Below are positions 1 through 64,000 of a stretch of 64,000 bases of DNA, in pieces. The position numbers and the translations under genes were made by a program. Each line of letters begins with the position of its first letter. Position 1 is the first letter of the stretch. Origin of the DNA: Devosia sp. (GTDB taxonomy: Bacteria > Pseudomonadota > Alphaproteobacteria > Rhizobiales > Devosiaceae); NCBI GenBank assembly GCA_017794705.1, contig CP051235.1:2877001-2941000 (forward strand), in the 5' to 3' direction. Below the pieces are notes generated by a model that saw only the letters and a program-made list of their open reading frames with translations, did no database searches and had not been told where the DNA came from.

Positions 1-1040
1 GGCGGTCGCTGCTGTTCACCGCGCCGATGGTGTCCATCATACCCGGTGTCATGGTGTTCATCATCGTGATGAGCATCAACCTGCTGGGCGACGGGGTGCG
101 CGATGCGCTGGACCCGCGGCTGAGGGCTGGGGCACTGGCGCGGCCGATGGCGGTGACCAAGATTGATCGCAAGGCGGCGCCAAAATCCGACGACAAGAGC
201 GCGCTAGTGGTGACTGACCTCGAAACCAGTTTCGAGGGGACCAAGGGCACGACGCCAGCGGTCAAGGGCATCAGTTTCTCGCTCGACAAGGGCGAATGCC
301 TGGGACTGATCGGCGAGAGCGGGTCGGGCAAGTCGGTGACGGCGTTGTCGTTGTTGGGTCTGGTGGCCTCGCCGCCCGGAATCATTACCGGTGGCACCGT
401 GGCCATCGACGGGCAGGACGTGTTCGGGATGCGCGAACAGGAGATCGTGGCGCTGCGCGGGCGCAAGGTCGCCTATGTGTTCCAGGATCCACTGACGACC
501 CTGCACCCGCTGTTCACGGTGGGCGATCAGGTGGTCGAAGCGGTGCAGGCGCATCAGAAGATTTCGAAATCCGATGCCTGGGCGAAAATGCTGGACCTGT
601 TCCGGGCGGTACGAATTCCCGATCCCGAACAACGCGCCAATGCCTATCCGCACGAAATGTCGGGCGGGCAGCGTCAGCGCGTCGGCATTGCCATGGCACT
701 GGCCAATGATCCGGAGATCATCATCGCCGATGAACCGACAACCGCTCTCGACGTGACGGTGCAGGCAGAGATTCTGGCGCTGCTGCAGAACCTTCGCAAG
801 GAACGCGGGTTGGCGCTGTTGTTCATCACTCACGACTTCGGCGTGGTGGCGGAAATCTGTGACCGGGTGGCGGTGATGCGGTTCGGCGAAGTGGTGGAAG
901 CGGGCGACACGATGAAGGTCCTGTCCAATCCGCAGCATGACTATACCAAGCGGCTGATCGCCTGTGTGCCGAAGCCGGGGCAGGGGCGGCAGTTCCTTGA
1001 TGATGTGCGCAAGCTGGCAGCGGAGACGCAAAATGGCTGA
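1..1040 (+). CDS. Peptide/nickel-type ABC transporter, fused permease (C-terminal end) and ATP-binding protein; 5'-truncated
   Basis: The reading frame is open to the left edge, so the gene starts outside the window. The first ~38 visible residues (RSLLFTAPMV..., then GVMVFIIVMSINLLGDGVRD and DPRLR) are the usual C-terminus of a DppC-type permease. Without a stop, a short linker leads into a full DppD-type ATPase with Walker A GESGSGKS, signature SGGQRQRVGIAMAL, Walker B IIIADEPT and a C-terminal oligopeptide-transporter extension. The product should sit in the inner membrane and couple ATP hydrolysis to import of peptides or a similar solute. It overlaps the next ATPase by 8 nt (ATG at 1033, TGA at 1038). 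The substrate cannot be read from the sequence. Permease-ATPase fusions are known but uncommon in this family. Confidence 0.9.
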   Translation, partial: RSLLFTAPMVSIIPGVMVFIIVMSINLLGDGVRDALDPRLRAGALARPMAVTKIDRKAAPKSDDKSALVVTDLETSFEGTKGTTPAVKGISFSLDKGECLGLIGESGSGKSVTALSLLGLVASPPGIITGGTVAIDGQDVFGMREQEIVALRGRKVAYVFQDPLTTLHPLFTVGDQVVEAVQAHQKISKSDAWAKMLDLFRAVRIPDPEQRANAYPHEMSGGQRQRVGIAMALANDPEIIIADEPTTALDVTVQAEILALLQNLRKERGLALLFITHDFGVVAEICDRVAVMRFGEVVEAGDTMKVLSNPQHDYTKRLIACVPKPGQGRQFLDDVRKLAAETQNG

Positions 1041-1836
1041 CAGGCAGGCGGCAATCGAGATCACCAACCTGACCAAGATCTTTGGCGGCAACCGCACGCT
1101 GTTCGGCGGCAAGACGCACGAAATCCATGCGGTTAAGAACCTGACCATGACCCTGCATCACGGGGAGACATTGGCGATCGTCGGTGAAAGCGGATCGGGC
1201 AAGTCGACCATCGCCCGGATGATCGTGGGGCTTGAAACCCCGACCTCGGGGTCGATGAAGATCGCGGGCCAGGATTCCTCGGAGCTGGCGCGCGAGGGTG
1301 CGGCGGCATTCGGGCGCAAGATCCAGTATGTCTTTCAGGACCCGGTGGCTTCGCTCAACCCGCGCAAGACCATTGGCAAGATACTGGAAGCGCCGCTGCG
1401 GCTTCTGAAGGGTTATGACAGCGCCAAATGCAAGGCGCGGATGAAGGAATTGATGGACGCCGTATCGATGCCTGCAGACGCGCTGCAGCGTTATCCCCAC
1501 GAATTCTCGGGCGGACAGGCGCAGCGCATCGCCATCGCGCGGGCGCTGGCGGCGGAGCCGGACATCATGGTGCTCGACGAGCCGGTGAGCGCGCTTGACG
1601 TTTCGGTGCAAGCGCAGGTTCTGCTGCTGCTCGAGGATTTGAAGGCGGAGTTTGATCTCTCCTACCTGTTCATCAGCCACGATCTTGCGGTGGTGGAGAG
1701 CATTTCAGACCGGGTGGCGGTGTTCTATTTCGGTGAACTGGTCGAGGAAGGCTCGGCCGCGGAATTGTTTGCTTCGCCAAACCATGAGTATACCAAGAAG
1801 CTCATCGCCAGCGCGCCGCGGCTGGAGATCGAGTAG
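1033..1836 (+). CDS. Peptide/nickel-type ABC transporter ATP-binding protein (DppF/OppF-like)
   Basis: This is the second ATPase of the importer. Walker A GESGSGKST, signature SGGQAQRIAIARAL, Walker B MVLDEPVSALD and the switch His (FISHDL) are all visible, and the ~268-residue length fits the family. The frame is open further upstream, but ATG 1033 (MADRQAAIEI) is preferred: it lies in the stop region of the preceding gene and gives the normal N-terminus. It forms a heterodimer with the ATPase half of the upstream fusion. The GntR regulator follows 17 nt later, which suggests one transcription unit and possible autoregulation. Confidence 0.93.
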   Translation: MADRQAAIEITNLTKIFGGNRTLFGGKTHEIHAVKNLTMTLHHGETLAIVGESGSGKSTIARMIVGLETPTSGSMKIAGQDSSELAREGAAAFGRKIQYVFQDPVASLNPRKTIGKILEAPLRLLKGYDSAKCKARMKELMDAVSMPADALQRYPHEFSGGQAQRIAIARALAAEPDIMVLDEPVSALDVSVQAQVLLLLEDLKAEFDLSYLFISHDLAVVESISDRVAVFYFGELVEEGSAAELFASPNHEYTKKLIASAPRLEIE

Positions 1837-1853
1837 GAGCGGGACTTTAGGGC

Positions 1854-2642
1854 ATGCAGAAAACCGAGCCGCGTTCAGTCAGCCTTGAAAGCGGCGATGT
1901 GCCTGCTGCGCGCCGGCTCAGGAAGCGGACCGACGAGATCGTCGACGCGATCAAGCGGACGATTATGGATCACGGGCTGGAGCCCGGCGACCGGCTGCCG
2001 CAGGAAAAAGACCTGATCGAGCAATATTCGGCCTCCAAGGGCACGATCCGGGAAGCGCTGAAATCATTGGAAGTGCAGGGGCTCGTACGGCTGCGCACTG
2101 GGCCGGGCGGTGGCGCCTTCGTCGTGCACATGTCCGAGGGGCGGGCGATGAGCCTTTTGGGGAACTATCTGTTCTCCAAGAAGATGACGATTGCCGACAT
2201 CTATGAATTGCGAAAGGCGCTTGAGCCGCTGGTGGCAGCGAGCGCCATGGACAATATCGACGAGGCCGGATTTGCCCGGCTGGAAGCGACGATCGAGATC
2301 TACGACCACCAGGCGCGCGATGCCGAGGAGCGCTGGGCGCAGCGCATGGCGGAACTGGATTTCCACGCGGTGGTGGCTGAATACTCCGACAATGCGCTAT
2401 TAGCCTTCCAGTGCCGGTTCTGCCAGCGGCTTTTGAAGGAACTGGCGGTGTGCCGGGACATCTACGTGCAGCCGCAACCGGTGATGCGCCAACGCGGCAT
2501 CGAATATCAGCGGGCACTGATCGAGGCGATGCGGGCGGGTGACCGGGACAAGGTGCAACAGATCATGCGCGAGCACATGGCGCACGCCGAAGAGCAGATG
2601 CTGGCGCTGGAAGCGGAAATGGAGCAGCGGTTCATCGAATAG
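1854..2642 (+). CDS. GntR-family transcriptional regulator, FadR/FCD subfamily
   Basis: The N-terminal winged helix (about residues 22-90; PGDRLPQEKDLIEQY, SKGTIREALKSLEVQGLV) is followed by an all-helical FCD ligand domain (about 100-240). The FCD has the family metal/ligand-type residues in ELDFHAVVAE and REHMAHAEE. FCD regulators usually bind small organic acids and release their operator. It lies 17 nt after the transporter ATPase, so it probably controls that transporter and perhaps the oxidoreductase downstream. The ligand is unknown. Confidence 0.92.
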   Translation: MQKTEPRSVSLESGDVPAARRLRKRTDEIVDAIKRTIMDHGLEPGDRLPQEKDLIEQYSASKGTIREALKSLEVQGLVRLRTGPGGGAFVVHMSEGRAMSLLGNYLFSKKMTIADIYELRKALEPLVAASAMDNIDEAGFARLEATIEIYDHQARDAEERWAQRMAELDFHAVVAEYSDNALLAFQCRFCQRLLKELAVCRDIYVQPQPVMRQRGIEYQRALIEAMRAGDRDKVQQIMREHMAHAEEQMLALEAEMEQRFIE

Positions 2643-2729
2643 GCGCCCGAATGAGGCGTAGTAAAATTTAGTAAAAAAATTTGACCGGGCCGATTGCGTG
2701 AAGCGGGGGCTTGGCCTAACGTTCATACA

Positions 2730-2753
2730 CGCGCCGGACGGGCGCGTTTTTTT
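2730..2753 (+). terminator. Rho-independent terminator after the GntR regulator
   Basis: CGCGCC (2730-2735), a 5-nt loop and GGCGCG (2741-2746) are followed directly by seven T (2747-2753). It lies 88 nt after the gntR stop and 41 nt before the next start codon, so it separates the transporter unit from the oxidoreductase gene. Confidence 0.8.
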
Positions 2754-2793
2754 CGACAGATGTGATACATCAAGAATGTCTGGGGAGGCAGGG

Positions 2794-4812
2794 ATGAGCA
2801 GTTCAACGGCAGGCAAGATCCGCTGGGGGATTATTGGACCGGGTGGCATCGCCAAGGCGCTGGCCGGCGGTGTGGCAGACGGGGATACGGGCGTGCTGGT
2901 GGCCATCGGTTCGCGCAACCCGAACAAGCCGAACCTGAAGACGGACTTTCCCGGTGCCCGCATTCACGACGGCTACCAGGCGCTGATCGACGACCCGGAA
3001 GTGGATGCGATCTATGTCGCGACCCCGCATCCCGGCCATGCCGAATGGGCGATCAAGGCAGCCGAAGGCGGCAAGCATGTCTTGTGCGAAAAGCCGATGG
3101 GACTGACCGCGTTTGAAGCCGACGCCATGTTCCATGCGGCGCGCAAGGCGGGCACGTTCATGGGCGAAGCCTTCATGTACCGGCTGCATCCCCAGACGCT
3201 TAAGCTGATCGACCTCATCAAGTCCGGCGTGATCGGTGATGTGCGCATGATCAAGTCGAGCTTCGGGTTCACCGGCGGGTTCGGGGCGGACCACAGGTTG
3301 CTGGCCAATGACCTGGCCGGCGGCGGAATCATGGATGTGGGGTGCTACCCGGCCTCGATGGCCCGGCTGATCGCCGGCGTTGCCGCAGGCAAGCCGTTCC
3401 TTGATCCGGTCAAGGTCTCCGGTGCCGGCGTTCTGGGTGACCGGACGGGCGTCGACGAATGGGCCTCTGCGCTTCTGACCTTCGAAAATGACATCATCGC
3501 TGAAATCTCGTGCAGCGTGCAGTTGGCGCAGGAAAATGTACTGCGCATTCTGGGCACGGAAGGGCGGATCGAGGTCAAGGACTTCTGGTTCGCCGGGCGC
3601 GATTCCGGTGGTGTGGGCAAGATCAACATCATCAAGCGTGATGGAACGACCGAGACGGTCGAGGTCGAAGAGCACGGGCATCTTTACAAGTTCGAGGCGG
3701 ATGCGGTGGCCGCGGCCATTCATGCGGGACGGCAGGAGTTCGAGGCGCCGGGCATGAGCTGGGACGACACGTTGGGCAACCTCAGGGTGCTCGACAAGTG
3801 GCGGGCCGACATCGGGCTGACCTACGATATTGAGACGCCGGTGCGCCGCACCACCACCCTGCGCGGCGACAAGCTGAAGGTCGGGCCGAACCCGATCGCC
3901 AAGCGGCAGATACCGGGGCTGAGCCAGCCGACGTCGAAAGTGGCGCTGGGGTTCGAGTTTTTCCCGACCTTTGCCGGTCCGTCGATCCTGCTCGACGGGT
4001 TTTTTGAGCGCGGCGGCAACCTGTTCGACACAGGTTTCATCTATGGCGGCGGCAAGACCGAAGCTTTCTTTGGCGACTGGCACACCTCGCGGGGCCTGAA
4101 GCGCGACCAGTTCGTGCTGATCGGCAAGGGCGCGCATTCGCCGCTGGTCTACCCGGACATCATCGCCAAACAGCTGGCGATCACGCTGGACCGGACCAGG
4201 ACAGATTTTGTCGACGTCTATTTTATGCACCGCGACAATCCGGACATCCCGGTCGGCGAGTTCGTCGATGCGATGGATGAAGAGGTGAAGGCGGGCCGCA
4301 TCCGCGGGCCGATTGGGGGGTCGAACTGGACGCGTGAGCGCCTCGATGCGGCCAATGAATATGCACGAGCCAACGGCAAGACCGAATTGGGAGCCATGTC
4401 CAACAATTTCTCGCTGGCCGAGATGATCAAGCCGTTCTGGGAGGGCTGCATTGCGGCTTCCGACGATGAATGGAAGGCCTGGCTGAAGGAACGGCAGATC
4501 CCGAACTTTGCCTGGTCGAGCCAGGGACGCGGTTTCTTCACCGATCAGGCGGGACGCGACAAGACGTCGGACAAGGAACTGGTCGAAGCCTGGTATTCGG
4601 ACAAGAACTTCGGCCGCCGCGAAAGGGCGATCGAGCTGGGCAAACAGCTGGGCCGTCCGCCGATCCACATCGCGCTGGCCTATGTGCTGGCGCAGCCCTT
4701 CCCGGTGGTGCCGCTGATCGGGCCGCGCCGGCTGGTGGAACTGGATGACAGCCTTTCCGCGACCGACATCGAACTGACACCCGAACAGGTGCGTTGGCTC
4801 GAACAGGGCTGA
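2794..4812 (+). CDS. Fused Gfo/Idh/MocA oxidoreductase and aldo/keto reductase
   Basis: About 672 residues. The N-terminal half is a Gfo/Idh/MocA dehydrogenase: Rossmann motif WGIIGPGGIAKAL near residue 10, the E99-K100-P101 motif in LCEKPMGLT, and a C-terminal sheet domain to about 350. From about residue 385 a (beta/alpha)8 aldo/keto reductase follows. Its family tetrad is present: D412 and Y417 (FDTGFIYGGG), K445 (IGKGAH) and H479 (YFMHRDNP). ATG 2794 is chosen because a good ribosome site (GGGGAGG, 2782-2788) precedes it and an upstream terminator occupies the earlier frame. The substrate is likely a sugar, polyol or similar carbonyl compound (inference from both families). Having both enzymes on one chain suggests coupled oxidation and reduction. 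Confidence 0.88.
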   Translation: MSSSTAGKIRWGIIGPGGIAKALAGGVADGDTGVLVAIGSRNPNKPNLKTDFPGARIHDGYQALIDDPEVDAIYVATPHPGHAEWAIKAAEGGKHVLCEKPMGLTAFEADAMFHAARKAGTFMGEAFMYRLHPQTLKLIDLIKSGVIGDVRMIKSSFGFTGGFGADHRLLANDLAGGGIMDVGCYPASMARLIAGVAAGKPFLDPVKVSGAGVLGDRTGVDEWASALLTFENDIIAEISCSVQLAQENVLRILGTEGRIEVKDFWFAGRDSGGVGKINIIKRDGTTETVEVEEHGHLYKFEADAVAAAIHAGRQEFEAPGMSWDDTLGNLRVLDKWRADIGLTYDIETPVRRTTTLRGDKLKVGPNPIAKRQIPGLSQPTSKVALGFEFFPTFAGPSILLDGFFERGGNLFDTGFIYGGGKTEAFFGDWHTSRGLKRDQFVLIGKGAHSPLVYPDIIAKQLAITLDRTRTDFVDVYFMHRDNPDIPVGEFVDAMDEEVKAGRIRGPIGGSNWTRERLDAANEYARANGKTELGAMSNNFSLAEMIKPFWEGCIAASDDEWKAWLKERQIPNFAWSSQGRGFFTDQAGRDKTSDKELVEAWYSDKNFGRRERAIELGKQLGRPPIHIALAYVLAQPFPVVPLIGPRRLVELDDSLSATDIELTPEQVRWLEQG

Positions 4813-4845
4813 AAACAGCCAATCACCTCAAGACCTTATGGAAAC

Positions 4846-4870
4846 GCCCTGCCTCCGAGAGAGGCAGGGC
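4846..4870. terminator. Strong hairpin after the oxidoreductase gene (possible terminator)
   Basis: GCCCTGCCTC (4846-4855), loop CGAGA and GAGGCAGGGC (4861-4870) form a perfect 10-bp stem, 34 nt past the stop at 4812. No T-run follows on the + strand, so a Rho-independent role is not certain; it may protect the 3' end. The gene-free stretch 4813-5190 contains this hairpin, the repeat, the NtrC-like boxes and the sigma-54 promoter. Confidence 0.5.
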
Positions 4871-4883
4871 GCCGAGGTCATGT

Positions 4884-4906
4884 GGTGCAAACAACCTCTG
4901 CCGGAG
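4884..4906 (+). repeat. Imperfect copy of the urtA leader sequence
   Basis: GGTGCAAACAAC at 4884-4895 is repeated exactly at 5162-5173. The match continues imperfectly through the GGAG ribosome-site core of urtA (4902-4905 against 5181-5184). The second copy lies in the short leader between the sigma-54 promoter and the urtA start. Confidence 0.6.
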
Positions 4907-4962
4907 AAATCCGGTCCGGAAAAATTAGCGCAAAATTTCGGGTCCGTCATCTGCGGTGAATT

Positions 4963-5008
4963 GCACATGCAAAGCGCAGTTTTGAGGCATTGCCCGTTTT
5001 TTGTGCAG
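4963..5008 (+). promoter_or_regulatory. Two tandem NtrC-like enhancer boxes upstream of urtA
   Basis: Two 17-bp sequences resemble the NtrC consensus TGCAC-N7-GTGCA: TGCAC-N7-GCGCA at 4963-4979 and TGCCC-N7-GTGCA at 4992-5008. Each departs from the core by one base, and their centres are 29 bp apart, close to three helical turns. They sit about 160-190 bp before the predicted start of transcription, a usual enhancer distance for sigma-54 promoters. This is inference from sequence and context. Confidence 0.5.
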
Positions 5009-5134
5009 ATTTGATCAAGATTCAGGCAGTTGCAGGGGAGGTTTCTCGGTCGGCGGCCAGCCTCCATTCGGCAGTTTCGCCAATAAAGTCGCGTTTACAA
5101 TAGGTTAACGTTTGAAAATCGCCGCTCCGGCAGT

Positions 5135-5150
5135 TGGCACAGGGTTTGCA
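5135..5150 (+). promoter_or_regulatory. Sigma-54 (RpoN) promoter of the urt-ure operon
   Basis: TGGCACAGGGTTTGCA matches the sigma-54 consensus TGGCAC-N5-TTGCA at every defined core position. The -24 GG (5136-5137) and -12 GC (5148-5149) have exact canonical spacing. Transcription would start near 5161, leaving a 30-nt leader with ribosome site GGAGGT (5181-5186) before ATG 5191. This fits nitrogen-limitation control of urea uptake. Confidence 0.85.
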
Positions 5151-5190
5151 ATTTGGTGCCCGGTGCAAACAACAACTGTCGGAGGTAAAC

Positions 5191-6489
5191 ATGACAGTAC
5201 TACAGGGTGCGATAAAGGCCGTGGGGGCCGCAGCACTTGGTTTGACCATGCTGGGGGCAACCCCGGTTATGGCGCAGGAAGACACGATCAAGGTCGGTAT
5301 CCTGCACTCGCTGTCGGGCACGATGGCGATTTCCGAAACAACGCTCAAAGACGCCATGCTGATGCTGATCGACCAGCAGAATGCCGCTGGCGGCGTGCTG
5401 GGCCGCCAGCTGGAAGCTGTGGTTGTCGACCCGGCCTCCGACTGGCCGCTGTTCGCGGAAAAGGCCCGCGAACTCATCGAGGTCAATGGTGTAGACGTGG
5501 TGTTCGGCTGCTGGACCTCAGTGTCCCGAAAGTCGGTTCTGCCGGTGTTCGAGGAACTGAACTCGATCCTGTTCTACCCGGTTCAGTATGAAGGCGAAGA
5601 AAGCCAGCGCAACGTGTTCTACACGGGTGCTGCGCCGAACCAGCAGGCCATTCCCGCTGTCGACTATCTGATGCAGGAAGAAGGCGTGGAGCGCTGGGTT
5701 CTGGCCGGCACCGACTATGTCTACCCGCAGACCACCAACAAGATTCTTGAGCAGTACCTCAGGGATTCCGGCGTGGCTGAAGAAGACATCATGATCAACT
5801 ACACGCCGTTCGGCCATTCCGACTGGCAGACGATTGTTTCCGACATCGTGGCCTTCGGTTCGGAAGGCAAGAAGACCGCCGTGGTCTCCACCATCAATGG
5901 TGACGCCAACGTGCCGTTCTACCGCGAACTGGCCAACCAGGGCGTGGACGCTGCCGACATTCCGGTGGTCGCCTTCTCCGTGGGTGAAGAGGAACTATCC
6001 GGTTTCGATACCGGCCCGCTCGTCGGTCACCTCGCGGCATGGAACTACTTCATGTCCGAAGACACGCCTGAAAACGCCGCCTTCATCGAAGCCTGGCACG
6101 AGTTCATCGGCAACGAGGACCGCGTGACCAACGACCCGATGGAAGCCCATTACATCGGCTTCAACATGTGGGTTGAGGCGGTCGAGGCTGCGGGCACGAC
6201 CGATCCGGATGCGGTGATTGATGCGATCATCGGGGTCGAGGTGCCGAACCTGACCGGTGGCGTGTCGACCATGCTGCCGAACCACCACATCACCAAGCCG
6301 GTGCTGATCGGTGAAATCCAGGACGACGGCCAGTTCTTCACTGTGTGGCAGACGGATGGCCTGGTGCCGGGTGACGCCTGGTCCGACTACCTGCCTGAGT
6401 CGGCGCCGCTGATCGCCGACTGGACCGATCCGATCATGTGCGGAAACTACAATACCGAAACCGAAACATGCGGCGGATCCGCCATGTAA
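5191..6489 (+). CDS. urtA: Urea ABC transporter substrate-binding protein UrtA
   Basis: This is the periplasmic urea/short-amide binding protein of the five-gene Urt importer. A signal peptide (residues 1-28, ending PVMA) precedes a periplasmic-binding fold of the Leu/Ile/Val class with the typical start DTIKVGILHSLSGTMAISE. The length of 432 residues is normal for UrtA. ATG 5191 is used because the ribosome site GGAGGT lies 5 nt upstream; the longer open frame runs through the promoter. The next genes are urtB-E, and the sigma-54 promoter lies 40 nt upstream. Confidence 0.97.
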   Translation: MTVLQGAIKAVGAAALGLTMLGATPVMAQEDTIKVGILHSLSGTMAISETTLKDAMLMLIDQQNAAGGVLGRQLEAVVVDPASDWPLFAEKARELIEVNGVDVVFGCWTSVSRKSVLPVFEELNSILFYPVQYEGEESQRNVFYTGAAPNQQAIPAVDYLMQEEGVERWVLAGTDYVYPQTTNKILEQYLRDSGVAEEDIMINYTPFGHSDWQTIVSDIVAFGSEGKKTAVVSTINGDANVPFYRELANQGVDAADIPVVAFSVGEEELSGFDTGPLVGHLAAWNYFMSEDTPENAAFIEAWHEFIGNEDRVTNDPMEAHYIGFNMWVEAVEAAGTTDPDAVIDAIIGVEVPNLTGGVSTMLPNHHITKPVLIGEIQDDGQFFTVWQTDGLVPGDAWSDYLPESAPLIADWTDPIMCGNYNTETETCGGSAM

Positions 6490-6509
6490 TTCGGGCTTCG
6501 GCCTGATCC

Positions 6510-6535
6510 GGGAAGGGGCGGTTCCGCCCCTTCCC
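6510..6535 (+). terminator. Hairpin between urtA and urtB (mRNA stabiliser or partial attenuator)
   Basis: GGGAAGGGGCGG (6510-6521) and CCGCCCCTTCCC (6524-6535) form a perfect 12-bp inverted repeat without a T-run, 20 nt after the urtA stop. Such hairpins after binding-protein genes commonly protect the upstream mRNA and raise binding protein over permease. That role is inferred here. Confidence 0.6.
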
Positions 6536-6607
6536 AAGACTGACCGGGACAGATGCAACGCTTGTGCCCGCAGACCTGAATCCGATTTTTTCGTCTGGAC
6601 CCAAAGC

Positions 6608-8242
6608 ATGAGCTTCCCTCAAACACTATTCAGACTTCCAGCGCTGGCCGCGCTGCTTGTTCTCGCTGCCGTGCTGCCGCTGTCAGCGCAGGCCCAGGAC
6701 GCTGCTGCTGCGCCGCGCACCGCCGCTGAAATCGTCAATGCCATCGGCGAGGCGAGCCTTCGCGAAATTGCCGAACTGGTCGTGGAACTGGCCGCGACCG
6801 GCGAACCGGCTGCTGCCAGTGTTCTGAGCGCGCTTGAGGGTGGCGATCTTTATGCCGACGAAGCTAGCCAGACTGTCGTCATCGTCCGTGATGATGTGAT
6901 GTTCGATCCGGTCTCCGGCGCCGAGATCGGGCCGGAAGGCGATGCCGATCTCAGCCGCATCCGGGTCAACAACAGTCTGAGACGCGACATCCGCACGGTC
7001 ATCGGCGAACTGACGCTGATGAACCCTGATCCGCGCACCCGCAGCACTGCCGCTGCGTCCATGTTCCGAGATGCGGACCCGGACAATGTGGAATTGCTCA
7101 ACGAGGCGATCGACGCGGAGCCTGACGCTGGCGTGAAACTGCTGATGGAGCAGGCACGCGCAGCTTCGTTGCTGCAGAGCGAGCTGGAGCCCGATGAGTA
7201 TGCCGCGGCCATTGCCGTCATCGCCGATCGCGGTGACCGCGAAGCGCTGGCGATCCTGAATGCGCAACTGGCCAATGTGGCTGATGAACAGCGCCCGGCG
7301 CTTGAGCAGGGCATTGCCGATATCGAGCAGAACCTGGCGCTGTGGAACATCGGCCAGAACGTCTGGTACGGCATGTCGCTGGGCTCGGTGCTGTTGCTCG
7401 CGGCGATTGGTCTCGCCATCACGTTTGGGGTGATGGGCGTCATCAACATGGCGCATGGCGAAATGGTAATGCTGGGCGCCTATGCGACCTTTGTGGTGCA
7501 GGACATCATCCGCACCAGCTTTCCCGGCCTGTTTGACTATTCATTGCTCATCGCGGTGCCGGTGGCGTTTCTGGCGACCGGTCTGGTGGGCATCGCCATT
7601 GAGCGCGGGATCATCCGCTGGCTCTACGGGCGGCCTTTGGAGACTCTTCTGGCAACTTGGGGGCTGTCGCTGATCATCCAACAGGCCGTCCGGACCATTT
7701 TCGGGCCGACAAACAAGGACGTGGGCAATCCGTCATGGATGACGGGCGCGTTCGATCTCGGCGGTCTGTCGATCACCTATTCGCGCATGTGGATCGTGGT
7801 GTTTGCGATCGTGGTGTTCGCGCTGTTGCTGCTGGTTCTGAGCAAGACCAGCATCGGGCTGCAGATGCGGGCGGTGACGCAGAACCGGCGCATGGCGGCT
7901 GCCATCGGCATCCGCACCCCGTGGGTCGATGCGCTGACCTTCGGACTGGGCTCGGGGATTGCCGGCATCGCAGGCGTAGCTCTCAGCCAGATCGACAATG
8001 TGTCGCCCAATCTGGGGCAGGGCTACATAATCGACAGTTTCATGGTTGTGGTGTTTGGCGGCGTGGGGAATCTCTGGGGCACGCTCGTCGGGGCGATGAC
8101 GTTGGGGATCGCCAACAAGTTCCTTGAGCCGTTTGCCGGGGCGGTGCTGGCCAAGATCGTCATTCTGATCTGCATCATCCTGTTCATTCAGCGGCGGCCG
8201 CGCGGCCTGTTCGCGTTGAAGGGAAGGGCGGTGGAGCAATGA
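6608..8242 (+). CDS. urtB: Urea ABC transporter permease UrtB
   Basis: 544 residues, the usual long UrtB form. A signal-like N-terminal segment (residues 1-29) leads into a ~230-residue extracytoplasmic region, seen only in UrtB among LivH-type permeases. From about residue 250 come multiple membrane helices with the LivH-family stretch ITFGVMGVINMAHGEM and a C-terminal GGVGNLWGTLVGA. It pairs with UrtC to form the urea channel. It ends in an ATGA overlap with urtC, so translation is coupled. Confidence 0.96.
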   Translation: MSFPQTLFRLPALAALLVLAAVLPLSAQAQDAAAAPRTAAEIVNAIGEASLREIAELVVELAATGEPAAASVLSALEGGDLYADEASQTVVIVRDDVMFDPVSGAEIGPEGDADLSRIRVNNSLRRDIRTVIGELTLMNPDPRTRSTAAASMFRDADPDNVELLNEAIDAEPDAGVKLLMEQARAASLLQSELEPDEYAAAIAVIADRGDREALAILNAQLANVADEQRPALEQGIADIEQNLALWNIGQNVWYGMSLGSVLLLAAIGLAITFGVMGVINMAHGEMVMLGAYATFVVQDIIRTSFPGLFDYSLLIAVPVAFLATGLVGIAIERGIIRWLYGRPLETLLATWGLSLIIQQAVRTIFGPTNKDVGNPSWMTGAFDLGGLSITYSRMWIVVFAIVVFALLLLVLSKTSIGLQMRAVTQNRRMAAAIGIRTPWVDALTFGLGSGIAGIAGVALSQIDNVSPNLGQGYIIDSFMVVVFGGVGNLWGTLVGAMTLGIANKFLEPFAGAVLAKIVILICIILFIQRRPRGLFALKGRAVEQ

Positions 8243-9435
8243 TCACCACCGCGCTGTTCCGCGCCCTCGACAAGAAGGCCATCTGGGTGGTCAGCGCCAT
8301 CCTGCTGGTCGCGATCCTGGTGCCGCTGTCCAACCTGGTGCTTCCGGTCGGGCATCCGCTGCGGGTGCCGAACTATCTGGTGCCGCTTCTTGGCAAGTAC
8401 CTGACCTATGCCACGCTGGCGCTGGCGCTTGATCTGGTCTGGGGCTATTGCGGAATCCTGTCGCTGGGGCACGGCGCCTTCTTTGCGCTCGGCGGCTATG
8501 CCATGGGCATGTACCTGATGCGCCAGATCGGCGACCGGGGTGTTTATGCCAATCCGGAACTGCCCGACTTCATGGTGTTTCTGAATTACGACGCGCTGCC
8601 CTGGTACTGGCTGGGGTTCGACCAGTTCTGGTTTGCGTTGATCATGATTGCGCTGGTGCCAGGCCTTCTGGCGTTCGTGTTCGGCTGGTTCGCCTTCCGC
8701 TCGCGCGTGACCGGGGTTTACCTGTCGATCATTTCGCAGGCGATGACCTATGCACTGTTGCTGGCTTTCTTCCGCAATGACATGGGCTTTGGCGGCAATA
8801 ATGGTCTGACCGACTTCAAGGATATCCTTGGCGTCTCTGTGCAGGCGGATACGACGCGTGCGGGACTGTTTGCCGCCTCCGCGGTGCTCTTGGCGATATG
8901 TTTCATCCTTTGCGCTTCAATTGTGAATTCCAAGCTCGGCAAGGTGATGGTCGGGGTGCGCGATGCGGAAAGCCGCATGCGGTTCCTTGGCTACCGGGTG
9001 GAGAACGTGAAGACCTTCGCCTTCACCGTGTCCGGAATCATGGCCGGGTTTGCCGGGGCGCTTTACGTGCCGCAGGTCGGGATCATCAATCCGGGCGAAT
9101 TCTCGCCGGCCAATTCGATTGAAGTGGTGATCTGGACCGCAGTTGGCGGCCGCGGAACGCTGGTCGGGCCAATCATCGGGGCGATCACGGTCAACGCGGG
9201 CAAGAGCTGGTTCACCGGCGTGTTGCCCGAATACTGGCTGTTCGCGCTGGGCGGGCTGTTCGTGTTCGTCACCATGTTCCTGCCCAAGGGGATCGTTGGC
9301 ACTGCCGCCAGCGGCTGGCGGGCTTTGCGGGCGCGGTCCATTTCGAGTTCGGCCAGCGAAGGCTCCGGTGTGAAACCCGACAAGCCGCAGAACCCGGCGT
9401 CGCCGGCCAACATGCAGCCGGAGGCGGGTGAATAG
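8239..9435 (+). CDS. urtC: Urea ABC transporter permease UrtC
   Basis: A LivM-type permease of 398 residues with about 8-10 hydrophobic helices. Typical segments are LDLVWGYCGILSLGHGAFFALGGYAMG and the EAA-like loop VGVRDAESRMRFLGYRVENVK near residue 240. The ATG lies in the urtB stop (ATGA). The hydrophilic C-terminal tail of ~40 residues, rich in Ser and Pro, is common and variable in UrtC. It is the second permease of the urea importer. Confidence 0.96.
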   Translation: MITTALFRALDKKAIWVVSAILLVAILVPLSNLVLPVGHPLRVPNYLVPLLGKYLTYATLALALDLVWGYCGILSLGHGAFFALGGYAMGMYLMRQIGDRGVYANPELPDFMVFLNYDALPWYWLGFDQFWFALIMIALVPGLLAFVFGWFAFRSRVTGVYLSIISQAMTYALLLAFFRNDMGFGGNNGLTDFKDILGVSVQADTTRAGLFAASAVLLAICFILCASIVNSKLGKVMVGVRDAESRMRFLGYRVENVKTFAFTVSGIMAGFAGALYVPQVGIINPGEFSPANSIEVVIWTAVGGRGTLVGPIIGAITVNAGKSWFTGVLPEYWLFALGGLFVFVTMFLPKGIVGTAASGWRALRARSISSSASEGSGVKPDKPQNPASPANMQPEAGE

Positions 9436-9436
9436 G

Positions 9437-10195
9437 ATGGCCGAACACAAGGAAGCCCGCGGCTCGCTGCTCTATCTCGATGGCGTCACCGTCAGTTTCG
9501 ACGGGTTCCGGGCGCTCAATGCCCTGTCGCTGGTGCTGGCGCCGGGCGAAATGCGCGCCATCATTGGCCCGAACGGGGCCGGCAAGACGACGATGATGGA
9601 TATCATCACCGGTAAGACCAAGGCCGACGAAGGCGAGGTCTATTTCAACGGCGACACCGATCTCAGGACCATGGACGAGGCGCAGATCGCCAACCTCGGC
9701 ATCGGGCGAAAGTTCCAGAAGCCGACCGTCTTCGAGAGCCACACCGTCTGGGACAATCTCAACCTGGCGTTGAAAAAGGACCGCCGGGTTTTCTCCACCC
9801 TCTTCTACGATCCGTCCGCAGAAGATGTGGCACGGCTGACGGAAATCCTTGAAACCATCCGGTTGGCGGACCGCCGGGACGAACTGGCGGCAGGCTTGAG
9901 CCACGGGCAAAAGCAGTGGCTGGAAATCGGCATGCTGTTGGCGCAGGACCCCAAACTCTTGCTGGTCGACGAACCGGCAGCGGGCATGACCGACGCCGAG
10001 ACAGAGGAAACCGCCAAGCTGCTGAAAGAGATCGCCAAAACCCGCTCGGTGGTGGTGGTGGAGCACGACATGAGCTTCATCAGGGACCTGGGGGTGAAAG
10101 TCACGGTGCTGGCGGAAGGCTCGGTGCTGGCGGAAGGCTCCCTCGATCAGGTCAGCGCCAATGAACAGGTCATTGAAAGCTATTTGGGACGTTGA
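9437..10195 (+). CDS. urtD: Urea ABC transporter ATP-binding protein UrtD
   Basis: A LivG-type ATPase with Walker A GPNGAGKTT, signature LSHGQKQWLEIGMLL (the LSHG variant typical of UrtD), Walker B LLLVDEPAAGM and a switch His (VVEHDMSF). A GTG at 9428 could also start the frame, but ATG 9437 sits better behind GGAGG (9420-9424) and overlaps nothing critical. It powers urea import with UrtE. Confidence 0.95.
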   Translation: MAEHKEARGSLLYLDGVTVSFDGFRALNALSLVLAPGEMRAIIGPNGAGKTTMMDIITGKTKADEGEVYFNGDTDLRTMDEAQIANLGIGRKFQKPTVFESHTVWDNLNLALKKDRRVFSTLFYDPSAEDVARLTEILETIRLADRRDELAAGLSHGQKQWLEIGMLLAQDPKLLLVDEPAAGMTDAETEETAKLLKEIAKTRSVVVVEHDMSFIRDLGVKVTVLAEGSVLAEGSLDQVSANEQVIESYLGR

Positions 10196-10902
10196 TGATG
10201 GCCACTGAACTCAAAGTCACAAATGTCAGTCTTTTCTACGGCGCCTCGCAGGCGCTTCGGGACGTGAGCATTGACGTTACCCCCGGCAAGATCACGGCGG
10301 TGATGGGCCGCAACGGGGTCGGCAAGTCGTCGCTTTTGCGGGCGATCATGGGGTTGCAGCCGATTTCGGATGGTACGATCACCATCGGTGGCAAGGATCT
10401 GGCGGGGCTGGCCGCCTTCGGGCGGTCGCGGGCGGGGCTGGGCTACGTGCCGCAGGGGCGGGAGATCTTTCCGCTTCTAAGCGTCAAAGAGAACCTCGAG
10501 ACGGGTAAAATCGGCGTGGCGCGGGCGGCCCGGACGATTCCGGCAAAAGTCTTCGAATTGTTTCCGGTGCTCAAGGAAATGCTGTCGCGGCGCGGCGGTG
10601 ACCTGTCGGGCGGGCAGCAACAACAGCTGGCGATCGGCCGGGCGCTGGTCACTCAGCCGCAGGTGCTGGTGCTGGATGAACCGACCGAAGGCATTCAGCC
10701 CTCGATCATCAAGGATATCGGCCGGGCGCTGACCTATCTGCGCGATGAGGAGGGGATGACCATTCTTCTGGTCGAGCAATATCTCGATTTCTGCCGGGAG
10801 CTGGCAGACGATGTTTACATCATGGATCGCGGCGCTATCGTGTTTGGCGGTCCGGCAGCAAGGCTGGACGATGCAGATGTCAGGGCACATCTGACCGTTT
10901 GA
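10195..10902 (+). CDS. urtE: Urea ABC transporter ATP-binding protein UrtE
   Basis: A LivF-type ATPase of about 235 residues: Walker A GRNGVGKSS, signature LSGGQQQQLAIGRAL, Walker B LVLDEPTEGIQPS. ATG 10195 overlaps the urtD stop (TGATG); an adjacent ATG at 10198 is an alternative. ureD begins 7 nt after the stop, which ties the transporter and urease genes into one transcript. Confidence 0.95.
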   Translation: MMATELKVTNVSLFYGASQALRDVSIDVTPGKITAVMGRNGVGKSSLLRAIMGLQPISDGTITIGGKDLAGLAAFGRSRAGLGYVPQGREIFPLLSVKENLETGKIGVARAARTIPAKVFELFPVLKEMLSRRGGDLSGGQQQQLAIGRALVTQPQVLVLDEPTEGIQPSIIKDIGRALTYLRDEEGMTILLVEQYLDFCRELADDVYIMDRGAIVFGGPAARLDDADVRAHLTV

Positions 10903-10909
10903 GGGGACG

Positions 10910-11749
10910 GTGCTTTTGGGGACGGAAACCGCAGCAGAGCTCAAAGAGACCGCATCGCTGCAGCGCAGCGCCGGCGAGGGGCGGCTTGCAGTTGCGGCAC
11001 TGGACGGACGTACACGCATCGCGCGGCTCTATCAGGGCGGATCTGCGAAGATACGCGTGCCGCGGCTCGGGCAGGCGGGTCTCGAGGCCGTGCTGATCAA
11101 TACGTCCGGCGGGCTGACCGGTGGCGACCGGATGGACTGGGCGCTGGAGGCCGGGGCAGGCACGCATCTGACCCTGACCACGCAGGCCTGCGAAAAGGTT
11201 TATCGCAGCAGTGGGGGGCGGGCCGAGGTCCGCACGAGGATCAGTGTTGGGGAAGATGCTCGGGTTGACTGGCTGCCGCAGGAAACCATTCTGTTTGACC
11301 GATCGGCACTCAGCCGCCGGATAGATGTCGAACTTTCCCGCACTGCCGAATTCATGGCCGTCGAGCCGGTGATCATCGGGCGCAAGGGCATGGGGGAGAC
11401 GGTGTCCGGGGCCGAGTTCCACGACCGCTGGCGGATCAGCCGGGACGGAAAACTAGTCCACGCCGAGGACACACGTCTGGAGGGCGACATTCCCGAGGTG
11501 CTGCGGCAGGCGGCCACAACCGGGGGGCAACTGGCATTCGCGACGGTGCTGTTTGCCGGGCAACGGGCCGAGGCGCTGAAGGCGCGGCTGAATGACCTAA
11601 AAGCCGACCGATACACCAGCATGAGTGCGTGGAACGGAAAACTGGTGATCCGGCTTGTGGCGGCGGAAGGTTTTGCGCTTAGAAAGAGGCTGCTGCCGGT
11701 GCTTTCGGCGCTCAGGGATGTGCCGTTGCCGCGCATCTGGCACAGCTAG
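10910..11749 (+). CDS. ureD: Urease accessory protein UreD
   Basis: 279 residues with the UreD/UreH markers [27 protein letters not shown] and [11 protein letters not shown]. UreD joins UreF and UreG in the complex that delivers nickel and CO2 to the urease active site. The start is a GTG right after the sequence GAGGGGAC. It stands at the head of the urease block, directly after urtE. Confidence 0.96.
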
Positions 11750-11766
11750 GACATACGGGACGATCG

Positions 11767-12069
11767 ATGAATCTGACACCGCGTGAAAAAGACAAGCTGA
11801 TGATTTCCATGGCTGCCATGGTGGCGCGCCGTCGGCTGGAACGGGGGGTGAAGCTCAATCACCCTGAGGCCATTGCGCTGATCACCGATTTCATCGTCGA
11901 GGGCGCGCGCGACGGGCGGTCCGTGGCCGATCTGATGGAAGCCGGCGCGCACGTCATCACCCGCGACCAGGTGATGGATGGCATTGCTTCGATGATCCAC
12001 GATGTACAGGTGGAAGCCACATTTCCGGACGGCACCAAGCTGGTGACTGTGCATGAACCCATTCGCTGA
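11767..12069 (+). CDS. ureA: Urease gamma subunit UreA
   Basis: 100 residues, full length, with the family start [20 protein letters not shown] and the end [20 protein letters not shown]. It is the smallest structural subunit of the cytoplasmic (UreABC)3 urease. It follows ureD by 17 nt. Unlike the common ureAB order, a hupE/ureJ-like gene lies before ureB. Confidence 0.98.
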
Positions 12070-12160
12070 GGCGCTGCAATTGCATCCGGAATCAAGCATA
12101 GTGACAAACAGGCGTGACCCAAACCGGGGCGCCCTGTCGACCAAACAAGGGACAAAGACA

Positions 12161-12751
12161 ATGATCAAACGACTTTCCGTTGCCGCAGCGGCCACATTGC
12201 TGGCCACCGCCCCGGCATTTGCCCACCTTGATCCGGCCACGCATGGCTCGTTCATGGCCGGGTTTTCGCATCCGTTCTTCGGGCCGGACCATATTCTGGC
12301 GATGGTGGCGGTCGGGCTCTGGGCGGCCTCTGTGGGTGGCCGGGCGCTCTGGGCCGTGCCTTTGGCGTTCGTCGCCACGATGGCGTTGGGATTTGGTGCC
12401 GCGATATTCGGCATGCCGCTGCCTTTCGTCGAGCCGGTGATCCTGGCCTCGGTCATTTTCATTGGTGTGATGGTGGCGCTTGCTTTGCCGATTCCGACAG
12501 CTGGCGTTGCTGGCGTTGTTGCTTTTTTCGCGCTGTTCCACGGCCATGCGCATGGCGGTGAGCTCGGTGCAGCGGGTGCCTGGGAATTTGCTGCCGGGTT
12601 CGTGATTGCGACCGCCGTCCTGCATGCGCTCGGCGTCGGACTGGGCGTGGGTTCGGGCGTGTTGCTGAAGGGCAGGTTCGGACAAAACGTGTTGCGTGCC
12701 CTCGGCGGCTTGGCCGCGCTGGGTGGCGCATGGCTGGCGTTCGCCGGCTGA
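12161..12751 (+). CDS. ureJ: HupE/UreJ-family nickel permease
   Basis: About 196 residues: a signal-like N-terminus ([21 protein letters not shown]) and six further hydrophobic segments. The family metal motif [12 protein letters not shown] is near residue 40, and a second His cluster, FHGHAHGG, lies near residue 127. HupE/UreJ proteins import nickel for hydrogenase or urease; placement between ureA and ureB points to urease. ATG 12161 is preferred over the longer frame, which would lack a clear signal. Confidence 0.92.
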
Positions 12752-12762
12752 TCGGAGGCAGC

Positions 12763-13068
12763 ATGATTCCCGGAGAGGTCATCACCGCAGACGGTGATAT
12801 CGAGCTGAATGTTGGCGCCGCCGAAGTGGCGCTCGAGGTGACCAACACCGGCGACCGGCCGGTGCAGGTGGGCTCGCACTATCATTTCTTCGAGACCAAT
12901 CCGGGCCTCAGTTTCGACCGCGACAAGGCGCGCGGTATGCGGCTCAATATCGCCGCGGGCACTGCCGTCCGCTTCGAGCCGGGGCAGACCCGCGAGGTCA
13001 GGCTGGTGCCGCTCAGCGGCGAACGCAAGGTGTTCGGGTTCCAGCAAAAGATCATGGGTGCGCTGTGA
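12763..13068 (+). CDS. ureB: Urease beta subunit UreB
   Basis: 101 residues, full length, starting [16 protein letters not shown], with [18 protein letters not shown] and the C-terminal [16 protein letters not shown]. Ribosome site CGGAGG (12753-12758) selects ATG 12763 and overlaps the preceding stop. It is a structural urease subunit. Its stop overlaps the GTG of the following lprI-like gene (GTGA). Confidence 0.98.
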
Positions 13069-13466
13069 GAGTCTTGCTGGCGGCGGCCCTTGTGTTGGCG
13101 CTGGCATTTCCTGCTTCCGCACAGGAGTGGGACTGCACCGATGCAAGCAATCTCCCCCAGCAAGGGCTGAACCATTGTGCCTGGATCGATTTTGAAGAAG
13201 CCGACCGGGCGCTCAATGTCGCCTGGGAGCTGGTCAAGGAAGAGATCGACGCGCGTGATGCCGACATGCCCGAGCAATGGAAGGGCTGGGGCAAGGCGCT
13301 GCTGGACGCGCAACGGGCCTGGATCACGTATCGCGATGCGCATTGCGAGGCCGAGGGGTTTCAGGTTCGCGGCGGGTCCATGGAGCCGCTGATCGTGGCG
13401 ACCTGCAAGACCCATGAAACGCGCGAACGCATTCAGGATTTGCTGTTGCTGATCGAGACTTACTAG
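13065..13466 (+). CDS. LprI-type (DUF1311) periplasmic protein
   Basis: 133 residues. A signal peptide (1-19, ending ASA) is followed by a DUF1311/LprI domain: an N-terminal Cys pair, [13 protein letters not shown], and the hallmark [20 protein letters not shown]. LprI of Mycobacterium inhibits lysozyme, but most family members are uncharacterised. The GTG start overlaps the ureB stop by 4 nt, so translation is probably coupled to urease. The function in this setting is unknown; protection of the envelope or a metallocentre-related role are guesses. Confidence 0.85.
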
Positions 13467-13537
13467 GTAGGCGTCTCAGATAATGCGGGCGCAGCCGTTG
13501 GCCGCGCCCGCGTGTGAGGCAACACGATCCCAAATGA

Positions 13538-13882
13538 TCAGGCGTCGTCGATCTCGTTACGTTCAACAATCACGAATAGCGAGCCGTCTTCATCCAGGTC
13601 CACGCCAACGACGTCATACGGGTCGAAGCGGTTCTCCTCGAAGAAGGCGGATAGGGCTGTGTTGGTATCCAGTGCCTGACGCAACTCATCGATGTTGGTC
13701 GGCAGCATATGATCGGCATTTGTGGAGTCATTCAGATAGACTGCCAAGGCGCTGTTGGCGCTCTCGATTTGCTGAACATTGGCGCCAGCCAGATCATAAG
13801 GTGCGCTCATCTGTGCGTTGGCTCCGGTGATGCCGCCAAGTGTCAGTCCAGCTGCGAGTAGAACGGTTTTCAGATTGGTCAT
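13538..13882 (-). CDS. Small secreted protein of unknown function, opposite strand inside the urease cluster
   Basis: 114 residues. A clear signal peptide (MTNLKTVLLAAGLTLGGITG, ending ANA) precedes a ~90-residue acidic domain with no family I recognise (NVQQIESANSALAVYL..., SLFVIVERNEIDD). The ribosome site GGAAGGAG is very strong, 8-9 nt before ATG. The gene runs against ureB and ureC and so interrupts the urease operon. The signal peptide, strong ribosome site and normal codon use support a real gene. Confidence 0.75.
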   Translation of the reverse strand: MTNLKTVLLAAGLTLGGITGANAQMSAPYDLAGANVQQIESANSALAVYLNDSTNADHMLPTNIDELRQALDTNTALSAFFEENRFDPYDVVGVDLDEDGSLFVIVERNEIDDA

Positions 13883-13987
13883 GGAAGAACTCCTTCCTTA
13901 CCAGATTTCGAATTCGGGGGACGGGGCTGCCGCCCTCACGTTCGCCTCATTGCGAACCAACAGTCCAACGACCTGCAAGGCTCGTGG

Positions 13988-14017
13988 TTGCAGTCAAACA
14001 TGTGACGATTCTATGAT
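13988..14017 (+). promoter_or_regulatory. Candidate sigma-70 promoter for ureC
   Basis: TTGCAG (13988-13993), an 18-nt spacer and TATGAT (14012-14017) lie upstream of ureC, which needs its own promoter because an opposite-strand gene separates it from ureB. The leader would be about 135 nt. It contains the inverted repeat TGCAGC/GCTGCA (14067-14072, 14088-14093) around the palindrome GCTTGCAAGC. Confidence 0.35.
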
Positions 14018-14161
14018 TTGTTTCCGGGGCTTGCGGTGTGCGGCGCTAGACGGGCATTTTGAGTATTGCAGCTTGCAAGCAACGAGCGCTGCAGACATAG
14101 TCGGGTTCGGGAAGCTGGGCCGTTTACACAAGTTTGCGCTACGCAAGGTTGGACTTTTGCC

Positions 14162-15865
14162 ATGAAAATTTCCCGCGAAACATATGCCGCCATGTATGGC
14201 CCCACCACCGGCGACAAGGTGCGATTGGCCGACACCGATCTCATCATCGAGGTAGAAAGAGACTTCACCACCTATGGTGAGGAAGTGAAGTTCGGCGGCG
14301 GCAAGGTGATCCGCGACGGGATGGGCCAGAGCCAGGCGACGCGGGCCGAGGGCGCTGTTGATACGGTGATCACCAATGCGTTGGTGGTTGATGCGACCGG
14401 TATTTACAAGGCCGATATCGGCATTTCGAATGGGGTGATTTCGGGGATCGGCAAGGCAGGCAATCCGGACACGCAGCCGAACGTGGACATCATAATCGGC
14501 CCCTCCACCGAGGCGATTGCGGGTGAGGGCAATATCCTGACCGCCGGCGGGTTTGACGCGCATATCCATTTCATCTGCCCGCAGCAGATCGAAGAGGCGC
14601 TGATGGCGGGCCTCACGACCATGCTGGGTGGCGGGTCCGGGCCTGCGCACGGCACGCTCGCGACCACCTGCACCGGCGCCTGGCATCTGGAGCAGATGAT
14701 CGGCGCAGCGGACGCCTTTCCGATGAACCTGGCCTTTGCCGGGAAGGGCAATTCGTCGGTGGCAGCGCCGCTGATCGAGATGATTGAATCCGGTGCCGCG
14801 GCGCTGAAACTGCATGAGGACTGGGGTACGACCCCGGCGGCCATCGACAACTGCCTGAATGTTGCAGACGACCATGATGTGCAGGTGATGATCCACACCG
14901 ACACGCTGAACGAGAGCGGTTTCGTGGAGAACACGATCGATTCGTTCAAGGGGCGGACCATCCACGCCTTTCACACGGAAGGGGCAGGTGGCGGACATGC
15001 GCCGGACATCATCAAGGTGGCCGGGCTTTCAAACGTCATCCCCTCGTCGACCAATCCGACGCGGCCCTACACGGTCAACACGATCGCCGAACATCTCGAC
15101 ATGCTGATGGTGTGCCACCATCTCGATCCGTCGATCCCGGAGGATATTGCCTTTGCCGAAAGCCGGATCCGCAAGGAGACGATTGCCGCGGAGGATATCC
15201 TTCACGACATGGGCGCCTTTTCGATCATCTCGTCGGACAGCCAGGCGATGGGCCGGGTGGGTGAGGTGATCATCCGGACCTGGCAGACAGCCGACAAGAT
15301 GAAGAAGCAGCGTGGGCGGTTGAGCGAGGAAACCGGTGACAACGACAATTTTCGGGTCAAACGCTACATCGCCAAGTACACGATTAACCCGGCGATCGCG
15401 CAGGGCGTCTCGAACCACATCGGCTCGATCGAGGTGGGCAAACGGGCCGACCTGGTGTTGTGGAAGCCGGCCTTCTTCGGGGTGAAGCCGGAGATGGTGT
15501 TGCTGGGCGGCACGATCGCCGCGGCGCCGATGGGCGATCCGAATGCCTCGATCCCCACCCCGCAACCCATGCACTATCGCTACATGTTCGGCGCCTACGG
15601 CAAGTCGCGGACCAATTCCTCGGTGACGTTCATCTCCGCTGCTGCCGAGGCGGCGGGTTTGCGGAACCGGCTGGGGCTGGCCAAACAGACCCTGGCCGTA
15701 GAGAATGTGCGGGGCGGGATTTCCAAGGCCTCCATGGTGATGAATTCGGCGACACCCGAGATCGATGTCGATCCGGAAACCTATGAAGTCAGGGCCAACG
15801 GCGAACTGCTGACCTGTGACCCGGCCACCGAACTGCCGATGGCGCAGCGTTACTTCATGTATTGA
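14162..15865 (+). CDS. ureC: Urease alpha subunit UreC
   Basis: 567 residues, full length. The catalytic subunit hydrolyses urea to ammonia and carbamate at a dinickel centre. All active-site residues are present: H134 and H136 (DAHIHFICP), carbamylated K216 (ALKLHEDWG), H218, H245, H271 ([12 protein letters not shown]), the flap C318-H319 (VCHHLDP) and D359 (SSDSQAMGR). ATG 14162 gives the normal N-terminus [19 protein letters not shown]; the ribosome site is weak. It is separated from ureA/ureB by a secreted gene on the other strand. Confidence 0.99.
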
Positions 15866-15874
15866 TCGGGTCGA

Positions 15875-16357
15875 ATGGACCGGTTCGAGATTACTTTTCC
15901 CGACACTGCTTTTGACAAGTGGGATGAGCTACATGCGCTGGTGCAGTCGGCCTTTGCCTATATGGAGGGCCGAATCGACCCGCCGAGTTCACTGGCGCAG
16001 ATGAGCGCGGCCGATTTTGCGGAAAAGGCACAGTCTGAACTGTTGCTGACCGCCCAGTCTGAGGGGCGGCTTGCCGGAGCAGCCATGGTGCGTCTGGACC
16101 CGGACAAAGCCTATGTCGGCAAGCTGGCGGTGGCGCCGGATTTCCGGGGCCGGGGATTGGGCTCCAGGATGCTCGCGGCCATTGAGGTCTTTGCGAAACA
16201 GCGAGGCATTCCCCTGCTCGAACTGCAAACGCGGATAGAGCTCATCGAAAACCACGCAAGGTTTGCGGCCTGGGGGTTCGTGAAAGTGGCGGAGACCGCG
16301 CATCCCGGAATTGACCGGCCAACCAGCATCACCATGCAGAAGCGGGTGTCGCTGTGA
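15875..16357 (+). CDS. GNAT-family N-acetyltransferase
   Basis: 160 residues. Acetyl-CoA binding motif A is visible as VAPDFRGRGLGSRMLAAIE near residue 88, followed by a beta-strand/helix pair (LLELQTRIELIENHARFAAWGF). The substrate is unknown. It starts 9 nt after ureC and overlaps the next acetyltransferase by GTGA, so both are likely transcribed with ureC. Confidence 0.88.
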   Translation: MDRFEITFPDTAFDKWDELHALVQSAFAYMEGRIDPPSSLAQMSAADFAEKAQSELLLTAQSEGRLAGAAMVRLDPDKAYVGKLAVAPDFRGRGLGSRMLAAIEVFAKQRGIPLLELQTRIELIENHARFAAWGFVKVAETAHPGIDRPTSITMQKRVSL

Positions 16358-16803
16358 GTGTGTCGATCAGGCTGGCCCAGCCCGCAGACAGGCAGGCGCT
16401 GATCCACTTGCAGCGGCGGGCGTCGCTGGCCAATCCGGACGACCGGGAATTGATTCTGGCGCGGCCTGAACTGGTCGATTTGCCTCTGAGCCAGATTGAG
16501 GCCGGGCAGGTGTTCGTGGCCGAACGGGACGAGACGCTGCTCGGCTTTTCAGCGGTGCTCGATCGCGAAGACGGGGACGTCGAGCTCGATGGGTTGTTTG
16601 TTGATCCCGACAGATGGCAGGGCGGTGTCGGGCGGGCGCTGGTCGAGGCGGCATGCGCTTATGGCAGGGTACGCTCCGCGAAGTGCATGCATGTCATCGG
16701 TAATCCGGCTGCTGAAGGCTTCTATGAGAAGGTCGGTTTTTTGACCACTGGCCGCACCGAACTTGAGTTCGGCTGGGGCTGGCTGATGCAGATGCGGCTC
16801 TAG
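16354..16803 (+). CDS. GNAT-family N-acetyltransferase
   Basis: 149 residues with GNAT motif A as LFVDPDRWQGGVGRALVEAA near residue 80 and a C-terminal NPAAEGFYEKVGF. It starts with GTG overlapping the stop of the preceding acetyltransferase, so the two are translated in a coupled way. They share only the fold. The substrate is unknown. Confidence 0.88.
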   Translation: MSVSIRLAQPADRQALIHLQRRASLANPDDRELILARPELVDLPLSQIEAGQVFVAERDETLLGFSAVLDREDGDVELDGLFVDPDRWQGGVGRALVEAACAYGRVRSAKCMHVIGNPAAEGFYEKVGFLTTGRTELEFGWGWLMQMRL

Positions 16804-16909
16804 CCGAAGTCACCGGCGCAACTTGATTCAAGTTTGACACACCGCTTTCAGCCCACCCTTACCAAGCCGGTCTAGTCTGGCCGGGATCACGCCGGTTTGG
16901 GGACGGACC

Positions 16910-17509
16910 ATGGACTTTCTGAACAATCTGACGCTCGAACTGCTGGTGCTTTGGGCGCTTTCGGCAGTGGGGATCTGGCACATATTCACCATCGCGGACC
17001 GGGCGGTGCGCCGGCACAGGTTTGCGGCCAGTGATGTGCGGGATTCGGCCAACCAGTTGCGTTTTGTTCAGGCCGCGGATTTCAAGCCGAAGAAGGTGAT
17101 GACGCTGGCCGAGTACAAGGTGTTCAAGACGGTCGAGGAACAGGTGGCCATGATGAAGGGTGGCTATCGCGTATTCGCGCAGACCTCATTGGGCGAGATC
17201 ATGACCTCAAACGACCGCAAGGGGTTGAGTTCGATCAACTCGAAACGCGCCGACGTGGTGGTGGTCGGCCCCTATGGCGATCCGGAACTGGTGGTCGAAT
17301 ACCAGGGCGGTGGACATTATCAGGGGGATGCCGCCGCTCGCGACGCGGTCAAGAAAGAGGCGTTGCGCAAGGCCGGGGTGGCCTATCTGGAAGTGACCGG
17401 TCAGGACAGCCACGACGAGATCAAGCTAAGGGTCTACAACGCGCTCAGCGGCACCAATCGCGCCAGCGTGCGCTCCATGCGCAAGCCCAATCTGACCGCG
17501 GTGAACTAG
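16910..17509 (+). CDS. Membrane-anchored DUF2726 protein (PD-(D/E)XK nuclease-like fold)
   Basis: 199 residues. One N-terminal membrane helix (LTLELLVLWALSAVGIWHIF, about residues 7-26) is followed by a DUF2726 domain. The conserved nuclease-like pattern is visible: KRADVVVVGPYGDPELVVEYQGGG, then RDAVKKEALRKAGVAYLEV, giving the D...E-x-Q...K arrangement. DUF2726 proteins are mostly uncharacterised. It stands alone between the acetyltransferases and a convergent YrhK-like gene. Confidence 0.8.
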   Translation: MDFLNNLTLELLVLWALSAVGIWHIFTIADRAVRRHRFAASDVRDSANQLRFVQAADFKPKKVMTLAEYKVFKTVEEQVAMMKGGYRVFAQTSLGEIMTSNDRKGLSSINSKRADVVVVGPYGDPELVVEYQGGGHYQGDAAARDAVKKEALRKAGVAYLEVTGQDSHDEIKLRVYNALSGTNRASVRSMRKPNLTAVN

Positions 17510-17692
17510 GCATATTTTCAGCCCGGATATTTTCCGAAACTTTTTGAACCTGATTGGCAGGTGCTGCGTCTGATGGATGCCTGCAGCTGACCACCATCCC
17601 GCCCACCGGTGTCGGCCAGACCCGCGAGCACGTGCTGCTGCGCCGCTGAGCCGGACAAAATCCGTAGTTGCGCTGTCAGGGAACGCAGCGCC

Positions 17693-17716
17693 GGGCCGCT
17701 CCTTTGGGGGCGGCCC
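17693..17716. terminator. Hairpin between convergent DUF2726 and YrhK-like genes
   Basis: GGGCCGC (17693-17699), a 10-nt loop and GCGGCCC (17710-17716) form a stem followed on the + strand by GCTATTTTG. It lies between convergent genes and probably terminates the + strand transcript. The rest of 17510-17717 shows nothing else. Confidence 0.5.
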
Positions 17717-17717
17717 G

Positions 17718-18038
17718 CTATTTTGTCTGCTGGCCGTCATTCGGCGGGATATACCCAAAGCGTGCTGCAAGCGCGTCGACATCTTCTTCGCTGCCGTTGG
17801 CCAGAAGGTGGACTTCCCGTATCAACCGCAGCGTCGGCTTGGACGCAAACAGCAAGGAGCCGAGCACAAAGCACCAGATCGCCGGCGTTTTCAGGCTTTC
17901 ATCGAAGAACATGATGGAACCGCCCAGAAACAGCGACGCGGCGCCGAAATCGACCAGCGTGTAGATGATCTCGTAGATTGCATAGATTCGCCGACTGTGG
18001 CGGTTAAGGGTTCGGTTGCGCTGGTCAAACAAAGCCAT
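17718..18038 (-). CDS. YrhK-like small membrane protein
   Basis: 106 residues with two hydrophobic hairpin helices (YEIIYTLVDFGAASLFLGGSI and TPAIWCFVLGSLLFASKPTL), the layout of YrhK-domain proteins. The ribosome site AAGGAG precedes ATG. The function is unknown. It is next to the trhA-like gene on the same strand, 94 nt downstream of it. Confidence 0.72.
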   Translation of the reverse strand: MALFDQRNRTLNRHSRRIYAIYEIIYTLVDFGAASLFLGGSIMFFDESLKTPAIWCFVLGSLLFASKPTLRLIREVHLLANGSEEDVDALAARFGYIPPNDGQQTK

Positions 18039-18132
18039 TGTGGTCTCCTTGCTGTCCTGGTTTCCGGGTCAGCGCGACCTTCCGGAATGTGTTGCAGGAC
18101 AGGGCCGGAAAACTTCGGGCGCGTTTGCCGGG

Positions 18133-18831
18133 TCACCAGCGGCTGATGACCATCACCTGAAATATCGCGAGGAGATGCAGGGAGGCGCCGATGACGACGA
18201 ACAGGTGCCAGAGCGCGGTGTAGAATTTCAGCTTTTCCCACAGATGGAAAACGATGCCGAACGAGTAGGTCAGCCCGCCGGCGACCAGCAGCCAGATGGC
18301 GGAGGTGGGCATGGCGGCGGCGAGGTCCTTGAAGACCAGAATGCCGCTCCAGCCGATGGCGAGATAGAGCAGGATGGCGAGGCGGCCGAAATGGTGCGGT
18401 ACGATGAGTTTGAGGGCGATGCCGACAAGCGCTGCCGACCAGACGAAAATCGTCAACCCCAATCCGCCCGGCGTGCCCCAGAGCAAGGACAGGAACGGTG
18501 TGTACGTGCCGGCAATGAACAGGAAGATGGCCGCTTGATCGGCGCGGGCCAGCCATTGCTTTACGGCGTTGCGCGGCCACATGTTGAACGCCAGGGAAAC
18601 GGATAGAAGCGCCACCAGCGAACCGACATAGACGGCCAATGCGGGGAATTGTTCAGGCGCGGTGCGCAGCAGGGTCAGGGTGAGCAGAACCGAACCGGCG
18701 GCAATGAACAGAACCAGCCCGGCGCCATGCACGATCGCGTCTGCGATTTTTTCGGCCCGGGTCAGCACGCGATGTTTGTGCCACCAGATTCTGGCTTGCC
18801 TCAGGGTTCTTTCCGTATTCACGCCACTCAC
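18133..18831 (-). CDS. trhA: Hemolysin III / TrhA-family (PAQR-like) membrane protein
   Basis: 232 residues and seven hydrophobic helices. The conserved metal-binding pattern of the HlyIII/PAQR superfamily is present: EKIADAIVHGAG near the N-terminus, ADQAAIFLFIAGTYTPF in the middle and LWHLFVVIGASLHLLAI at the end. Bacterial members are linked to membrane energy and lipid homeostasis, not proven hemolysis. The start is GTG. It is transcribed away from the mliC-ureEFG block. Confidence 0.88.
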   Translation of the reverse strand: MSGVNTERTLRQARIWWHKHRVLTRAEKIADAIVHGAGLVLFIAAGSVLLTLTLLRTAPEQFPALAVYVGSLVALLSVSLAFNMWPRNAVKQWLARADQAAIFLFIAGTYTPFLSLLWGTPGGLGLTIFVWSAALVGIALKLIVPHHFGRLAILLYLAIGWSGILVFKDLAAAMPTSAIWLLVAGGLTYSFGIVFHLWEKLKFYTALWHLFVVIGASLHLLAIFQVMVISRW

Positions 18832-18855
18832 CGTTTTACTCTACCTTCGGACGCC

Positions 18856-18873
18856 GTTGACGTATGGGTCAAC
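18856..18873. promoter_or_regulatory. Inverted repeat GTTGAC-N6-GTCAAC between divergent trhA and mliC-like genes
   Basis: A perfect 6+6 bp inverted repeat lies 24 nt upstream of the trhA start and about 150 nt upstream of the mliC-like gene. A dimeric repressor could bind here; no regulator in the window can be assigned to it. The spacing (TTGA-N8-TCAA) does not fit an FNR box. Confidence 0.4.
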
Positions 18874-18987
18874 CCCGAGTTTGGCGGTGGATCGTGACAG
18901 AATTACTAACAGGGGCAGATTCATTCGGGGCTGAGGTAAAAAGCGCGTGTACGCCGCTCCGTTCAGGGACTGCCAGCCGGATTCGGC

Positions 18988-19017
18988 GTGACGGTTCCGG
19001 CCGTTGGTGTCTATAGT
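18988..19017 (+). promoter_or_regulatory. Candidate promoter of the mliC-ureEFG block, giving a near-leaderless mRNA
   Basis: GTGACG (18988-18993), an 18-nt spacer and TATAGT (19012-19017) end 6 nt before ATG 19024. Transcription would start at or next to the A of the start codon, which agrees with the lack of a ribosome site before this gene. It would let ureEFG be expressed apart from ureDABC. Confidence 0.4.
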
Positions 19018-19023
19018 GTTCGC

Positions 19024-19419
19024 ATGAACGACTTGCTGCGAATTTCCACCCGAATGGTTCTGGCCGCCGCCCTCGCCGCGGGGCCCGCTGCACCCGCCTT
19101 GGCGCTCGATACGAGCCTTCAATATGTGCTGACGCTGACCGGCGACGTTGAACGCTCCCAGGTGCGTTACGAGTGCGAGGGGCGGGAAGAGCTGCTGGTG
19201 GTCGAATATGTCAATGCCGCACCGAATTATCTGGCGATCCTCGCAGTGGAGGACGAGCCGCTGGTATTTGCCAGCGTGATCAGCGGGTCAGGCGTACGCT
19301 ACGCGTCGGGTTTTTACGTCTGGTGGACGAGCGGGGCCGAGGCGAGCCTGTTTGATCTGAGGGCCGACGATCCGGATACGGCCGAGTTTACCTGCCTGGA
19401 GTTCAACGATATTCCATGA
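19024..19419 (+). CDS. MliC-like (membrane-bound lysozyme inhibitor of c-type lysozyme) periplasmic protein
   Basis: About 131 residues. The signal peptide ends PALA. The domain resembles MliC: YECEGREELLVVEYVN, LAILAVEDEPLVFASVISGSGVRYASGFYVWW and a C-terminal EFTCLEF, with two Cys that could form a disulfide. There is no lipobox Cys after the signal, so it is soluble in the periplasm rather than a lipoprotein. Its last bases overlap the ureE start (ATGATG). MliC proteins inhibit host lysozyme; the reason for coupling to ureE is unknown. Confidence 0.8.
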   Translation: MNDLLRISTRMVLAAALAAGPAAPALALDTSLQYVLTLTGDVERSQVRYECEGREELLVVEYVNAAPNYLAILAVEDEPLVFASVISGSGVRYASGFYVWWTSGAEASLFDLRADDPDTAEFTCLEFNDIP

Positions 19420-19949
19420 TGCGCGCGACGGGGTTCAAGCGGGCCGGGGACTATGACGGCACGCCATTCGATGTGGTGGTGCTGGCACATGACGAACGGC
19501 AATTGCGGCGGAAACTGCTGGTGCTGCAACATGGCGATGAAGTCATGGTCGATTTCAGCGCGCCGGTGACCTTCGACAGTGGCGATGTGTTGGTGCTCGA
19601 GGACGGACGGCTGGCCGAAGTCATCGCTGGCGAGGAGGAGCTTTACGAAATTCACGGGCGCGACGAGACGCACCTGATGGAATTGTGCTGGCACCTGGGC
19701 AATCGGCATCTGCCCTGTCAGGTCGACAGGCGGGTTGCACCGGGGCGGCTGCTGATCCTGCGCGACCACGTGATCCGCGACATGCTGATCGGGCTGGGGG
19801 CGGAGGTGAGAGTAATTTCGGAACCGTTCGTGCCGGTGCGCGGGGCTTACCATGCAGCGCCCCACGGGCATTCACATGATCATGGCCACGAACATGGGCA
19901 CAGCCACAGCCATAGCCATAGCCACGGGCATCATCATCACCATGAATGA
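19416..19949 (+). CDS. ureE: Urease accessory protein UreE, nickel chaperone with His-rich tail
   Basis: 177 residues. The N-terminal UreE domain (about 1-75) and the metal-binding C-terminal domain (HLMELCWHLGNRHLP, about 87-101) are intact. A tail from about residue 148 carries 16 His in some 30 residues (HGHSHDHGHEHG, then [15 protein letters not shown]). UreE delivers nickel to UreG and the apo-urease complex; the tail stores nickel. The start codon overlaps the mliC-like stop, and the end of the tail overlaps the ureF start. Confidence 0.97.
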   Translation: MMRATGFKRAGDYDGTPFDVVVLAHDERQLRRKLLVLQHGDEVMVDFSAPVTFDSGDVLVLEDGRLAEVIAGEEELYEIHGRDETHLMELCWHLGNRHLPCQVDRRVAPGRLLILRDHVIRDMLIGLGAEVRVISEPFVPVRGAYHAAPHGHSHDHGHEHGHSHSHSHSHGHHHHHE

Positions 19950-20597
19950 AACTACGGGGTTGCTGCGCCTGCAGACGCTGTTCTCGCCGGCGTTTCCGGT
20001 CGGTGCGTTCAGCTATTCGCATGGGCTGGAACAGGCGATTGCCGATGGCACGGTCGCAGACCGGGCGGCGGTAGAGGCCTGGGCGACGGCATTGCTGCGC
20101 CATGGGTCGACCTGGAACGATGCGGTGCTTTTTGCGCAAAGCCACGCGGCTTGTTCTGACGCAAACGCGCTTACCGAACTGGCGGAACTGGGGCTGGCGC
20201 TTTGCAGTTCAGCCGAGCGGCAGCTTGAATCTGAAGCTTTGGGGCAGGCTTTTGTCGCCGGTGCCCGGCAGATGTGGCTCGATGTCACCGGTCTGCCCGA
20301 ACCGGTGCCTTATCCGGTGGCGGCCGGGGCGATTTGTGGACGGGAAGGGATCGCGTCCCGGCTGGCGCTTGCCGCCTTCCTGCAGGCTTTTTCGGCAAAT
20401 CTGGTGGCAGTTGCGCAGCGGCTGGTGCCGCTGGGGCAAGCCGATGCGTTACAGGTGCTTGCCGCGCTCGTGCCAACCCACGAAGCGGTGGCCGAAAAGG
20501 CGCTCAGAGCCAGTCTTGACGATCTGGGCGGGGCAGCGTTTGCTTCCGATATTGTCGCCATGCGGCACGAGATTCTGCAGCCAAGGATTTTTCGCAC

Positions 20598-20601
<4 letters not shown>
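19942..20601 (+). CDS. ureF: Urease accessory protein UreF
   Basis: 219 residues with the UreF signatures [21 protein letters not shown] near residue 13 and [15 protein letters not shown] towards the C-terminus. UreF acts with UreD and UreG in metallocentre assembly. ATG 19942 is preferred; the open frame continues upstream through the ureE His tail. It overlaps ureE by 8 nt and ureG by 4 nt. Confidence 0.95.
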
Positions 20602-21221
<620 letters not shown>

Positions 21222-21278
21222 GCTGGAGTTGCCGCGCAAAGGGCGGGTCGCGCGGGTCATGGTTCGAGGGGGAAGCGA

Positions 21279-22067
21279 ATGGCAGACGGTTCAGGGCCGG
21301 CAAAGACCTCGGTGGGGTTGGCCGCCGAGGGCGGCGTGTTTGCCCGCGGGTATGATCTGGCCGAGGACCTGATCGGCAAGATCAGCTTCGGGTCGTATTT
21401 CTATCTGCTTGTCTGCGGCGAACTGCCCTCGCTTGAACAGGGCAAGATCGTCAATGCGCTCTTGGTGGCGCTGGGCGATCCGAGCCTGAACTCATCGCAC
21501 CAGGCGGCGCGCATTGCCTATTCTTCCCATCCCGCTTCGCTGCAACTGGCCATGGCCTCCGGGATTCTGGCCTGGCACCCCAAGCTGAACGTCGAAGTGG
21601 AAAGCTGTGCCGAGTTCTTGCGGCGGATGAAAAAGGAGCTTTACGAGTCCGATCACAGCGCCTCGCACATCATCAAGGAACGGCTGAAGGCGATGAAAGA
21701 AGAACGGGGCGGCGTGCCCGGGTTGGGGCAGGACCCGCGCCCGACCGATCCGCTTGCGGCCAGGCTGCTGGCCTATGCAGAAGAAGAAAAGCTGGCACAC
21801 ACCTATGTGCCGCTGGCGCGGCAGGTGCATGTGGAGTTCGGGCGGGTTTTCGATGACCGGCGGGAAATCGGCTTTGCCTTTGCCATGGCGGCGCTGCAGC
21901 TTGAACTTGATTTGCCGACACAACTCACCAGATACCTTCCATGGCTGGCCGAGGCCGGCACAATGCTGGCGCACATTGCCGAAGAGCACCAGCGCCCCAT
22001 TGCACCAGTGTTGATGTCGGGCGGCGTCAGGGCGGTGCGGTTTGAAAACCGGATCGAAAAGGATTGA
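21279..22067 (+). CDS. Short citrate-synthase-like protein (citryl-CoA lyase-like)
   Basis: 262 residues, far shorter than the 370-430 of citrate synthase. The visible core is KISFGSYFYLLVCGELPS, a helical CoA-type region (SHQAARIAYSSHPASLQLAMASGILAW), and a C-terminal FAFAMAALQLELDLP with IAEEHQRPIAPVLMSGG. Such short proteins are usually annotated as citryl-CoA lyase or citrate synthase-like. The reaction is unproven. It is followed 9 nt later by a VOC gene, so the two probably act together. Confidence 0.75.
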   Translation: MADGSGPAKTSVGLAAEGGVFARGYDLAEDLIGKISFGSYFYLLVCGELPSLEQGKIVNALLVALGDPSLNSSHQAARIAYSSHPASLQLAMASGILAWHPKLNVEVESCAEFLRRMKKELYESDHSASHIIKERLKAMKEERGGVPGLGQDPRPTDPLAARLLAYAEEEKLAHTYVPLARQVHVEFGRVFDDRREIGFAFAMAALQLELDLPTQLTRYLPWLAEAGTMLAHIAEEHQRPIAPVLMSGGVRAVRFENRIEKD

Positions 22068-22076
22068 ACAAGACCC

Positions 22077-22664
22077 ATGCGAAAGTTGCAGAGCCAGGGC
22101 GTCCATCACATTACCCTCATGGGGGCAGACCGTCAGACATCTATTGATTTCTGGGAGGGCGTTCTGGGCATGCCGTTCATTTTCGAACAGCCCAACCTCG
22201 ATAACTCGTCCGAAAGCCATCTTTATTTTGATCCGGGCGACGGACGGCTGATCACCATCTTCACCGATGAGAGCCGCAAGGCCGACCGCAGCCGCACTTC
22301 AACGGACGTTGGCGCGGTGCATCACATCGCATTTGCCATGTCCAAGGCGACCTTTTCGCAGGCGGTCGAGCGGCTGGATGAGCGGGGCATCAAGCATTCC
22401 GGGGTCAAGGACCGAGGGTTCATGGATTCCATCTATTTCACCGATCCGCTGGGCCTGTTGATCGAACTGGCGGCTTACCGTTTCGAGCCGCCGTTCGGCT
22501 ACACGCATGCACATGTCTTGCTGGAAGCGCACAAGCTGCGGGTGGCGCGGGGCGACTACAATATCGCCGAAATCCACCTCGCCGATGCCATCGAGAACCT
22601 GGCCGCTGCCAATCGGGAGACTCTTTCAGAGGATCGCGGTCCGAAAGACCCCTACAAGGATTAG
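22077..22664 (+). CDS. VOC-superfamily protein (glyoxalase/extradiol dioxygenase fold)
   Basis: 195 residues: two VOC half-domains with metal-ligand positions in GVHHITLMG, VGAVHHIAFAM and GLLIELAAYRFE. These suggest a divalent-metal enzyme of the glyoxalase/dioxygenase type. The substrate is unknown. It lies 9 nt after the citrate-synthase-like gene and overlaps the 3' end of convergent hyi by 4 nt. Confidence 0.85.
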   Translation: MRKLQSQGVHHITLMGADRQTSIDFWEGVLGMPFIFEQPNLDNSSESHLYFDPGDGRLITIFTDESRKADRSRTSTDVGAVHHIAFAMSKATFSQAVERLDERGIKHSGVKDRGFMDSIYFTDPLGLLIELAAYRFEPPFGYTHAHVLLEAHKLRVARGDYNIAEIHLADAIENLAAANRETLSEDRGPKDPYKD

Positions 22665-23443
22665 AGGCTGACCCCGAGCTTTTCGGTCCACGTGAGCCCT
22701 TCCTCGACCGTGGAGCGGGGCTTGTATTCACAGCCGATCCAGCCGGTGTAGCCCAGTTCGTCGAGGGCGCTGAACAGTTCCCGATAATCGAAGGTGCCTT
22801 CGTCCGGTTCCTGGCGGTCGGGGACGGAAGCGATCTGGATGTGTCCGATCATCGGCCAGTGCTGGCGCAAGGTGGCGATCACCCCGTCACCCTCCATGCC
22901 CACATGGTAGGCGTCGAACATGATCTTCACCCGATCGGAGCCGACCAGGTCGATCACTTCGGCGGCCTGGGCCACCCGGGAGAAAAAGAAGTCCGGCGCG
23001 ACCTTGCGGTTAAGCGGCTCAATATAGATCGCCGGCCCGTCGTCATCCAGCTGATCGGCTGCCCATTTCAGGTTTTCGACGAGGGTCTCGCGCCCGGCGG
23101 CATAGTCTGCCTGCGGCAGTTTACCGGCCATCATGTTGATGGCTGTGGCCCCCGAGGTGCGCGCGTAGTCGATGGCCTGTTGTGCCAGTTTGCGGAACTC
23201 GGCCTGTTGGCCCGGCAAGGCGGCAAGCCCGAAATGGCCGTGTGGCCCCAGGTCGACATTGGTATTGATTCCCAACAGCCTGATGCCGAGATCGGCACAT
23301 TTGCTGCGCACATCCAGAGCAGGGGTGGCGTAGGGAAAGTGGAGTTCGACGGCCTTGAAACCGGCGTTGGCCGCCCGTTCGATCGCTTCGAGCAACGGCA
23401 GTTCGATCCACAGAAATCCCAGATTTGCAGAAAAGCGTGGCAT
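22661..23443 (-). CDS. hyi: Hydroxypyruvate isomerase Hyi
   Basis: 260 residues, a complete AP-endonuclease-2-type TIM barrel with typical Hyi stretches: MPRFSANLGFLWIELPLLEA, GINTNVDLGPHGHFGLAALPG, YIEPLNRKVAPDFFF, MFDAYHVGMEGDGV and GHIQIASVPDRQEPDEG. It interconverts hydroxypyruvate and tartronate semialdehyde in glyoxylate assimilation. A ribosome site, GGGAGG, precedes ATG. Glyoxylate carboligase and tartronate semialdehyde reductase are not in the window. Substrate could come from the ureidoglycolate-to-glyoxylate step of the purine block (inference). Confidence 0.9.
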   Translation of the reverse strand: MPRFSANLGFLWIELPLLEAIERAANAGFKAVELHFPYATPALDVRSKCADLGIRLLGINTNVDLGPHGHFGLAALPGQQAEFRKLAQQAIDYARTSGATAINMMAGKLPQADYAAGRETLVENLKWAADQLDDDGPAIYIEPLNRKVAPDFFFSRVAQAAEVIDLVGSDRVKIMFDAYHVGMEGDGVIATLRQHWPMIGHIQIASVPDRQEPDEGTFDYRELFSALDELGYTGWIGCEYKPRSTVEEGLTWTEKLGVSL

Positions 23444-23541
23444 TTCATCCTCCCAGCCTGACAGGATTGGGTACGTTCACATACAAAGGCGCGTCAAGCG
23501 CAGGGCGGCACAATCGGTTCGCAGAAGCGGGAATTGCCGCG

Positions 23542-23570
23542 TTGACTTGAGACTGTTGCGCACCCAATCT
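23542..23570 (+). promoter_or_regulatory. Candidate promoter of the M20/peptide transporter operon
   Basis: TTGACT (23542-23547), a 17-nt spacer and CAATCT (23565-23570) lie 24 nt before ATG 23595. The -35 is good and the -10 is weak. It lies in the intergenic region divergent from hyi. Confidence 0.3.
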
Positions 23571-23594
23571 GCGCGCCATGGGCCGGGTGGGAAG

Positions 23595-24893
23595 ATGACC
23601 GACAGACGCGAAAAACTGCTCGAGGAGATCGGCAACCGGCGCGACGAACTGATCGCGCTGACCCAGGATCTGGTGCGTATGCCGACGCTTAATCCGCCGG
23701 GCGTGGGCTATCGGGAAATCTGCGATTACCTGGCGCACCGGCTGAGCAAAAGGCATTTCGATTTTGAGTTCGTGCGGGCGCACGATACGCCGGGCGACAG
23801 CGAGAAATACCCGCGCTGGAATGTGGTGGCGCGCCGCGAGGGCGCCAAGCCGGGTGAATGCGTGCATTTCAACTCTCACATCGATGTCGTCGAAGTCGGG
23901 CACGGCTGGACCACCGATCCGTTCGGCGGTGAACTGATCGACGGCAAGATCTACGGACGCGGCACCTGCGACATGAAAGGCGGGCTCGCCGCCTCGATCA
24001 TCGCTGCCGAGGTGTTTGTTGACCTCTTCCCCGAGTTTGCCGGCGCGGTGGAGATTTCCGGTACGGCCGACGAGGAAACCGGCGGTTTTGGCGGGGTCGC
24101 CTATCTTGCTGAGCAGGGCTTCTTCACCCCCGAGCGCGTGCAGCATGTGATCATTCCCGAGCCGCTCAACAAGGACAGGATTTGCCTGGGGCACCGCGGC
24201 GTGTTCTGGGCCGAAATCGAAACCCACGGACACATCGCCCACGGCTCAATGCCGTTCCTGGGCGATTGCGCAGTGCGGCACATGGGGGCTGTGGTCGCCG
24301 AAATGGAGCGGTCGCTGTTTCCGGCGCTGGCGGCGCGTACCACGGAGATGCCGGTGGTGCCCGAGGGGGCCAAACAATCCACCATGAACATCAATTCATT
24401 CCACGGTGGCCTGCCGGAGCCCGAGGAAGGGTTCACCGGATTCCCGGCCGCCATCGTGCCGGATTCGGCGCGGATGATCATCGACCGGCGCTATCTGATC
24501 GAGGAAAAGCCCGAAGAGGTGCGCGGCGAGATTGTAGCGCTGCTTGAAAGGCTGAAGGCGGAGCGGCCTAAATTCTCCTATACCTTCAATGACATGTGGC
24601 AGGTCGCCCCGACCATGACCGACCGGAATTCACCGGTTGTCACGCGCGTGGCCAAGGGGATCAGCGAGGTGATGGGCAAGGAGCCGGACTATGTCGTTTC
24701 GCCCGGCACCTACGACCAGAAACACATCGACCGGATCGGGCGCATGCACAATTGCATCGCTTACGGGCCGGGCATTCTCGATCTGGCGCACCAGCCGGAC
24801 GAGTATGTCGGGGTCGAGGATATGCTCGGTTCCGCCAGGGTGATGGGGCTGGTCCTCATCGACCTATTGGCAGATGGGGCAAAGGGGCAATAA
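23595..24893 (+). CDS. M20-family deacylase (ArgE/DapE-like)
   Basis: 432 residues with the dizinc M20 motifs: FNSHIDVVEVG (HxD), YGRGTCDMKGG (bridging Asp), GTADEETGGFGG (catalytic Glu-Glu) and a terminal LDLAHQPDEYVGVED (metal His). It is a cytoplasmic hydrolase for an N-acyl amino acid or small peptide; ArgE and DapE themselves are only fold relatives here. It heads a ten-gene unit with a peptide importer, aldehyde dehydrogenase and SDR, so the substrate is likely what the transporter imports. Confidence 0.85.
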   Translation: MTDRREKLLEEIGNRRDELIALTQDLVRMPTLNPPGVGYREICDYLAHRLSKRHFDFEFVRAHDTPGDSEKYPRWNVVARREGAKPGECVHFNSHIDVVEVGHGWTTDPFGGELIDGKIYGRGTCDMKGGLAASIIAAEVFVDLFPEFAGAVEISGTADEETGGFGGVAYLAEQGFFTPERVQHVIIPEPLNKDRICLGHRGVFWAEIETHGHIAHGSMPFLGDCAVRHMGAVVAEMERSLFPALAARTTEMPVVPEGAKQSTMNINSFHGGLPEPEEGFTGFPAAIVPDSARMIIDRRYLIEEKPEEVRGEIVALLERLKAERPKFSYTFNDMWQVAPTMTDRNSPVVTRVAKGISEVMGKEPDYVVSPGTYDQKHIDRIGRMHNCIAYGPGILDLAHQPDEYVGVEDMLGSARVMGLVLIDLLADGAKGQ

Positions 24894-24944
24894 AGTTCCG
24901 GCAAAGGGAGCCTGGAGTGCTCCCGCAACAGGGAAGGACGTAAC

Positions 24945-26435
24945 ATGAAATCGTCAAAACTCATGGTGGCGCTGGGGGCAGGTCTGCTGCTTGCCGTGTC
25001 CATGTCTCCGGCGCTGGCACAGCGCACCGACATCAACGTCGGCATGGTGCTTGAGCCGCCCAACCTCGATCCCACCGGCGGTGCCGCCGCGGCCATCGAC
25101 GAGGTGGTCTATGCCAACGTGTTCGAAGGGCTGACCCGGTTCGACAGTTCCGGCGCCGTCATTCCGGCACTGGCGGAAAGTTGGGACATCTCCGAGGACG
25201 GGCTGACCTACACATTCCACCTGCATTCCGGCGTGATTTTCCACGATGGCTCGCCGATGGATTCGTCCGACGTGGTGTTTTCGCTGGAACGCGCCATGGC
25301 CGAGGATTCGACCAATGCGCAAAAGGGCCTGTTCGCCGGCATCGAGTCCGTTGAAGCGCCTGATGCGGAGACTGTCGTTGTGACGCTGTCCGCGCCGAAC
25401 GGCTTGTTCCTGTTCAACATGGCCTGGGGTGACGCGGTGATTGTGGCGCCTGAATCGGCAGAGAACAATGCCACCAACCCGATTGGCACCGGCCCGTTTG
25501 AATTCGTCGAATGGGTGCAGGGCGATCACGTAGAGCTGGCCAAGTTCGACAGCTACTGGGGAGAGCCGGTGGCGCTGGATCAGGTGACGTTCAAATTCGT
25601 CGGCGATCCGACAGCGGCCTTTGCGGCAATGATGACCGAGGATATCGACGCGTTCCCGAACTTCCCGGCACCAGAAACCCTGCCGCAGCTCGAGGCTGAT
25701 CCGCGATTCACGGTGATCGTCGGTTCGACCGAGGGTGAAACGGTTATGTCGATGAACAATGGCCGCGAGCCGTTCGACAATATCCTGGTGCGTGAAGCGA
25801 TTGCCCACGCCATCAACCGGCAGGAAATCATCGACGGGGCCATGTTCGGCTACGGTACGCCGATCGGCACGTTCTTTGCGCCGCATAATCCGGCCTATGT
25901 CGATCTGACAGGCCTCTCCGACTATGACCCGGAGCGTTCGAAAGAGCTTCTGGCTGAAGCCGGTTATCCGGACGGGTTCTCGGCAACCTTCCACCTGCCG
26001 CCCGTAGCCACCTATGCCCGCCGCGGCGGCGAGATCATCGCGGCCCAGTTGCGTGAAGTCGGCATTGAAGTCGAGCTGATCAACGTGGAATGGGCGCAGT
26101 GGCTGGAAGGGCCGTTCGGGGCGAAAGAGTATGATCTGACGATCGTCTCGCACACTGAGCCGATGGATATCGGCGCCTATGCCAATCCGGATTACTACTT
26201 CAACTATCAGAGCGACGAGTTCAACGCCGTCATGGAAGAGTTGAACGACACGACTGATCCGGATGCGCGCACCGCCCTGTTGCAGCAGGCCCAGACCATC
26301 ATCGCGGAAGATTATGCGACGGTATTCCTGTTCCAGCTGGCCAAGACGGGTGTGGCCAACGCCAAGCTCGAAGGTCTGTGGGCCAATTCGCCCACCCAGG
26401 CCAACGACATGACCGGTGTCCACTGGACGGAATAG
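24945..26435 (+). CDS. Peptide-type ABC transporter substrate-binding protein (DppA-like)
   Basis: 496 residues, a class C binding protein. The signal peptide ends PALA; then RTDINVGMVLEPPNLDPTGG, LAESWDISEDGLTYTFHLHSGVIFHDGSPM and FNYQSDEFNAVMEELNDT. It captures peptides or related solutes in the periplasm for the permeases encoded next. A ribosome site, GGAAGG, lies before ATG. A UUCG hairpin with a T-run separates it from the permease genes. Confidence 0.92.
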   Translation: MKSSKLMVALGAGLLLAVSMSPALAQRTDINVGMVLEPPNLDPTGGAAAAIDEVVYANVFEGLTRFDSSGAVIPALAESWDISEDGLTYTFHLHSGVIFHDGSPMDSSDVVFSLERAMAEDSTNAQKGLFAGIESVEAPDAETVVVTLSAPNGLFLFNMAWGDAVIVAPESAENNATNPIGTGPFEFVEWVQGDHVELAKFDSYWGEPVALDQVTFKFVGDPTAAFAAMMTEDIDAFPNFPAPETLPQLEADPRFTVIVGSTEGETVMSMNNGREPFDNILVREAIAHAINRQEIIDGAMFGYGTPIGTFFAPHNPAYVDLTGLSDYDPERSKELLAEAGYPDGFSATFHLPPVATYARRGGEIIAAQLREVGIEVELINVEWAQWLEGPFGAKEYDLTIVSHTEPMDIGAYANPDYYFNYQSDEFNAVMEELNDTTDPDARTALLQQAQTIIAEDYATVFLFQLAKTGVANAKLEGLWANSPTQANDMTGVHWTE

Positions 26436-26454
26436 TCCGCTCAAACCGATCTGA

Positions 26455-26482
26455 AGCGGGGCGGTTCGCCGCCTCGCTTTTT
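26455..26482 (+). terminator. UUCG-loop hairpin plus T-run after the binding-protein gene (attenuator)
   Basis: AGCGGGGCGG (26455-26464), loop TTCG and CCGCCTCGCT (26469-26478) form a 10-bp stem with one G-U pair, followed by TTTTT. The position between binding protein and permease suggests partial termination that gives more binding protein than permease. Confidence 0.75.
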
Positions 26483-26511
26483 CCGTTTTCTCCGGCAAGG
26501 CCGAAGGCCAC

Positions 26512-27462
26512 ATGCTGATCTATTTCCTGCAAAGGTTCGTGTCGCTGTCGCTCAGCCTGCTGGCGGCGAGCCTTGTCATATTCCTGCTCATCGAGGTGGT
26601 GCCGGGCGATCCGGCGCGCTTCATGATGGGGCTGAGTGCGACGCCGGAAGCCATCGCTGTGATCCGCGAGCAGTTAGGGCTCGATCTGCCGGCCTGGCAG
26701 CGGTATTTCACCTGGCTGTTCGGCATGCTGCAGGGGGATTTCGGGATCAGCTACACCTATAAGGTGCCGGTGACGGACCTGATCGCCGACCGAGTGTGGA
26801 TTTCGCTGCCGCTGGCGATCTACGCGCTGGTTCTGTCGACAGCGATTGCCTTCCCGGTGGGGATCATCGCCGCTGCCCGCCGCAATTCACCGGCCGATGC
26901 CGGGATCATGGGCCTGACCCAACTTGGCATCGCGGTGCCGAATTTCTGGTTCGCCATGCTGCTGGTGCTGGCCTTCGCCATCACTCTGCGCTGGTTCTCT
27001 GCGGGTGGTTTTCCGGGCTGGGACGCCGGAATATTCGCCGCCATGAAGGCACTGACGCTGCCCGCTATCGCTTTGGCCCTGCCGCAGGCCTCAATCCTTG
27101 CACGTGTCATGCGCTCGTCGCTGCTTGATACGCTGAGCGAAGATTACATCCGTACCGCCCGCGCCAAAGGGCTGACCCGCTCGCAGGTGTTGTGGCGGCA
27201 TGCGCTGCGCAATGCGCTCATTCCAGTCCTCACCATCATCGGGCTGCAGTTCTCTTTCCTGCTGGCCGGCGCCATAATCATCGAGAATGTGTTTTATCTG
27301 CCCGGGCTGGGGCGGCTGGTGTTCCAGGGTATCACCCAGCGTGACCTGATCGTGGTGAAATCGGTGGTGATGCTGCTGGTCTTTGCGGTGATTGTGGTCA
27401 CTTTCATCGTCGACATGGCCTATGCGCTGGCCGATCCGCGCCTGAGAAAGGGGCGGACATGA
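26512..27462 (+). CDS. Peptide-type ABC transporter permease (DppB-like)
   Basis: 316 residues and six membrane helices, starting LIYFLQRFVSLSLSLLAASL and LLIEVVPGDPARFMMG as in DppB. The cytoplasmic EAA-like loop DYIRTARAKGLTRSQVLWRHALRNALIPVLT contacts the ATPase. It overlaps the next permease gene by ATGA. Confidence 0.94.
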   Translation: MLIYFLQRFVSLSLSLLAASLVIFLLIEVVPGDPARFMMGLSATPEAIAVIREQLGLDLPAWQRYFTWLFGMLQGDFGISYTYKVPVTDLIADRVWISLPLAIYALVLSTAIAFPVGIIAAARRNSPADAGIMGLTQLGIAVPNFWFAMLLVLAFAITLRWFSAGGFPGWDAGIFAAMKALTLPAIALALPQASILARVMRSSLLDTLSEDYIRTARAKGLTRSQVLWRHALRNALIPVLTIIGLQFSFLLAGAIIIENVFYLPGLGRLVFQGITQRDLIVVKSVVMLLVFAVIVVTFIVDMAYALADPRLRKGRT

Positions 27463-28331
27463 GCGATATCTCCGTCGCCGCCGAGCGGGACGACAATCTG
27501 TGGGCCGCGGCCCTGCAGTCGCGCTCGTTCGTCATTGGCGTATTGCTGACCATCGTCTTCGTGATTGCCGCGCTGGTGTCCTTTTTCTGGACGCCGTTCG
27601 ATGTCGAGGAACTGGCGATTTCCAGCAAGCTGCTGGCGCCTTCCTCCACCAATTGGTTCGGCACCGACCATTTCGGGCGGGACATTTTTTCCATGCTGAT
27701 GGTGGGTGCGCGGACTTCGATTGCCGTCGCTTTCGTGGCGGTGGGCATCGGCATCGGGCTTGGTGTGCCGCTGGGACTGACAGCTGCCTCCTGGCGCGGA
27801 TCGCTGCTCGACGAAATGATCATGCGCGGCAATGATCTGGTGTTTGCGTTCCCGGCCCTTTTGATCGCCATCATGATTACTGCCGTATTCGGACCCGGCG
27901 CGGTCAATGCCATCATCGCCATCGGGATTTTCAACATTCCGGTGTTTGCCCGGCTGGCGCGCGGTGCGGCGCTGAGCCTGTGGACCCGCGAATTCGTGCT
28001 GGCGGCGCGGGTTGCCGGCAAGGGCGCGGTCAGGATTTCGGTGGAGCACATCCTGCCCAATATCCTCAACCTGCTGATCGTGCAGGGCACCATCCAGTTT
28101 TCGCTCGGAATCCTGGCCGAGGCGGCGCTGAGCTATGTGGGGCTGGGCGCGCAGCCGCCGACCCCGAGTTGGGGACGGATGCTGTCCGAGGCGCAGACGA
28201 TGATTTCGCTGGCCCCGCACATGGCGCTGTTTCCGGGTCTGGCCATCGTCTTCACCGTGCTGGGGCTGAACCTGATGGGCGACGGGTTGCGCGACGTGTT
28301 TGACCCCAAGACGCGGCGGAGCCGGACATGA
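27459..28331 (+). CDS. Peptide-type ABC transporter permease (DppC-like)
   Basis: 290 residues with the DppC pattern: NWFGTDHFGRDIFSMLMVGARTS, EFVLAARVAGKGAVRISVEHILPNILN (EAA loop) and a C-terminal GLNLMGDGLRDVFDPKTRR. It pairs with the DppB-like permease. Overlaps of 4 nt on both sides show translational coupling. Confidence 0.94.
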   Translation: MSDISVAAERDDNLWAAALQSRSFVIGVLLTIVFVIAALVSFFWTPFDVEELAISSKLLAPSSTNWFGTDHFGRDIFSMLMVGARTSIAVAFVAVGIGIGLGVPLGLTAASWRGSLLDEMIMRGNDLVFAFPALLIAIMITAVFGPGAVNAIIAIGIFNIPVFARLARGAALSLWTREFVLAARVAGKGAVRISVEHILPNILNLLIVQGTIQFSLGILAEAALSYVGLGAQPPTPSWGRMLSEAQTMISLAPHMALFPGLAIVFTVLGLNLMGDGLRDVFDPKTRRSRT

Positions 28332-29944
28332 GCCTGCTAGAACTCACAGGCGTGAACCTGTCGATTGGCGACGAAGACATCCTGCATGACATCGATTTGT
28401 CGGTCGACAAGGGCCAGATTCTCGGCGTCATCGGGGAGAGCGGTTCGGGCAAGTCGATGACGGCGCTGTCGATCATGCAGTTGCTGCCGCAGGGGTCGCG
28501 GCTGGGCGGATCGATCAGGCTGGATGGCGTCGAACTGGTCGGACAGAGCGAAGCGCATATGTGTACGCTACGCGGTGACGACCTGGGCATGATCTTTCAG
28601 GAGCCGATGACCGCGCTCAATCCGGTCAAATCGATCGGCGACCAGGTGGCTGAAACGGTGATGATCCACACCGGCAAGTCACGTGCCGAGGCGCTCAGGA
28701 TCGCCCGCGAGACACTCAACCGGGTGGAATTGCCCGAGGATCGTTTCCCGCTGTCACGCTTTCCGCATGAACTCAGCGGCGGGCAGCGGCAGCGGGTGGT
28801 GATCGCCATGGCGATTGCTCTGCGGCCGCGGCTGCTCATCGCCGATGAGCCCACGACCGCGCTCGATGTCACCACCCAGGCACAGATTCTCGAACTGCTC
28901 AAACGACTGGTGCAGGAAGACGGTATGGCGCTGATGCTGATCACCCATGATCTGGCAGTAGTGGCCGGGCTTGCGGATCATATCGTCATCATGCGCCAGG
29001 GCGATGTGGTCGAGGCAGGGGAGACGGTCAGTGTCTTCCGCCAAATGAAACATCCCTACACGAGAGCGCTGTTCGAGGCGTCGGGGCATGTTCCCGCACG
29101 TACCGCACATGTGGACGCTGCTGCGGCGCCGGTCGCAGTGGTCGAGGGGATGATCCGTGACTACCGCCTGCCGCGCAAGAACCTGTTCCAGGCGCCGGGC
29201 ACATTCCGTGCTGTCAACAATGTCAGCTTCACCATCCGGCGCGGAGAGAATGTCGGGCTGGTGGGTGAAAGCGGCTGCGGCAAGTCCACGCTCAGCCGGG
29301 CGCTTCTGGCACTCGATCCGATGCAGGGCGGCACCGTGGTGCTCGACGGCGAGACCATCAGCGCCGAGCATGGCGCAGACCGTGCGGCGCGGCAAAAGAT
29401 GCAGGTGGTGTTCCAGGATCCCTATGGCTCGTTCAACCCAAGACACCGCGTTGAGCGGCTGGTGGCCGAACCGTTCCATCTGCTCGACAACCCACCGCAG
29501 GGGGCGGAGCGGCGTAAGCGGGTGGAGCAGGCGCTTTTCAACGTCGGCCTGTCGGCGTCCGACGCGGACAAATACATCCACGAGTTTTCCGGAGGGCAGC
29601 GGCAACGCATTGCGATTGCGCGGGCGCTGATCATCGAACCGGCGCTGATCGTGCTGGACGAGGCGGTGTCGGCGCTCGATGTCTCGATAAGGGCACAAAT
29701 ACTTGATCTGCTGGCGGAACTGAGTGACCGGTTGCAGGTTTCCTACCTGTTCATCTCGCATGATCTCAGCGTGGTGCGCGCCATTACCGACAGGGTGATG
29801 GTGATGCGGGCCGGCGAGATCGTCGAGGAAGGGCCGACCGAAGAGGTGTTCCGCAACCCGGTCCACGAATATACTCAGCAACTGATCGCGGCGACGCCGA
29901 GGCTCGATGCGGCGCTGGCGGCCAGAGAACAAGGCGGCAATTGA
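28328..29944 (+). CDS. Peptide-type ABC transporter ATPase, DppD-DppF fusion
   Basis: 538 residues holding two complete ATPases in one chain. The first has Walker A GESGSGKSM, signature LSGGQRQRVVIAMAI and LLIADEPTTALD. The second has GESGCGKST, FSGGQRQRIAIARAL and LIVLDEAVSALD. The second Walker B reads DEA instead of DEP, while the catalytic Glu is kept. Tandem fused ATPases are common in Rhizobiales peptide transporters. It overlaps both neighbours. Confidence 0.95.
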   Translation: MSLLELTGVNLSIGDEDILHDIDLSVDKGQILGVIGESGSGKSMTALSIMQLLPQGSRLGGSIRLDGVELVGQSEAHMCTLRGDDLGMIFQEPMTALNPVKSIGDQVAETVMIHTGKSRAEALRIARETLNRVELPEDRFPLSRFPHELSGGQRQRVVIAMAIALRPRLLIADEPTTALDVTTQAQILELLKRLVQEDGMALMLITHDLAVVAGLADHIVIMRQGDVVEAGETVSVFRQMKHPYTRALFEASGHVPARTAHVDAAAAPVAVVEGMIRDYRLPRKNLFQAPGTFRAVNNVSFTIRRGENVGLVGESGCGKSTLSRALLALDPMQGGTVVLDGETISAEHGADRAARQKMQVVFQDPYGSFNPRHRVERLVAEPFHLLDNPPQGAERRKRVEQALFNVGLSASDADKYIHEFSGGQRQRIAIARALIIEPALIVLDEAVSALDVSIRAQILDLLAELSDRLQVSYLFISHDLSVVRAITDRVMVMRAGEIVEEGPTEEVFRNPVHEYTQQLIAATPRLDAALAAREQGGN

Positions 29945-31404
29945 TGAATGTTCCCACCGGATTCCGGTTCGATCCGCACAAGTGTTTCATCGGCGGACGC
30001 TGGGTGACGCCGAAAAGCGGCGAGCACATGCACCTGACCAACCCGTCGGACGGGGCGGTGATCTGCGGCATTGCGCGCGGTGGCGCCGAGGATATCGACG
30101 ATGCGGTGCAGGCGGCGCGCGGTGCGCTCAACGGAAAATGGGGGCAGACTGATGCGGCCTCGCGGGGGCGCATCCTCACTCGCATCGGCCAATTGGTTCG
30201 CGAAAGCGTTGATGAACTGGCGCTGCTCGAAGCCAACGATGTGGGCAAACCGCTGTCGCAGGCGCGCGCCGATGCGTTGGCATTGGCCCGCTACATGGAA
30301 TTCTACGGCGGGGCTGCCGACAAGATCCATGGCGAAACCATCCCGTACCAGAACGGCTACACGGTCTATACGTTGCGGGAACCGCACGGGGTGACCGGCC
30401 ACATCATCCCCTGGAACTATCCGATGCAGATCATCGGCCGTTCGGTGGGTGCTGCGTTGACCATGGGCAATGCGGCGGTGCTGAAACCGGCTGAGGAAGC
30501 CTGTCTGACCGCGCTCGCCTTTGCCGAAATTGCCCATGAGGCGGGGCTGCCCGATGGGGCGCTCAACGTGGTGCCGGGGGTCGGCGAACTGGCGGGCTCG
30601 GCGCTGAGCCGGCATCCGGACGTCAACCATTTGTCGTTCACCGGATCGGTGAGCGTCGGCAAGATCATCCAGGCGGCGGCAGCGGAGAATGTGGTGCCGG
30701 TGACGCTGGAACTGGGCGGAAAGTCACCGCAAATCGTCTTTCCCGATGCGGATTTCAAACGGGCGCTGCCGTTCCTCGTCAACGCGGGCATCCAGAATGC
30801 CGGGCAGACCTGTTCAGCCACCTCGCGGGTGCTTTTGCATGCCGACATCCATAACGAAGTGCTGGAGATGATGGCCGACCGCTATCGCAAGTTGAAAGTG
30901 GGGCCGGCGACCGCAGATCTCGATGTCGGGCCGCTGATATCGGCGCGGCAAAAAACCGTGGTTTCCTCCTTCCTCGAGCAGATTGAAGGCAATGCCTATG
31001 TCGCCGCTGAGGGCAGCATTGTGGAAGATGCGCCCGCTGAAGGCCACTATGTCAAACCGACGCTGATTGCCGGCGTGGAAGCGTCGCATGTTCTCGCGCA
31101 GGATGAGATTTTCGGCCCGGTCCAGGTTGTGATCCGCTTCGAGAACGAGGAGGAGGCGGTGGCGATTGCCAACGGCACGGACTACGGGTTGGTCGCGGGC
31201 ATCTGGACGGCCGACGGGGCGCGGCAGATGCGGTTTGCGCGGGCGATCCAGTCGGGACAGGTGTTCATCAACAATTATGGCGCGGGCGGCGGTGTCGAAC
31301 TACCCTTCGGGGGCGTCGGCCGTTCAGGCCACGGCCGCGAAAAGGGATTTGAGGCGCTTTACGGGTTTTCGACGCTGAAAACCGTGGCGGCCTGGCATGG
31401 GTGA
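29944..31404 (+). CDS. NAD(P)-dependent aldehyde dehydrogenase
   Basis: 486 residues with the ALDH features: cofactor segment GHIIPWNYP, general base E256 in TLELGGKSPQIVF, catalytic C290 in NAGQTCSATSRV, and EIFGPVQVVIRF. It oxidises an aldehyde to an acid; the substrate is unknown. ATG 29944 overlaps the stop of the ATPase gene (TGATG). Its position after a peptide/amine importer suggests degradation of the imported compound or a product of it. Confidence 0.92.
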   Translation: MNVPTGFRFDPHKCFIGGRWVTPKSGEHMHLTNPSDGAVICGIARGGAEDIDDAVQAARGALNGKWGQTDAASRGRILTRIGQLVRESVDELALLEANDVGKPLSQARADALALARYMEFYGGAADKIHGETIPYQNGYTVYTLREPHGVTGHIIPWNYPMQIIGRSVGAALTMGNAAVLKPAEEACLTALAFAEIAHEAGLPDGALNVVPGVGELAGSALSRHPDVNHLSFTGSVSVGKIIQAAAAENVVPVTLELGGKSPQIVFPDADFKRALPFLVNAGIQNAGQTCSATSRVLLHADIHNEVLEMMADRYRKLKVGPATADLDVGPLISARQKTVVSSFLEQIEGNAYVAAEGSIVEDAPAEGHYVKPTLIAGVEASHVLAQDEIFGPVQVVIRFENEEEAVAIANGTDYGLVAGIWTADGARQMRFARAIQSGQVFINNYGAGGGVELPFGGVGRSGHGREKGFEALYGFSTLKTVAAWHG

Positions 31405-31411
31405 GGGATCA

Positions 31412-32158
31412 ATGAGGCTTGAAGGCAAACGGGCGATTGTGACCGGCGGCGCGTCAGGATTCGGCGCCGGGATCGTCAGGAAATTCATTGATGAAGGCGC
31501 CCGGGTGATGGTGGCCGATATCAATGGTGATGCGGCCAAGGACTTTGCCGAGGTGATGGGCTGGGCGGCGATTGCTCACCGGACCGACGTCTCAAGCTCC
31601 GAGAGCATTGCGGCAATGGTCAAGGCGGCGCATAGCGAATTCGGCGGCATCGACATCCTGGTCAACAATGCCGGGGTGACGCATCTGCCGGCCGCGCTCG
31701 AAGAAGTGTCCGAAGAGGATTTTGACAGGGTCATCTCGGTCAATGCCAAGTCGGTCTACCTCACGGCAAAGCACGTGGTGCCGCTGATGAAAAAGCAGAA
31801 GTCGGGGGCCATCCTCAACGTCGCCTCGACTGCGGGGGTCAGTCCGCGGCCACGCCTGACCTGGTACAATGCCTCCAAGGGCTTCATGATCACGGCCACC
31901 AAATCGATGGCGGTCGAACTTGCGCCGCTCGGCATCCGCGTCAATGCGATCAATCCCGTCGCCGGCGAGACGCCGCTTTTGAAGAGCTTCATGGGGGAGG
32001 ACACGCCGGAAGTGCGCGCGAAGTTTCTGGCAACCATTCCGCTCGGGCGATTCTCGCAGCCCGAGGACATGGGCAATGCGGCCTGTTTCCTTTGTTCGGA
32101 CGAGGCGTCGATGATCACCGGCGTTGCCCTGGAAGTGGACGGCGGGCGGGTGATTTAG
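31412..32158 (+). CDS. Short-chain dehydrogenase/reductase (glucose/3-oxoacyl type)
   Basis: 248 residues. NAD(P)-binding TGGASGFGAG at residues 11-20, NNAG in VNNAGVTHLP, the catalytic Ser region NVASTAGVSPRP, and Y152-x3-K156 (WYNASKG). It is a complete classical SDR. ATG 31412 is preferred for its ribosome site TGAGGG; an ATG at 31397 inside the ALDH gene is the alternative. The substrate is unknown and probably linked to the aldehyde dehydrogenase. Confidence 0.9.
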   Translation: MRLEGKRAIVTGGASGFGAGIVRKFIDEGARVMVADINGDAAKDFAEVMGWAAIAHRTDVSSSESIAAMVKAAHSEFGGIDILVNNAGVTHLPAALEEVSEEDFDRVISVNAKSVYLTAKHVVPLMKKQKSGAILNVASTAGVSPRPRLTWYNASKGFMITATKSMAVELAPLGIRVNAINPVAGETPLLKSFMGEDTPEVRAKFLATIPLGRFSQPEDMGNAACFLCSDEASMITGVALEVDGGRVI

Positions 32159-32213
32159 CTTCTGTACAGGCGCCGTTTCCTCTGAAACTGTTGGGGATCG
32201 ACGGGTTGCAGGA

Positions 32214-33569
32214 ATGGCCGAAGACAGTCTTGGAAATCGTATCAGTTTCGCCTCGCCGGCTGCCGCCGACGGGGTGAGCCGTTTCGTCTCCGATTTCCTT
32301 GGGAACAAGGCGAGCGTGAGCGAAATCCTGACGCTGGCCGAAGCCGAACCGGGCACGCCGCTGCCCCAGGTCTACGCCGCCGTTATCGCCATGTTTGCCG
32401 ATGACAAGGCGGCGGCAGGCAAGGCACTTCAGTGGCTGGATAAGGCCCGGGCGTCCATTGCCGGCGCTTCTGAACGCGAGCAGATGAATTTGGCCATGGT
32501 CGAGGCCTGGGTGGCCAACGACATGCCGAAGGCGCTGGCGGTCGGGGAGCAATTGGTTGACGCACATCTTTCCGATCTCGTGGCGGTCAAACTGCATCAG
32601 ACCTTCAGCTTCAACCGGGGGGACGCCCCGGCAATGCTGAGAATTGCCCGCAAGGCGCTGCCGGCGCATCCGGAGAATCCGCATCTTCTGGGCATGCTCG
32701 CCTTCGGCTACGAGGAATGTCACTTCCTTGACCGGGCGGAACAGACAGCCTGGCACGCGCTGGACATCTTGCAGGAAGAGCCATGGGCGCATCACGCGCT
32801 GGCCCATGTCATGCTGACCGAAGGGCGGGTGCCGGAGGGGGCGGATTTCCTGCGTGTCGCGTCAAAGACCTGGGTCGGGCTCAATTCGTTCATGTACACG
32901 CACAACTGGTGGCACCGGGCACTGTTCCACATTTCCCTCGGCGATGCGGAAACCGTTCTTGATGCCTACGACGCACACTGCTGGGCGGTCGACAAATCCT
33001 ATGCCGAGGATCAGATCGGGGCGGTGTCCTTGCTCGCCCGCATGGAACTGGCCGGGCTCGACGTGGGCGACCGCTGGGCGGACTTGTCGGCGCATCTTTT
33101 GCCGCGCAAGGACGATGTGCTGCAGCCCTTCCAGACCATGCAATATCTCTACGGCCTCGCCAAAGGCGGCCGCGACGAAGCCGGTGACCTGCTGCGGGCG
33201 GTTGAGGTCCGTGCGGCGGCCGCAAAGCCGTTTGAGAAGCTGGCCTGGGCGGAAGTGGCACTGCCCGCATGCCGGGGGTTGCTGGCGCATGCGCGCGGCC
33301 AGCATGAACTGGCGGTGACCGAACTCAGCCGCGCCATGCCGCGCATGATGGAGATCGGCGGCAGTCATGCGCAGCGCGACCTGTTTGCCCAGGTGCTGCT
33401 TGATGCGCATATCAAGGCCGGCCATCTGGTGACGGCGCAGCAATTGCTGGAAAGCCGCCGACGTTTCGATCCGAACGGGGTGCCGCTCAACCGGATGCTG
33501 GCGTCCGTGTATGAAAAGCTCGGGCTGCTTGACGAGGCCGCAGAGGCGGCCGAAAGACGATACCAGTAA
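32214..33569 (+). CDS. TTC38-like tetratricopeptide repeat protein
   Basis: 451 residues, almost all alpha-helical, soluble, without a signal peptide. The conserved core of the eukaryotic/bacterial TTC38 family is present: PWAHHALAHVMLTEGRVPEGADFL followed by MYTHNWWHRALFHISLG. Family members are uncharacterised in bacteria. It lies 55 nt after the SDR gene and 19 nt before the P1 peptidase gene, so it belongs to the same unit. A scaffold or substrate-handling role is a guess. Confidence 0.82.
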   Translation: MAEDSLGNRISFASPAAADGVSRFVSDFLGNKASVSEILTLAEAEPGTPLPQVYAAVIAMFADDKAAAGKALQWLDKARASIAGASEREQMNLAMVEAWVANDMPKALAVGEQLVDAHLSDLVAVKLHQTFSFNRGDAPAMLRIARKALPAHPENPHLLGMLAFGYEECHFLDRAEQTAWHALDILQEEPWAHHALAHVMLTEGRVPEGADFLRVASKTWVGLNSFMYTHNWWHRALFHISLGDAETVLDAYDAHCWAVDKSYAEDQIGAVSLLARMELAGLDVGDRWADLSAHLLPRKDDVLQPFQTMQYLYGLAKGGRDEAGDLLRAVEVRAAAAKPFEKLAWAEVALPACRGLLAHARGQHELAVTELSRAMPRMMEIGGSHAQRDLFAQVLLDAHIKAGHLVTAQQLLESRRRFDPNGVPLNRMLASVYEKLGLLDEAAEAAERRYQ

Positions 33570-33588
33570 GCGGAGTGGGGGCAGTTCG

Positions 33589-34620
33589 ATGAAACCGGGG
33601 CCGAAGAACCTGATCACAGATATTGCCGGACTGCGCGTCGGCAATGCGGCCAATCACCGGATCAAGACCGGGACGACGGTGCTGGTTGGTGACAAACCAT
33701 TTGCCGCCTCGGTCGATGTCATGGGCGGGGCGCCCGGCAGCCGGGAAACCGATTTGTTGTCGCCAGATCGCGCCGTTGAAGCGGTGGACGCCCTTGTGCT
33801 TTCGGGCGGCTCGGCCTTCGGACTCGATGCGGCCGGCGGGGTCACAGATGCGCTGGCGCGCGATGGGCGCGGATTTGCGGTGGGCGAGGTGCGGGTGCCG
33901 ATCGTTCCGGCAGCGATCATTTTCGATCTCCTGAACGGTGGCGACAAGGATTGGGGTGAAAACCCCTATCGCGAACTTGGCGCATCAGCCTATGCCGCCG
34001 CTGAGACCGATTTTTCATGCGGCACTGTGGGTGCGGGCGTGGGCGCGACCAGTGCCGGGCTGAAAGGCGGGTTGGGGTCTGCGTCGCTGGTGCTGGACAA
34101 TGGCGCGACCGTTGGCGCGCTGGTCATCGCCAATCCGACCGGTCAGGCTGTGTCGAGTGAGGAGGGGCACTTCTGGGCCGCGCCGTTCGAGATCGGCGGC
34201 GAGTTCGGTGGGCTGGGCGCCCCCCGGAAGTGGCTGCCCCCGGAACTGGCGGCACGCACCAAGTCCGAGTTCAAGCCGGGCCTGTTCGATCAGGAACGCG
34301 GAGCAACGACCAACACCACCATTGCCATCGTCGCCACAGATGCGGCGCTCAGCAAGGCGCAAGTGCGGCGCATGGCGGTGGCCGCGCAGGACGGGATCGC
34401 ACGCGCCGTGGTGCCCGCGCATACGCCTGTCGACGGTGATCTGGTGTTCGGGGTTTCAACCGGCGCTCTGCATCTGGACGATCCCGGACAGGAAGTGCTG
34501 CATTTGGGTCACGCCGCGGCGGTCTGCCTCTCCCGCGCCATTGCCCGGGCCGTCCACGCGGCAGAACCGGCGGACGGTGATCTTTTTCCGACCTGGCGGG
34601 AACGGTTTGGAAACCGCTGA
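33589..34620 (+). CDS. P1-family peptidase (DmpA/BapA-type aminopeptidase)
   Basis: 343 residues of the Ntn-type P1 family: ITDIAGLRVGNA, VDALVLSGGSAFGLDAAGGV, TVGAGVGATSAGLKGG, and the autoprocessing region GATTNTTIAIVATDA, where T243 after N242 is the likely nucleophile exposed by self-cleavage (by family analogy). Relatives cleave N-terminal or beta-amino acid residues from peptides. It closes a unit with a peptide importer and an M20 deacylase, which supports peptide use. Confidence 0.88.
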   Translation: MKPGPKNLITDIAGLRVGNAANHRIKTGTTVLVGDKPFAASVDVMGGAPGSRETDLLSPDRAVEAVDALVLSGGSAFGLDAAGGVTDALARDGRGFAVGEVRVPIVPAAIIFDLLNGGDKDWGENPYRELGASAYAAAETDFSCGTVGAGVGATSAGLKGGLGSASLVLDNGATVGALVIANPTGQAVSSEEGHFWAAPFEIGGEFGGLGAPRKWLPPELAARTKSEFKPGLFDQERGATTNTTIAIVATDAALSKAQVRRMAVAAQDGIARAVVPAHTPVDGDLVFGVSTGALHLDDPGQEVLHLGHAAAVCLSRAIARAVHAAEPADGDLFPTWRERFGNR

Positions 34621-34717
34621 GCCAACTCGGCGGTGCATTTCGGCCTGCTGGCGTTGCCATCTTCGGCAAATCAGGTTTTGCTAGCGGCAACTCACCGGGA
34701 ACAGGGGACGCGGTCGA

Positions 34718-35719
34718 ATGTGGGACTTCAACATTGGCCAGGCCTTCGGCCTGATGATGCGCACGACGCCATTCATCGTGCTGCGGCTGATCGTCTATTT
34801 CGGCATCACGCTGGCCTATATCCTGGTGACGGGAACCGGTGCCGGGCTCGGGTGGGGCATCGGCCATATCGCGGGTGAGGACGGACCGGGAACCTTTGCC
34901 ACATGGGGTGGCATTTTCGGGTTTGGCATTACCGCCGCTGTGCTCTATTTCCTGCGCGAGTACATTCTTTACATGGTCAAGGCCGCGCATATCGCCGTGA
35001 TCGTCGAACTGCTTGATGGCGGGCAGATCCCTGACGGACAGAACCAGATCACCTATGGCCAGAAGGCCGTGCAGGCACGGTTTGCCGAGGCAAATGTGCT
35101 GTTCGCGGTCGACCAGATCATCAAGGGGGTGCTTCGGGCCGTCATGGGCCTGGTGCGCACCCTGACCTCGATCATTCCGATCCCCGGCGCCCAGCAGATC
35201 ATAGGGATCATCCAGGCCTTTCTCAACATCGCCGTCGGGTTCCTCGACGAGGTAATCCTTGGCTATGGCATGAAGACAAAGGCCGACAATCCCTGGGCGT
35301 CAGCGCGCACGGCGCTGGTGCTCTACGGGCAGAACTATCAGGTGATGCTGAAGAATGCCGCCTGGCTGACCGTGATCATCTACGGGCTGAGCTTCGTCTT
35401 GTTTCTGGTGCTTTTGGCGCCTGCCGGGGCAATCGCCTTTCTCTTTCCGGGCGGCCTTTCGGCTTTCGGCATCATCATTGCCATTCTCCTGGCATGGAGC
35501 CTGAAATCGGCACTGCTGGAGCCGTTGGCGATCACCTGCATGATGCAGGTCTATTTCCCCACCGTGGAAGGCCAGACGCCCAATCCGCAATGGGAGCAGA
35601 AGCTCAACGAACTCTCCAAGAAATTCCGCGAGCTCGGCGAAAAGGCCGCCAGCTGGGTCGGCGGACGTTCCGCGCCGGCGCAGGACCCGATGCCGCCGCA
35701 GGGTTCCGGCCCGGCTTAA
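34718..35719 (+). CDS. Integral membrane protein of unknown function
   Basis: 333 residues with about six to seven hydrophobic segments (FIVLRLIVYFGITLAYILV, WGGIFGFGITAAVLYFL, IYGLSFVLFLVLLAPAGAIAFLF, and others) and a hydrophilic C-terminal tail rich in Lys, Glu and Pro. I do not recognise a family. A ribosome site AGGGGAC lies ahead of ATG. It is 97 nt after the P1 peptidase and stands alone. Confidence 0.75.
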   Translation: MWDFNIGQAFGLMMRTTPFIVLRLIVYFGITLAYILVTGTGAGLGWGIGHIAGEDGPGTFATWGGIFGFGITAAVLYFLREYILYMVKAAHIAVIVELLDGGQIPDGQNQITYGQKAVQARFAEANVLFAVDQIIKGVLRAVMGLVRTLTSIIPIPGAQQIIGIIQAFLNIAVGFLDEVILGYGMKTKADNPWASARTALVLYGQNYQVMLKNAAWLTVIIYGLSFVLFLVLLAPAGAIAFLFPGGLSAFGIIIAILLAWSLKSALLEPLAITCMMQVYFPTVEGQTPNPQWEQKLNELSKKFRELGEKAASWVGGRSAPAQDPMPPQGSGPA

Positions 35720-35796
35720 CGCGATTTTCACAGGGGCGGCGCTAGATGGCGGGGCGGTGAGACTGCCGCGTCAATGCTGGAGTTGCTGACCCGCCC

Positions 35797-36222
35797 ATGC
35801 CTGAGCGTTCAGACATACATCTCGGCCGGATCCTGTTCGGCCGGGAGGCGATTGCCTTCTATCTGGTCGGCGGACTGGCGGCAGCGCTTTATGTGGTCGT
35901 CACCAGCCTGCTGATTTCAATCGATACAGGGGTTGCCGACTGGGTTGTCAGCGCGCTGACCTACGCGGTGTTCATGCCGCTGGTCTATCTGGCGCACCGG
36001 CTGTTTTCTTTCCGCTCGGATGCGCCGCACCGGCGGGCGTTTTCGCGCTACGTGGTGGTGCAGGGCATGGGGTTTTGCCTCGCCACGATCCTGTCCTACG
36101 TTGCGTTCCACATGCTGTTTCTGATGCCGCTGATCGGCTCGTCGCTGGTCATCGGCGTCACCTCGATCTTCAACTTTCTGGTGTTGCGCGGCTGGGCCTT
36201 TGCTGCAGCGGAGCCAGCCTGA
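35797..36222 (+). CDS. GtrA-family membrane protein
   Basis: 141 residues and four membrane helices in the GtrA arrangement, with YLVGGLAAALYVVVTSLL, YAVFMPLVYLAHRLFSFRSD and FNFLVLRGWAF. GtrA proteins are thought to help move lipid-linked sugars across the membrane. It overlaps the methyltransferase gene by 1 nt (TGATG), so the two may act on one cell-surface compound. Confidence 0.88.
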   Translation: MPERSDIHLGRILFGREAIAFYLVGGLAAALYVVVTSLLISIDTGVADWVVSALTYAVFMPLVYLAHRLFSFRSDAPHRRAFSRYVVVQGMGFCLATILSYVAFHMLFLMPLIGSSLVIGVTSIFNFLVLRGWAFAAAEPA

Positions 36223-36857
36223 TGGCGGGTATGGGGCAAAGCGGCAAGCGGGCACTCAATGCCGTCCACAACTCGCTGGTGTTCAACCGGCGGGTGGATG
36301 TTCTTTCCGGACATCTCGCCGATGCCATTCCCGAGGGCGGTACGGTGCTCGATGTCGGCTGCGGCGACGGGCAGATCGCGGTCAACATCATGGCGCGGCG
36401 GCCGGACCTCACGTTCACCGGCGTGGATGTGCTGGTGCGGCCTGTGACCCATATCGAGGTCATGCAGTACGATGGCGACGTGCTGCCGTTTGCCGACAAG
36501 AGCTTTGACTTTGCCACCATCGTCGACGTGCTGCACCACACGGACAATCCGGCGGCTGTGCTTAAAGAGACAATGCGCTGCGTGCGCAAGGGCGTGGTGA
36601 TCAAGGATCATTTGCGCGAGGGGTTGTTGGCGGGGCCGACGCTCAGGGCCATGGACTGGGTTGGCAACCGCGGGCACGACGTGGTCTTGCCCTACAATTA
36701 TCTGGACCGGGCCGAATGGGAGAAATCCTTCGCGTTCGCCGGCTGCCGGGTCGAAATGTGGGATGAGAACCTCAACATATATCCTGTGCCGTTGACCTGG
36801 TGGTTCGACCGGCACTTGCATTTTGTGGCCCTGTTGGTACCACAGGAACCGAACTAA
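36222..36857 (+). CDS. Class I SAM-dependent methyltransferase
   Basis: 211 residues with SAM-binding motif I TVLDVGCGDGQIAVN, an acidic residue in TFTGVDVLVRP, and DFATIVDVLHHTDNPAAVLKE (motifs II/III). It carries a distinctive VVIKDHLREGLLAGPTLRAMDWVGN. The substrate is unknown; coupling to GtrA hints at a lipid or sugar substrate. A second ATG at 36231 is possible. Confidence 0.88.
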   Translation: MAGMGQSGKRALNAVHNSLVFNRRVDVLSGHLADAIPEGGTVLDVGCGDGQIAVNIMARRPDLTFTGVDVLVRPVTHIEVMQYDGDVLPFADKSFDFATIVDVLHHTDNPAAVLKETMRCVRKGVVIKDHLREGLLAGPTLRAMDWVGNRGHDVVLPYNYLDRAEWEKSFAFAGCRVEMWDENLNIYPVPLTWWFDRHLHFVALLVPQEPN

Positions 36858-36908
36858 CATGTTAGGGTGACTCTCCGCCGGGGACGCATCCGCAGCGGAG
36901 GAACTTTC

Positions 36909-37550
36909 ATGCGCAAGGCACTTATCGTTTATGGCGGCTGGGACGGGCACGAACCTGATCTGTGCGCCAATATCTACAAGAACTGGCTGACCGAAGACGG
37001 GTTTGACGTGCAATTGGCCACGGAAACCGCAGCCTTTGCCGATCCCGCCATTCACGACATGTCGCTGATCGTGCCGATCTACACCATGTCGAAAATCGAA
37101 AAGGAAGAGGCTCTCAACCTCTGCAAGGCGGTGGAAAACGGTGTGGGCCTCGCCGGCCATCACGGCGGCATGTGCGACGCGTTCCGCGAGAATGTCGACT
37201 ATCAGTTCATGACCGGCGGGCAGTGGGTCGCCCACCCGGGCAACATCATCGATTACCGGGTCGATCCGGTTGAGACCGACGATCCCATCATGGAGGGGAT
37301 CAAAAGCTTCGCCTTCCATTCCGAGCAATATTACATGCATGTCGATCCTTCCAACGAAGTGCTGGCGACCACCACGTTCAATGGTGACCACGCTTCTTGG
37401 ATCGACGGGGTGGTGATGCCGGTCGCCTGGAAGCGCAAGCACGGCAAGGGCCGGGTGTTCTTCTGCTCGCTCGGGCACGTCTCGAGCGAATTCGAGGTGC
37501 CCGAGTTTGCCACCATGCAGCGGCGCGGCATGAACTGGGCCGCGCGTTAA
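36909..37550 (+). CDS. ThuA-like protein
   Basis: 213 residues of the ThuA/class I glutamine amidotransferase-like fold: KALIVYGGWDGHEP, NGVGLAGHHGGMCDAFREN, WVAHPGN, and PVAWKRKHGKGRVFFCSLGHVSSEFEVPEF. ThuA was named for trehalose use in Sinorhizobium, but most members have unknown roles in sugar metabolism. Ribosome site GGAGGAAC precedes ATG 36909. Confidence 0.88.
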   Translation: MRKALIVYGGWDGHEPDLCANIYKNWLTEDGFDVQLATETAAFADPAIHDMSLIVPIYTMSKIEKEEALNLCKAVENGVGLAGHHGGMCDAFRENVDYQFMTGGQWVAHPGNIIDYRVDPVETDDPIMEGIKSFAFHSEQYYMHVDPSNEVLATTTFNGDHASWIDGVVMPVAWKRKHGKGRVFFCSLGHVSSEFEVPEFATMQRRGMNWAAR

Positions 37551-37591
37551 AGCCCCATGACAAGGGCGGGTCGATCAGGCATTGTTTTGAA

Positions 37592-38593
37592 ATGACCGAC
37601 CTGCCGCCCCTCACCGATACGACCAACCGGCCCCCGGTGATCGCCTTCCGGCTGGATGGCAAGGGCCAAGGCGTACGTCTCGATCCGGCCGGCCTCGACC
37701 AGGCGCCTGAACGCAAGGGCTTCAGGTGGGTGCATGTGCACCTGACCGACTCGGCCGGTGCGGCATGGATAGAAAATGCCGACCTTGATTCCGACGTCAG
37801 GGGTGCCCTGACAGCCGAAGAAACGCGCCCGCGTTGCGCCGTGCATGACCAGGGCATTCTGCTCAATCTGCGCGGCGTCAATCTCAACCCGGGTTCGGAG
37901 CCGGAGGACATGGTTTCGGTCCGGATGTGGATCGAGAGGCATCAGGTGATCAGCGTCTGGCTCCGGCCGCTCTACGCCATCCAGGACCTGTTTGACTCAA
38001 TCGGCCGCAATCAGGGACCCACAACGCCGGGCGAACTGGTGGCCCGACTGGCGCTACGGCTGGCCGACCGTGCCGAGCCGACCGTTACCGCTTTGAACGA
38101 GCGGATCGATGATCTTGAAGATCAGGCGCTTGATCCCCGCAAGCCGCCCGTGTCGCGGAGGGATCTGTCGGATATCCGGCTGTCCGCAATTCTGTTGCGG
38201 CGCTATCTGTTTCCGCAGCGTGACGCGTTGACCACGTTCCAGATCGAGGATGTGGACTGGCTGACCCCTTATGACCGCGGCCGCGTCCGCGAGGCAGCAG
38301 ACTGGGTGACGCGGCTCGGCGAGGAACTCGATGCGATCCGGGACCGGGCGCAAATCCTTCACGAACAGATCCTCGATCAGCGCGCCGAGGTGATGAACAA
38401 GCAGATGCTTATCCTGTCGATCGTGGCTTCTATCTTTTTGCCGCTCAGCCTCGTTGCCAGCCTGTTGGGCATCAATGTCGCCGGCATTCCGGGCGCCGAA
38501 AGCCCTTATGCATTCTGGGTTGTGGTGGCCCTGCTCATGGCGCTTGGACTGTTCGAAGTCTGGCTGTTCCGCAAGCTGATGTTTAAGCGTTAG
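37592..38593 (+). CDS. CorA/ZntB-type divalent metal transporter
   Basis: 333 residues: a large cytoplasmic N-terminal domain with a long helix rich in Arg and Asp, then two C-terminal membrane helices. The pore-entry motif is LLGINVAGIPGAESPYAFW (GIN instead of GMN, the ZntB type). It is probably a zinc or other metal transporter. ATG 37592 gives a normal N-terminus. It converges with the glycosidase gene with a 4-nt overlap. Confidence 0.88.
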   Translation: MTDLPPLTDTTNRPPVIAFRLDGKGQGVRLDPAGLDQAPERKGFRWVHVHLTDSAGAAWIENADLDSDVRGALTAEETRPRCAVHDQGILLNLRGVNLNPGSEPEDMVSVRMWIERHQVISVWLRPLYAIQDLFDSIGRNQGPTTPGELVARLALRLADRAEPTVTALNERIDDLEDQALDPRKPPVSRRDLSDIRLSAILLRRYLFPQRDALTTFQIEDVDWLTPYDRGRVREAADWVTRLGEELDAIRDRAQILHEQILDQRAEVMNKQMLILSIVASIFLPLSLVASLLGINVAGIPGAESPYAFWVVVALLMALGLFEVWLFRKLMFKR

Positions 38594-40473
38594 CGAGCGA
38601 TCAGTTCGGCGCAGGCTTCGGATACCGTGATCACATCCGAGCGCACATAGCTGCCGGAATGGGTTCTGAACCAGTCCGGACTTTCCGGCACGGCTACCCG
38701 TTCCACGCCCAACATCGATTGCCCGCCGCCAAGCCCGCCAACCGGCGGCTCCTCAGTTGAGGTGTCGCCGCGAAGATTGACGGCGCTTCGGGCGGTCAAC
38801 AGGCAGGAGGCACCCTCGGCGGAACTGCGGCGCAGCTCGATGTCATAAAAGGATATCCAACTCGGCGAATTCACTACCTCAACGCGCACGCTGGCGACCC
38901 CGTCAAGACCGCCGGGCAGGGGGAAGACCAGCTTGTCGCTTTCCCGGGTTTCGGCGGTGTGATCGGCCACCAGCACGGTCTGTCCGCCAGCCGTCTTGGC
39001 GGTCACAAGCGTACGGGTTTCCCCGGCGGGATATTGCGCGAGCCAGACCGTCACCTGGTCCATGCGTCCCGGTTCGGGCAGGGTGATCTCAACCCAGCCG
39101 GGTGCGTCAGTGCCCGATTCCCAGGTGCTGTCGCGGCCGTCGATAGCATTTTCCGGCGGATGGCCGGGCAGGTAACGTGAGGCACGCACTGTTGCCTCAA
39201 GCGCGAGATTTGAATGGGGTTCGTAGCCGCCCTTGAAGCACGGGTCCGGCCGTTCACGCGGCGAGAGACCGACGAGAAATATCCGCTCATGCGACAGCAT
39301 CGTGTAAGGTGGGTGCTCGTCGACGCCGGGCGGAAAGGGGTACCAGCCCCAGTGCAGCCAGCCGTCAAACCCCTCATCGCAGCTTTCGGCCATCCATTGC
39401 TGTTCGGCCCGCAGAGCATTTGAAACTCCGGGCAGGAATGCCGGCGACGCACCGACCTCTCCCATGATCACTGCTTTGTCGCGGTGCTGGGGCATGCCGA
39501 AATTCTCGGCCTGTTGCTGCACAGTCAAGTCGGTGTCGGTGTAGGCGTGGAAATCGTAGAAATCGAGCACCGACCCGGCGAGCAGCGGCTCGGTGTCGAC
39601 AAACCAGTTGCCGCCGATGAAGGTTTCGTTGGGGTGCTGCGGCGCGAAAAATCCCATGGTCACCAGCGCTTCAGGGTCCGCCGCCTTTATGACGGCGCTG
39701 GTGCGGGCAATGATTTCGATGAGATTGTCGCTCAGAGCGGCGCGTTTCTGCGCCGGGTCACTGAGATCATAGGTCTGGCCGGTACCGTTGGTGAATGTTC
39801 CCGAATTCAACGACCAAGGTGGGTCGTTCTTGAAAATCCACTGCTCGTTGACGAGCGACCAGCCGAGCACCGCTTCCCATGCCGTATCGCGGGCGGAAAG
39901 GGCCGCCATGAGGTCGGTCCAGTAAAGCTCGAACGCCTCGATGCCGCCCGCAGTCATGTAGTGGGCATTGCGGTAGCCCTCGACGCGCGGCCCTGCGTCG
40001 CGATTGGCGAGCGCGCCATAGCCGCCGTGATCCGGGATGTCGTTTGAGGTGAACAGCACGTAGATGCCATGGCTGGCGGCGATCCGGGTAAACTGGGCCA
40101 TGTTGTCCATGTATTCGGGGTTCAGCCCCTGCCGGCTGGCTGAGGTGATGCATTGCGATCCTTCGTTGCACAGGTCAAAGAACAGCCGGACGGTATCGTA
40201 TCCGTAGGATTTCATCAGTTCGAAGGCGTCGCTGATCCGTCCGGGATTGAACACATCGGTCGCCAGCGCGCGATCCTGCGAAAAGCCGGCACCGGTGGGC
40301 TGAAAATCAACATAGTTGGCGCCGCGCGGCCGAAACGTCTCGCCGGTGACAGTATTGTAGAACTCGCCTTCGCCGTTGGTGACGCGTACGCCGATCCGGT
40401 CGATGGCCAGAGCCTGACCGGCAATCAGCAACAGGGCCGCGGCCGCAGCCAGTATGTGGAATGCGCGCGTCAT
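38590..40473 (-). CDS. Secreted glycoside hydrolase (GH5-like) with a discoidin-type carbohydrate-binding domain
   Basis: 627 residues. Signal peptide 1-23 (ALA end). A (beta/alpha)8 domain (about 30-400) resembles GH5 mannanase/cellulase: FRPRGANYVDF, acid/base E210 in WSLVNEQW and nucleophile E339 in VIMGEVG. A discoidin/F5-8C-like domain follows (about 425-555: NLALEATVRASRYLPGH, ENAIDGRDSTWESG), and then ~70 residues that I cannot assign. The enzyme probably acts on a polysaccharide in the periplasm or outside. No sugar transporter gene adjoins it. Confidence 0.8.
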   Translation of the reverse strand: MTRAFHILAAAAALLLIAGQALAIDRIGVRVTNGEGEFYNTVTGETFRPRGANYVDFQPTGAGFSQDRALATDVFNPGRISDAFELMKSYGYDTVRLFFDLCNEGSQCITSASRQGLNPEYMDNMAQFTRIAASHGIYVLFTSNDIPDHGGYGALANRDAGPRVEGYRNAHYMTAGGIEAFELYWTDLMAALSARDTAWEAVLGWSLVNEQWIFKNDPPWSLNSGTFTNGTGQTYDLSDPAQKRAALSDNLIEIIARTSAVIKAADPEALVTMGFFAPQHPNETFIGGNWFVDTEPLLAGSVLDFYDFHAYTDTDLTVQQQAENFGMPQHRDKAVIMGEVGASPAFLPGVSNALRAEQQWMAESCDEGFDGWLHWGWYPFPPGVDEHPPYTMLSHERIFLVGLSPRERPDPCFKGGYEPHSNLALEATVRASRYLPGHPPENAIDGRDSTWESGTDAPGWVEITLPEPGRMDQVTVWLAQYPAGETRTLVTAKTAGGQTVLVADHTAETRESDKLVFPLPGGLDGVASVRVEVVNSPSWISFYDIELRRSSAEGASCLLTARSAVNLRGDTSTEEPPVGGLGGGQSMLGVERVAVPESPDWFRTHSGSYVRSDVITVSEACAELIAR

Positions 40474-40833
40474 GCTGCAACGATAGCAAAAATGGGCGTT
40501 TGGCGGGAGTCCGGCGCCTGGTGCATGGCGGCCTGTCACCACACCGAAGAGATTTGCCTTGCACTTGGCGCCGATACAGACCATATGAGCGCATCATCGC
40601 GGCAACCTGTTCATCTTTTTCAGGTAAAGCCCTGCGATCTGGCTTCTCTTCTTTCCGGCCAAACGGCGAGCGGCGAAGCGGGCCCGGACACGAAGTTCCG
40701 GGCGCGACGGCGCGAGACGTGTATCAATTTCGCCGCTGCTCGAGTTTGATTTATTCGCCCTGACCGGATGCACCCGGCCGGGCGCGCGCTGGCGTATTTT
40801 GGTTTGCGGCCCGCGCACGATGAAAAGAAGATT
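40474..40833. other. Intergenic region between divergent glycosidase and DEAD-box helicase genes
   Basis: 360 bp without a gene. One hairpin, GCCCGGA (40681-40687) with TCCGGGC (40696-40702), and a GC-rich palindromic stretch near 40774-40784 (CCCGGCCGGG) lie in what is probably the long helicase leader. I see no clear promoter. Long leaders are common for cold-regulated RNA helicases. Confidence 0.5.
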
Positions 40834-42318
<1,485 letters not shown>

Positions 42319-42337
42319 GCGCTTCGAAACGTTCACG

Positions 42338-42363
42338 AAAGGCGGCCGGTTGGCCGCCTTTTT
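42338..42363 (+). terminator. Rho-independent terminator after the helicase gene
   Basis: AAAGGCGGCC (42338-42347), loop GGTT and GGCCGCC (42352-42358) are followed by TTTTT (42359-42363). It lies 20 nt after the helicase stop. Confidence 0.88.
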
Positions 42364-42429
42364 GGTGCTCGCTCCCTTTAAGCAGGCCCCGTTTTGTTTT
42401 AGCGTCCGGGCCAGCGGAGAGAGCCACTC

Positions 42430-42978
42430 ATGTCTGACCATATGCTGCAGGCTTTTGCGTCCTTTGACAGGGCGCCGGAGATCGTGACCGAACGGTTGCG
42501 GTTACGGCCACACCGGTTCGGCGACTTCGCGTCGATCGAGGCCATGTTCAAGACCGAACGGTCGAAATATATGGGCGGCCCGCTGCCGCGCGCCAAAGTC
42601 TGGGAGATGTTTTCTGACAGTGTGGGGCAGTGGCAGTTAATCGGCATGGGCACCTGGGCGCTCGACCGGTTGAGTGACGGGGTGACGGTGGGTGAGGTGA
42701 GCATTTGCCGCCCGGCCCATTTCCCGGAACCGGAAATGGGCTGGTTCCTTTTTGAGGGGTTTGACGGGCAGGGCTATGCCGTGGAGGCCGCCCGGGCAGC
42801 GCTGAAATTTGCGGCTGAGACCTATTATCTCACATCCATTGTCAGTTACGTCGACCCGGACAATCTGCGCTCCATCGCCCTTGCCGAGCGGCTGGGCGCT
42901 GTGCGTGACGATGCGGCTGCCACGCCCAACGGCGATCCGTGCCTTGTCTACCGGCACCGGCTTGAGGACGGGCTTTGA
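42430..42978 (+). CDS. GNAT acetyltransferase, RimJ/RimL type
   Basis: 182 residues with the RimJ/RimL layout: IVTERLRLRPHRFGDFASI at the N-terminus, FEGFDGQGYAVEAARAALKF (acetyl-CoA motif A) and VDPDNLRSIALAERLGAVR. It transfers an acetyl group to an unknown amine, possibly a protein N-terminus. Its stop overlaps the TTG start of the next gene (TTGA). Confidence 0.9.
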   Translation: MSDHMLQAFASFDRAPEIVTERLRLRPHRFGDFASIEAMFKTERSKYMGGPLPRAKVWEMFSDSVGQWQLIGMGTWALDRLSDGVTVGEVSICRPAHFPEPEMGWFLFEGFDGQGYAVEAARAALKFAAETYYLTSIVSYVDPDNLRSIALAERLGAVRDDAAATPNGDPCLVYRHRLEDGL

Positions 42979-43565
42979 GCGCCGGCCCCGCCCGGGTCGT
43001 GCTGCTCAACGGCGCACCACGATCAGGCAAATCCAGCATCGTGCGCGAAGTGCAGGCGCAAGCCGATGTGCCGTGGATCAATCTGGGTGTCGATGTCAGC
43101 ATCCACGCCACTCTGCCCGCCGCCTATCACCCCGGCATTGGCCTGCGTCCGGGCGGCGAGCGACCGGATCTCGAGCCGCTGGTCAAAAAACTCTACGCGG
43201 CGATCTTCGCCTCCATTGCGGCGCACAGCCGGGAAGGGCTGAAGGTCATCGCCGATTTCGGGATTCACGACAGTTACAGCCAGCCGCTCGACATCTGGGG
43301 TGATTGCCAACGCAGGTTGCAGGGCCTGCCGGTGCTGACAGTGGGCGTGCACTGTGAGCTGGACGAAATCATGCGCCGCCGGGCAATCCCGACAGAGCCG
43401 GGGCGCACTTACGAACAGTTATTGGGAGGCGATGTGCCCGCGCCTGTTCGGCGCTGGCAGCAGGCGGTGCATCACGGCAAGCGATATGATCTTGAGGTCG
43501 ATACGACCCGCACATCGGCGGCAGAGATTGCACAGACCATATTGAAAGCGGTGGCTGCGGCCTAG
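42975..43565 (+). CDS. Chloramphenicol phosphotransferase-like P-loop kinase
   Basis: 196 residues: P-loop LLNGAPRSGKSSIVRE at residues 10-25, and the C-terminal pattern VHHGKRYDLEVDTTRTSAAEIA typical of the CPT-like family. The true substrate in most members is not an antibiotic. The start is TTG overlapping the previous stop; no ATG lies nearby. It converges with the deaminase gene with a 4-nt overlap. Confidence 0.82.
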   Translation: MSAGPARVVLLNGAPRSGKSSIVREVQAQADVPWINLGVDVSIHATLPAAYHPGIGLRPGGERPDLEPLVKKLYAAIFASIAAHSREGLKVIADFGIHDSYSQPLDIWGDCQRRLQGLPVLTVGVHCELDEIMRRRAIPTEPGRTYEQLLGGDVPAPVRRWQQAVHHGKRYDLEVDTTRTSAAEIAQTILKAVAAA

Positions 43566-44158
43566 GCCAGCGGAATGTCCGATCCTTCTGCCTTGCTGGC
43601 CTGATAGGTCGCGGACAGTTCATCGTATTTTTCACGCAAACGCTCCACCTGCTGGTCCATGTCACCGCGTTCGGAGCGTGGCAGGCGGCCCAGTTCCTCA
43701 GTGATCGAGTGGGCGGTCCAGAATGCGTTCCGGCGGGCGTAGTTGCCGTCCTTGAGGGTAAACACCTCGCTGAGGATTTTCAGATCGTGCGGGATGGCGA
43801 AGCTGTCCCGCGAATCCTCGTAGGTGAACAGGTAATAGAAATTGTCGTAGCCCGCCCAGGTGATGGCGCTCAGGCACAGCGAACAGGGCTCGTGCGTGGC
43901 AATGAAAATGCAGTCCTTCGGATCGGGTATGTCGCCCTTGGCGCGTTCGTGCAGCTTTTTCAGCGCATGCATCTCACCGTGCCAGAGCGGATTCTCGATC
44001 TCATTGTTTGTCTCGGCGATGACCAGCGACAGGTCGGACTTTTTCAGGATCGCTGCCCCGAACAGCTTGTTGCCACGCCGGACCTCGCGCGCGGTCATCG
44101 GCACCACGTCGTGCTCGATCACGTCCAGAAGACGGGCGAGCAGCTGCGCGCTGCTCAT
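43562..44158 (-). CDS. Cytidine/nucleobase deaminase-family protein coupled to allA
   Basis: 198 residues with the zinc deaminase motifs H60-G-E62 (WHGEMHAL) and P-C92-x2-C95 (HEPCSLCLSAI). The C-terminal ~80 residues (AIPHDLKILSEVF... to IPLA) extend beyond the core and contain a charged helix. Guanine, cytosine and tRNA adenosine deaminases share the motifs; I cannot choose among them. It overlaps allA by 4 nt (ATGA), placing it in the alc-allA unit of purine breakdown. The step it performs is not evident, because guaD is present elsewhere. Confidence 0.82.
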   Translation of the reverse strand: MSSAQLLARLLDVIEHDVVPMTAREVRRGNKLFGAAILKKSDLSLVIAETNNEIENPLWHGEMHALKKLHERAKGDIPDPKDCIFIATHEPCSLCLSAITWAGYDNFYYLFTYEDSRDSFAIPHDLKILSEVFTLKDGNYARRNAFWTAHSITEELGRLPRSERGDMDQQVERLREKYDELSATYQASKAEGSDIPLA

Positions 44159-44646
44159 GGTTCAATCCTGTAGGGCTGATCGTAGAAATGTTCCTCAAGG
44201 TTTGGCCCTTCGCCCTGCCGGTCGACAATGGCGAAATCGCTGACCTGGTCGAGGACGGTCAGCACACCATGCCAGGACCCGGCAAAATAGTTCACGCCCT
44301 GACCCGGCGCGGCGAGGAAGGCGCGGGGTGCGCCGGGCGTGCCGTCCTCATCGGGGGCAACCACCACCACGAAACGGCAGGGCTGCATGGGAATGAAGGC
44401 CTGGGACCCGTCAGGGTGACGTTCAACCATCTTGAGGTCCAGCGGCAGGTCGAACGGCTGGGCGCGGCAGGTGGAAATGGCAACGCGTGCGTCCGGTCCC
44501 TGCGCGACGGCAGTGGCGAGATCATTGTAGCGCCGGGTGGTGCCATTGTTGATCAGGTAGTTCTCGGCGCTGTCGCGGATTTCAATCACGTCTCCGTAAG
44601 GCTCGAAGGCCTTGCCGGTCAGCGGTTCAAGTTTGATCACGCTCAC
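44155..44646 (-). CDS. allA: Ureidoglycolate lyase AllA
   Basis: 163 residues with AllA features: EPLTGKAFEPYGDVIE, HPDGSQAFIPM, FVVVVAP, PGQGVNYFAGSWHGVLTVL and DFAIVDRQGEGPNLEEHF. It splits ureidoglycolate into glyoxylate and urea, the last step of allantoin breakdown. The start is GTG, overlapping the alc stop (GTGA). Confidence 0.94.
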   Translation of the reverse strand: MSVIKLEPLTGKAFEPYGDVIEIRDSAENYLINNGTTRRYNDLATAVAQGPDARVAISTCRAQPFDLPLDLKMVERHPDGSQAFIPMQPCRFVVVVAPDEDGTPGAPRAFLAAPGQGVNYFAGSWHGVLTVLDQVSDFAIVDRQGEGPNLEEHFYDQPYRIEP

Positions 44647-45677
44647 CAGTCTTCGCCCTTGGGCGCGACCTTGCCGAACAGGCGCAGGCGCGATATGCCG
44701 CCGTCGGGGAAAATGTTGAGGCAGATGTGGGTGACCGGCCCGATGTCTTTCAGCCGGTCATGATGGAAATTGTGTTCCATGTCGGCGGAGAGTTTCTGCT
44801 GCGGCAGCAGTTCGGGCCACTTGGCGGCTCCCGAGATCATTTCCTCGTCGAATTCGAGGCTGGTGTCGCCCAGGTCGGCGGCCAGGATGCTGCATGAATC
44901 CGGGAAATTGCCCTTGTAGTGGGCGGTGTCGATGCGGATGTCCTCGATAATGCCGCGAGCGCCCAGCGCCACGATGATCCAGTCATGGCCGGGGCCGCGC
45001 CGCCGCCTTGTCTCCCAACCGTCGCCCATGTCGCGGCCGCGGCCGGGGGCGAGCATGCGGTAATAGGCGCCGTAGTGGGCGTCGGAAAAGGCAATGATCC
45101 GGCCGCCGTGCAAGGCCGAGGCGAGGTCAATCCGCTTGCCCCTGACGGCGTCAGGGTCGAGCCAGGGTTCGCCGTAGACCTTGAAGCGGGCCACCCCGCC
45201 ATCCGGCATGATGTGCAGGCGCACATGCGTCCACACCTCGTTGGAATCGCAGGCGCGAAAATGATGAGAATCCGGCCCCAGTTTGGCTTCGGGCAGGATT
45301 TCGGTCCATTTCGTGTCGTCGCCGTCAGCCGGGTCGGCTTCCGAATTGCAGGCTTCGATGCGGCAGGCTGGCGGGTAGTTTCCGGTAAAGAAACTCGTGT
45401 CGATGTCGAACCCGTGGATGCGGCCCGGCACAGCCAGCCGGATCACGCAGTAGTCATGGCCGCCGCCGCGCCGGCGCCGGCTTTCCCAGCCGTCCATCCA
45501 TTTGCCGTTGTCATCATACTTGTCCTCGATGAACACCGGCTCCTGATCGCGCAGCATGCGCTCGAGCGGGGCGAAAAATTCATCGGTGACAAAGGTGCCG
45601 CGCGCGCCGAGCCCGGCAGAGGCGAGATTGATGGCGTTCTTGGCAAAGGCCTGGATGTCGGTGGGCTTGTCGATCAT
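44643..45677 (-). CDS. alc: Allantoicase
   Basis: About 344 residues made of two similar allantoicase (jelly-roll) repeats. Both copies contain GWESRRRRGGGHDYCVIRL / GWETRRRRGPGHDWIIVAL and the later IDTSFFTGNYPPACRIEAC / IDTAHYKGNFPDSCSILAA. It hydrolyses allantoate to ureidoglycolate and urea. ATG 45677 is the most conservative start; a TTG at 45710 has a longer N-terminus. It heads the alc-allA-deaminase unit. Confidence 0.95.
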   Translation of the reverse strand: MIDKPTDIQAFAKNAINLASAGLGARGTFVTDEFFAPLERMLRDQEPVFIEDKYDDNGKWMDGWESRRRRGGGHDYCVIRLAVPGRIHGFDIDTSFFTGNYPPACRIEACNSEADPADGDDTKWTEILPEAKLGPDSHHFRACDSNEVWTHVRLHIMPDGGVARFKVYGEPWLDPDAVRGKRIDLASALHGGRIIAFSDAHYGAYYRMLAPGRGRDMGDGWETRRRRGPGHDWIIVALGARGIIEDIRIDTAHYKGNFPDSCSILAADLGDTSLEFDEEMISGAAKWPELLPQQKLSADMEHNFHHDRLKDIGPVTHICLNIFPDGGISRLRLFGKVAPKGEDW

Positions 45678-45739
45678 GTGCGGGTCCGCAGTTCGTTTGG
45701 TGGTCCTCAATAGACCGGAACCGGCGGGCGGGCCAAGTG

Positions 45740-46075
45740 CTAACGCGGAGGACGCCCCTCGAGTTCGGCCTTGAACACGGAAAGGTTCTGCACGCTCAGC
45801 GCGGCATATTCGCCGATCCAGCGGGTGTGAATGTCGTGGATGGGAAGCGGGTTGAGATGGTTGATGCGCTCACGGCCCTTGCGCTCGACGATGATCAGGT
45901 CCGCCGCTTCCAGCACGCCCAGATGTTGCATCACCGTGGTCCGGTGAAGGGCGGGGAAGGCGGTGGCAATTTCACCGGTCGTGCGCGGGTGATCCTTCAG
46001 CAAATCCAGCATGGCGCGACGGCGCCCGTCCGCCAGTGCCTTGAAAATCCTGTCCGAATCATCGGTGCTTGACAT
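45740..46075 (-). CDS. ArsR-family transcriptional regulator
   Basis: 111 residues, a winged helix-turn-helix of the ArsR type: IFKALADGRRRAMLDLLKDHPRTTGEIA, ALHRTTVMQHLGVLEAADLIIVERKGRERINHL. No metal-binding Cys cluster is present. It is divergent from an SRPBCC gene and its start codon lies inside a 20-bp palindrome, so it probably represses both genes. Confidence 0.92.
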   Translation of the reverse strand: MSSTDDSDRIFKALADGRRRAMLDLLKDHPRTTGEIATAFPALHRTTVMQHLGVLEAADLIIVERKGRERINHLNPLPIHDIHTRWIGEYAALSVQNLSVFKAELEGRPPR

Positions 46076-46093
46076 GTTATAAATTTATAACAT
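46074..46093. promoter_or_regulatory. 20-bp perfect palindrome, likely ArsR operator
   Basis: ATGTTATAAATTTATAACAT is a perfect palindrome between the divergent arsR-like and SRPBCC genes. It overlaps the first bases of the regulator's start codon (46073-46075 on the other strand). The position fits autorepression and control of the SRPBCC gene. Confidence 0.7.
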
Positions 46094-46121
46094 AAATGAC
46101 CGTCAAGCAAGGAGGAATAAC

Positions 46122-46607
46122 ATGAAACCGAAGTTCAAGATCTCGGGCCGCATCGCCCGGCCCGTGCATGAGGTGTTCGAAGCGGTCGCCGACCCCAAGG
46201 AGCTTTCAGGCTATTTCACCACCGGCGGCGCCAAAGGGCGTCTTGAAACCGGCGCCACAGTCAGCTGGGATTTTCATGATTTCCCCGGCGCCTTCCCGGT
46301 GCACGTCATCGAAGTGGTGCCGGACAAGCGCATCGTTCTCGAATGGGAGGCCGCAGAAGGCGCGCATTCCGATGTGCCGGAAGGCTCGGAAATGGGAGGC
46401 ACGGGCTACAACACCCGCGTCACCATGAGCTTCGAGCCCCTCGACGATGGGCGGACCCGGGTCGAGATTGCCGAGGAAGGCTGGCGCGAGACGGACGCCG
46501 GCTTCAAGGCCTCCTACGGCAACTGCGAGGGGTGGACGGGCATGCTGTGTGCGCTGAAGATGTACGTGGAACACGGCATCAATTTGCGCGAAGGGTTTTA
46601 CAAGTAG
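46122..46607 (+). CDS. SRPBCC (AHSA1-like) domain protein
   Basis: 161 residues, a single START/Bet v1-type domain: ISGRIARPVHEVFEAVADPKELSGYFTTGGAKG, then VVPDKRIVLEWEAAE and FKASYGNCEGWTGMLCALKMYVEHGI. ArsR-SRPBCC pairs are common and may bind small hydrophobic compounds; no ligand is known here. The strong ribosome site AAGGAGGAA precedes ATG. Confidence 0.9.
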   Translation: MKPKFKISGRIARPVHEVFEAVADPKELSGYFTTGGAKGRLETGATVSWDFHDFPGAFPVHVIEVVPDKRIVLEWEAAEGAHSDVPEGSEMGGTGYNTRVTMSFEPLDDGRTRVEIAEEGWRETDAGFKASYGNCEGWTGMLCALKMYVEHGINLREGFYK

Positions 46608-46613
46608 CTTGTC

Positions 46614-48044
46614 TCAGCCGCCGAAGAGCGCCTCAAGCCTCAGTTCGGCGATGCGTTCGACCTGCGCGCAGGCGGTGGCGAATTCCTCGTCGCGGCGATT
46701 TTCGATGCGCTTCTTGAATGCTTCAAGAATCGACGCCTTGGTGTTGTCTTTCACTGCGATGATGAAGGGAAAGCCGAATTTTTCCACGTAGGCGATGTTG
46801 AGCCTTGTGAAGCTGTCGCGCTCCTCATCCGTCAACGCATCGAGACCTGCCGACGCCTGTTCTGCGGTTGATTCAGCGGTCAGCCGCTTTGCTGCGGCGA
46901 GTTTTCCGGCGAGATCCGGGTGGGCCGTCAGTACGCCCAGTCGTTCATCTTCGCTGGCGGCGCGGAACTGGGTGCGCAGCGCAAAATGCAGGCCATTGGC
47001 GCTGTCGTGCACCGGTCCCAACTCTCCCTCCCATGCGCGCAGGGCGATCCAGGGGGAGTGTTCGAATATCGAGCTAAACGTGTCAACGAATGTCCCCTTG
47101 TCCATTTTCGAGGGCGACAGGACCGGCGGCACGTAAGGGTGCGTCTTGTGCCAGTGCTCGGCGATTTGCAGCCGGGTGGGCACCCAGACCTTGTCGAACG
47201 TTCCGATGTAATCCAGAAACCGGATCAGGCCTTGCGCGCGACCCGGCTGGCCGACCAGACGGCAGTGCAGGCCGATGCTCATCATCTTGGGCGACCCGGC
47301 TTCGCCTTCGGCATAAAGACAGTCAAAGCTGTCCTTCAGGAACTGGAAAAAGTCCTCGCCATTGGCAAAGCCCGAGGCGGTGACGAACCGCATGTCGTTC
47401 GCCGAAAGCGTATAGGGGATGACCAGTTGCGGGCGGTTCTGGTGGACACGCCAGTGCGGCAGGTCATCGTCATAAGTGTCCGAAACATAGGCAAAGCCGC
47501 CTTCCTCAGAGACGAGATCAAGCGTGTTGATCGAGGACCGGCCGGTGTACCAGCCTTTGGGCCGGGTGCCGGTGGCCTGCCTGTGCAGGCGGACGGCTTC
47601 GGCAATCTGGCGCCGCTCCTCTTCGGTCGGCATGTCCTTATGTTCGACCCATTTCAGCCCGTGGCTGGCGATTTCCCAATCTGCGTCAACCATGGCGCGC
47701 ACCTGTTCTGGTGCACGCATCAGGGCGGTAGCGACGCCATAGACCGTGAGCGGCAATTCCCGTTCGGTGAAAACGCGGTGCAGGCGCCAAAACCCGGCGC
47801 GCGCGCCATATTCATACATGGATTCAATGTTGGCGTGCCGCTTGTCCGGCCACGGTGCCGCGCCCACCACGTCGGCCAGAAATGCCTCAGAAGCGCCATC
47901 CCCATGCAGCACATTGTTCTCGCCGCCTTCCTCGTAGTTGAGCACGAACTGAACTGCGACATTGGCCCCGCCGGGCCAGTCGGCATGCGGGGGATTGGGG
48001 CCATAGCCGCGCATGTCGCGGGGATATCGGGGAGGTTGGGTCAT
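46614..48044 (-). CDS. puuE: Bifunctional allantoinase (PuuE) / OHCU decarboxylase (UraD)
   Basis: About 476 residues. Residues 1-300 are a polysaccharide deacetylase-type allantoinase, the PuuE family: RYPRDMRGYGPNPPHADWPGG, NYEEGGENNVLHGD, DWEIASHGLKWVEH and YTGRSSINTL. Residues ~310-476 are a UraD domain with catalytic His in FEHSPWIALRAWEG and the hallmark TRLNIAYVEKFGFPFIIAVK. UraD makes S-allantoin from OHCU and PuuE opens its ring to allantoate, so the fusion joins consecutive steps. ATG 48044 is chosen by family alignment; no strong ribosome site is seen. Confidence 0.94.
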   Translation of the reverse strand: MTQPPRYPRDMRGYGPNPPHADWPGGANVAVQFVLNYEEGGENNVLHGDGASEAFLADVVGAAPWPDKRHANIESMYEYGARAGFWRLHRVFTERELPLTVYGVATALMRAPEQVRAMVDADWEIASHGLKWVEHKDMPTEEERRQIAEAVRLHRQATGTRPKGWYTGRSSINTLDLVSEEGGFAYVSDTYDDDLPHWRVHQNRPQLVIPYTLSANDMRFVTASGFANGEDFFQFLKDSFDCLYAEGEAGSPKMMSIGLHCRLVGQPGRAQGLIRFLDYIGTFDKVWVPTRLQIAEHWHKTHPYVPPVLSPSKMDKGTFVDTFSSIFEHSPWIALRAWEGELGPVHDSANGLHFALRTQFRAASEDERLGVLTAHPDLAGKLAAAKRLTAESTAEQASAGLDALTDEERDSFTRLNIAYVEKFGFPFIIAVKDNTKASILEAFKKRIENRRDEEFATACAQVERIAELRLEALFGG

Positions 48045-48107
48045 GCCGGATTTATGGCCCAGGAATTGCATTACCGACAAGCAGCAATCGTCGATTGAGG
48101 AAAAAAG

Positions 48108-48123
48108 TGGACCAAACGGTCAA
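48108..48123. promoter_or_regulatory. Candidate operator between divergent purine operons
   Basis: TGGACCAAACGGTCAA contains GACC-N4-GGTC, an inverted repeat, in the 166-bp gap between puuE-uraD and uraH-xdh. A repressor acting here could control both directions. The regulator is unknown. A second hairpin, CTGCCC/GGGCAG (48157-48162, 48170-48175), lies in the uraH leader. Confidence 0.35.
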
Positions 48124-48210
48124 AAACGTTGCAACATCGCCAAAACCTGCGCCATGCTGCCCAAATTCCGGGCAGGGCAGCAGGTCCGGTTTCCAGCAGT
48201 GGAGCGATAA

Positions 48211-48564
48211 ATGGGGCGCTTGACCACGCATGTTCTGGACACGGCCAACGGACGGCCCGCGGCCGGGCTGGCCATCGATCTCTATCGAATCGAGGGCGAA
48301 CGGCGCACCTTTCTCAATTCCACCGTGACCAATTCCGACGGGCGCAGCGATACCCCGATGCTGGAGGGTAGCGATTTCGTATCCGGCACCTACGAACTGG
48401 TGTTTTACGCTGGCGACTATTTCAAGAAGGCCGGCGCCAAAACGGGCGATCCGAGCTTTCTTGATCATGTGCCGGTCCGGTTCGGGATTTCCGATGCCGA
48501 TCAGCACTATCATGTGCCGCTGCTGGTCTCGCCCTATGCCTATTCCACCTATCGGGGCAGCTGA
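48211..48564 (+). CDS. uraH: 5-Hydroxyisourate hydrolase UraH
   Basis: 117 residues of the transthyretin-like family. [20 protein letters not shown] carries the active-site His, [30 protein letters not shown] follows, and the C-terminal tetrapeptide YRGS (114-117) marks a true HIU hydrolase. It converts 5-hydroxyisourate to OHCU, the substrate of UraD encoded just across the divergent promoter. xdhA starts 3 nt after its stop. Confidence 0.97.
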
Positions 48565-48566
48565 GC

Positions 48567-50027
48567 ATGGCAGTGCGCAACACGGTCCGGTTCTGGCTGA
48601 ACGACGAACTGGTGGAACTCGACAAGCTCGGCCCCGCCGAAACGCTTCTCGATTTCCTGCGGCTTGACCGCAAGTTGCGCGGCACCAAGGAGGGCTGCGC
48701 CGAAGGCGATTGCGGGGCCTGCACGGTGCTTGTCGGCCGCCTCAACGGTGACAACCTCATTTACGAAACGGTCAACGCGTGCATCCGCTTTGTCGCCTCG
48801 CTCGATGGCTGTCACGTGGTCAGCGTCGAGCATCTCAGCGCCTCGGGAACCCTCAACGTGGTGCAACAGGCGATGGTCGACCAGCATGGTTCCCAGTGCG
48901 GGTTCTGCACGCCGGGCATTGTGATGTCGCTTTACCAACTGTGGATGGAAAACCCGAACCCTGACGATCTGGTGATCGAACAGGCGCTGCAGGGCAATCT
49001 CTGCCGCTGTACGGGCTACGCTCCCATCGTGCGCGCCGCAAAATCCGCGGCAGAGCAGGGCGGACAGGCGGCCGATGCGCTGGTGGCGATGCGTGATGAA
49101 ACGATCAACAGGCTAAAGGATTTGCGCGACGGCGCCCGCGTCGAGATCGACGGGCCGGGCGGCAAGCTTGTGCTTCCCGCGGACGTCGACGATCTGGCCG
49201 CTTTGCTCAGCGAGCACCCCAAGGCCACCATCGTTGCCGGCGCCACCGATGTCGGCCTCTGGGTCACCAAATTCATGCGCGACATTGCGCCGGCGGTGTT
49301 CATTGGCCACCTGGATCAGTTGAAATCCATCGCCGTTGGCCCGGACTCGGTGACCATCGGGGCCGGTGTGTCCTATTCGGCATTCTGGCCGGTGGTGCGT
49401 GAAAAGCTGCCGCAGCTCGACTTGTTCTGGTCGCGGATCGGTGGCCAGCAGGTGCGCAATATGGGCACGATCGGCGGCAATATCGCCAACGGGTCGCCGA
49501 TCGGGGACACGCCGCCGGCGCTGATTGCGCTCGGTGCGGCGATCACCCTGCGCAAGGGCGACAAGCGCCGTTTTGTGCCGCTCGAAGAATTCTTCATCGC
49601 CTATGGCAAGCAGGACCGCGAGCCCGGCGAGTTCGTCGAAAGCGTCAGCATCCCCTATCCGGACGCGGGCGATCATTTCGCGGTCTACAAGATTTCCAAG
49701 CGCCGCGACGAGGATATCTCGGCGCTTTGCGGTGCCTTCCGGATCAGCCTCGATGACGAAGGCAAGGTTGCGTCCGCGCGTATCGCTTTTGGCGGCATGG
49801 CGGCCACGCCAAAACGCGCGAAGGCTGTCGAAATGGCCCTCGTTGGGCAGTCCTGGACCGCGGAAACGGTCGCCGTGGCGCTCGACAGGTTCGACGCAGA
49901 CTTCCAGCCGATCAGCGATATGCGGGCCAGTGCTGAATATCGCGCGCTCAGCGCAAAAAACCTCCTGCGCCGCTTCCATCTGGAAACCACCGGGCAACAG
50001 GTCCAGCTCAGCCGGGGTGCAGCATGA
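48567..50027 (+). CDS. xdhA: Xanthine dehydrogenase, small subunit XdhA
   Basis: 486 residues. The first [2Fe-2S] cluster is bound by C44, C49, C52 (CAEGDCGAC) and C72; the second by C111, C114 (CGFCTPG), C146 and C148 (CRCTGY). The FAD domain follows from about 190 (TIVAGATDVGLWVTKF, GGNIANGSPIGDTPPALIAL). It passes electrons from the molybdenum subunit to NAD+. It overlaps xdhB by 4 nt. Confidence 0.96.
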   Translation: MAVRNTVRFWLNDELVELDKLGPAETLLDFLRLDRKLRGTKEGCAEGDCGACTVLVGRLNGDNLIYETVNACIRFVASLDGCHVVSVEHLSASGTLNVVQQAMVDQHGSQCGFCTPGIVMSLYQLWMENPNPDDLVIEQALQGNLCRCTGYAPIVRAAKSAAEQGGQAADALVAMRDETINRLKDLRDGARVEIDGPGGKLVLPADVDDLAALLSEHPKATIVAGATDVGLWVTKFMRDIAPAVFIGHLDQLKSIAVGPDSVTIGAGVSYSAFWPVVREKLPQLDLFWSRIGGQQVRNMGTIGGNIANGSPIGDTPPALIALGAAITLRKGDKRRFVPLEEFFIAYGKQDREPGEFVESVSIPYPDAGDHFAVYKISKRRDEDISALCGAFRISLDDEGKVASARIAFGGMAATPKRAKAVEMALVGQSWTAETVAVALDRFDADFQPISDMRASAEYRALSAKNLLRRFHLETTGQQVQLSRGAA

Positions 50028-52354
50028 ACGTGACGGTGAAGACCCCCGCAACCGTGGTGCACAGGCCTACCGCGCATGACAGCGCCGCCAAGCATGTTTC
50101 GGGTAATGCTGATTACGTCGATGATCTGAAGTCCCCGGACGGCACGCTGCATGCCTATCTCGGGCTCAGTCAGCGGGCGCATGCAAAAGTTAAGCGGCTC
50201 GACCTGTCAAAAGTCTGGCAGGCGCCCGGCGTTGTCGCCGTGCTGACCAGTGCCGATGTGCCGGGGGTCAACGATATCAGTCCGGTCGGCAAGCATGACG
50301 ATCCGATCTTTTCGGACAGCGAGGTGCAGTTCTTCGGCCAGCCCATGTTCGCGGTCGTCGCCCACACCCGCGATCAGGCACGCCGCGCGGCCAAGCTGGC
50401 CGAGGTCGATTATGAAGACCTGCCGGCGGCGCTCAGTATCGATGAAGCCATCGCGGCGGGCAGCGAACTGGTCACCGAGCCGCTGACCCTCAAGCGCGGT
50501 GACGTCGAGGCCGGGATGAAGGGCGCGCCGCATGTGCTCAGCGGTGAAATGGTCATCGGCGGTCAGGAGCATTTCTATCTCGAGGGCCATGTGGCCATGG
50601 CCATTCCGGGCGAGGATGAGGATGTCACCGTCTTTTCCTCCACCCAGCACCCGAGCGAGGTGCAGCACATGGTGGCGCACGCGCTGGGGGTGAAATCGGC
50701 CTCAGTCACGGTCAATATCCGGCGCATGGGTGGCGGCTTCGGGGGCAAGGAAACCCAGGCGAACCTGTTCGCCGCCGTTGCCGCCATTGCCGCCAAGCAC
50801 ACCGGACAGGCGGTCAAGATCCGTCCGGACCGCGACGACGACATGACGGCCACCGGCAAGCGCCATGACTTCAAAGCGACCTACAAGGTGGGTTTTGACG
50901 ATAACGGCAAGATCCACGCCGTGGACGCCACCTTCGCCGCCAATGCCGGCTTTTCCGCCGATCTCAGCGGGCCAGTGTCGGACCGCGCGCTGTTTCACGC
51001 CGACAACGCCTATTTCTTCCCGGCCGTGCATCTCAATTCGCTGCCCTTGAAAACCAACACCGTCTCCAACACCGCCTTCCGCGGATTCGGCGGCCCGCAG
51101 GGGCTGATCGGCGGTGAGCGGATGATCGAGGAGATCGCCTACGCACTCGGCATGGATCCGCTGGACGTGCGCAAGGCCAATTTCTACGGCATCGGCGAAC
51201 GCAATGTGACGCCGTACCATCAGGAGGTCACGGACAATATCGTTGCGCGGCTGGTCGAGGATCTGGAACAGTCCTCGGATTATCGTGCCCGGCGGCAAAC
51301 GATCATCGACTTCAACGCCAGGGGCGGGGTGATCCGCAAGGGCATCGCGCTGACGCCGGTCAAGTTCGGCATTTCGTTCACCGCCACCTGGTACAATCAG
51401 GCCGGGGCGCTGGTACATGTCTATCGCGACGGGTCGGTGCATCTCAATCACGGCGGTACCGAGATGGGGCAGGGGCTCAACATCAAGGTGGCGCAGGTGG
51501 TGGCTGACGAGTTCGGGCTGACGCTCGACGACGTCAAGATCACCGCCACCAACACCGACAAGGTGCCCAACACCTCTGCCACTGCGGCCTCATCCGGCTC
51601 CGACCTCAACGCCATGGCCGCGGCCGATGCCTGCCGGCAGATCAAGTCGCGACTTGCAGAATATGTCGCCGAAAAGTATGGCGAACCGGCGTCCGACGTC
51701 ACCTTCGAGAATGGCGCTGTGATGCTGCGCAATCATCATCTCGACTGGCAGACCATCGTTTCAGAAGCCTATATGGCCCGCATCCACCTTTCGGCAGCGG
51801 GCTATTACAAGACGCCCGGCATTCACTGGGACCGCAACAAGGGGCAGGGGCGGCCGTTCTATTATTTCGCCTATGGCGCTTCGGTCAGCGAAGTGTCCAT
51901 CGATACGCTGACCGGCGAGTATCAGGTTGACCGGGTTGATATCCTGCATGATGTGGGCAAGTCGCTGAACCCTGCGGTCGATCTCGGCCAGGTCGAGGGC
52001 GGATTCATCCAGGGCATGGGGTGGCTGACCACTGAAGAACTGAAATGGAACGACAAGGGCATGCTCACAACGCACGCCCCGTCGACCTACAAGATCCCGC
52101 TTGCCTCCGACGTGCCGCGAGTTTTCAACGTGCGCCTCGCCGAATGGTCCGAGAATGTGGAACGCACCATCCGCCGGTCGAAAGCCGTGGGTGAACCGCC
52201 GCTGATGCTGGCGGTCAGTGTCGTGGAGGCCCTGTCAATGGCGGTCGCCTCGGTTGCGAACTACAAGGTCTGCCCGCGCCTCAACACGCCGGTGACACCC
52301 GAAAGGGTGCTGATGGCGGTGACGAGGCTCAGTGCGGAGGGGCCATCCGAATGA
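50024..52354 (+). CDS. xdhB: Xanthine dehydrogenase, molybdopterin subunit XdhB
   Basis: 776 residues, full length. Molybdenum-cofactor motifs: GQEHFYLEGHVAMAIP, MGGGFGGKETQA, NTAFRGFGGPQG, GTEMGQGLNIKVAQV, ATAASSGSDLNAMAA and the catalytic Glu in SKAVGEPPLMLAVSV. It hydroxylates hypoxanthine to xanthine and xanthine to urate. It overlaps xdhA and xdhC by 4 nt each. Confidence 0.97.
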   Translation: MNVTVKTPATVVHRPTAHDSAAKHVSGNADYVDDLKSPDGTLHAYLGLSQRAHAKVKRLDLSKVWQAPGVVAVLTSADVPGVNDISPVGKHDDPIFSDSEVQFFGQPMFAVVAHTRDQARRAAKLAEVDYEDLPAALSIDEAIAAGSELVTEPLTLKRGDVEAGMKGAPHVLSGEMVIGGQEHFYLEGHVAMAIPGEDEDVTVFSSTQHPSEVQHMVAHALGVKSASVTVNIRRMGGGFGGKETQANLFAAVAAIAAKHTGQAVKIRPDRDDDMTATGKRHDFKATYKVGFDDNGKIHAVDATFAANAGFSADLSGPVSDRALFHADNAYFFPAVHLNSLPLKTNTVSNTAFRGFGGPQGLIGGERMIEEIAYALGMDPLDVRKANFYGIGERNVTPYHQEVTDNIVARLVEDLEQSSDYRARRQTIIDFNARGGVIRKGIALTPVKFGISFTATWYNQAGALVHVYRDGSVHLNHGGTEMGQGLNIKVAQVVADEFGLTLDDVKITATNTDKVPNTSATAASSGSDLNAMAAADACRQIKSRLAEYVAEKYGEPASDVTFENGAVMLRNHHLDWQTIVSEAYMARIHLSAAGYYKTPGIHWDRNKGQGRPFYYFAYGASVSEVSIDTLTGEYQVDRVDILHDVGKSLNPAVDLGQVEGGFIQGMGWLTTEELKWNDKGMLTTHAPSTYKIPLASDVPRVFNVRLAEWSENVERTIRRSKAVGEPPLMLAVSVVEALSMAVASVANYKVCPRLNTPVTPERVLMAVTRLSAEGPSE

Positions 52355-53205
52355 AGCTGACAGCCGCCGGTTTTGACGAATTCATGGATCGCGCCGACGG
52401 TGCGGTACTGGTGGATTTGATCGAAACCCGGGGATCAACGCCGCGGGAAACCGGCGCCTTCATGCTGGTTAGCGCCGCAGACGCACTGGGCACGATCGGT
52501 GGCGGACAGCTGGAATTCATGGCCATTGATGCCGCGCGGCGGCTGTTGCGCGACGCGCAGGCACCCATACAGCTTGATGTGCCGCTCGGCCCCGAAATCG
52601 GTCAGTGCTGTGGCGGCCGGGTGACCGTGGGCTTGCGTCTCATCGGCAAGGCCGAACGGATCGGAGTCGAGCGGCGGCTGGAACTGGCAGAGCGCGACGC
52701 GGTCTCTGTCTACATCATGGGTGCCGGCCATGTCGGGCGGGCGTTGGCCGCCGCACTGGCGCCGCTGCCGGTCAGGCCCATTCTTGTCGATAGCCGCGCC
52801 GGAGCCTTGCAGGATCTGCCGCCGGGCATAACCAAAAGGCTGACCGCGCTGCCGGAGGCCGAGGTGCGCGCCGCGCCGCCGGGCAGCGCCTTCGTCATTC
52901 TGACGCATGAGCATTCGCTCGATTTCCTGATCGCCCGCGAGGTGCTGGAACGCGGCGATGCGTCTTATGTCGGCATGATCGGATCGAAGACGAAACTGGC
53001 CTCCTTCCGCTCTTGGCTGAGGGCGGAACGGGTACCTGATACGCTGGCGGACGGGCTCATCTGCCCCATCGGGGGACAAAGGGTTGCGGATAAGCGACCG
53101 GAGGTGATTGCAGCACTGGCGGCGGCGGAGATTTTGGTTCAAACTGCCCGGCGGGAAGCGTCACCTGCGACGGGTATGGCAGCCGATAGTTTGGGGAACG
53201 GCTGA
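52351..53205 (+). CDS. xdhC: Xanthine dehydrogenase accessory protein XdhC
   Basis: 284 residues: N-terminal VDLIETRGSTPRETGAFMLV, GGGQLEFMAIDAAR and CCGGRVTVGL with the conserved Cys pair (in GQCCGG). A Rossmann domain then shows VYIMGAGHVGRALA and SYVGMIGSKTK. XdhC binds molybdenum cofactor, supports its sulfuration and inserts it in XdhB. Its stop overlaps the ATG of the BMP-type transporter ATPase (TGATG). Confidence 0.95.
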   Translation: MKLTAAGFDEFMDRADGAVLVDLIETRGSTPRETGAFMLVSAADALGTIGGGQLEFMAIDAARRLLRDAQAPIQLDVPLGPEIGQCCGGRVTVGLRLIGKAERIGVERRLELAERDAVSVYIMGAGHVGRALAAALAPLPVRPILVDSRAGALQDLPPGITKRLTALPEAEVRAAPPGSAFVILTHEHSLDFLIAREVLERGDASYVGMIGSKTKLASFRSWLRAERVPDTLADGLICPIGGQRVADKRPEVIAALAAAEILVQTARREASPATGMAADSLGNG

Positions 53206-54779
53206 TGCAGAACGGCTCTGTGCCACGTCTGGAACTGATCGGGATTACCAAGAGTTTTCCCGGCGTTCTGGCCAACGACAATGTCAGCTTCGCCGTCAAG
53301 CCGGGCGAAATCCACGCGCTATTGGGTGAGAACGGCGCCGGCAAGTCCACATTGGTGAAAATGATCTACGGCATCATGCCGCCGGAAAAAGGCGAGATGC
53401 GGTGGAACGGCGAACCGATGGACGTTCCCAATCCCAAGGCCGCGCGTAAGCTCGGCATCGGCATGGTGTTCCAGCATTTCTCGCTTTTCGACGCGCTGAC
53501 CGTGCTTGAAAACATCGCCCTAGGCATGGACGGGAACCTCTCGAACCGCGAACTCGAGGCGCGGGTGCGTGAAGTACTCAAGACCTATGGATTGACGCTC
53601 GATCCCCACCGTGTCGTCTCGACCCTTTCGGTGGGAGAGCGCCAGCGCATCGAGATCGTGCGCGCCTTGCTGCTCAATCCGAAATTGCTGATCATGGACG
53701 AGCCGACCTCGGTGCTGACGCCGCAGGAAGTCGCGCAACTGTTCGAGACCCTGCGCCAGTTGGCCTCGGAAGGCTGTTCAATTCTCTACATCTCGCACAA
53801 GCTCAATGAAATCAAGGTCTTGTGCGATACGGCGACGATCCTGCGTGGGGGCAAGGTCGTCGCCACCTGTGACCCGAAGCAGGAAACCTCGCGGTCGATG
53901 GCTGAATTGATGATCGGCGGCAATCTCAAGGACGTCAGCAAGGACGCGAGCCGGACCTTCGGCCCGCCGCATTTCGTCGTCGACAATTTGTCGGTGCCGG
54001 GTGACGGGCGGTTTGGCACCGCGCTCAAGGATGTGTCGCTGAGCGTGCGCAAGGGCGAAATTTTCGGCATCGCCGGGGTGGCGGGCAATGGCCAGAACGA
54101 GTTGCTTTCTGCGCTCAGCGGGGAAGTGCCGGTGGACCGCGACGATGCGATCCTGATCGGGGGTCAGGCCGCCGGCACCAAGGAGGCCAATGCGCGCCGC
54201 AAGCTCGGGCTTTGCGCCGTTCCCGAGGAGCGCAACGGCCATGCCGCCGTGCCCGATTTCACGCTCACTGACAATGCCGTCCTGACCGCCCGCGACCGGC
54301 GCAATCTGGTCACCGCCTGGCTGATCAACCGGGGCGCGGCCACGCAATATGCCGAGGGAGTGATCGACACGTTTTCGGTCAAGGCGACCGGATCGGCGGC
54401 GACGGCAGGTTCCTTGTCTGGCGGCAATTTGCAGAAATACATCATGGGCCGCGAGATCATGCAGACCCCCGATGTGCTGGTTGTCTCGCAGCCGACGTGG
54501 GGCGTTGATGCGGGTGCCGCCGCGGCCATACATCAGGCGCTGGTTGATCTGGCGACCGCCGGGTCGGCGATTGTCGTGATCTCGCAGGACCTCGATGAGT
54601 TGCTGGCCTTGTGCGACACGCTGGCGGTGATCAACGAGGGCCGGCTCAGCGATCCGATGCCGGTGGCCGATGCGGATATCGAGCAGATCGGCCTGTTGAT
54701 GGGGGGCGTGCACGGCGAAAGCGATACGACGCACATGCCCAAACCCGTGGTCGAACCGGAGGCGCCGCATGCTGTTTAA
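53205..54779 (+). CDS. BMP-type ABC transporter ATP-binding protein (NupA/YufO-like), candidate purine importer
   Basis: 524 residues, two ATPase domains in one chain as in ribose- and nucleoside-type importers. First half: GENGAGKSTLVKMIYG, LSVGERQRIEIVRAL, LIMDEPTSVL. Second half: the degenerate GVAGNGQNELLSALSG, LSGGNLQKYIMGREI, LVVSQPTWGVD, lacking the Walker B Glu as usual. The ATG overlaps the xdhC stop, which ties the transporter to xanthine dehydrogenase and suggests purine bases or nucleosides as cargo. Confidence 0.9.
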   Translation: MQNGSVPRLELIGITKSFPGVLANDNVSFAVKPGEIHALLGENGAGKSTLVKMIYGIMPPEKGEMRWNGEPMDVPNPKAARKLGIGMVFQHFSLFDALTVLENIALGMDGNLSNRELEARVREVLKTYGLTLDPHRVVSTLSVGERQRIEIVRALLLNPKLLIMDEPTSVLTPQEVAQLFETLRQLASEGCSILYISHKLNEIKVLCDTATILRGGKVVATCDPKQETSRSMAELMIGGNLKDVSKDASRTFGPPHFVVDNLSVPGDGRFGTALKDVSLSVRKGEIFGIAGVAGNGQNELLSALSGEVPVDRDDAILIGGQAAGTKEANARRKLGLCAVPEERNGHAAVPDFTLTDNAVLTARDRRNLVTAWLINRGAATQYAEGVIDTFSVKATGSAATAGSLSGGNLQKYIMGREIMQTPDVLVVSQPTWGVDAGAAAAIHQALVDLATAGSAIVVISQDLDELLALCDTLAVINEGRLSDPMPVADADIEQIGLLMGGVHGESDTTHMPKPVVEPEAPHAV

Positions 54780-55866
54780 GGTCGAAAAGCGTCCGGTACC
54801 CAGCCAGACCATGGTCTATCTGACCCCGGTTCTGGCCGTCCTCGTCACCATGGTCCTGGGCGCCATCATCTTCTCGCTGATGGGCTACGACGGCATCGCG
54901 GCGGTGCGTGAAATCTTCTTCACGCCGATCCTCAATACGCTGAAGTGGCAGGATCTGGCGGTCAAGGCGGCGCCCCTGATCCTGATCGGCGTCGGGCTGG
55001 CCATCGGCTATCGCGCCAACGTGTGGAACATCGGCGCGGAGGGGCAGTATATCGTGGGTGGGCTCGCCGCGACGGGCGTGGCGCTGGCCACCCATGAGAT
55101 GACCGGATGGTACCTGCTGCCGCTGATGGCGCTGGCGGGCATTGCGGGCGGTATGGCCTACGCCTCGATCCCCGCGTTCCTCAAAGTGCGCTACAAGGTC
55201 AACGAGATCCTGACCACGCTGATGCTCACCTATGTCGCCGTCCAGCTGCTCAACTATCTGATATTTGGCCCATGGAAGAGCCCGCGCTCGTTTGGCCAGC
55301 CGCAAACGGTCCTGTTCAATGCCGACCAGACGCTGCCCTACATCATTCCCGGCACCATCGTGCAGGCCGGGGCGCCGATCGCCGTCATCGTCGCGCTGGT
55401 TGCCTGGTTCCTGATGAGCCGGTCGATCTTCGGCTTCCAGGTCCGTACCGTCGGCACGGCCCCCAATGCCGCCCGCTACGCCGGTTTTTCGGCCAACCAG
55501 ACTGTCTGGCTGGCGCTGTTGATCGGCGGTGGCATGGCGGGTTTGGCGGGCATGCTGGAGGTGTCCGGTCCCTTCGGGCGCATGGTGCCGCAGTTCCCCA
55601 CCAATTACGGGTTCACCGCCATCATCGTGGCCTTCCTCGGGCGGCTCAATCCGGCGGGCGTGATCATTGCCGGGCTTGTTCTGGCCATCACCTTTGTCGG
55701 CGGCGAAGTGGCGCAGATCACCATTGGCCTGCCATTCCCCGCCGTCGGCATCTTCCAGGCGATGATGCTGTTCCTGCTGCTCGCCGGTGACTTCTTCGTG
55801 CGCTACCGGCTGCGGCGGGTGGTGACAGCCGCATCGGTCAAACCAGCATCGGAGGCGGCAGAGTGA
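54769..55866 (+). CDS. BMP-type ABC transporter permease (NupB/YufP-like)
   Basis: 365 residues with about nine helices. It contains the BPD_transp_2 family stretch GYRANVWNIGAEGQYIVGGLAA and the conserved loop VRTVGTAPNAARYAGFSANQTVWLALLIGGGMAGLAGM. It overlaps the ATPase gene by 11 nt and the second permease by 4 nt. Confidence 0.92.
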   Translation: MLFKVEKRPVPSQTMVYLTPVLAVLVTMVLGAIIFSLMGYDGIAAVREIFFTPILNTLKWQDLAVKAAPLILIGVGLAIGYRANVWNIGAEGQYIVGGLAATGVALATHEMTGWYLLPLMALAGIAGGMAYASIPAFLKVRYKVNEILTTLMLTYVAVQLLNYLIFGPWKSPRSFGQPQTVLFNADQTLPYIIPGTIVQAGAPIAVIVALVAWFLMSRSIFGFQVRTVGTAPNAARYAGFSANQTVWLALLIGGGMAGLAGMLEVSGPFGRMVPQFPTNYGFTAIIVAFLGRLNPAGVIIAGLVLAITFVGGEVAQITIGLPFPAVGIFQAMMLFLLLAGDFFVRYRLRRVVTAASVKPASEAAE

Positions 55867-56792
55867 GTTTTGACCTCATCATCCCGATCATCATCACCTT
55901 GGTCGGCGCCTCCACCCCGATCCTGATCGCGGCCCTCGGCGAACTGGTGGCCGAGAAATCCGGCGTGCTCAATCTCGGCGTGGAAGGCATGATGCTGATC
56001 GGCGCGGTCGTCGCCGTCGCCGTCATGCTGACCACCGGCAACCATTATCTGGCGATCATCTGCGCCGCCGGGGCCTCGGCGTGTAGCGCGCTGATCTTCG
56101 GCTTTCTGACCCTCAGCCTGTCGGCCAATCAGGTCGCGACCGGGCTGGCATTGACCATCCTCGGCACCGGTTTTTCCGCCCTGTTTGGCCAGCCCTACAC
56201 GGGGCAGGCGGTGCCGCTGCTGCGTTCGCCGTTCGCTCCGGAACTGGCGCAGCACGAGGTCCTGCGCATCTTTTTCGGCTATTCGCCGCTGGTCTATTTT
56301 TCGCTGATCATGGTTGTTGCCGTCTGGTGGTTCCTGCAGCGCACGCGCTGGGGCCTGATCCTGCGCGCCGTTGGCGAAAGCGACCATTCGGCTCATTCAA
56401 TCGGTTATTCGGTGCTCGGCGTCCGTTATTTGGCCGTCGCCTTCGGCGGGGCCATGGCGGGTATTGCCGGGTCGTGCTTTCCGTTCATTCTTACCCCGCA
56501 ATGGGTGGAGCGGCTGACCTCCGGACGCGGCTGGATCGCGCTGGCGCTGGTCGTATTTGCCGCCTGGAAGCCGTTCCGGCTCCTTGCAGGTGCCTATTTG
56601 TTCGGGCTCATCGCCACCATGGAGCTTTACGCCAAGGCCGCCGGCGGCAATTTCCGCATTCTTCCTTCCGAGTTGTGGGCCGCGCTGCCCTATCTCGCCA
56701 CCATTCTCGTGCTGGTCCTGATCTCGATGAGGCGCCAGGGCAGCACGAGCGCACCGGCCTGCCTTGGCAGACCGTTTGTCCCCAGCAACTGA
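55863..56792 (+). CDS. BMP-type ABC transporter permease (NupC/YufQ-like)
   Basis: 309 residues with about eight helices, starting with GTG. Typical segments are ALGELVAEKSGVLNLGVEGMMLIGAV, ANQVATGLALTILGTGFSALFG and LILRAVGESDHSAHSIGYSVLGVRYLAVAFGGAMAGIAGS. It is the second permease of the transporter. Confidence 0.92.
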   Translation: MSFDLIIPIIITLVGASTPILIAALGELVAEKSGVLNLGVEGMMLIGAVVAVAVMLTTGNHYLAIICAAGASACSALIFGFLTLSLSANQVATGLALTILGTGFSALFGQPYTGQAVPLLRSPFAPELAQHEVLRIFFGYSPLVYFSLIMVVAVWWFLQRTRWGLILRAVGESDHSAHSIGYSVLGVRYLAVAFGGAMAGIAGSCFPFILTPQWVERLTSGRGWIALALVVFAAWKPFRLLAGAYLFGLIATMELYAKAAGGNFRILPSELWAALPYLATILVLVLISMRRQGSTSAPACLGRPFVPSN

Positions 56793-56816
56793 ACGAAGTC
56801 AAACAGGAGAGACCAA

Positions 56817-57923
56817 ATGACCGTCAAAAATGCCCGTGCCATGATCAGCCGGCGCACCGCGCTCAAGATCGGCGGTGCCGCCGCGGCCCTGCCGCTTATC
56901 GGCAGCCGCGCCTTTGCCCAGCAGGATACTGTCAAGGCTGCCTTCGTACTCATCGGCACGCCGGATGACAATGGCTGGAACTATGGCCACGACCAGGGCC
57001 GCATCGACATGCTGGCCGCTCTGGGCGAAGACCGGGTGGAGACCACCGTCGTTACCAACGTGCCTGAAGGACCGGACAGCGAACGCGTGTTCCGCGAACT
57101 GGCCCAGCAGGGTAACGACATCATCTTCGGCACCAGCTTCGGTTATGGCGATTCCATGTTGAAGGTCGCCCCGATGTTCCCCGACACCAAATTCGAATGG
57201 TGCACCGGCTACGCGACTGCGCCGAACCTGTCGATCTACAATGCCCGTTTCCATGAGGGCCGCGCCGTGCTCGGCACCATCGCCGGCATGATGTCCGAAA
57301 CCGGTATCGGCGCCTATATTGGCTCCTTCCCGATCCCGGAAGTGTTCATGGGCGCCAATGCCTTCCACATCGCCGCCCGCAAGAAGAATCCGGATTTCGT
57401 CACCAAGGTCGTGTACGTGGATTCCTGGTTCGATCCGGCCAAGGAAGCCGACGCTGCCCGCGCGCTGATCGATCAGGGTGTCGACGTGATCACCCAGCAC
57501 ACGGATGGTCCCGCCGCCCTGCAGGTGGCCGAGGAACGCGGCATCATCGGCGGCTTCGGCCAGGGTGCCGACATGTCGGCATTCGCGCCCGAGGCTCACC
57601 TGACCTCGATCATCGACAAGTGGGGTCCGTACTACATCCACGCCGTTGAATCCGTGCTCGACGGCACCTGGGAAGAATCCAGTTCCTGGGAAGGCCTGGC
57701 GGCTGGCGAAGTGGTCATTGGCCCCTACAATCCCAAGATTCCGGAAGACGTTGTTGCCGAAGCCGAGCGCGTGCGTCTCGGCATCATCGACGGTTCGATC
57801 CATCCGTTCGCCGGCCCGATTGTCGATACCAACGGCAATGTGTGGGCCGAGGAAGGCGACATCATCGACGATGGCGAGTTCTGGGCCGATTCCGCCTGGT
57901 ATGCCGAAGGTATGGAAGCCTGA
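56817..57923 (+). CDS. BMP-family substrate-binding protein, Tat-exported
   Basis: 368 residues. The N-terminus carries a twin-arginine motif, MISRRTALKIGG, and a signal ending SRAFA, so export is probably by Tat. The mature part is a BMP/Med-type (PnrA) fold: TVKAAFVLIGTPDDNGWNYGHDQGR, GNDIIFGTSFGYGDSM, HTDGPAALQVAEERG. BMP proteins bind nucleosides or other small solutes. Its place between xdhC and puuD favours a purine ligand (inference). The ribosome site AGGAGAG precedes ATG. Confidence 0.9.
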   Translation: MTVKNARAMISRRTALKIGGAAAALPLIGSRAFAQQDTVKAAFVLIGTPDDNGWNYGHDQGRIDMLAALGEDRVETTVVTNVPEGPDSERVFRELAQQGNDIIFGTSFGYGDSMLKVAPMFPDTKFEWCTGYATAPNLSIYNARFHEGRAVLGTIAGMMSETGIGAYIGSFPIPEVFMGANAFHIAARKKNPDFVTKVVYVDSWFDPAKEADAARALIDQGVDVITQHTDGPAALQVAEERGIIGGFGQGADMSAFAPEAHLTSIIDKWGPYYIHAVESVLDGTWEESSSWEGLAAGEVVIGPYNPKIPEDVVAEAERVRLGIIDGSIHPFAGPIVDTNGNVWAEEGDIIDDGEFWADSAWYAEGMEA

Positions 57924-57950
57924 TCCTTGGCGATCTGAACCGAACACGGG

Positions 57951-57970
57951 AGGCGGGCCTTGGCCCGCCT
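57951..57970 (+). terminator. Hairpin between the BMP gene and puuD
   Basis: AGGCGGGCC (57951-57959) and GGCCCGCCT (57962-57970) form a perfect inverted repeat, 27 nt after the BMP stop and followed by TCACTTT. It probably acts as a mild terminator or mRNA stabiliser. Confidence 0.6.
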
Positions 57971-57991
57971 TCACTTTGCGGGGGCAGTTGA

Positions 57992-59233
57992 ATGAGCGAT
58001 TTCGCGATTTTCTGGGAATGGGTGAATTTCGGCGTGCGCTGGCTGCACGTGATCACCGCCATCGCCTGGATCGGCTCATCCTTTTACTTCATCGCGCTTG
58101 ATCTTGGACTGATCCACCGCCCGCACTTGCCCGAAGGGGCCTCGGGCGAGGAATGGCAGGTCCACGGCGGCGGCTTCTATCACATCGAAAAATACATGGT
58201 TGCCCCGGCGACCATGCCCGAGCACCTGACCTGGTTCAAATGGGAGAGTTATGCCACCTGGCTTTCCGGTTTCCTGATGCTGGCCGTGCTCTACTATGCC
58301 AGCGCCGACATCTATCTGGTCGACCGCAACGTGCTCGACATGCCCGGCTATGTCGCCGTGCTGATCTCCATGGCCTCCATCGCGTTGGGCTGGGTGCTCT
58401 ATGATTTGTTGTGCAAGTCACCCATCGGCAAATCGACCAACGGACTGATGCTGGTGCTGTTCGCCATTCTGGTCGCCATGTCCTGGGGATATACGCAGGT
58501 TTTCACCGGCCGGGCCGCCATGCTGCACATGGGCGCGTTCACCGCCACCATCATGTCGGCAAACGTGTTTTTCATCATCATCCCGAACCAGAAGATCGTC
58601 GTCGCCGACCTCAAGGCGGGCAGGGCACCTGATCCAGCCTTGGGGCTGCAGGCCAAGCAGCGTTCGCTGCACAATAATTACCTCACCCTGCCGGTGATCT
58701 TCTTCATGCTCTCCGGCCATTATCCGCTGGCGTTCGCGACGCCCTGGAACTGGGTGATTGCCTCGCTGATCTTCCTGATCGGTGTGGTGATCCGCCACTA
58801 TTTCAACACGCGTCATGCCCGCAAGGGCAACCCGCACTGGACGTGGGCCGTGGCCGCCGTGATCTTCATTTGCATCATGTGGTTGAGTACGGCGCCACGC
58901 CTCTCCCCCGAACAGCCCATCGAAACGGCCTCGGCCGCCGCACAACCGTTCATGGACAGTCCGCATTTCGAAGCGGTGCGCGACACGGTGCTGGGGCGCT
59001 GTTCCATGTGCCACACCGCCGAGCCCTTCTTTGAAGGCATTCATCAGGCGCCCAAAGATGTTCTGCTGGACAATGACCTCAGAATTGCCGAACGGGCCCG
59101 CGAGATCGCCCTGCAATCCGGCTTTTCAACCGCCATGCCGCCAGGCAATGTCAGTTTCATGGAACCGGCCGAGCGCGACCTGATCATCACCTGGTATCGC
59201 GAAAGTGTCGCCGCGTCGGGAGCCCTGATGTGA
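57992..59233 (+). CDS. puuD: Urate hydroxylase/oxidase PuuD with C-terminal cytochrome c domain
   Basis: 413 residues. An N-terminal membrane domain of about eight helices (residues 1-310) starts WEWVNFGVRWLHVITAIAWIGSSFYF, with His-rich FYHIEKYMVAP, as in the PuuD family. A c-type cytochrome follows with heme motif C337-S-M-C340-H341 and a distal Met in MPPGNVSFME. It oxidises urate to 5-hydroxyisourate and passes electrons to the respiratory chain rather than making H2O2. No soluble UOX, HpxO or HpyO is present in the window. It overlaps guaD by GTGA. Confidence 0.95.
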   Translation: MSDFAIFWEWVNFGVRWLHVITAIAWIGSSFYFIALDLGLIHRPHLPEGASGEEWQVHGGGFYHIEKYMVAPATMPEHLTWFKWESYATWLSGFLMLAVLYYASADIYLVDRNVLDMPGYVAVLISMASIALGWVLYDLLCKSPIGKSTNGLMLVLFAILVAMSWGYTQVFTGRAAMLHMGAFTATIMSANVFFIIIPNQKIVVADLKAGRAPDPALGLQAKQRSLHNNYLTLPVIFFMLSGHYPLAFATPWNWVIASLIFLIGVVIRHYFNTRHARKGNPHWTWAVAAVIFICIMWLSTAPRLSPEQPIETASAAAQPFMDSPHFEAVRDTVLGRCSMCHTAEPFFEGIHQAPKDVLLDNDLRIAERAREIALQSGFSTAMPPGNVSFMEPAERDLIITWYRESVAASGALM

Positions 59234-60546
59234 CCCAAAAACTGTTGCGCGGGCGGGTGCTGAGTTTCAACGAGCGCCCGCAATCGATCGATGATCACGG
59301 CGCATATCAGTATTTCGAGGATGGTGCGCTGCTCCTTGCAGATGGGCGCATCACCGCGATGGGCGATTATTCCGATGTCGCGATCAAGGCGTCCGGCGAG
59401 TTTGAGGTCATCGACCATCACCCGTTCCTGATCCTGCCCGGCTTCATCGATCCGCACCTGCATTTCGTGCAGATGCAGGTTGTCGCCTCCTATGCCGCCA
59501 ATCTGCTTGAATGGCTGAACACCTACACATTTGTCGAGGAACAGCGGTTCGCCGATCCGGACCATGGCGCACGGATCGCCGGGGAATTCTTTGACACGAT
59601 GATCCGTTTTGGCACCACCACAGCTGCGGCCTACTGCTCGGTGCACGCGGCTTCGGCGGATGCCTATTTCGCCGAGGCCGAGCGCCGCAACATGCTGATG
59701 CTGGGCGGCAAATGCATGATGGACCGCAATTGTCCCGAACCGCTGCGCGACACGCCGCAACAGGGCTATGACGAGACGAAGGCGTTGATCGAAAAATGGC
59801 ACGGCAGGGGCCGCAACCACTATGCGATCACCCCGCGTTTCGCGATCACCTCATCGCCGGAACAAATGGAAATGGTGGGGGCGCTCGCCGCCGAACATCC
59901 CGACCTGCATATCCAGACCCATCTCAGCGAAAACGATGCCGAGATCGCCTTCACCCGCGAGCTTTTTCCCGACCAGCCGGATTATCTGGGTATTTATGAG
60001 CATTACGGCCTGCTCGGCCCCAAGAGCCTGATGGGGCACGCCATCCATCTTGAGCCGCGCGAAATTGCCCGCATGGCCGAAACGCGAACGGTCGCCGTAT
60101 CCTGCCCCACCTCAAACCTGTTCCTGGGCAGCGGCCTGTTTGATCATGACGGGTTGCAGGCGGCGGGCGTGCCGATTGCGGTGGCCACCGATATCGGCGG
60201 CGGCACCAGTTTTTCCATGCTCAAGACCATGGACGAGTTCTACAAGGTGCTGCAACTGAAGGGCCAGCGGCTCAACCCGTTGCTCAGCTTCTACCGCATG
60301 ACGCGGGGCAACGCCGAGGCCCTGTCGCTGGCAGACCGCATTGGTTCGCTTAATGCCGGCACCGATGCCGACCTGGTTGTCCTCAATTCCCGGGCCACCC
60401 CTGAAATGGCACTGAAAATGCGCCGGGTCGAACATCTGGCCGAGGAACTGTTCCTGTTGCAGACCCTCGGCGATGACCGGGCGGTGGTGGAGACTTACGT
60501 GGCCGGTGAGGCATTGAAACGCGAAGTCGAGGAAGCGCGGACCTAG
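59230..60546 (+). CDS. guaD: Guanine deaminase GuaD
   Basis: 438 residues of the amidohydrolase family. Metal motifs: FIDPHLHFVQMQ (HxH), HLSENDAEI, GHAIHL and VATDIGGGTSFSM (Asp). It carries the guanine deaminase insert LEWLNTYTFVEEQRFADP. It converts guanine to xanthine and ammonia. The start is GTG, coupled to puuD. It is the last clear member of the purine operon. Confidence 0.95.
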   Translation: MTQKLLRGRVLSFNERPQSIDDHGAYQYFEDGALLLADGRITAMGDYSDVAIKASGEFEVIDHHPFLILPGFIDPHLHFVQMQVVASYAANLLEWLNTYTFVEEQRFADPDHGARIAGEFFDTMIRFGTTTAAAYCSVHAASADAYFAEAERRNMLMLGGKCMMDRNCPEPLRDTPQQGYDETKALIEKWHGRGRNHYAITPRFAITSSPEQMEMVGALAAEHPDLHIQTHLSENDAEIAFTRELFPDQPDYLGIYEHYGLLGPKSLMGHAIHLEPREIARMAETRTVAVSCPTSNLFLGSGLFDHDGLQAAGVPIAVATDIGGGTSFSMLKTMDEFYKVLQLKGQRLNPLLSFYRMTRGNAEALSLADRIGSLNAGTDADLVVLNSRATPEMALKMRRVEHLAEELFLLQTLGDDRAVVETYVAGEALKREVEEART

Positions 60547-60624
60547 GTTCAGCGCCCGCTGATCCCGCTTCCCCGGCACATCAGCGCATGCTAATTTGAG
60601 CCTGGATTGTGCAGGGAGGCGCCA

Positions 60625-60921
60625 ATGACCGCGTTCAATGTCGTGCGATTCAAAGTCAAATCAGGTTTGGATAAGGCCTTTCTCGACGCTCACAAAAAGA
60701 GCGTCAGAAACTGGCCCGGGTTACGCCACGCCAACATTATCAAAAGCGGCGAAGGGCGATATTGCATCATCGGCGAATGGGAGGACGAACAGTCCCTGAT
60801 CGACGGCCGCCCCGCAATGATTGCGACGCTCAACACGTTCCGCGACACGCTGGAGGACCTCGGCAACGGTCTGGGCCTCACCGACCCGGCCAGCGGCCCA
60901 GTAGTGCTGTCGCTGAAGTAG
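60625..60921 (+). CDS. Small ABM-like (antibiotic biosynthesis monooxygenase fold) protein
   Basis: 98 residues: FNVVRFKVKSGLDKAFLDAHKKS, NIIKSGEGRYCIIGEWEDEQSLIDGRPAMIATLNTFRD. The pattern resembles ferredoxin-like ABM proteins that act as small oxygenases or stress proteins. The function is unknown. Ribosome site GGGAGGCGCC precedes ATG 60625. It lies 78 nt after guaD on the same strand. Confidence 0.7.
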   Translation: MTAFNVVRFKVKSGLDKAFLDAHKKSVRNWPGLRHANIIKSGEGRYCIIGEWEDEQSLIDGRPAMIATLNTFRDTLEDLGNGLGLTDPASGPVVLSLK

Positions 60922-60948
60922 GCAATTGCCGGGCCATCCGCTGTGCGG

Positions 60949-61077
60949 CGTCACCCTCGGGCTTGACCTGAGGGTCCATGATGAGTCCGGATACGGCACA
61001 GTCCTTTGTGTTCCCCCCACGACCCCCCATCGCATGGCATCGCTGCATGGATACTCGGGTCAAGCCCGAGTATGACG
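60949..61077. repeat. Alphaproteobacterial palindromic intergenic repeat
   Basis: Two 32-nt arms in opposite orientation (60949-60980 and 61046-61077) are largely identical when one is reversed. Each arm starts CGTCA and contains its own palindrome around CTCGGGCTTGACC. Elements of this CGTCA...CTCGGGCTTGACC type are scattered between genes in many Rhizobiales. The 65-nt middle is not repeated. Confidence 0.75.
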
Positions 61078-61106
61078 CGGGGGAGAAGGGTCGCAGCACC
61101 TGGCTC

Positions 61107-61127
61107 CCCTCCCCACAAGGGGGAGGG
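61107..61127. repeat. G/C-rich palindrome next to the intergenic repeat
   Basis: CCCTCCCC (61107-61114), a 5-nt loop and GGGGAGGG (61120-61127) form a hairpin 30 nt from the previous element. It looks like another dispersed repeat unit. Confidence 0.55.
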
Positions 61128-61610
61128 AAGGCGGGCGCTGAAAAAACTTATCCCCGCCCCCAAAAGGTCCCGCATACTCCTTCACAGGTGCCCGCACTTG
61201 AGCACGGTTGCAAACGAGTGATTGGCGGGGATCGGCCGGTGTGGAACGGGAGTCGTCCCGTTTCAGGGTAAAGCGGTCAGGTGGCCCTCGGCCAGGGGGC
61301 AAGTGTAAGACGCTGCGCAGCCGTCTGATATGGGTTGCGCCTGTTTCTTCAAACTATCTGGAGGGACAGATGCCAGTCTGGAAGGCCGGTCTAGAATCCG
61401 GCAACTGGACAAATCAGGGGCATGGCGCATCCGCGGGGCTCCGGAGGGTCCCGGCCTGTTCGTCATAGTCCACAAATCCCGGTTGCGCGGGGCGTTGTGC
61501 GCCTCACACTACCTACTAGGATCGAGGTGTTCACCGCCCCGCGCCTGCTCTGCTTTGAGGTTCATCCCGTCGTGGGAGGTTTTGCATGGGCGAATGGGCG
61601 ATGGACGTGG
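61128..61610. other. Gene-free stretch with one long inverted repeat
   Basis: About 480 bp in which no open frame has a ribosome site, family motif or convincing start. It contains GCGCGGGGCG (61485-61494) and CGCCCCGCGC (61535-61544), a perfect 10-bp inverted repeat with a 40-nt loop. Nothing else was recognised; it could hold remains of an old gene or mobile element. Confidence 0.4.
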
Positions 61611-62618
61611 CTACCCCAACGCCTTCGCCAGAAAGGGCAGGCACCGGTCCAGCCGGTAATCGAGCCCGGAATGCTCGTCCTCGAACTCTTCGTAGACGTG
61701 AGGCACGCCGAGCCCTTCCAGCTTCCTGTGCAACCGGCGGGCACCATAAAGCAGATTGTACTGATCGACGGTGCCGCACTCGAGCCATAGCCCTTTCAGG
61801 CTTTTGAGGTCGTCCGCGTGGCTGTCCACCATCACCAGCGGGTCCCACTTCAGCCATTCGTTCCAGCGTTCCGGGATGACCTCGCACGTATCCGCGGTTA
61901 CCGGCAGGCGGATGCCGCAAAAAGCCTCCGGGTCAGGATCATAGGTGGCAGCCATGGCAAGGATCATCAGCACATGAATGTCCTTGCCGGCAAACTTGGG
62001 GCCCGTCTCGAAATCAGTCAGGAATTTTTCGATCGAACCGTCCTTTTTGGCGAGAGCCCTCAGGGTCATTGGCATGTCGGGCAGATAGGCAATCTCAAAC
62101 GCCATGTCGCCGGAAAGGCAGGCCGCGGCCGACCAGACATCGGCGTGCAGCAGGGCATGCACCATCGCGCCATAGCCGCCCGAGGACTTGCCAAAGACGC
62201 CGCGGCGGCCGTCGCTACCGCAGCCGAACTGCCCTTCGACTGCAGGCAACATTTCTCCGATCAGATAGTCTTCCCACAGGCCGATCGCCGTCGAGTTGAC
62301 ATACTGGTTGCCGCCCAACCGCGTGAAACAGTCCGGAAAGGCACACACCACGGGCGGCAATTCCCCGGATGCAATCAGCCGGTCCAGCCGCTGTGGCAGG
62401 CTTTCGCCAAAATTCTTCCAGTTGGTGTGCGACAGGCCGGACCCGGTGTACCCGGCCAGGTCAACCAGAAGCGGCAGTCCCACGCCGTCATGCCCGTGCG
62501 GCACATAAATGTCGACCTCGCGTTCTGCCGGATCGCCCAGCATATTGGACTTCAGTGCTTTCGAAGAGACAGTGATCCGGTGAACGGTGCCGCGCGGTGG
62601 CGTTTGGGTATGATTCAT
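61611..62618 (-). CDS. Alpha/beta-hydrolase, esterase D-like
   Basis: 335 residues of the putative esterase family (EstD/S-formylglutathione hydrolase/Fes-like): REVDIYVPHGHDGVGLPLLVDLAGYTG, nucleophile Ser in GVFGKSSGGYGAM, WLECGTVDQYNLLYGARRL near the acid, and His in FEDEHSGLDYRLDRCL. There is no signal peptide. The substrate is unknown. The ribosome site TGGAGG lies 6 nt before ATG. It is divergent from a small membrane protein with an FNR-like box between them. Confidence 0.85.
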   Translation of the reverse strand: MNHTQTPPRGTVHRITVSSKALKSNMLGDPAEREVDIYVPHGHDGVGLPLLVDLAGYTGSGLSHTNWKNFGESLPQRLDRLIASGELPPVVCAFPDCFTRLGGNQYVNSTAIGLWEDYLIGEMLPAVEGQFGCGSDGRRGVFGKSSGGYGAMVHALLHADVWSAAACLSGDMAFEIAYLPDMPMTLRALAKKDGSIEKFLTDFETGPKFAGKDIHVLMILAMAATYDPDPEAFCGIRLPVTADTCEVIPERWNEWLKWDPLVMVDSHADDLKSLKGLWLECGTVDQYNLLYGARRLHRKLEGLGVPHVYEEFEDEHSGLDYRLDRCLPFLAKALG

Positions 62619-62664
62619 GCTCAGCCTCCAACTCTTGTTGGTCGGTTAGCACACACAGCGGCGA

Positions 62665-62678
62665 TTGACTTGGGTCAA
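62665..62678. promoter_or_regulatory. FNR/FixK-like box
   Basis: TTGACTTGGGTCAA matches the TTGAY-N4-RTCAA pattern of FNR, FnrL and FixK sites with exact spacing. It lies between the divergent esterase (start 62618) and membrane protein (start 62713) genes, at a distance that suits activation of either. Confidence 0.55.
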
Positions 62679-62712
62679 GGCACGAAAAAAGCGCGTCTGC
62701 CAGAAACTCCCC

Positions 62713-63072
62713 ATGTTGAAAGCTATGCAGATATCGGCACGCATTATAGGGATTGGCGCAATCCTTTTTGTTTCTGTGTTTGCGCTCGATGCCTTCGCCC
62801 CGGATATTCCGCTTACCGAGGCGCTTATCGGCTTCGCCATTCACATCATTCCGAGCCTGGCACTGGCGGTACTACTTGCCATCGCTTGGCGCTTCGAATG
62901 GATCGGCGGTGTCCTGCAGGCCATCGTGGGCGTCAGCGCATTCTGGCTGGTGCGCGGCTCATGGCCGGTCCAGCTGCTGCTTGGCGCCCCTTTCATGCTG
63001 AGCGGGCTGCTGTTCGTCCTGCACGGTTCGCTTTCGCGGCGCGACGCCGAACATTCCGCTGCACGCCGCTAG
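62713..63072 (+). CDS. Small integral membrane protein of unknown function
   Basis: About 119 residues with four hydrophobic helices (ARIIGIGAILFVSVFALDAF, LIGFAIHIIPSLALAVLLAIAW, GGVLQAIVGVSAFWLVR, LLGAPFMLSGLLFVLHGSL) and a charged C-terminus. I know no function for it. ATG 62713 or 62725 could start it. An FNR-like box is centred 41 bp upstream of ATG 62713. Confidence 0.72.
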   Translation: MLKAMQISARIIGIGAILFVSVFALDAFAPDIPLTEALIGFAIHIIPSLALAVLLAIAWRFEWIGGVLQAIVGVSAFWLVRGSWPVQLLLGAPFMLSGLLFVLHGSLSRRDAEHSAARR

Positions 63073-64000
63073 ATTCGACCGTAAAGACTCTCCGCCCGTT
63101 CGCCATCTTCCAGCCGGAACCGGTGATCGGCGGGCGGATGCGCCCGCTGTTCGCATTCCATGCGGGGGCAAATGCGGCAGCCGACACCGATGGGCACAAT
63201 CTGGCTTTCGTTCCTGAGATCGAGCCCGTCCGAATAGATCATCCGCTTTGCCTGGCTGATATGACAGCCCAGTCCGATCGAGAAATGCCGGCGTGGCGCA
63301 TTGTGGCGGTGGCCGCCCTTTTCGAAACTGCGGGCGATGCAGAAATAGGTCTGCCCGTCGGGCATCTGGCTCAATTGCACATTGGTACGTCCGGGCGCCA
63401 GAAAAGCCGAATAGACATTCCAGCGTGGGCAAGCACCCGAGTGGCGCGGGATGTGAATGCCGGACAGCGAGAAGCGCTTGGATATGTTGCCGGCGATATC
63501 GGTGCGCACCAGATGCAGCGGAATACCTTGCATGCCGGGACGCTGCAGTGTCGTCAGGCGGTGACACACCTGTTCGAAACTGGCACCGAACTGCCGCGCC
63601 AGCCGGTCGATGTCGTAGCGGCTGTCCTCCGCCGCTCTGAAAAAGCGCGCGTAGGGCATGAGGAGCGCTGCCGCGAAATAGGCGGCCAGCACGTTCCGGG
63701 CCAGTGCCGGGGCATCCTGTCCGGGCAGGTTGGACTGATCGATGATCTCGTGGATCGCTCCATCTGCCGCGAGCAGGGCGATCTGGTGGGCTACCTGAAA
63801 CAGGGCCGTCTCCGGCGGCAGCAAGTCGGAGACTTCCAGCACTCGTCCGTCGCTGGACAGGCGCCGGGCTATGCCGCGCGGCAGCGAGGTCAGCCGGTAA
63901 TCCATGCCGAACACATTAAACATATAGGTTCTAATGCCCTGTTCGAATGTCTCCGATGCGCTGTCGACGTCGGCGCGCACTCGCTCGGCAGCTTGCTCGA
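63069..64000 (-). CDS. ScfR-like regulator (short-chain fatty acyl type), ImmA/IrrE and Cys-rich domains; 5'-truncated
   Basis: The frame is open to the right edge, so the N-terminal part (normally an XRE helix-turn-helix) lies outside. The visible ~310 residues hold an IrrE/ImmA-like segment (VAHQIALLA, ARNVLAAYFAAALLMPYARFF, SFEQVCHRLTTLQRPGMQGIP) and the C-terminal Cys/His domain with VGCRICPRMECEQRAHPP. RamB/ScfR-type regulators sense acyl-CoA and control acetate or propionate metabolism. It converges with the small membrane protein gene, overlapping its 3' end by 4 nt. Confidence 0.88.
   Translation of the reverse strand, partial: EQAAERVRADVDSASETFEQGIRTYMFNVFGMDYRLTSLPRGIARRLSSDGRVLEVSDLLPPETALFQVAHQIALLAADGAIHEIIDQSNLPGQDAPALARNVLAAYFAAALLMPYARFFRAAEDSRYDIDRLARQFGASFEQVCHRLTTLQRPGMQGIPLHLVRTDIAGNISKRFSLSGIHIPRHSGACPRWNVYSAFLAPGRTNVQLSQMPDGQTYFCIARSFEKGGHRHNAPRRHFSIGLGCHISQAKRMIYSDGLDLRNESQIVPIGVGCRICPRMECEQRAHPPADHRFRLEDGERAESLYGRI

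Follow-up and report, generated by a model that had tools for sequence, protein, structure and literature searches.

A standard sigma-54/NtrC nitrogen-control promoter very probably (about 90% by our estimate) lies upstream of urtA in Devosia sp. and drives urtABCDE, ureD, ureA, a hupE/ureJ-type gene, ureB and lprI. Three elements ahead of urtA, in the 64,000-nucleotide stretch of DNA that was analysed (hereafter the window), make up this candidate promoter:

4962-4978, no strand assigned: upstream NtrC-type enhancer box TGCACATGCAAAGCGCA (TGC-N11-GCA), from a relatives-only matrix
4991-5007, no strand assigned: second NtrC-type enhancer box TGCCCGTTTTTTGTGCA (TGC-N11-GCA), from a relatives-only matrix
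5135-5150, plus strand: sigma-54 (-24/-12) promoter element TGGCACAGGGTTTGCA, from pattern, matrix and relatives

The sigma-54 element sits exactly where the original prediction had placed it, has the form TGGCAC-N5-TTGC with a GG-GC distance of 10 bp, and has a start codon nearby, with 40 bp between its end (5150) and the urtA ATG (5191). The accompanying description of it as full consensus was slightly generous, since TGGCACAGGGTTTGCA has one mismatch to the strict form TGGCACGNNNNTTGCW (A for G at position 7, which is variable among relatives); the element is nevertheless one of just four exact occurrences of TGGCACNNNNNTTGCW (TGGCACN5TTGCW) on both strands of the 3.3-Mb, single-contig genome, in which the reversed pattern, used as a control, had no match. 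Against a matrix whose training sites all came from relatives, the urtA element scored 23.3, and the runner-up in the window scored 14.6. A TTG at 5134 was considered as the start codon of urtA and rejected because it falls within the element. Placed from the -12 GC, the transcription start would be at about 5160.

Both boxes stood out against a matrix built from relatives' TGC-N11-GCA boxes with the window excluded, the box at 4991-5007 ranking first and that at 4962-4978 eighth among 63,984 positions, and they were the window's only pair 17-64 bp apart at that matrix score. The distance between them is 29 bp, about three helical turns, as had been noted before, but the coordinates originally assigned (4963-4979 and 4992-5008) were 1 bp too high. 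Their centres fall at about -190 and -161 relative to the start expected near 5160, in agreement with the predicted distance of about 160-190 bp. In enterobacteria, the glnA enhancer is a pair of NtrC sites upstream of a sigma-54 promoter, and the likeness to such classic nitrogen-control enhancers that had been suggested for urtA holds: in both cases two 17-bp palindromes separated by about three helical turns precede a -24/-12 element. The urtA boxes differ from enteric glnA in having the core TGC-N11-GCA rather than the full TGCACC-N5-GGTGCA, and in lying at about -160 to -190. Boxes resembling the one at 4991-5007 precede urtA in two of the relatives' loci (L082 and L086).

A third TGC-N11-GCA at 4850-4866 (rank 22) was rejected as a box, as it consists of the arms of a hairpin, GCCCTGCCTC-CGAGA-GAGGCAGGGC. 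This perfect, GC-rich hairpin (4845-4871), whose arms resemble an NtrC box, directly follows the upstream aldo/keto-reductase-like gene and is probably that gene's terminator, though no T-run comes after it.

To what extent such motifs might arise by chance in an AT-richer intergenic stretch, with urtA transcribed from an ordinary sigma-70 promoter, has to be weighed, since in the window neither motif was in excess when searched by loose consensus patterns: a two-mismatch sigma-54 scan gave 14 matches versus 14.97 expected, and a three-mismatch TGCACC-N5-GGTGCA scan was at chance level with 50 matches versus 47.6 expected. Scans this loose (2-3 mismatches) show no excess over shuffles and so are unable to judge the sites of either motif. 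The chance explanation seems to us extremely improbable, given the genome-wide rarity of the exact sigma-54 match, the failure to find a sigma-70-like promoter between 4800 and 5200, and the behaviour of both motifs in relatives.

We compared 108 urtA upstream regions, comprising the Devosia sp. locus and relatives; by urtA itself the best match was Pelagibacterium lentulum (86% identity over the best segment), with several Devosia species next at 80-84%, so that the genome most likely belongs to the Devosia/Pelagibacterium group of Hyphomicrobiales. After reorientation of minus-strand whole-genome loci, 48 of the 108 loci (42 when not reoriented) had a sigma-54 site no more than 250 bp ahead of urtA, versus none for the reversed pattern and one for the opposite strand, and 60 had no recognisable site; since the set probably includes some genomes twice (e.g., L014 and L090), these locus counts are not fully independent. 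Box enrichment was specific to the N11 spacing, for TGC-N11-GCA occurred 33 times upstream in 41 sigma-54-bearing loci (counted without reorienting minus-strand whole-genome loci), against 3-12 occurrences for each other spacing from 5 to 17, so that its frequency was three to ten times that of these half-sites when spaced otherwise. In the reoriented 48-locus set this spacing control was noisier, with gaps of 15 and 16 giving 25 and 27, probably because the region there extends over the sigma-54 element and into the start of the gene; of the two, the upstream-only control with 41 loci is the cleaner. A perfect TGC-N11-GCA was found within the 400 bp searched in only 28 of the 48 sigma-54-bearing loci, and pairs of boxes in relatives were 28, 30, 31, 42, 59 and 59 bp apart. 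Thus the sigma-54 site and the type of box are kept, but the number of boxes, their distance and their spacing are not exactly conserved, and the proposed check that relatives would carry the boxes at the same distance comes out true only loosely.

The nitrogen-control reading also depends on the genome encoding the proteins needed, and we found both RpoN (PF04552, 224 bits) and NtrC (TIGR01818, 655 bits against an equivalog cut-off of 559). The ntrC gene forms a tandem pair with what is presumably ntrB, preceded by a dusB-like ORF, both of these names being ones we assigned from general knowledge of the gene arrangement. The genome encodes six strong sigma-54-activator domains including NtrX, which scored above its own cut-off, and on this ground the urtA promoter could be a real sigma-54 promoter whose boxes serve another enhancer-binding protein, such as NtrX or another of the sigma-54 activators. 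We regard this as very unlikely, though less so than chance. The same boxes lie ahead of glnK-amtB in the Devosia sp. genome (genes named by reading translations), as a pair 30 bp apart with an imperfect sigma-54-like element, TTGGCACAGGACTTGAG; since glnK-amtB is a classic NtrC target, its boxes act as internal positive controls. Moreover, TGC-N11-GCA is established as an NtrC motif, a site of this form having been footprinted by NtrC in S. meliloti (PMC10746234).

Two further places in the genome carried boxes of this kind. An NtrC-type pair lies upstream of a second amtB-like gene (L164, G000:C1:1826652-1826707), where no clear sigma-54 element was found. Three TGC-N11-GCA boxes, two of them overlapping, occur without a sigma-54 element where an ABC transporter substrate-binding gene begins (L166, G000:C1:3144786-3144853), possibly another NtrC target or possibly chance.

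Downstream of the promoter we identified the following genes:

5191-6489, plus strand: urtA, urea ABC transporter substrate-binding protein (TIGR03407, 553 bits, cut-off 493)
6608-8242, plus strand: urtB, permease (TIGR03409)
8239-9435, plus strand: urtC, permease (TIGR03408)
9428-10195, plus strand: urtD, ATP-binding protein (TIGR03411)
10192-10902, plus strand: urtE, ATP-binding protein (TIGR03410)
10910-11749, plus strand: ureD, urease accessory protein (PF01774), 7 bp past urtE
11767-12069, plus strand: ureA, urease gamma subunit (NF009712)
12161-12751, plus strand: hupE/ureJ-type gene (PF04955), an internal ATG of ORF 12053-12751 being chosen as its start
12763-13068, plus strand: ureB, urease beta subunit (NF009682)
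13065-13466, plus strand: lprI, LprI-family secreted protein gene (PF07007), the last of the head-to-tail run
13538-13882, minus strand: 114-residue secreted-looking ORF with no family match, between ureB/lprI and ureC
14156-15865, plus strand: ureC, urease alpha subunit

The genes from urtA to lprI run head-to-tail on one strand, with urease genes directly after urtE, and they overlap or are separated by small gaps except at two points: urtA and urtB are 118 bp apart, and some 90 bp precede the hupE/ureJ-type gene (counted from the internal ATG). This order fits the original proposal that urea uptake and the first of the urease genes would be controlled together, with ureC cut off from the run by the opposite-strand ORF. 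No homologue of that ORF lies close to ureC in any of 11 relatives, which gives it the look of a lineage-specific insertion splitting the urease cluster. In most of the same 11 relatives ureB and ureC are separated by several hundred bases or more, and with the opposite-strand ORF these wide gaps indicate that the sigma-54 transcript from urtA probably ends before ureC. Neither a sigma-54 nor a sigma-70-like site was found upstream of ureC, and the arrangement suggests that this catalytic subunit would need its own promoter or read-through.

What we infer for the urtA promoter, namely NtrC binding, the start point, the nitrogen response and the length of the transcript, would then combine as follows. 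When nitrogen is limited NtrB would phosphorylate NtrC, which would bind both TGC-N11-GCA boxes (4962-4978 and 4991-5007) and oligomerise; by DNA looping and with ATP, NtrC would open the promoter at 5135-5150, where sigma-54 RNA polymerase would be held, and transcription would proceed from about 5160 through urtABCDE, ureD, ureA, the hupE/ureJ-type gene, ureB and lprI.

Such an arrangement is already known in related bacteria, and the Devosia sp. case adds an example. NtrC control of urtABCDEF and ureABC has been predicted in Rhizobiales and Rhodobacterales (PMC5343134), a comparative prediction that resembles ours in placing urt and ure genes under predicted NtrC control. According to the available part of a report on Bradyrhizobium sp. 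DOA9 (PMC13207237), a sigma-54 site, TGGCATGGTTCTTGC, lies at -77 of urtABC and expression of urtA-D was reduced in rpoN mutants; the likeness is a -24/-12 element close upstream of urtA, whereas the genus is another one and a double NtrC box for urtABC is not described in that part of the report. In Paracoccus denitrificans, urea transport genes were induced on nitrate versus ammonium (PMC5424462).

The other clean promoter with a sigma-54 site and a double box that we found in the genome (L132, G000:C1:1055520-1055638, minus strand; also L169) has two TGC-N11-GCA boxes, which begin 104 and 76 bp upstream and are 28 bp apart. First in the operon behind it is a guanidine-I riboswitch (RF00442 in Rfam; 76.5 bits, cut-off 63). 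Next come the genes for an ABC transporter, its substrate-binding protein matching TIGR03427, and for an enzyme of the arginase family; among solved structures, the latter is closest to 7esr/7oi1 (E-value 9e-161), entries labelled 'Probable agmatinase 2'. We take 7esr/7oi1 to be GdmH, a guanidine hydrolase whose products are urea and ammonia; the arginase-family protein is thus probably a guanidine hydrolase. By its motifs, the operon is apparently controlled both by nitrogen status and by guanidine. We tentatively consider it possible, at somewhat less than even odds, that NtrC and sigma-54 co-activate urea uptake and this riboswitch-gated guanidine-import and guanidine-hydrolase operon as one nitrogen-scavenging circuit, with ureC separately controlled.

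For the Devosia sp. lineage the urtA promoter provides a well-supported regulatory annotation of urea uptake, leaves the understanding of nitrogen control unchanged, and illustrates that a motif reading in a single genome can be confirmed through conservation. The guanidine promoter, in which NtrC/sigma-54 elements are combined with a riboswitch, is of greater interest as a lead: if the proposed circuit is real, guanidine would be split into urea and ammonia and the urea then put to use, with one nitrogen signal for both.
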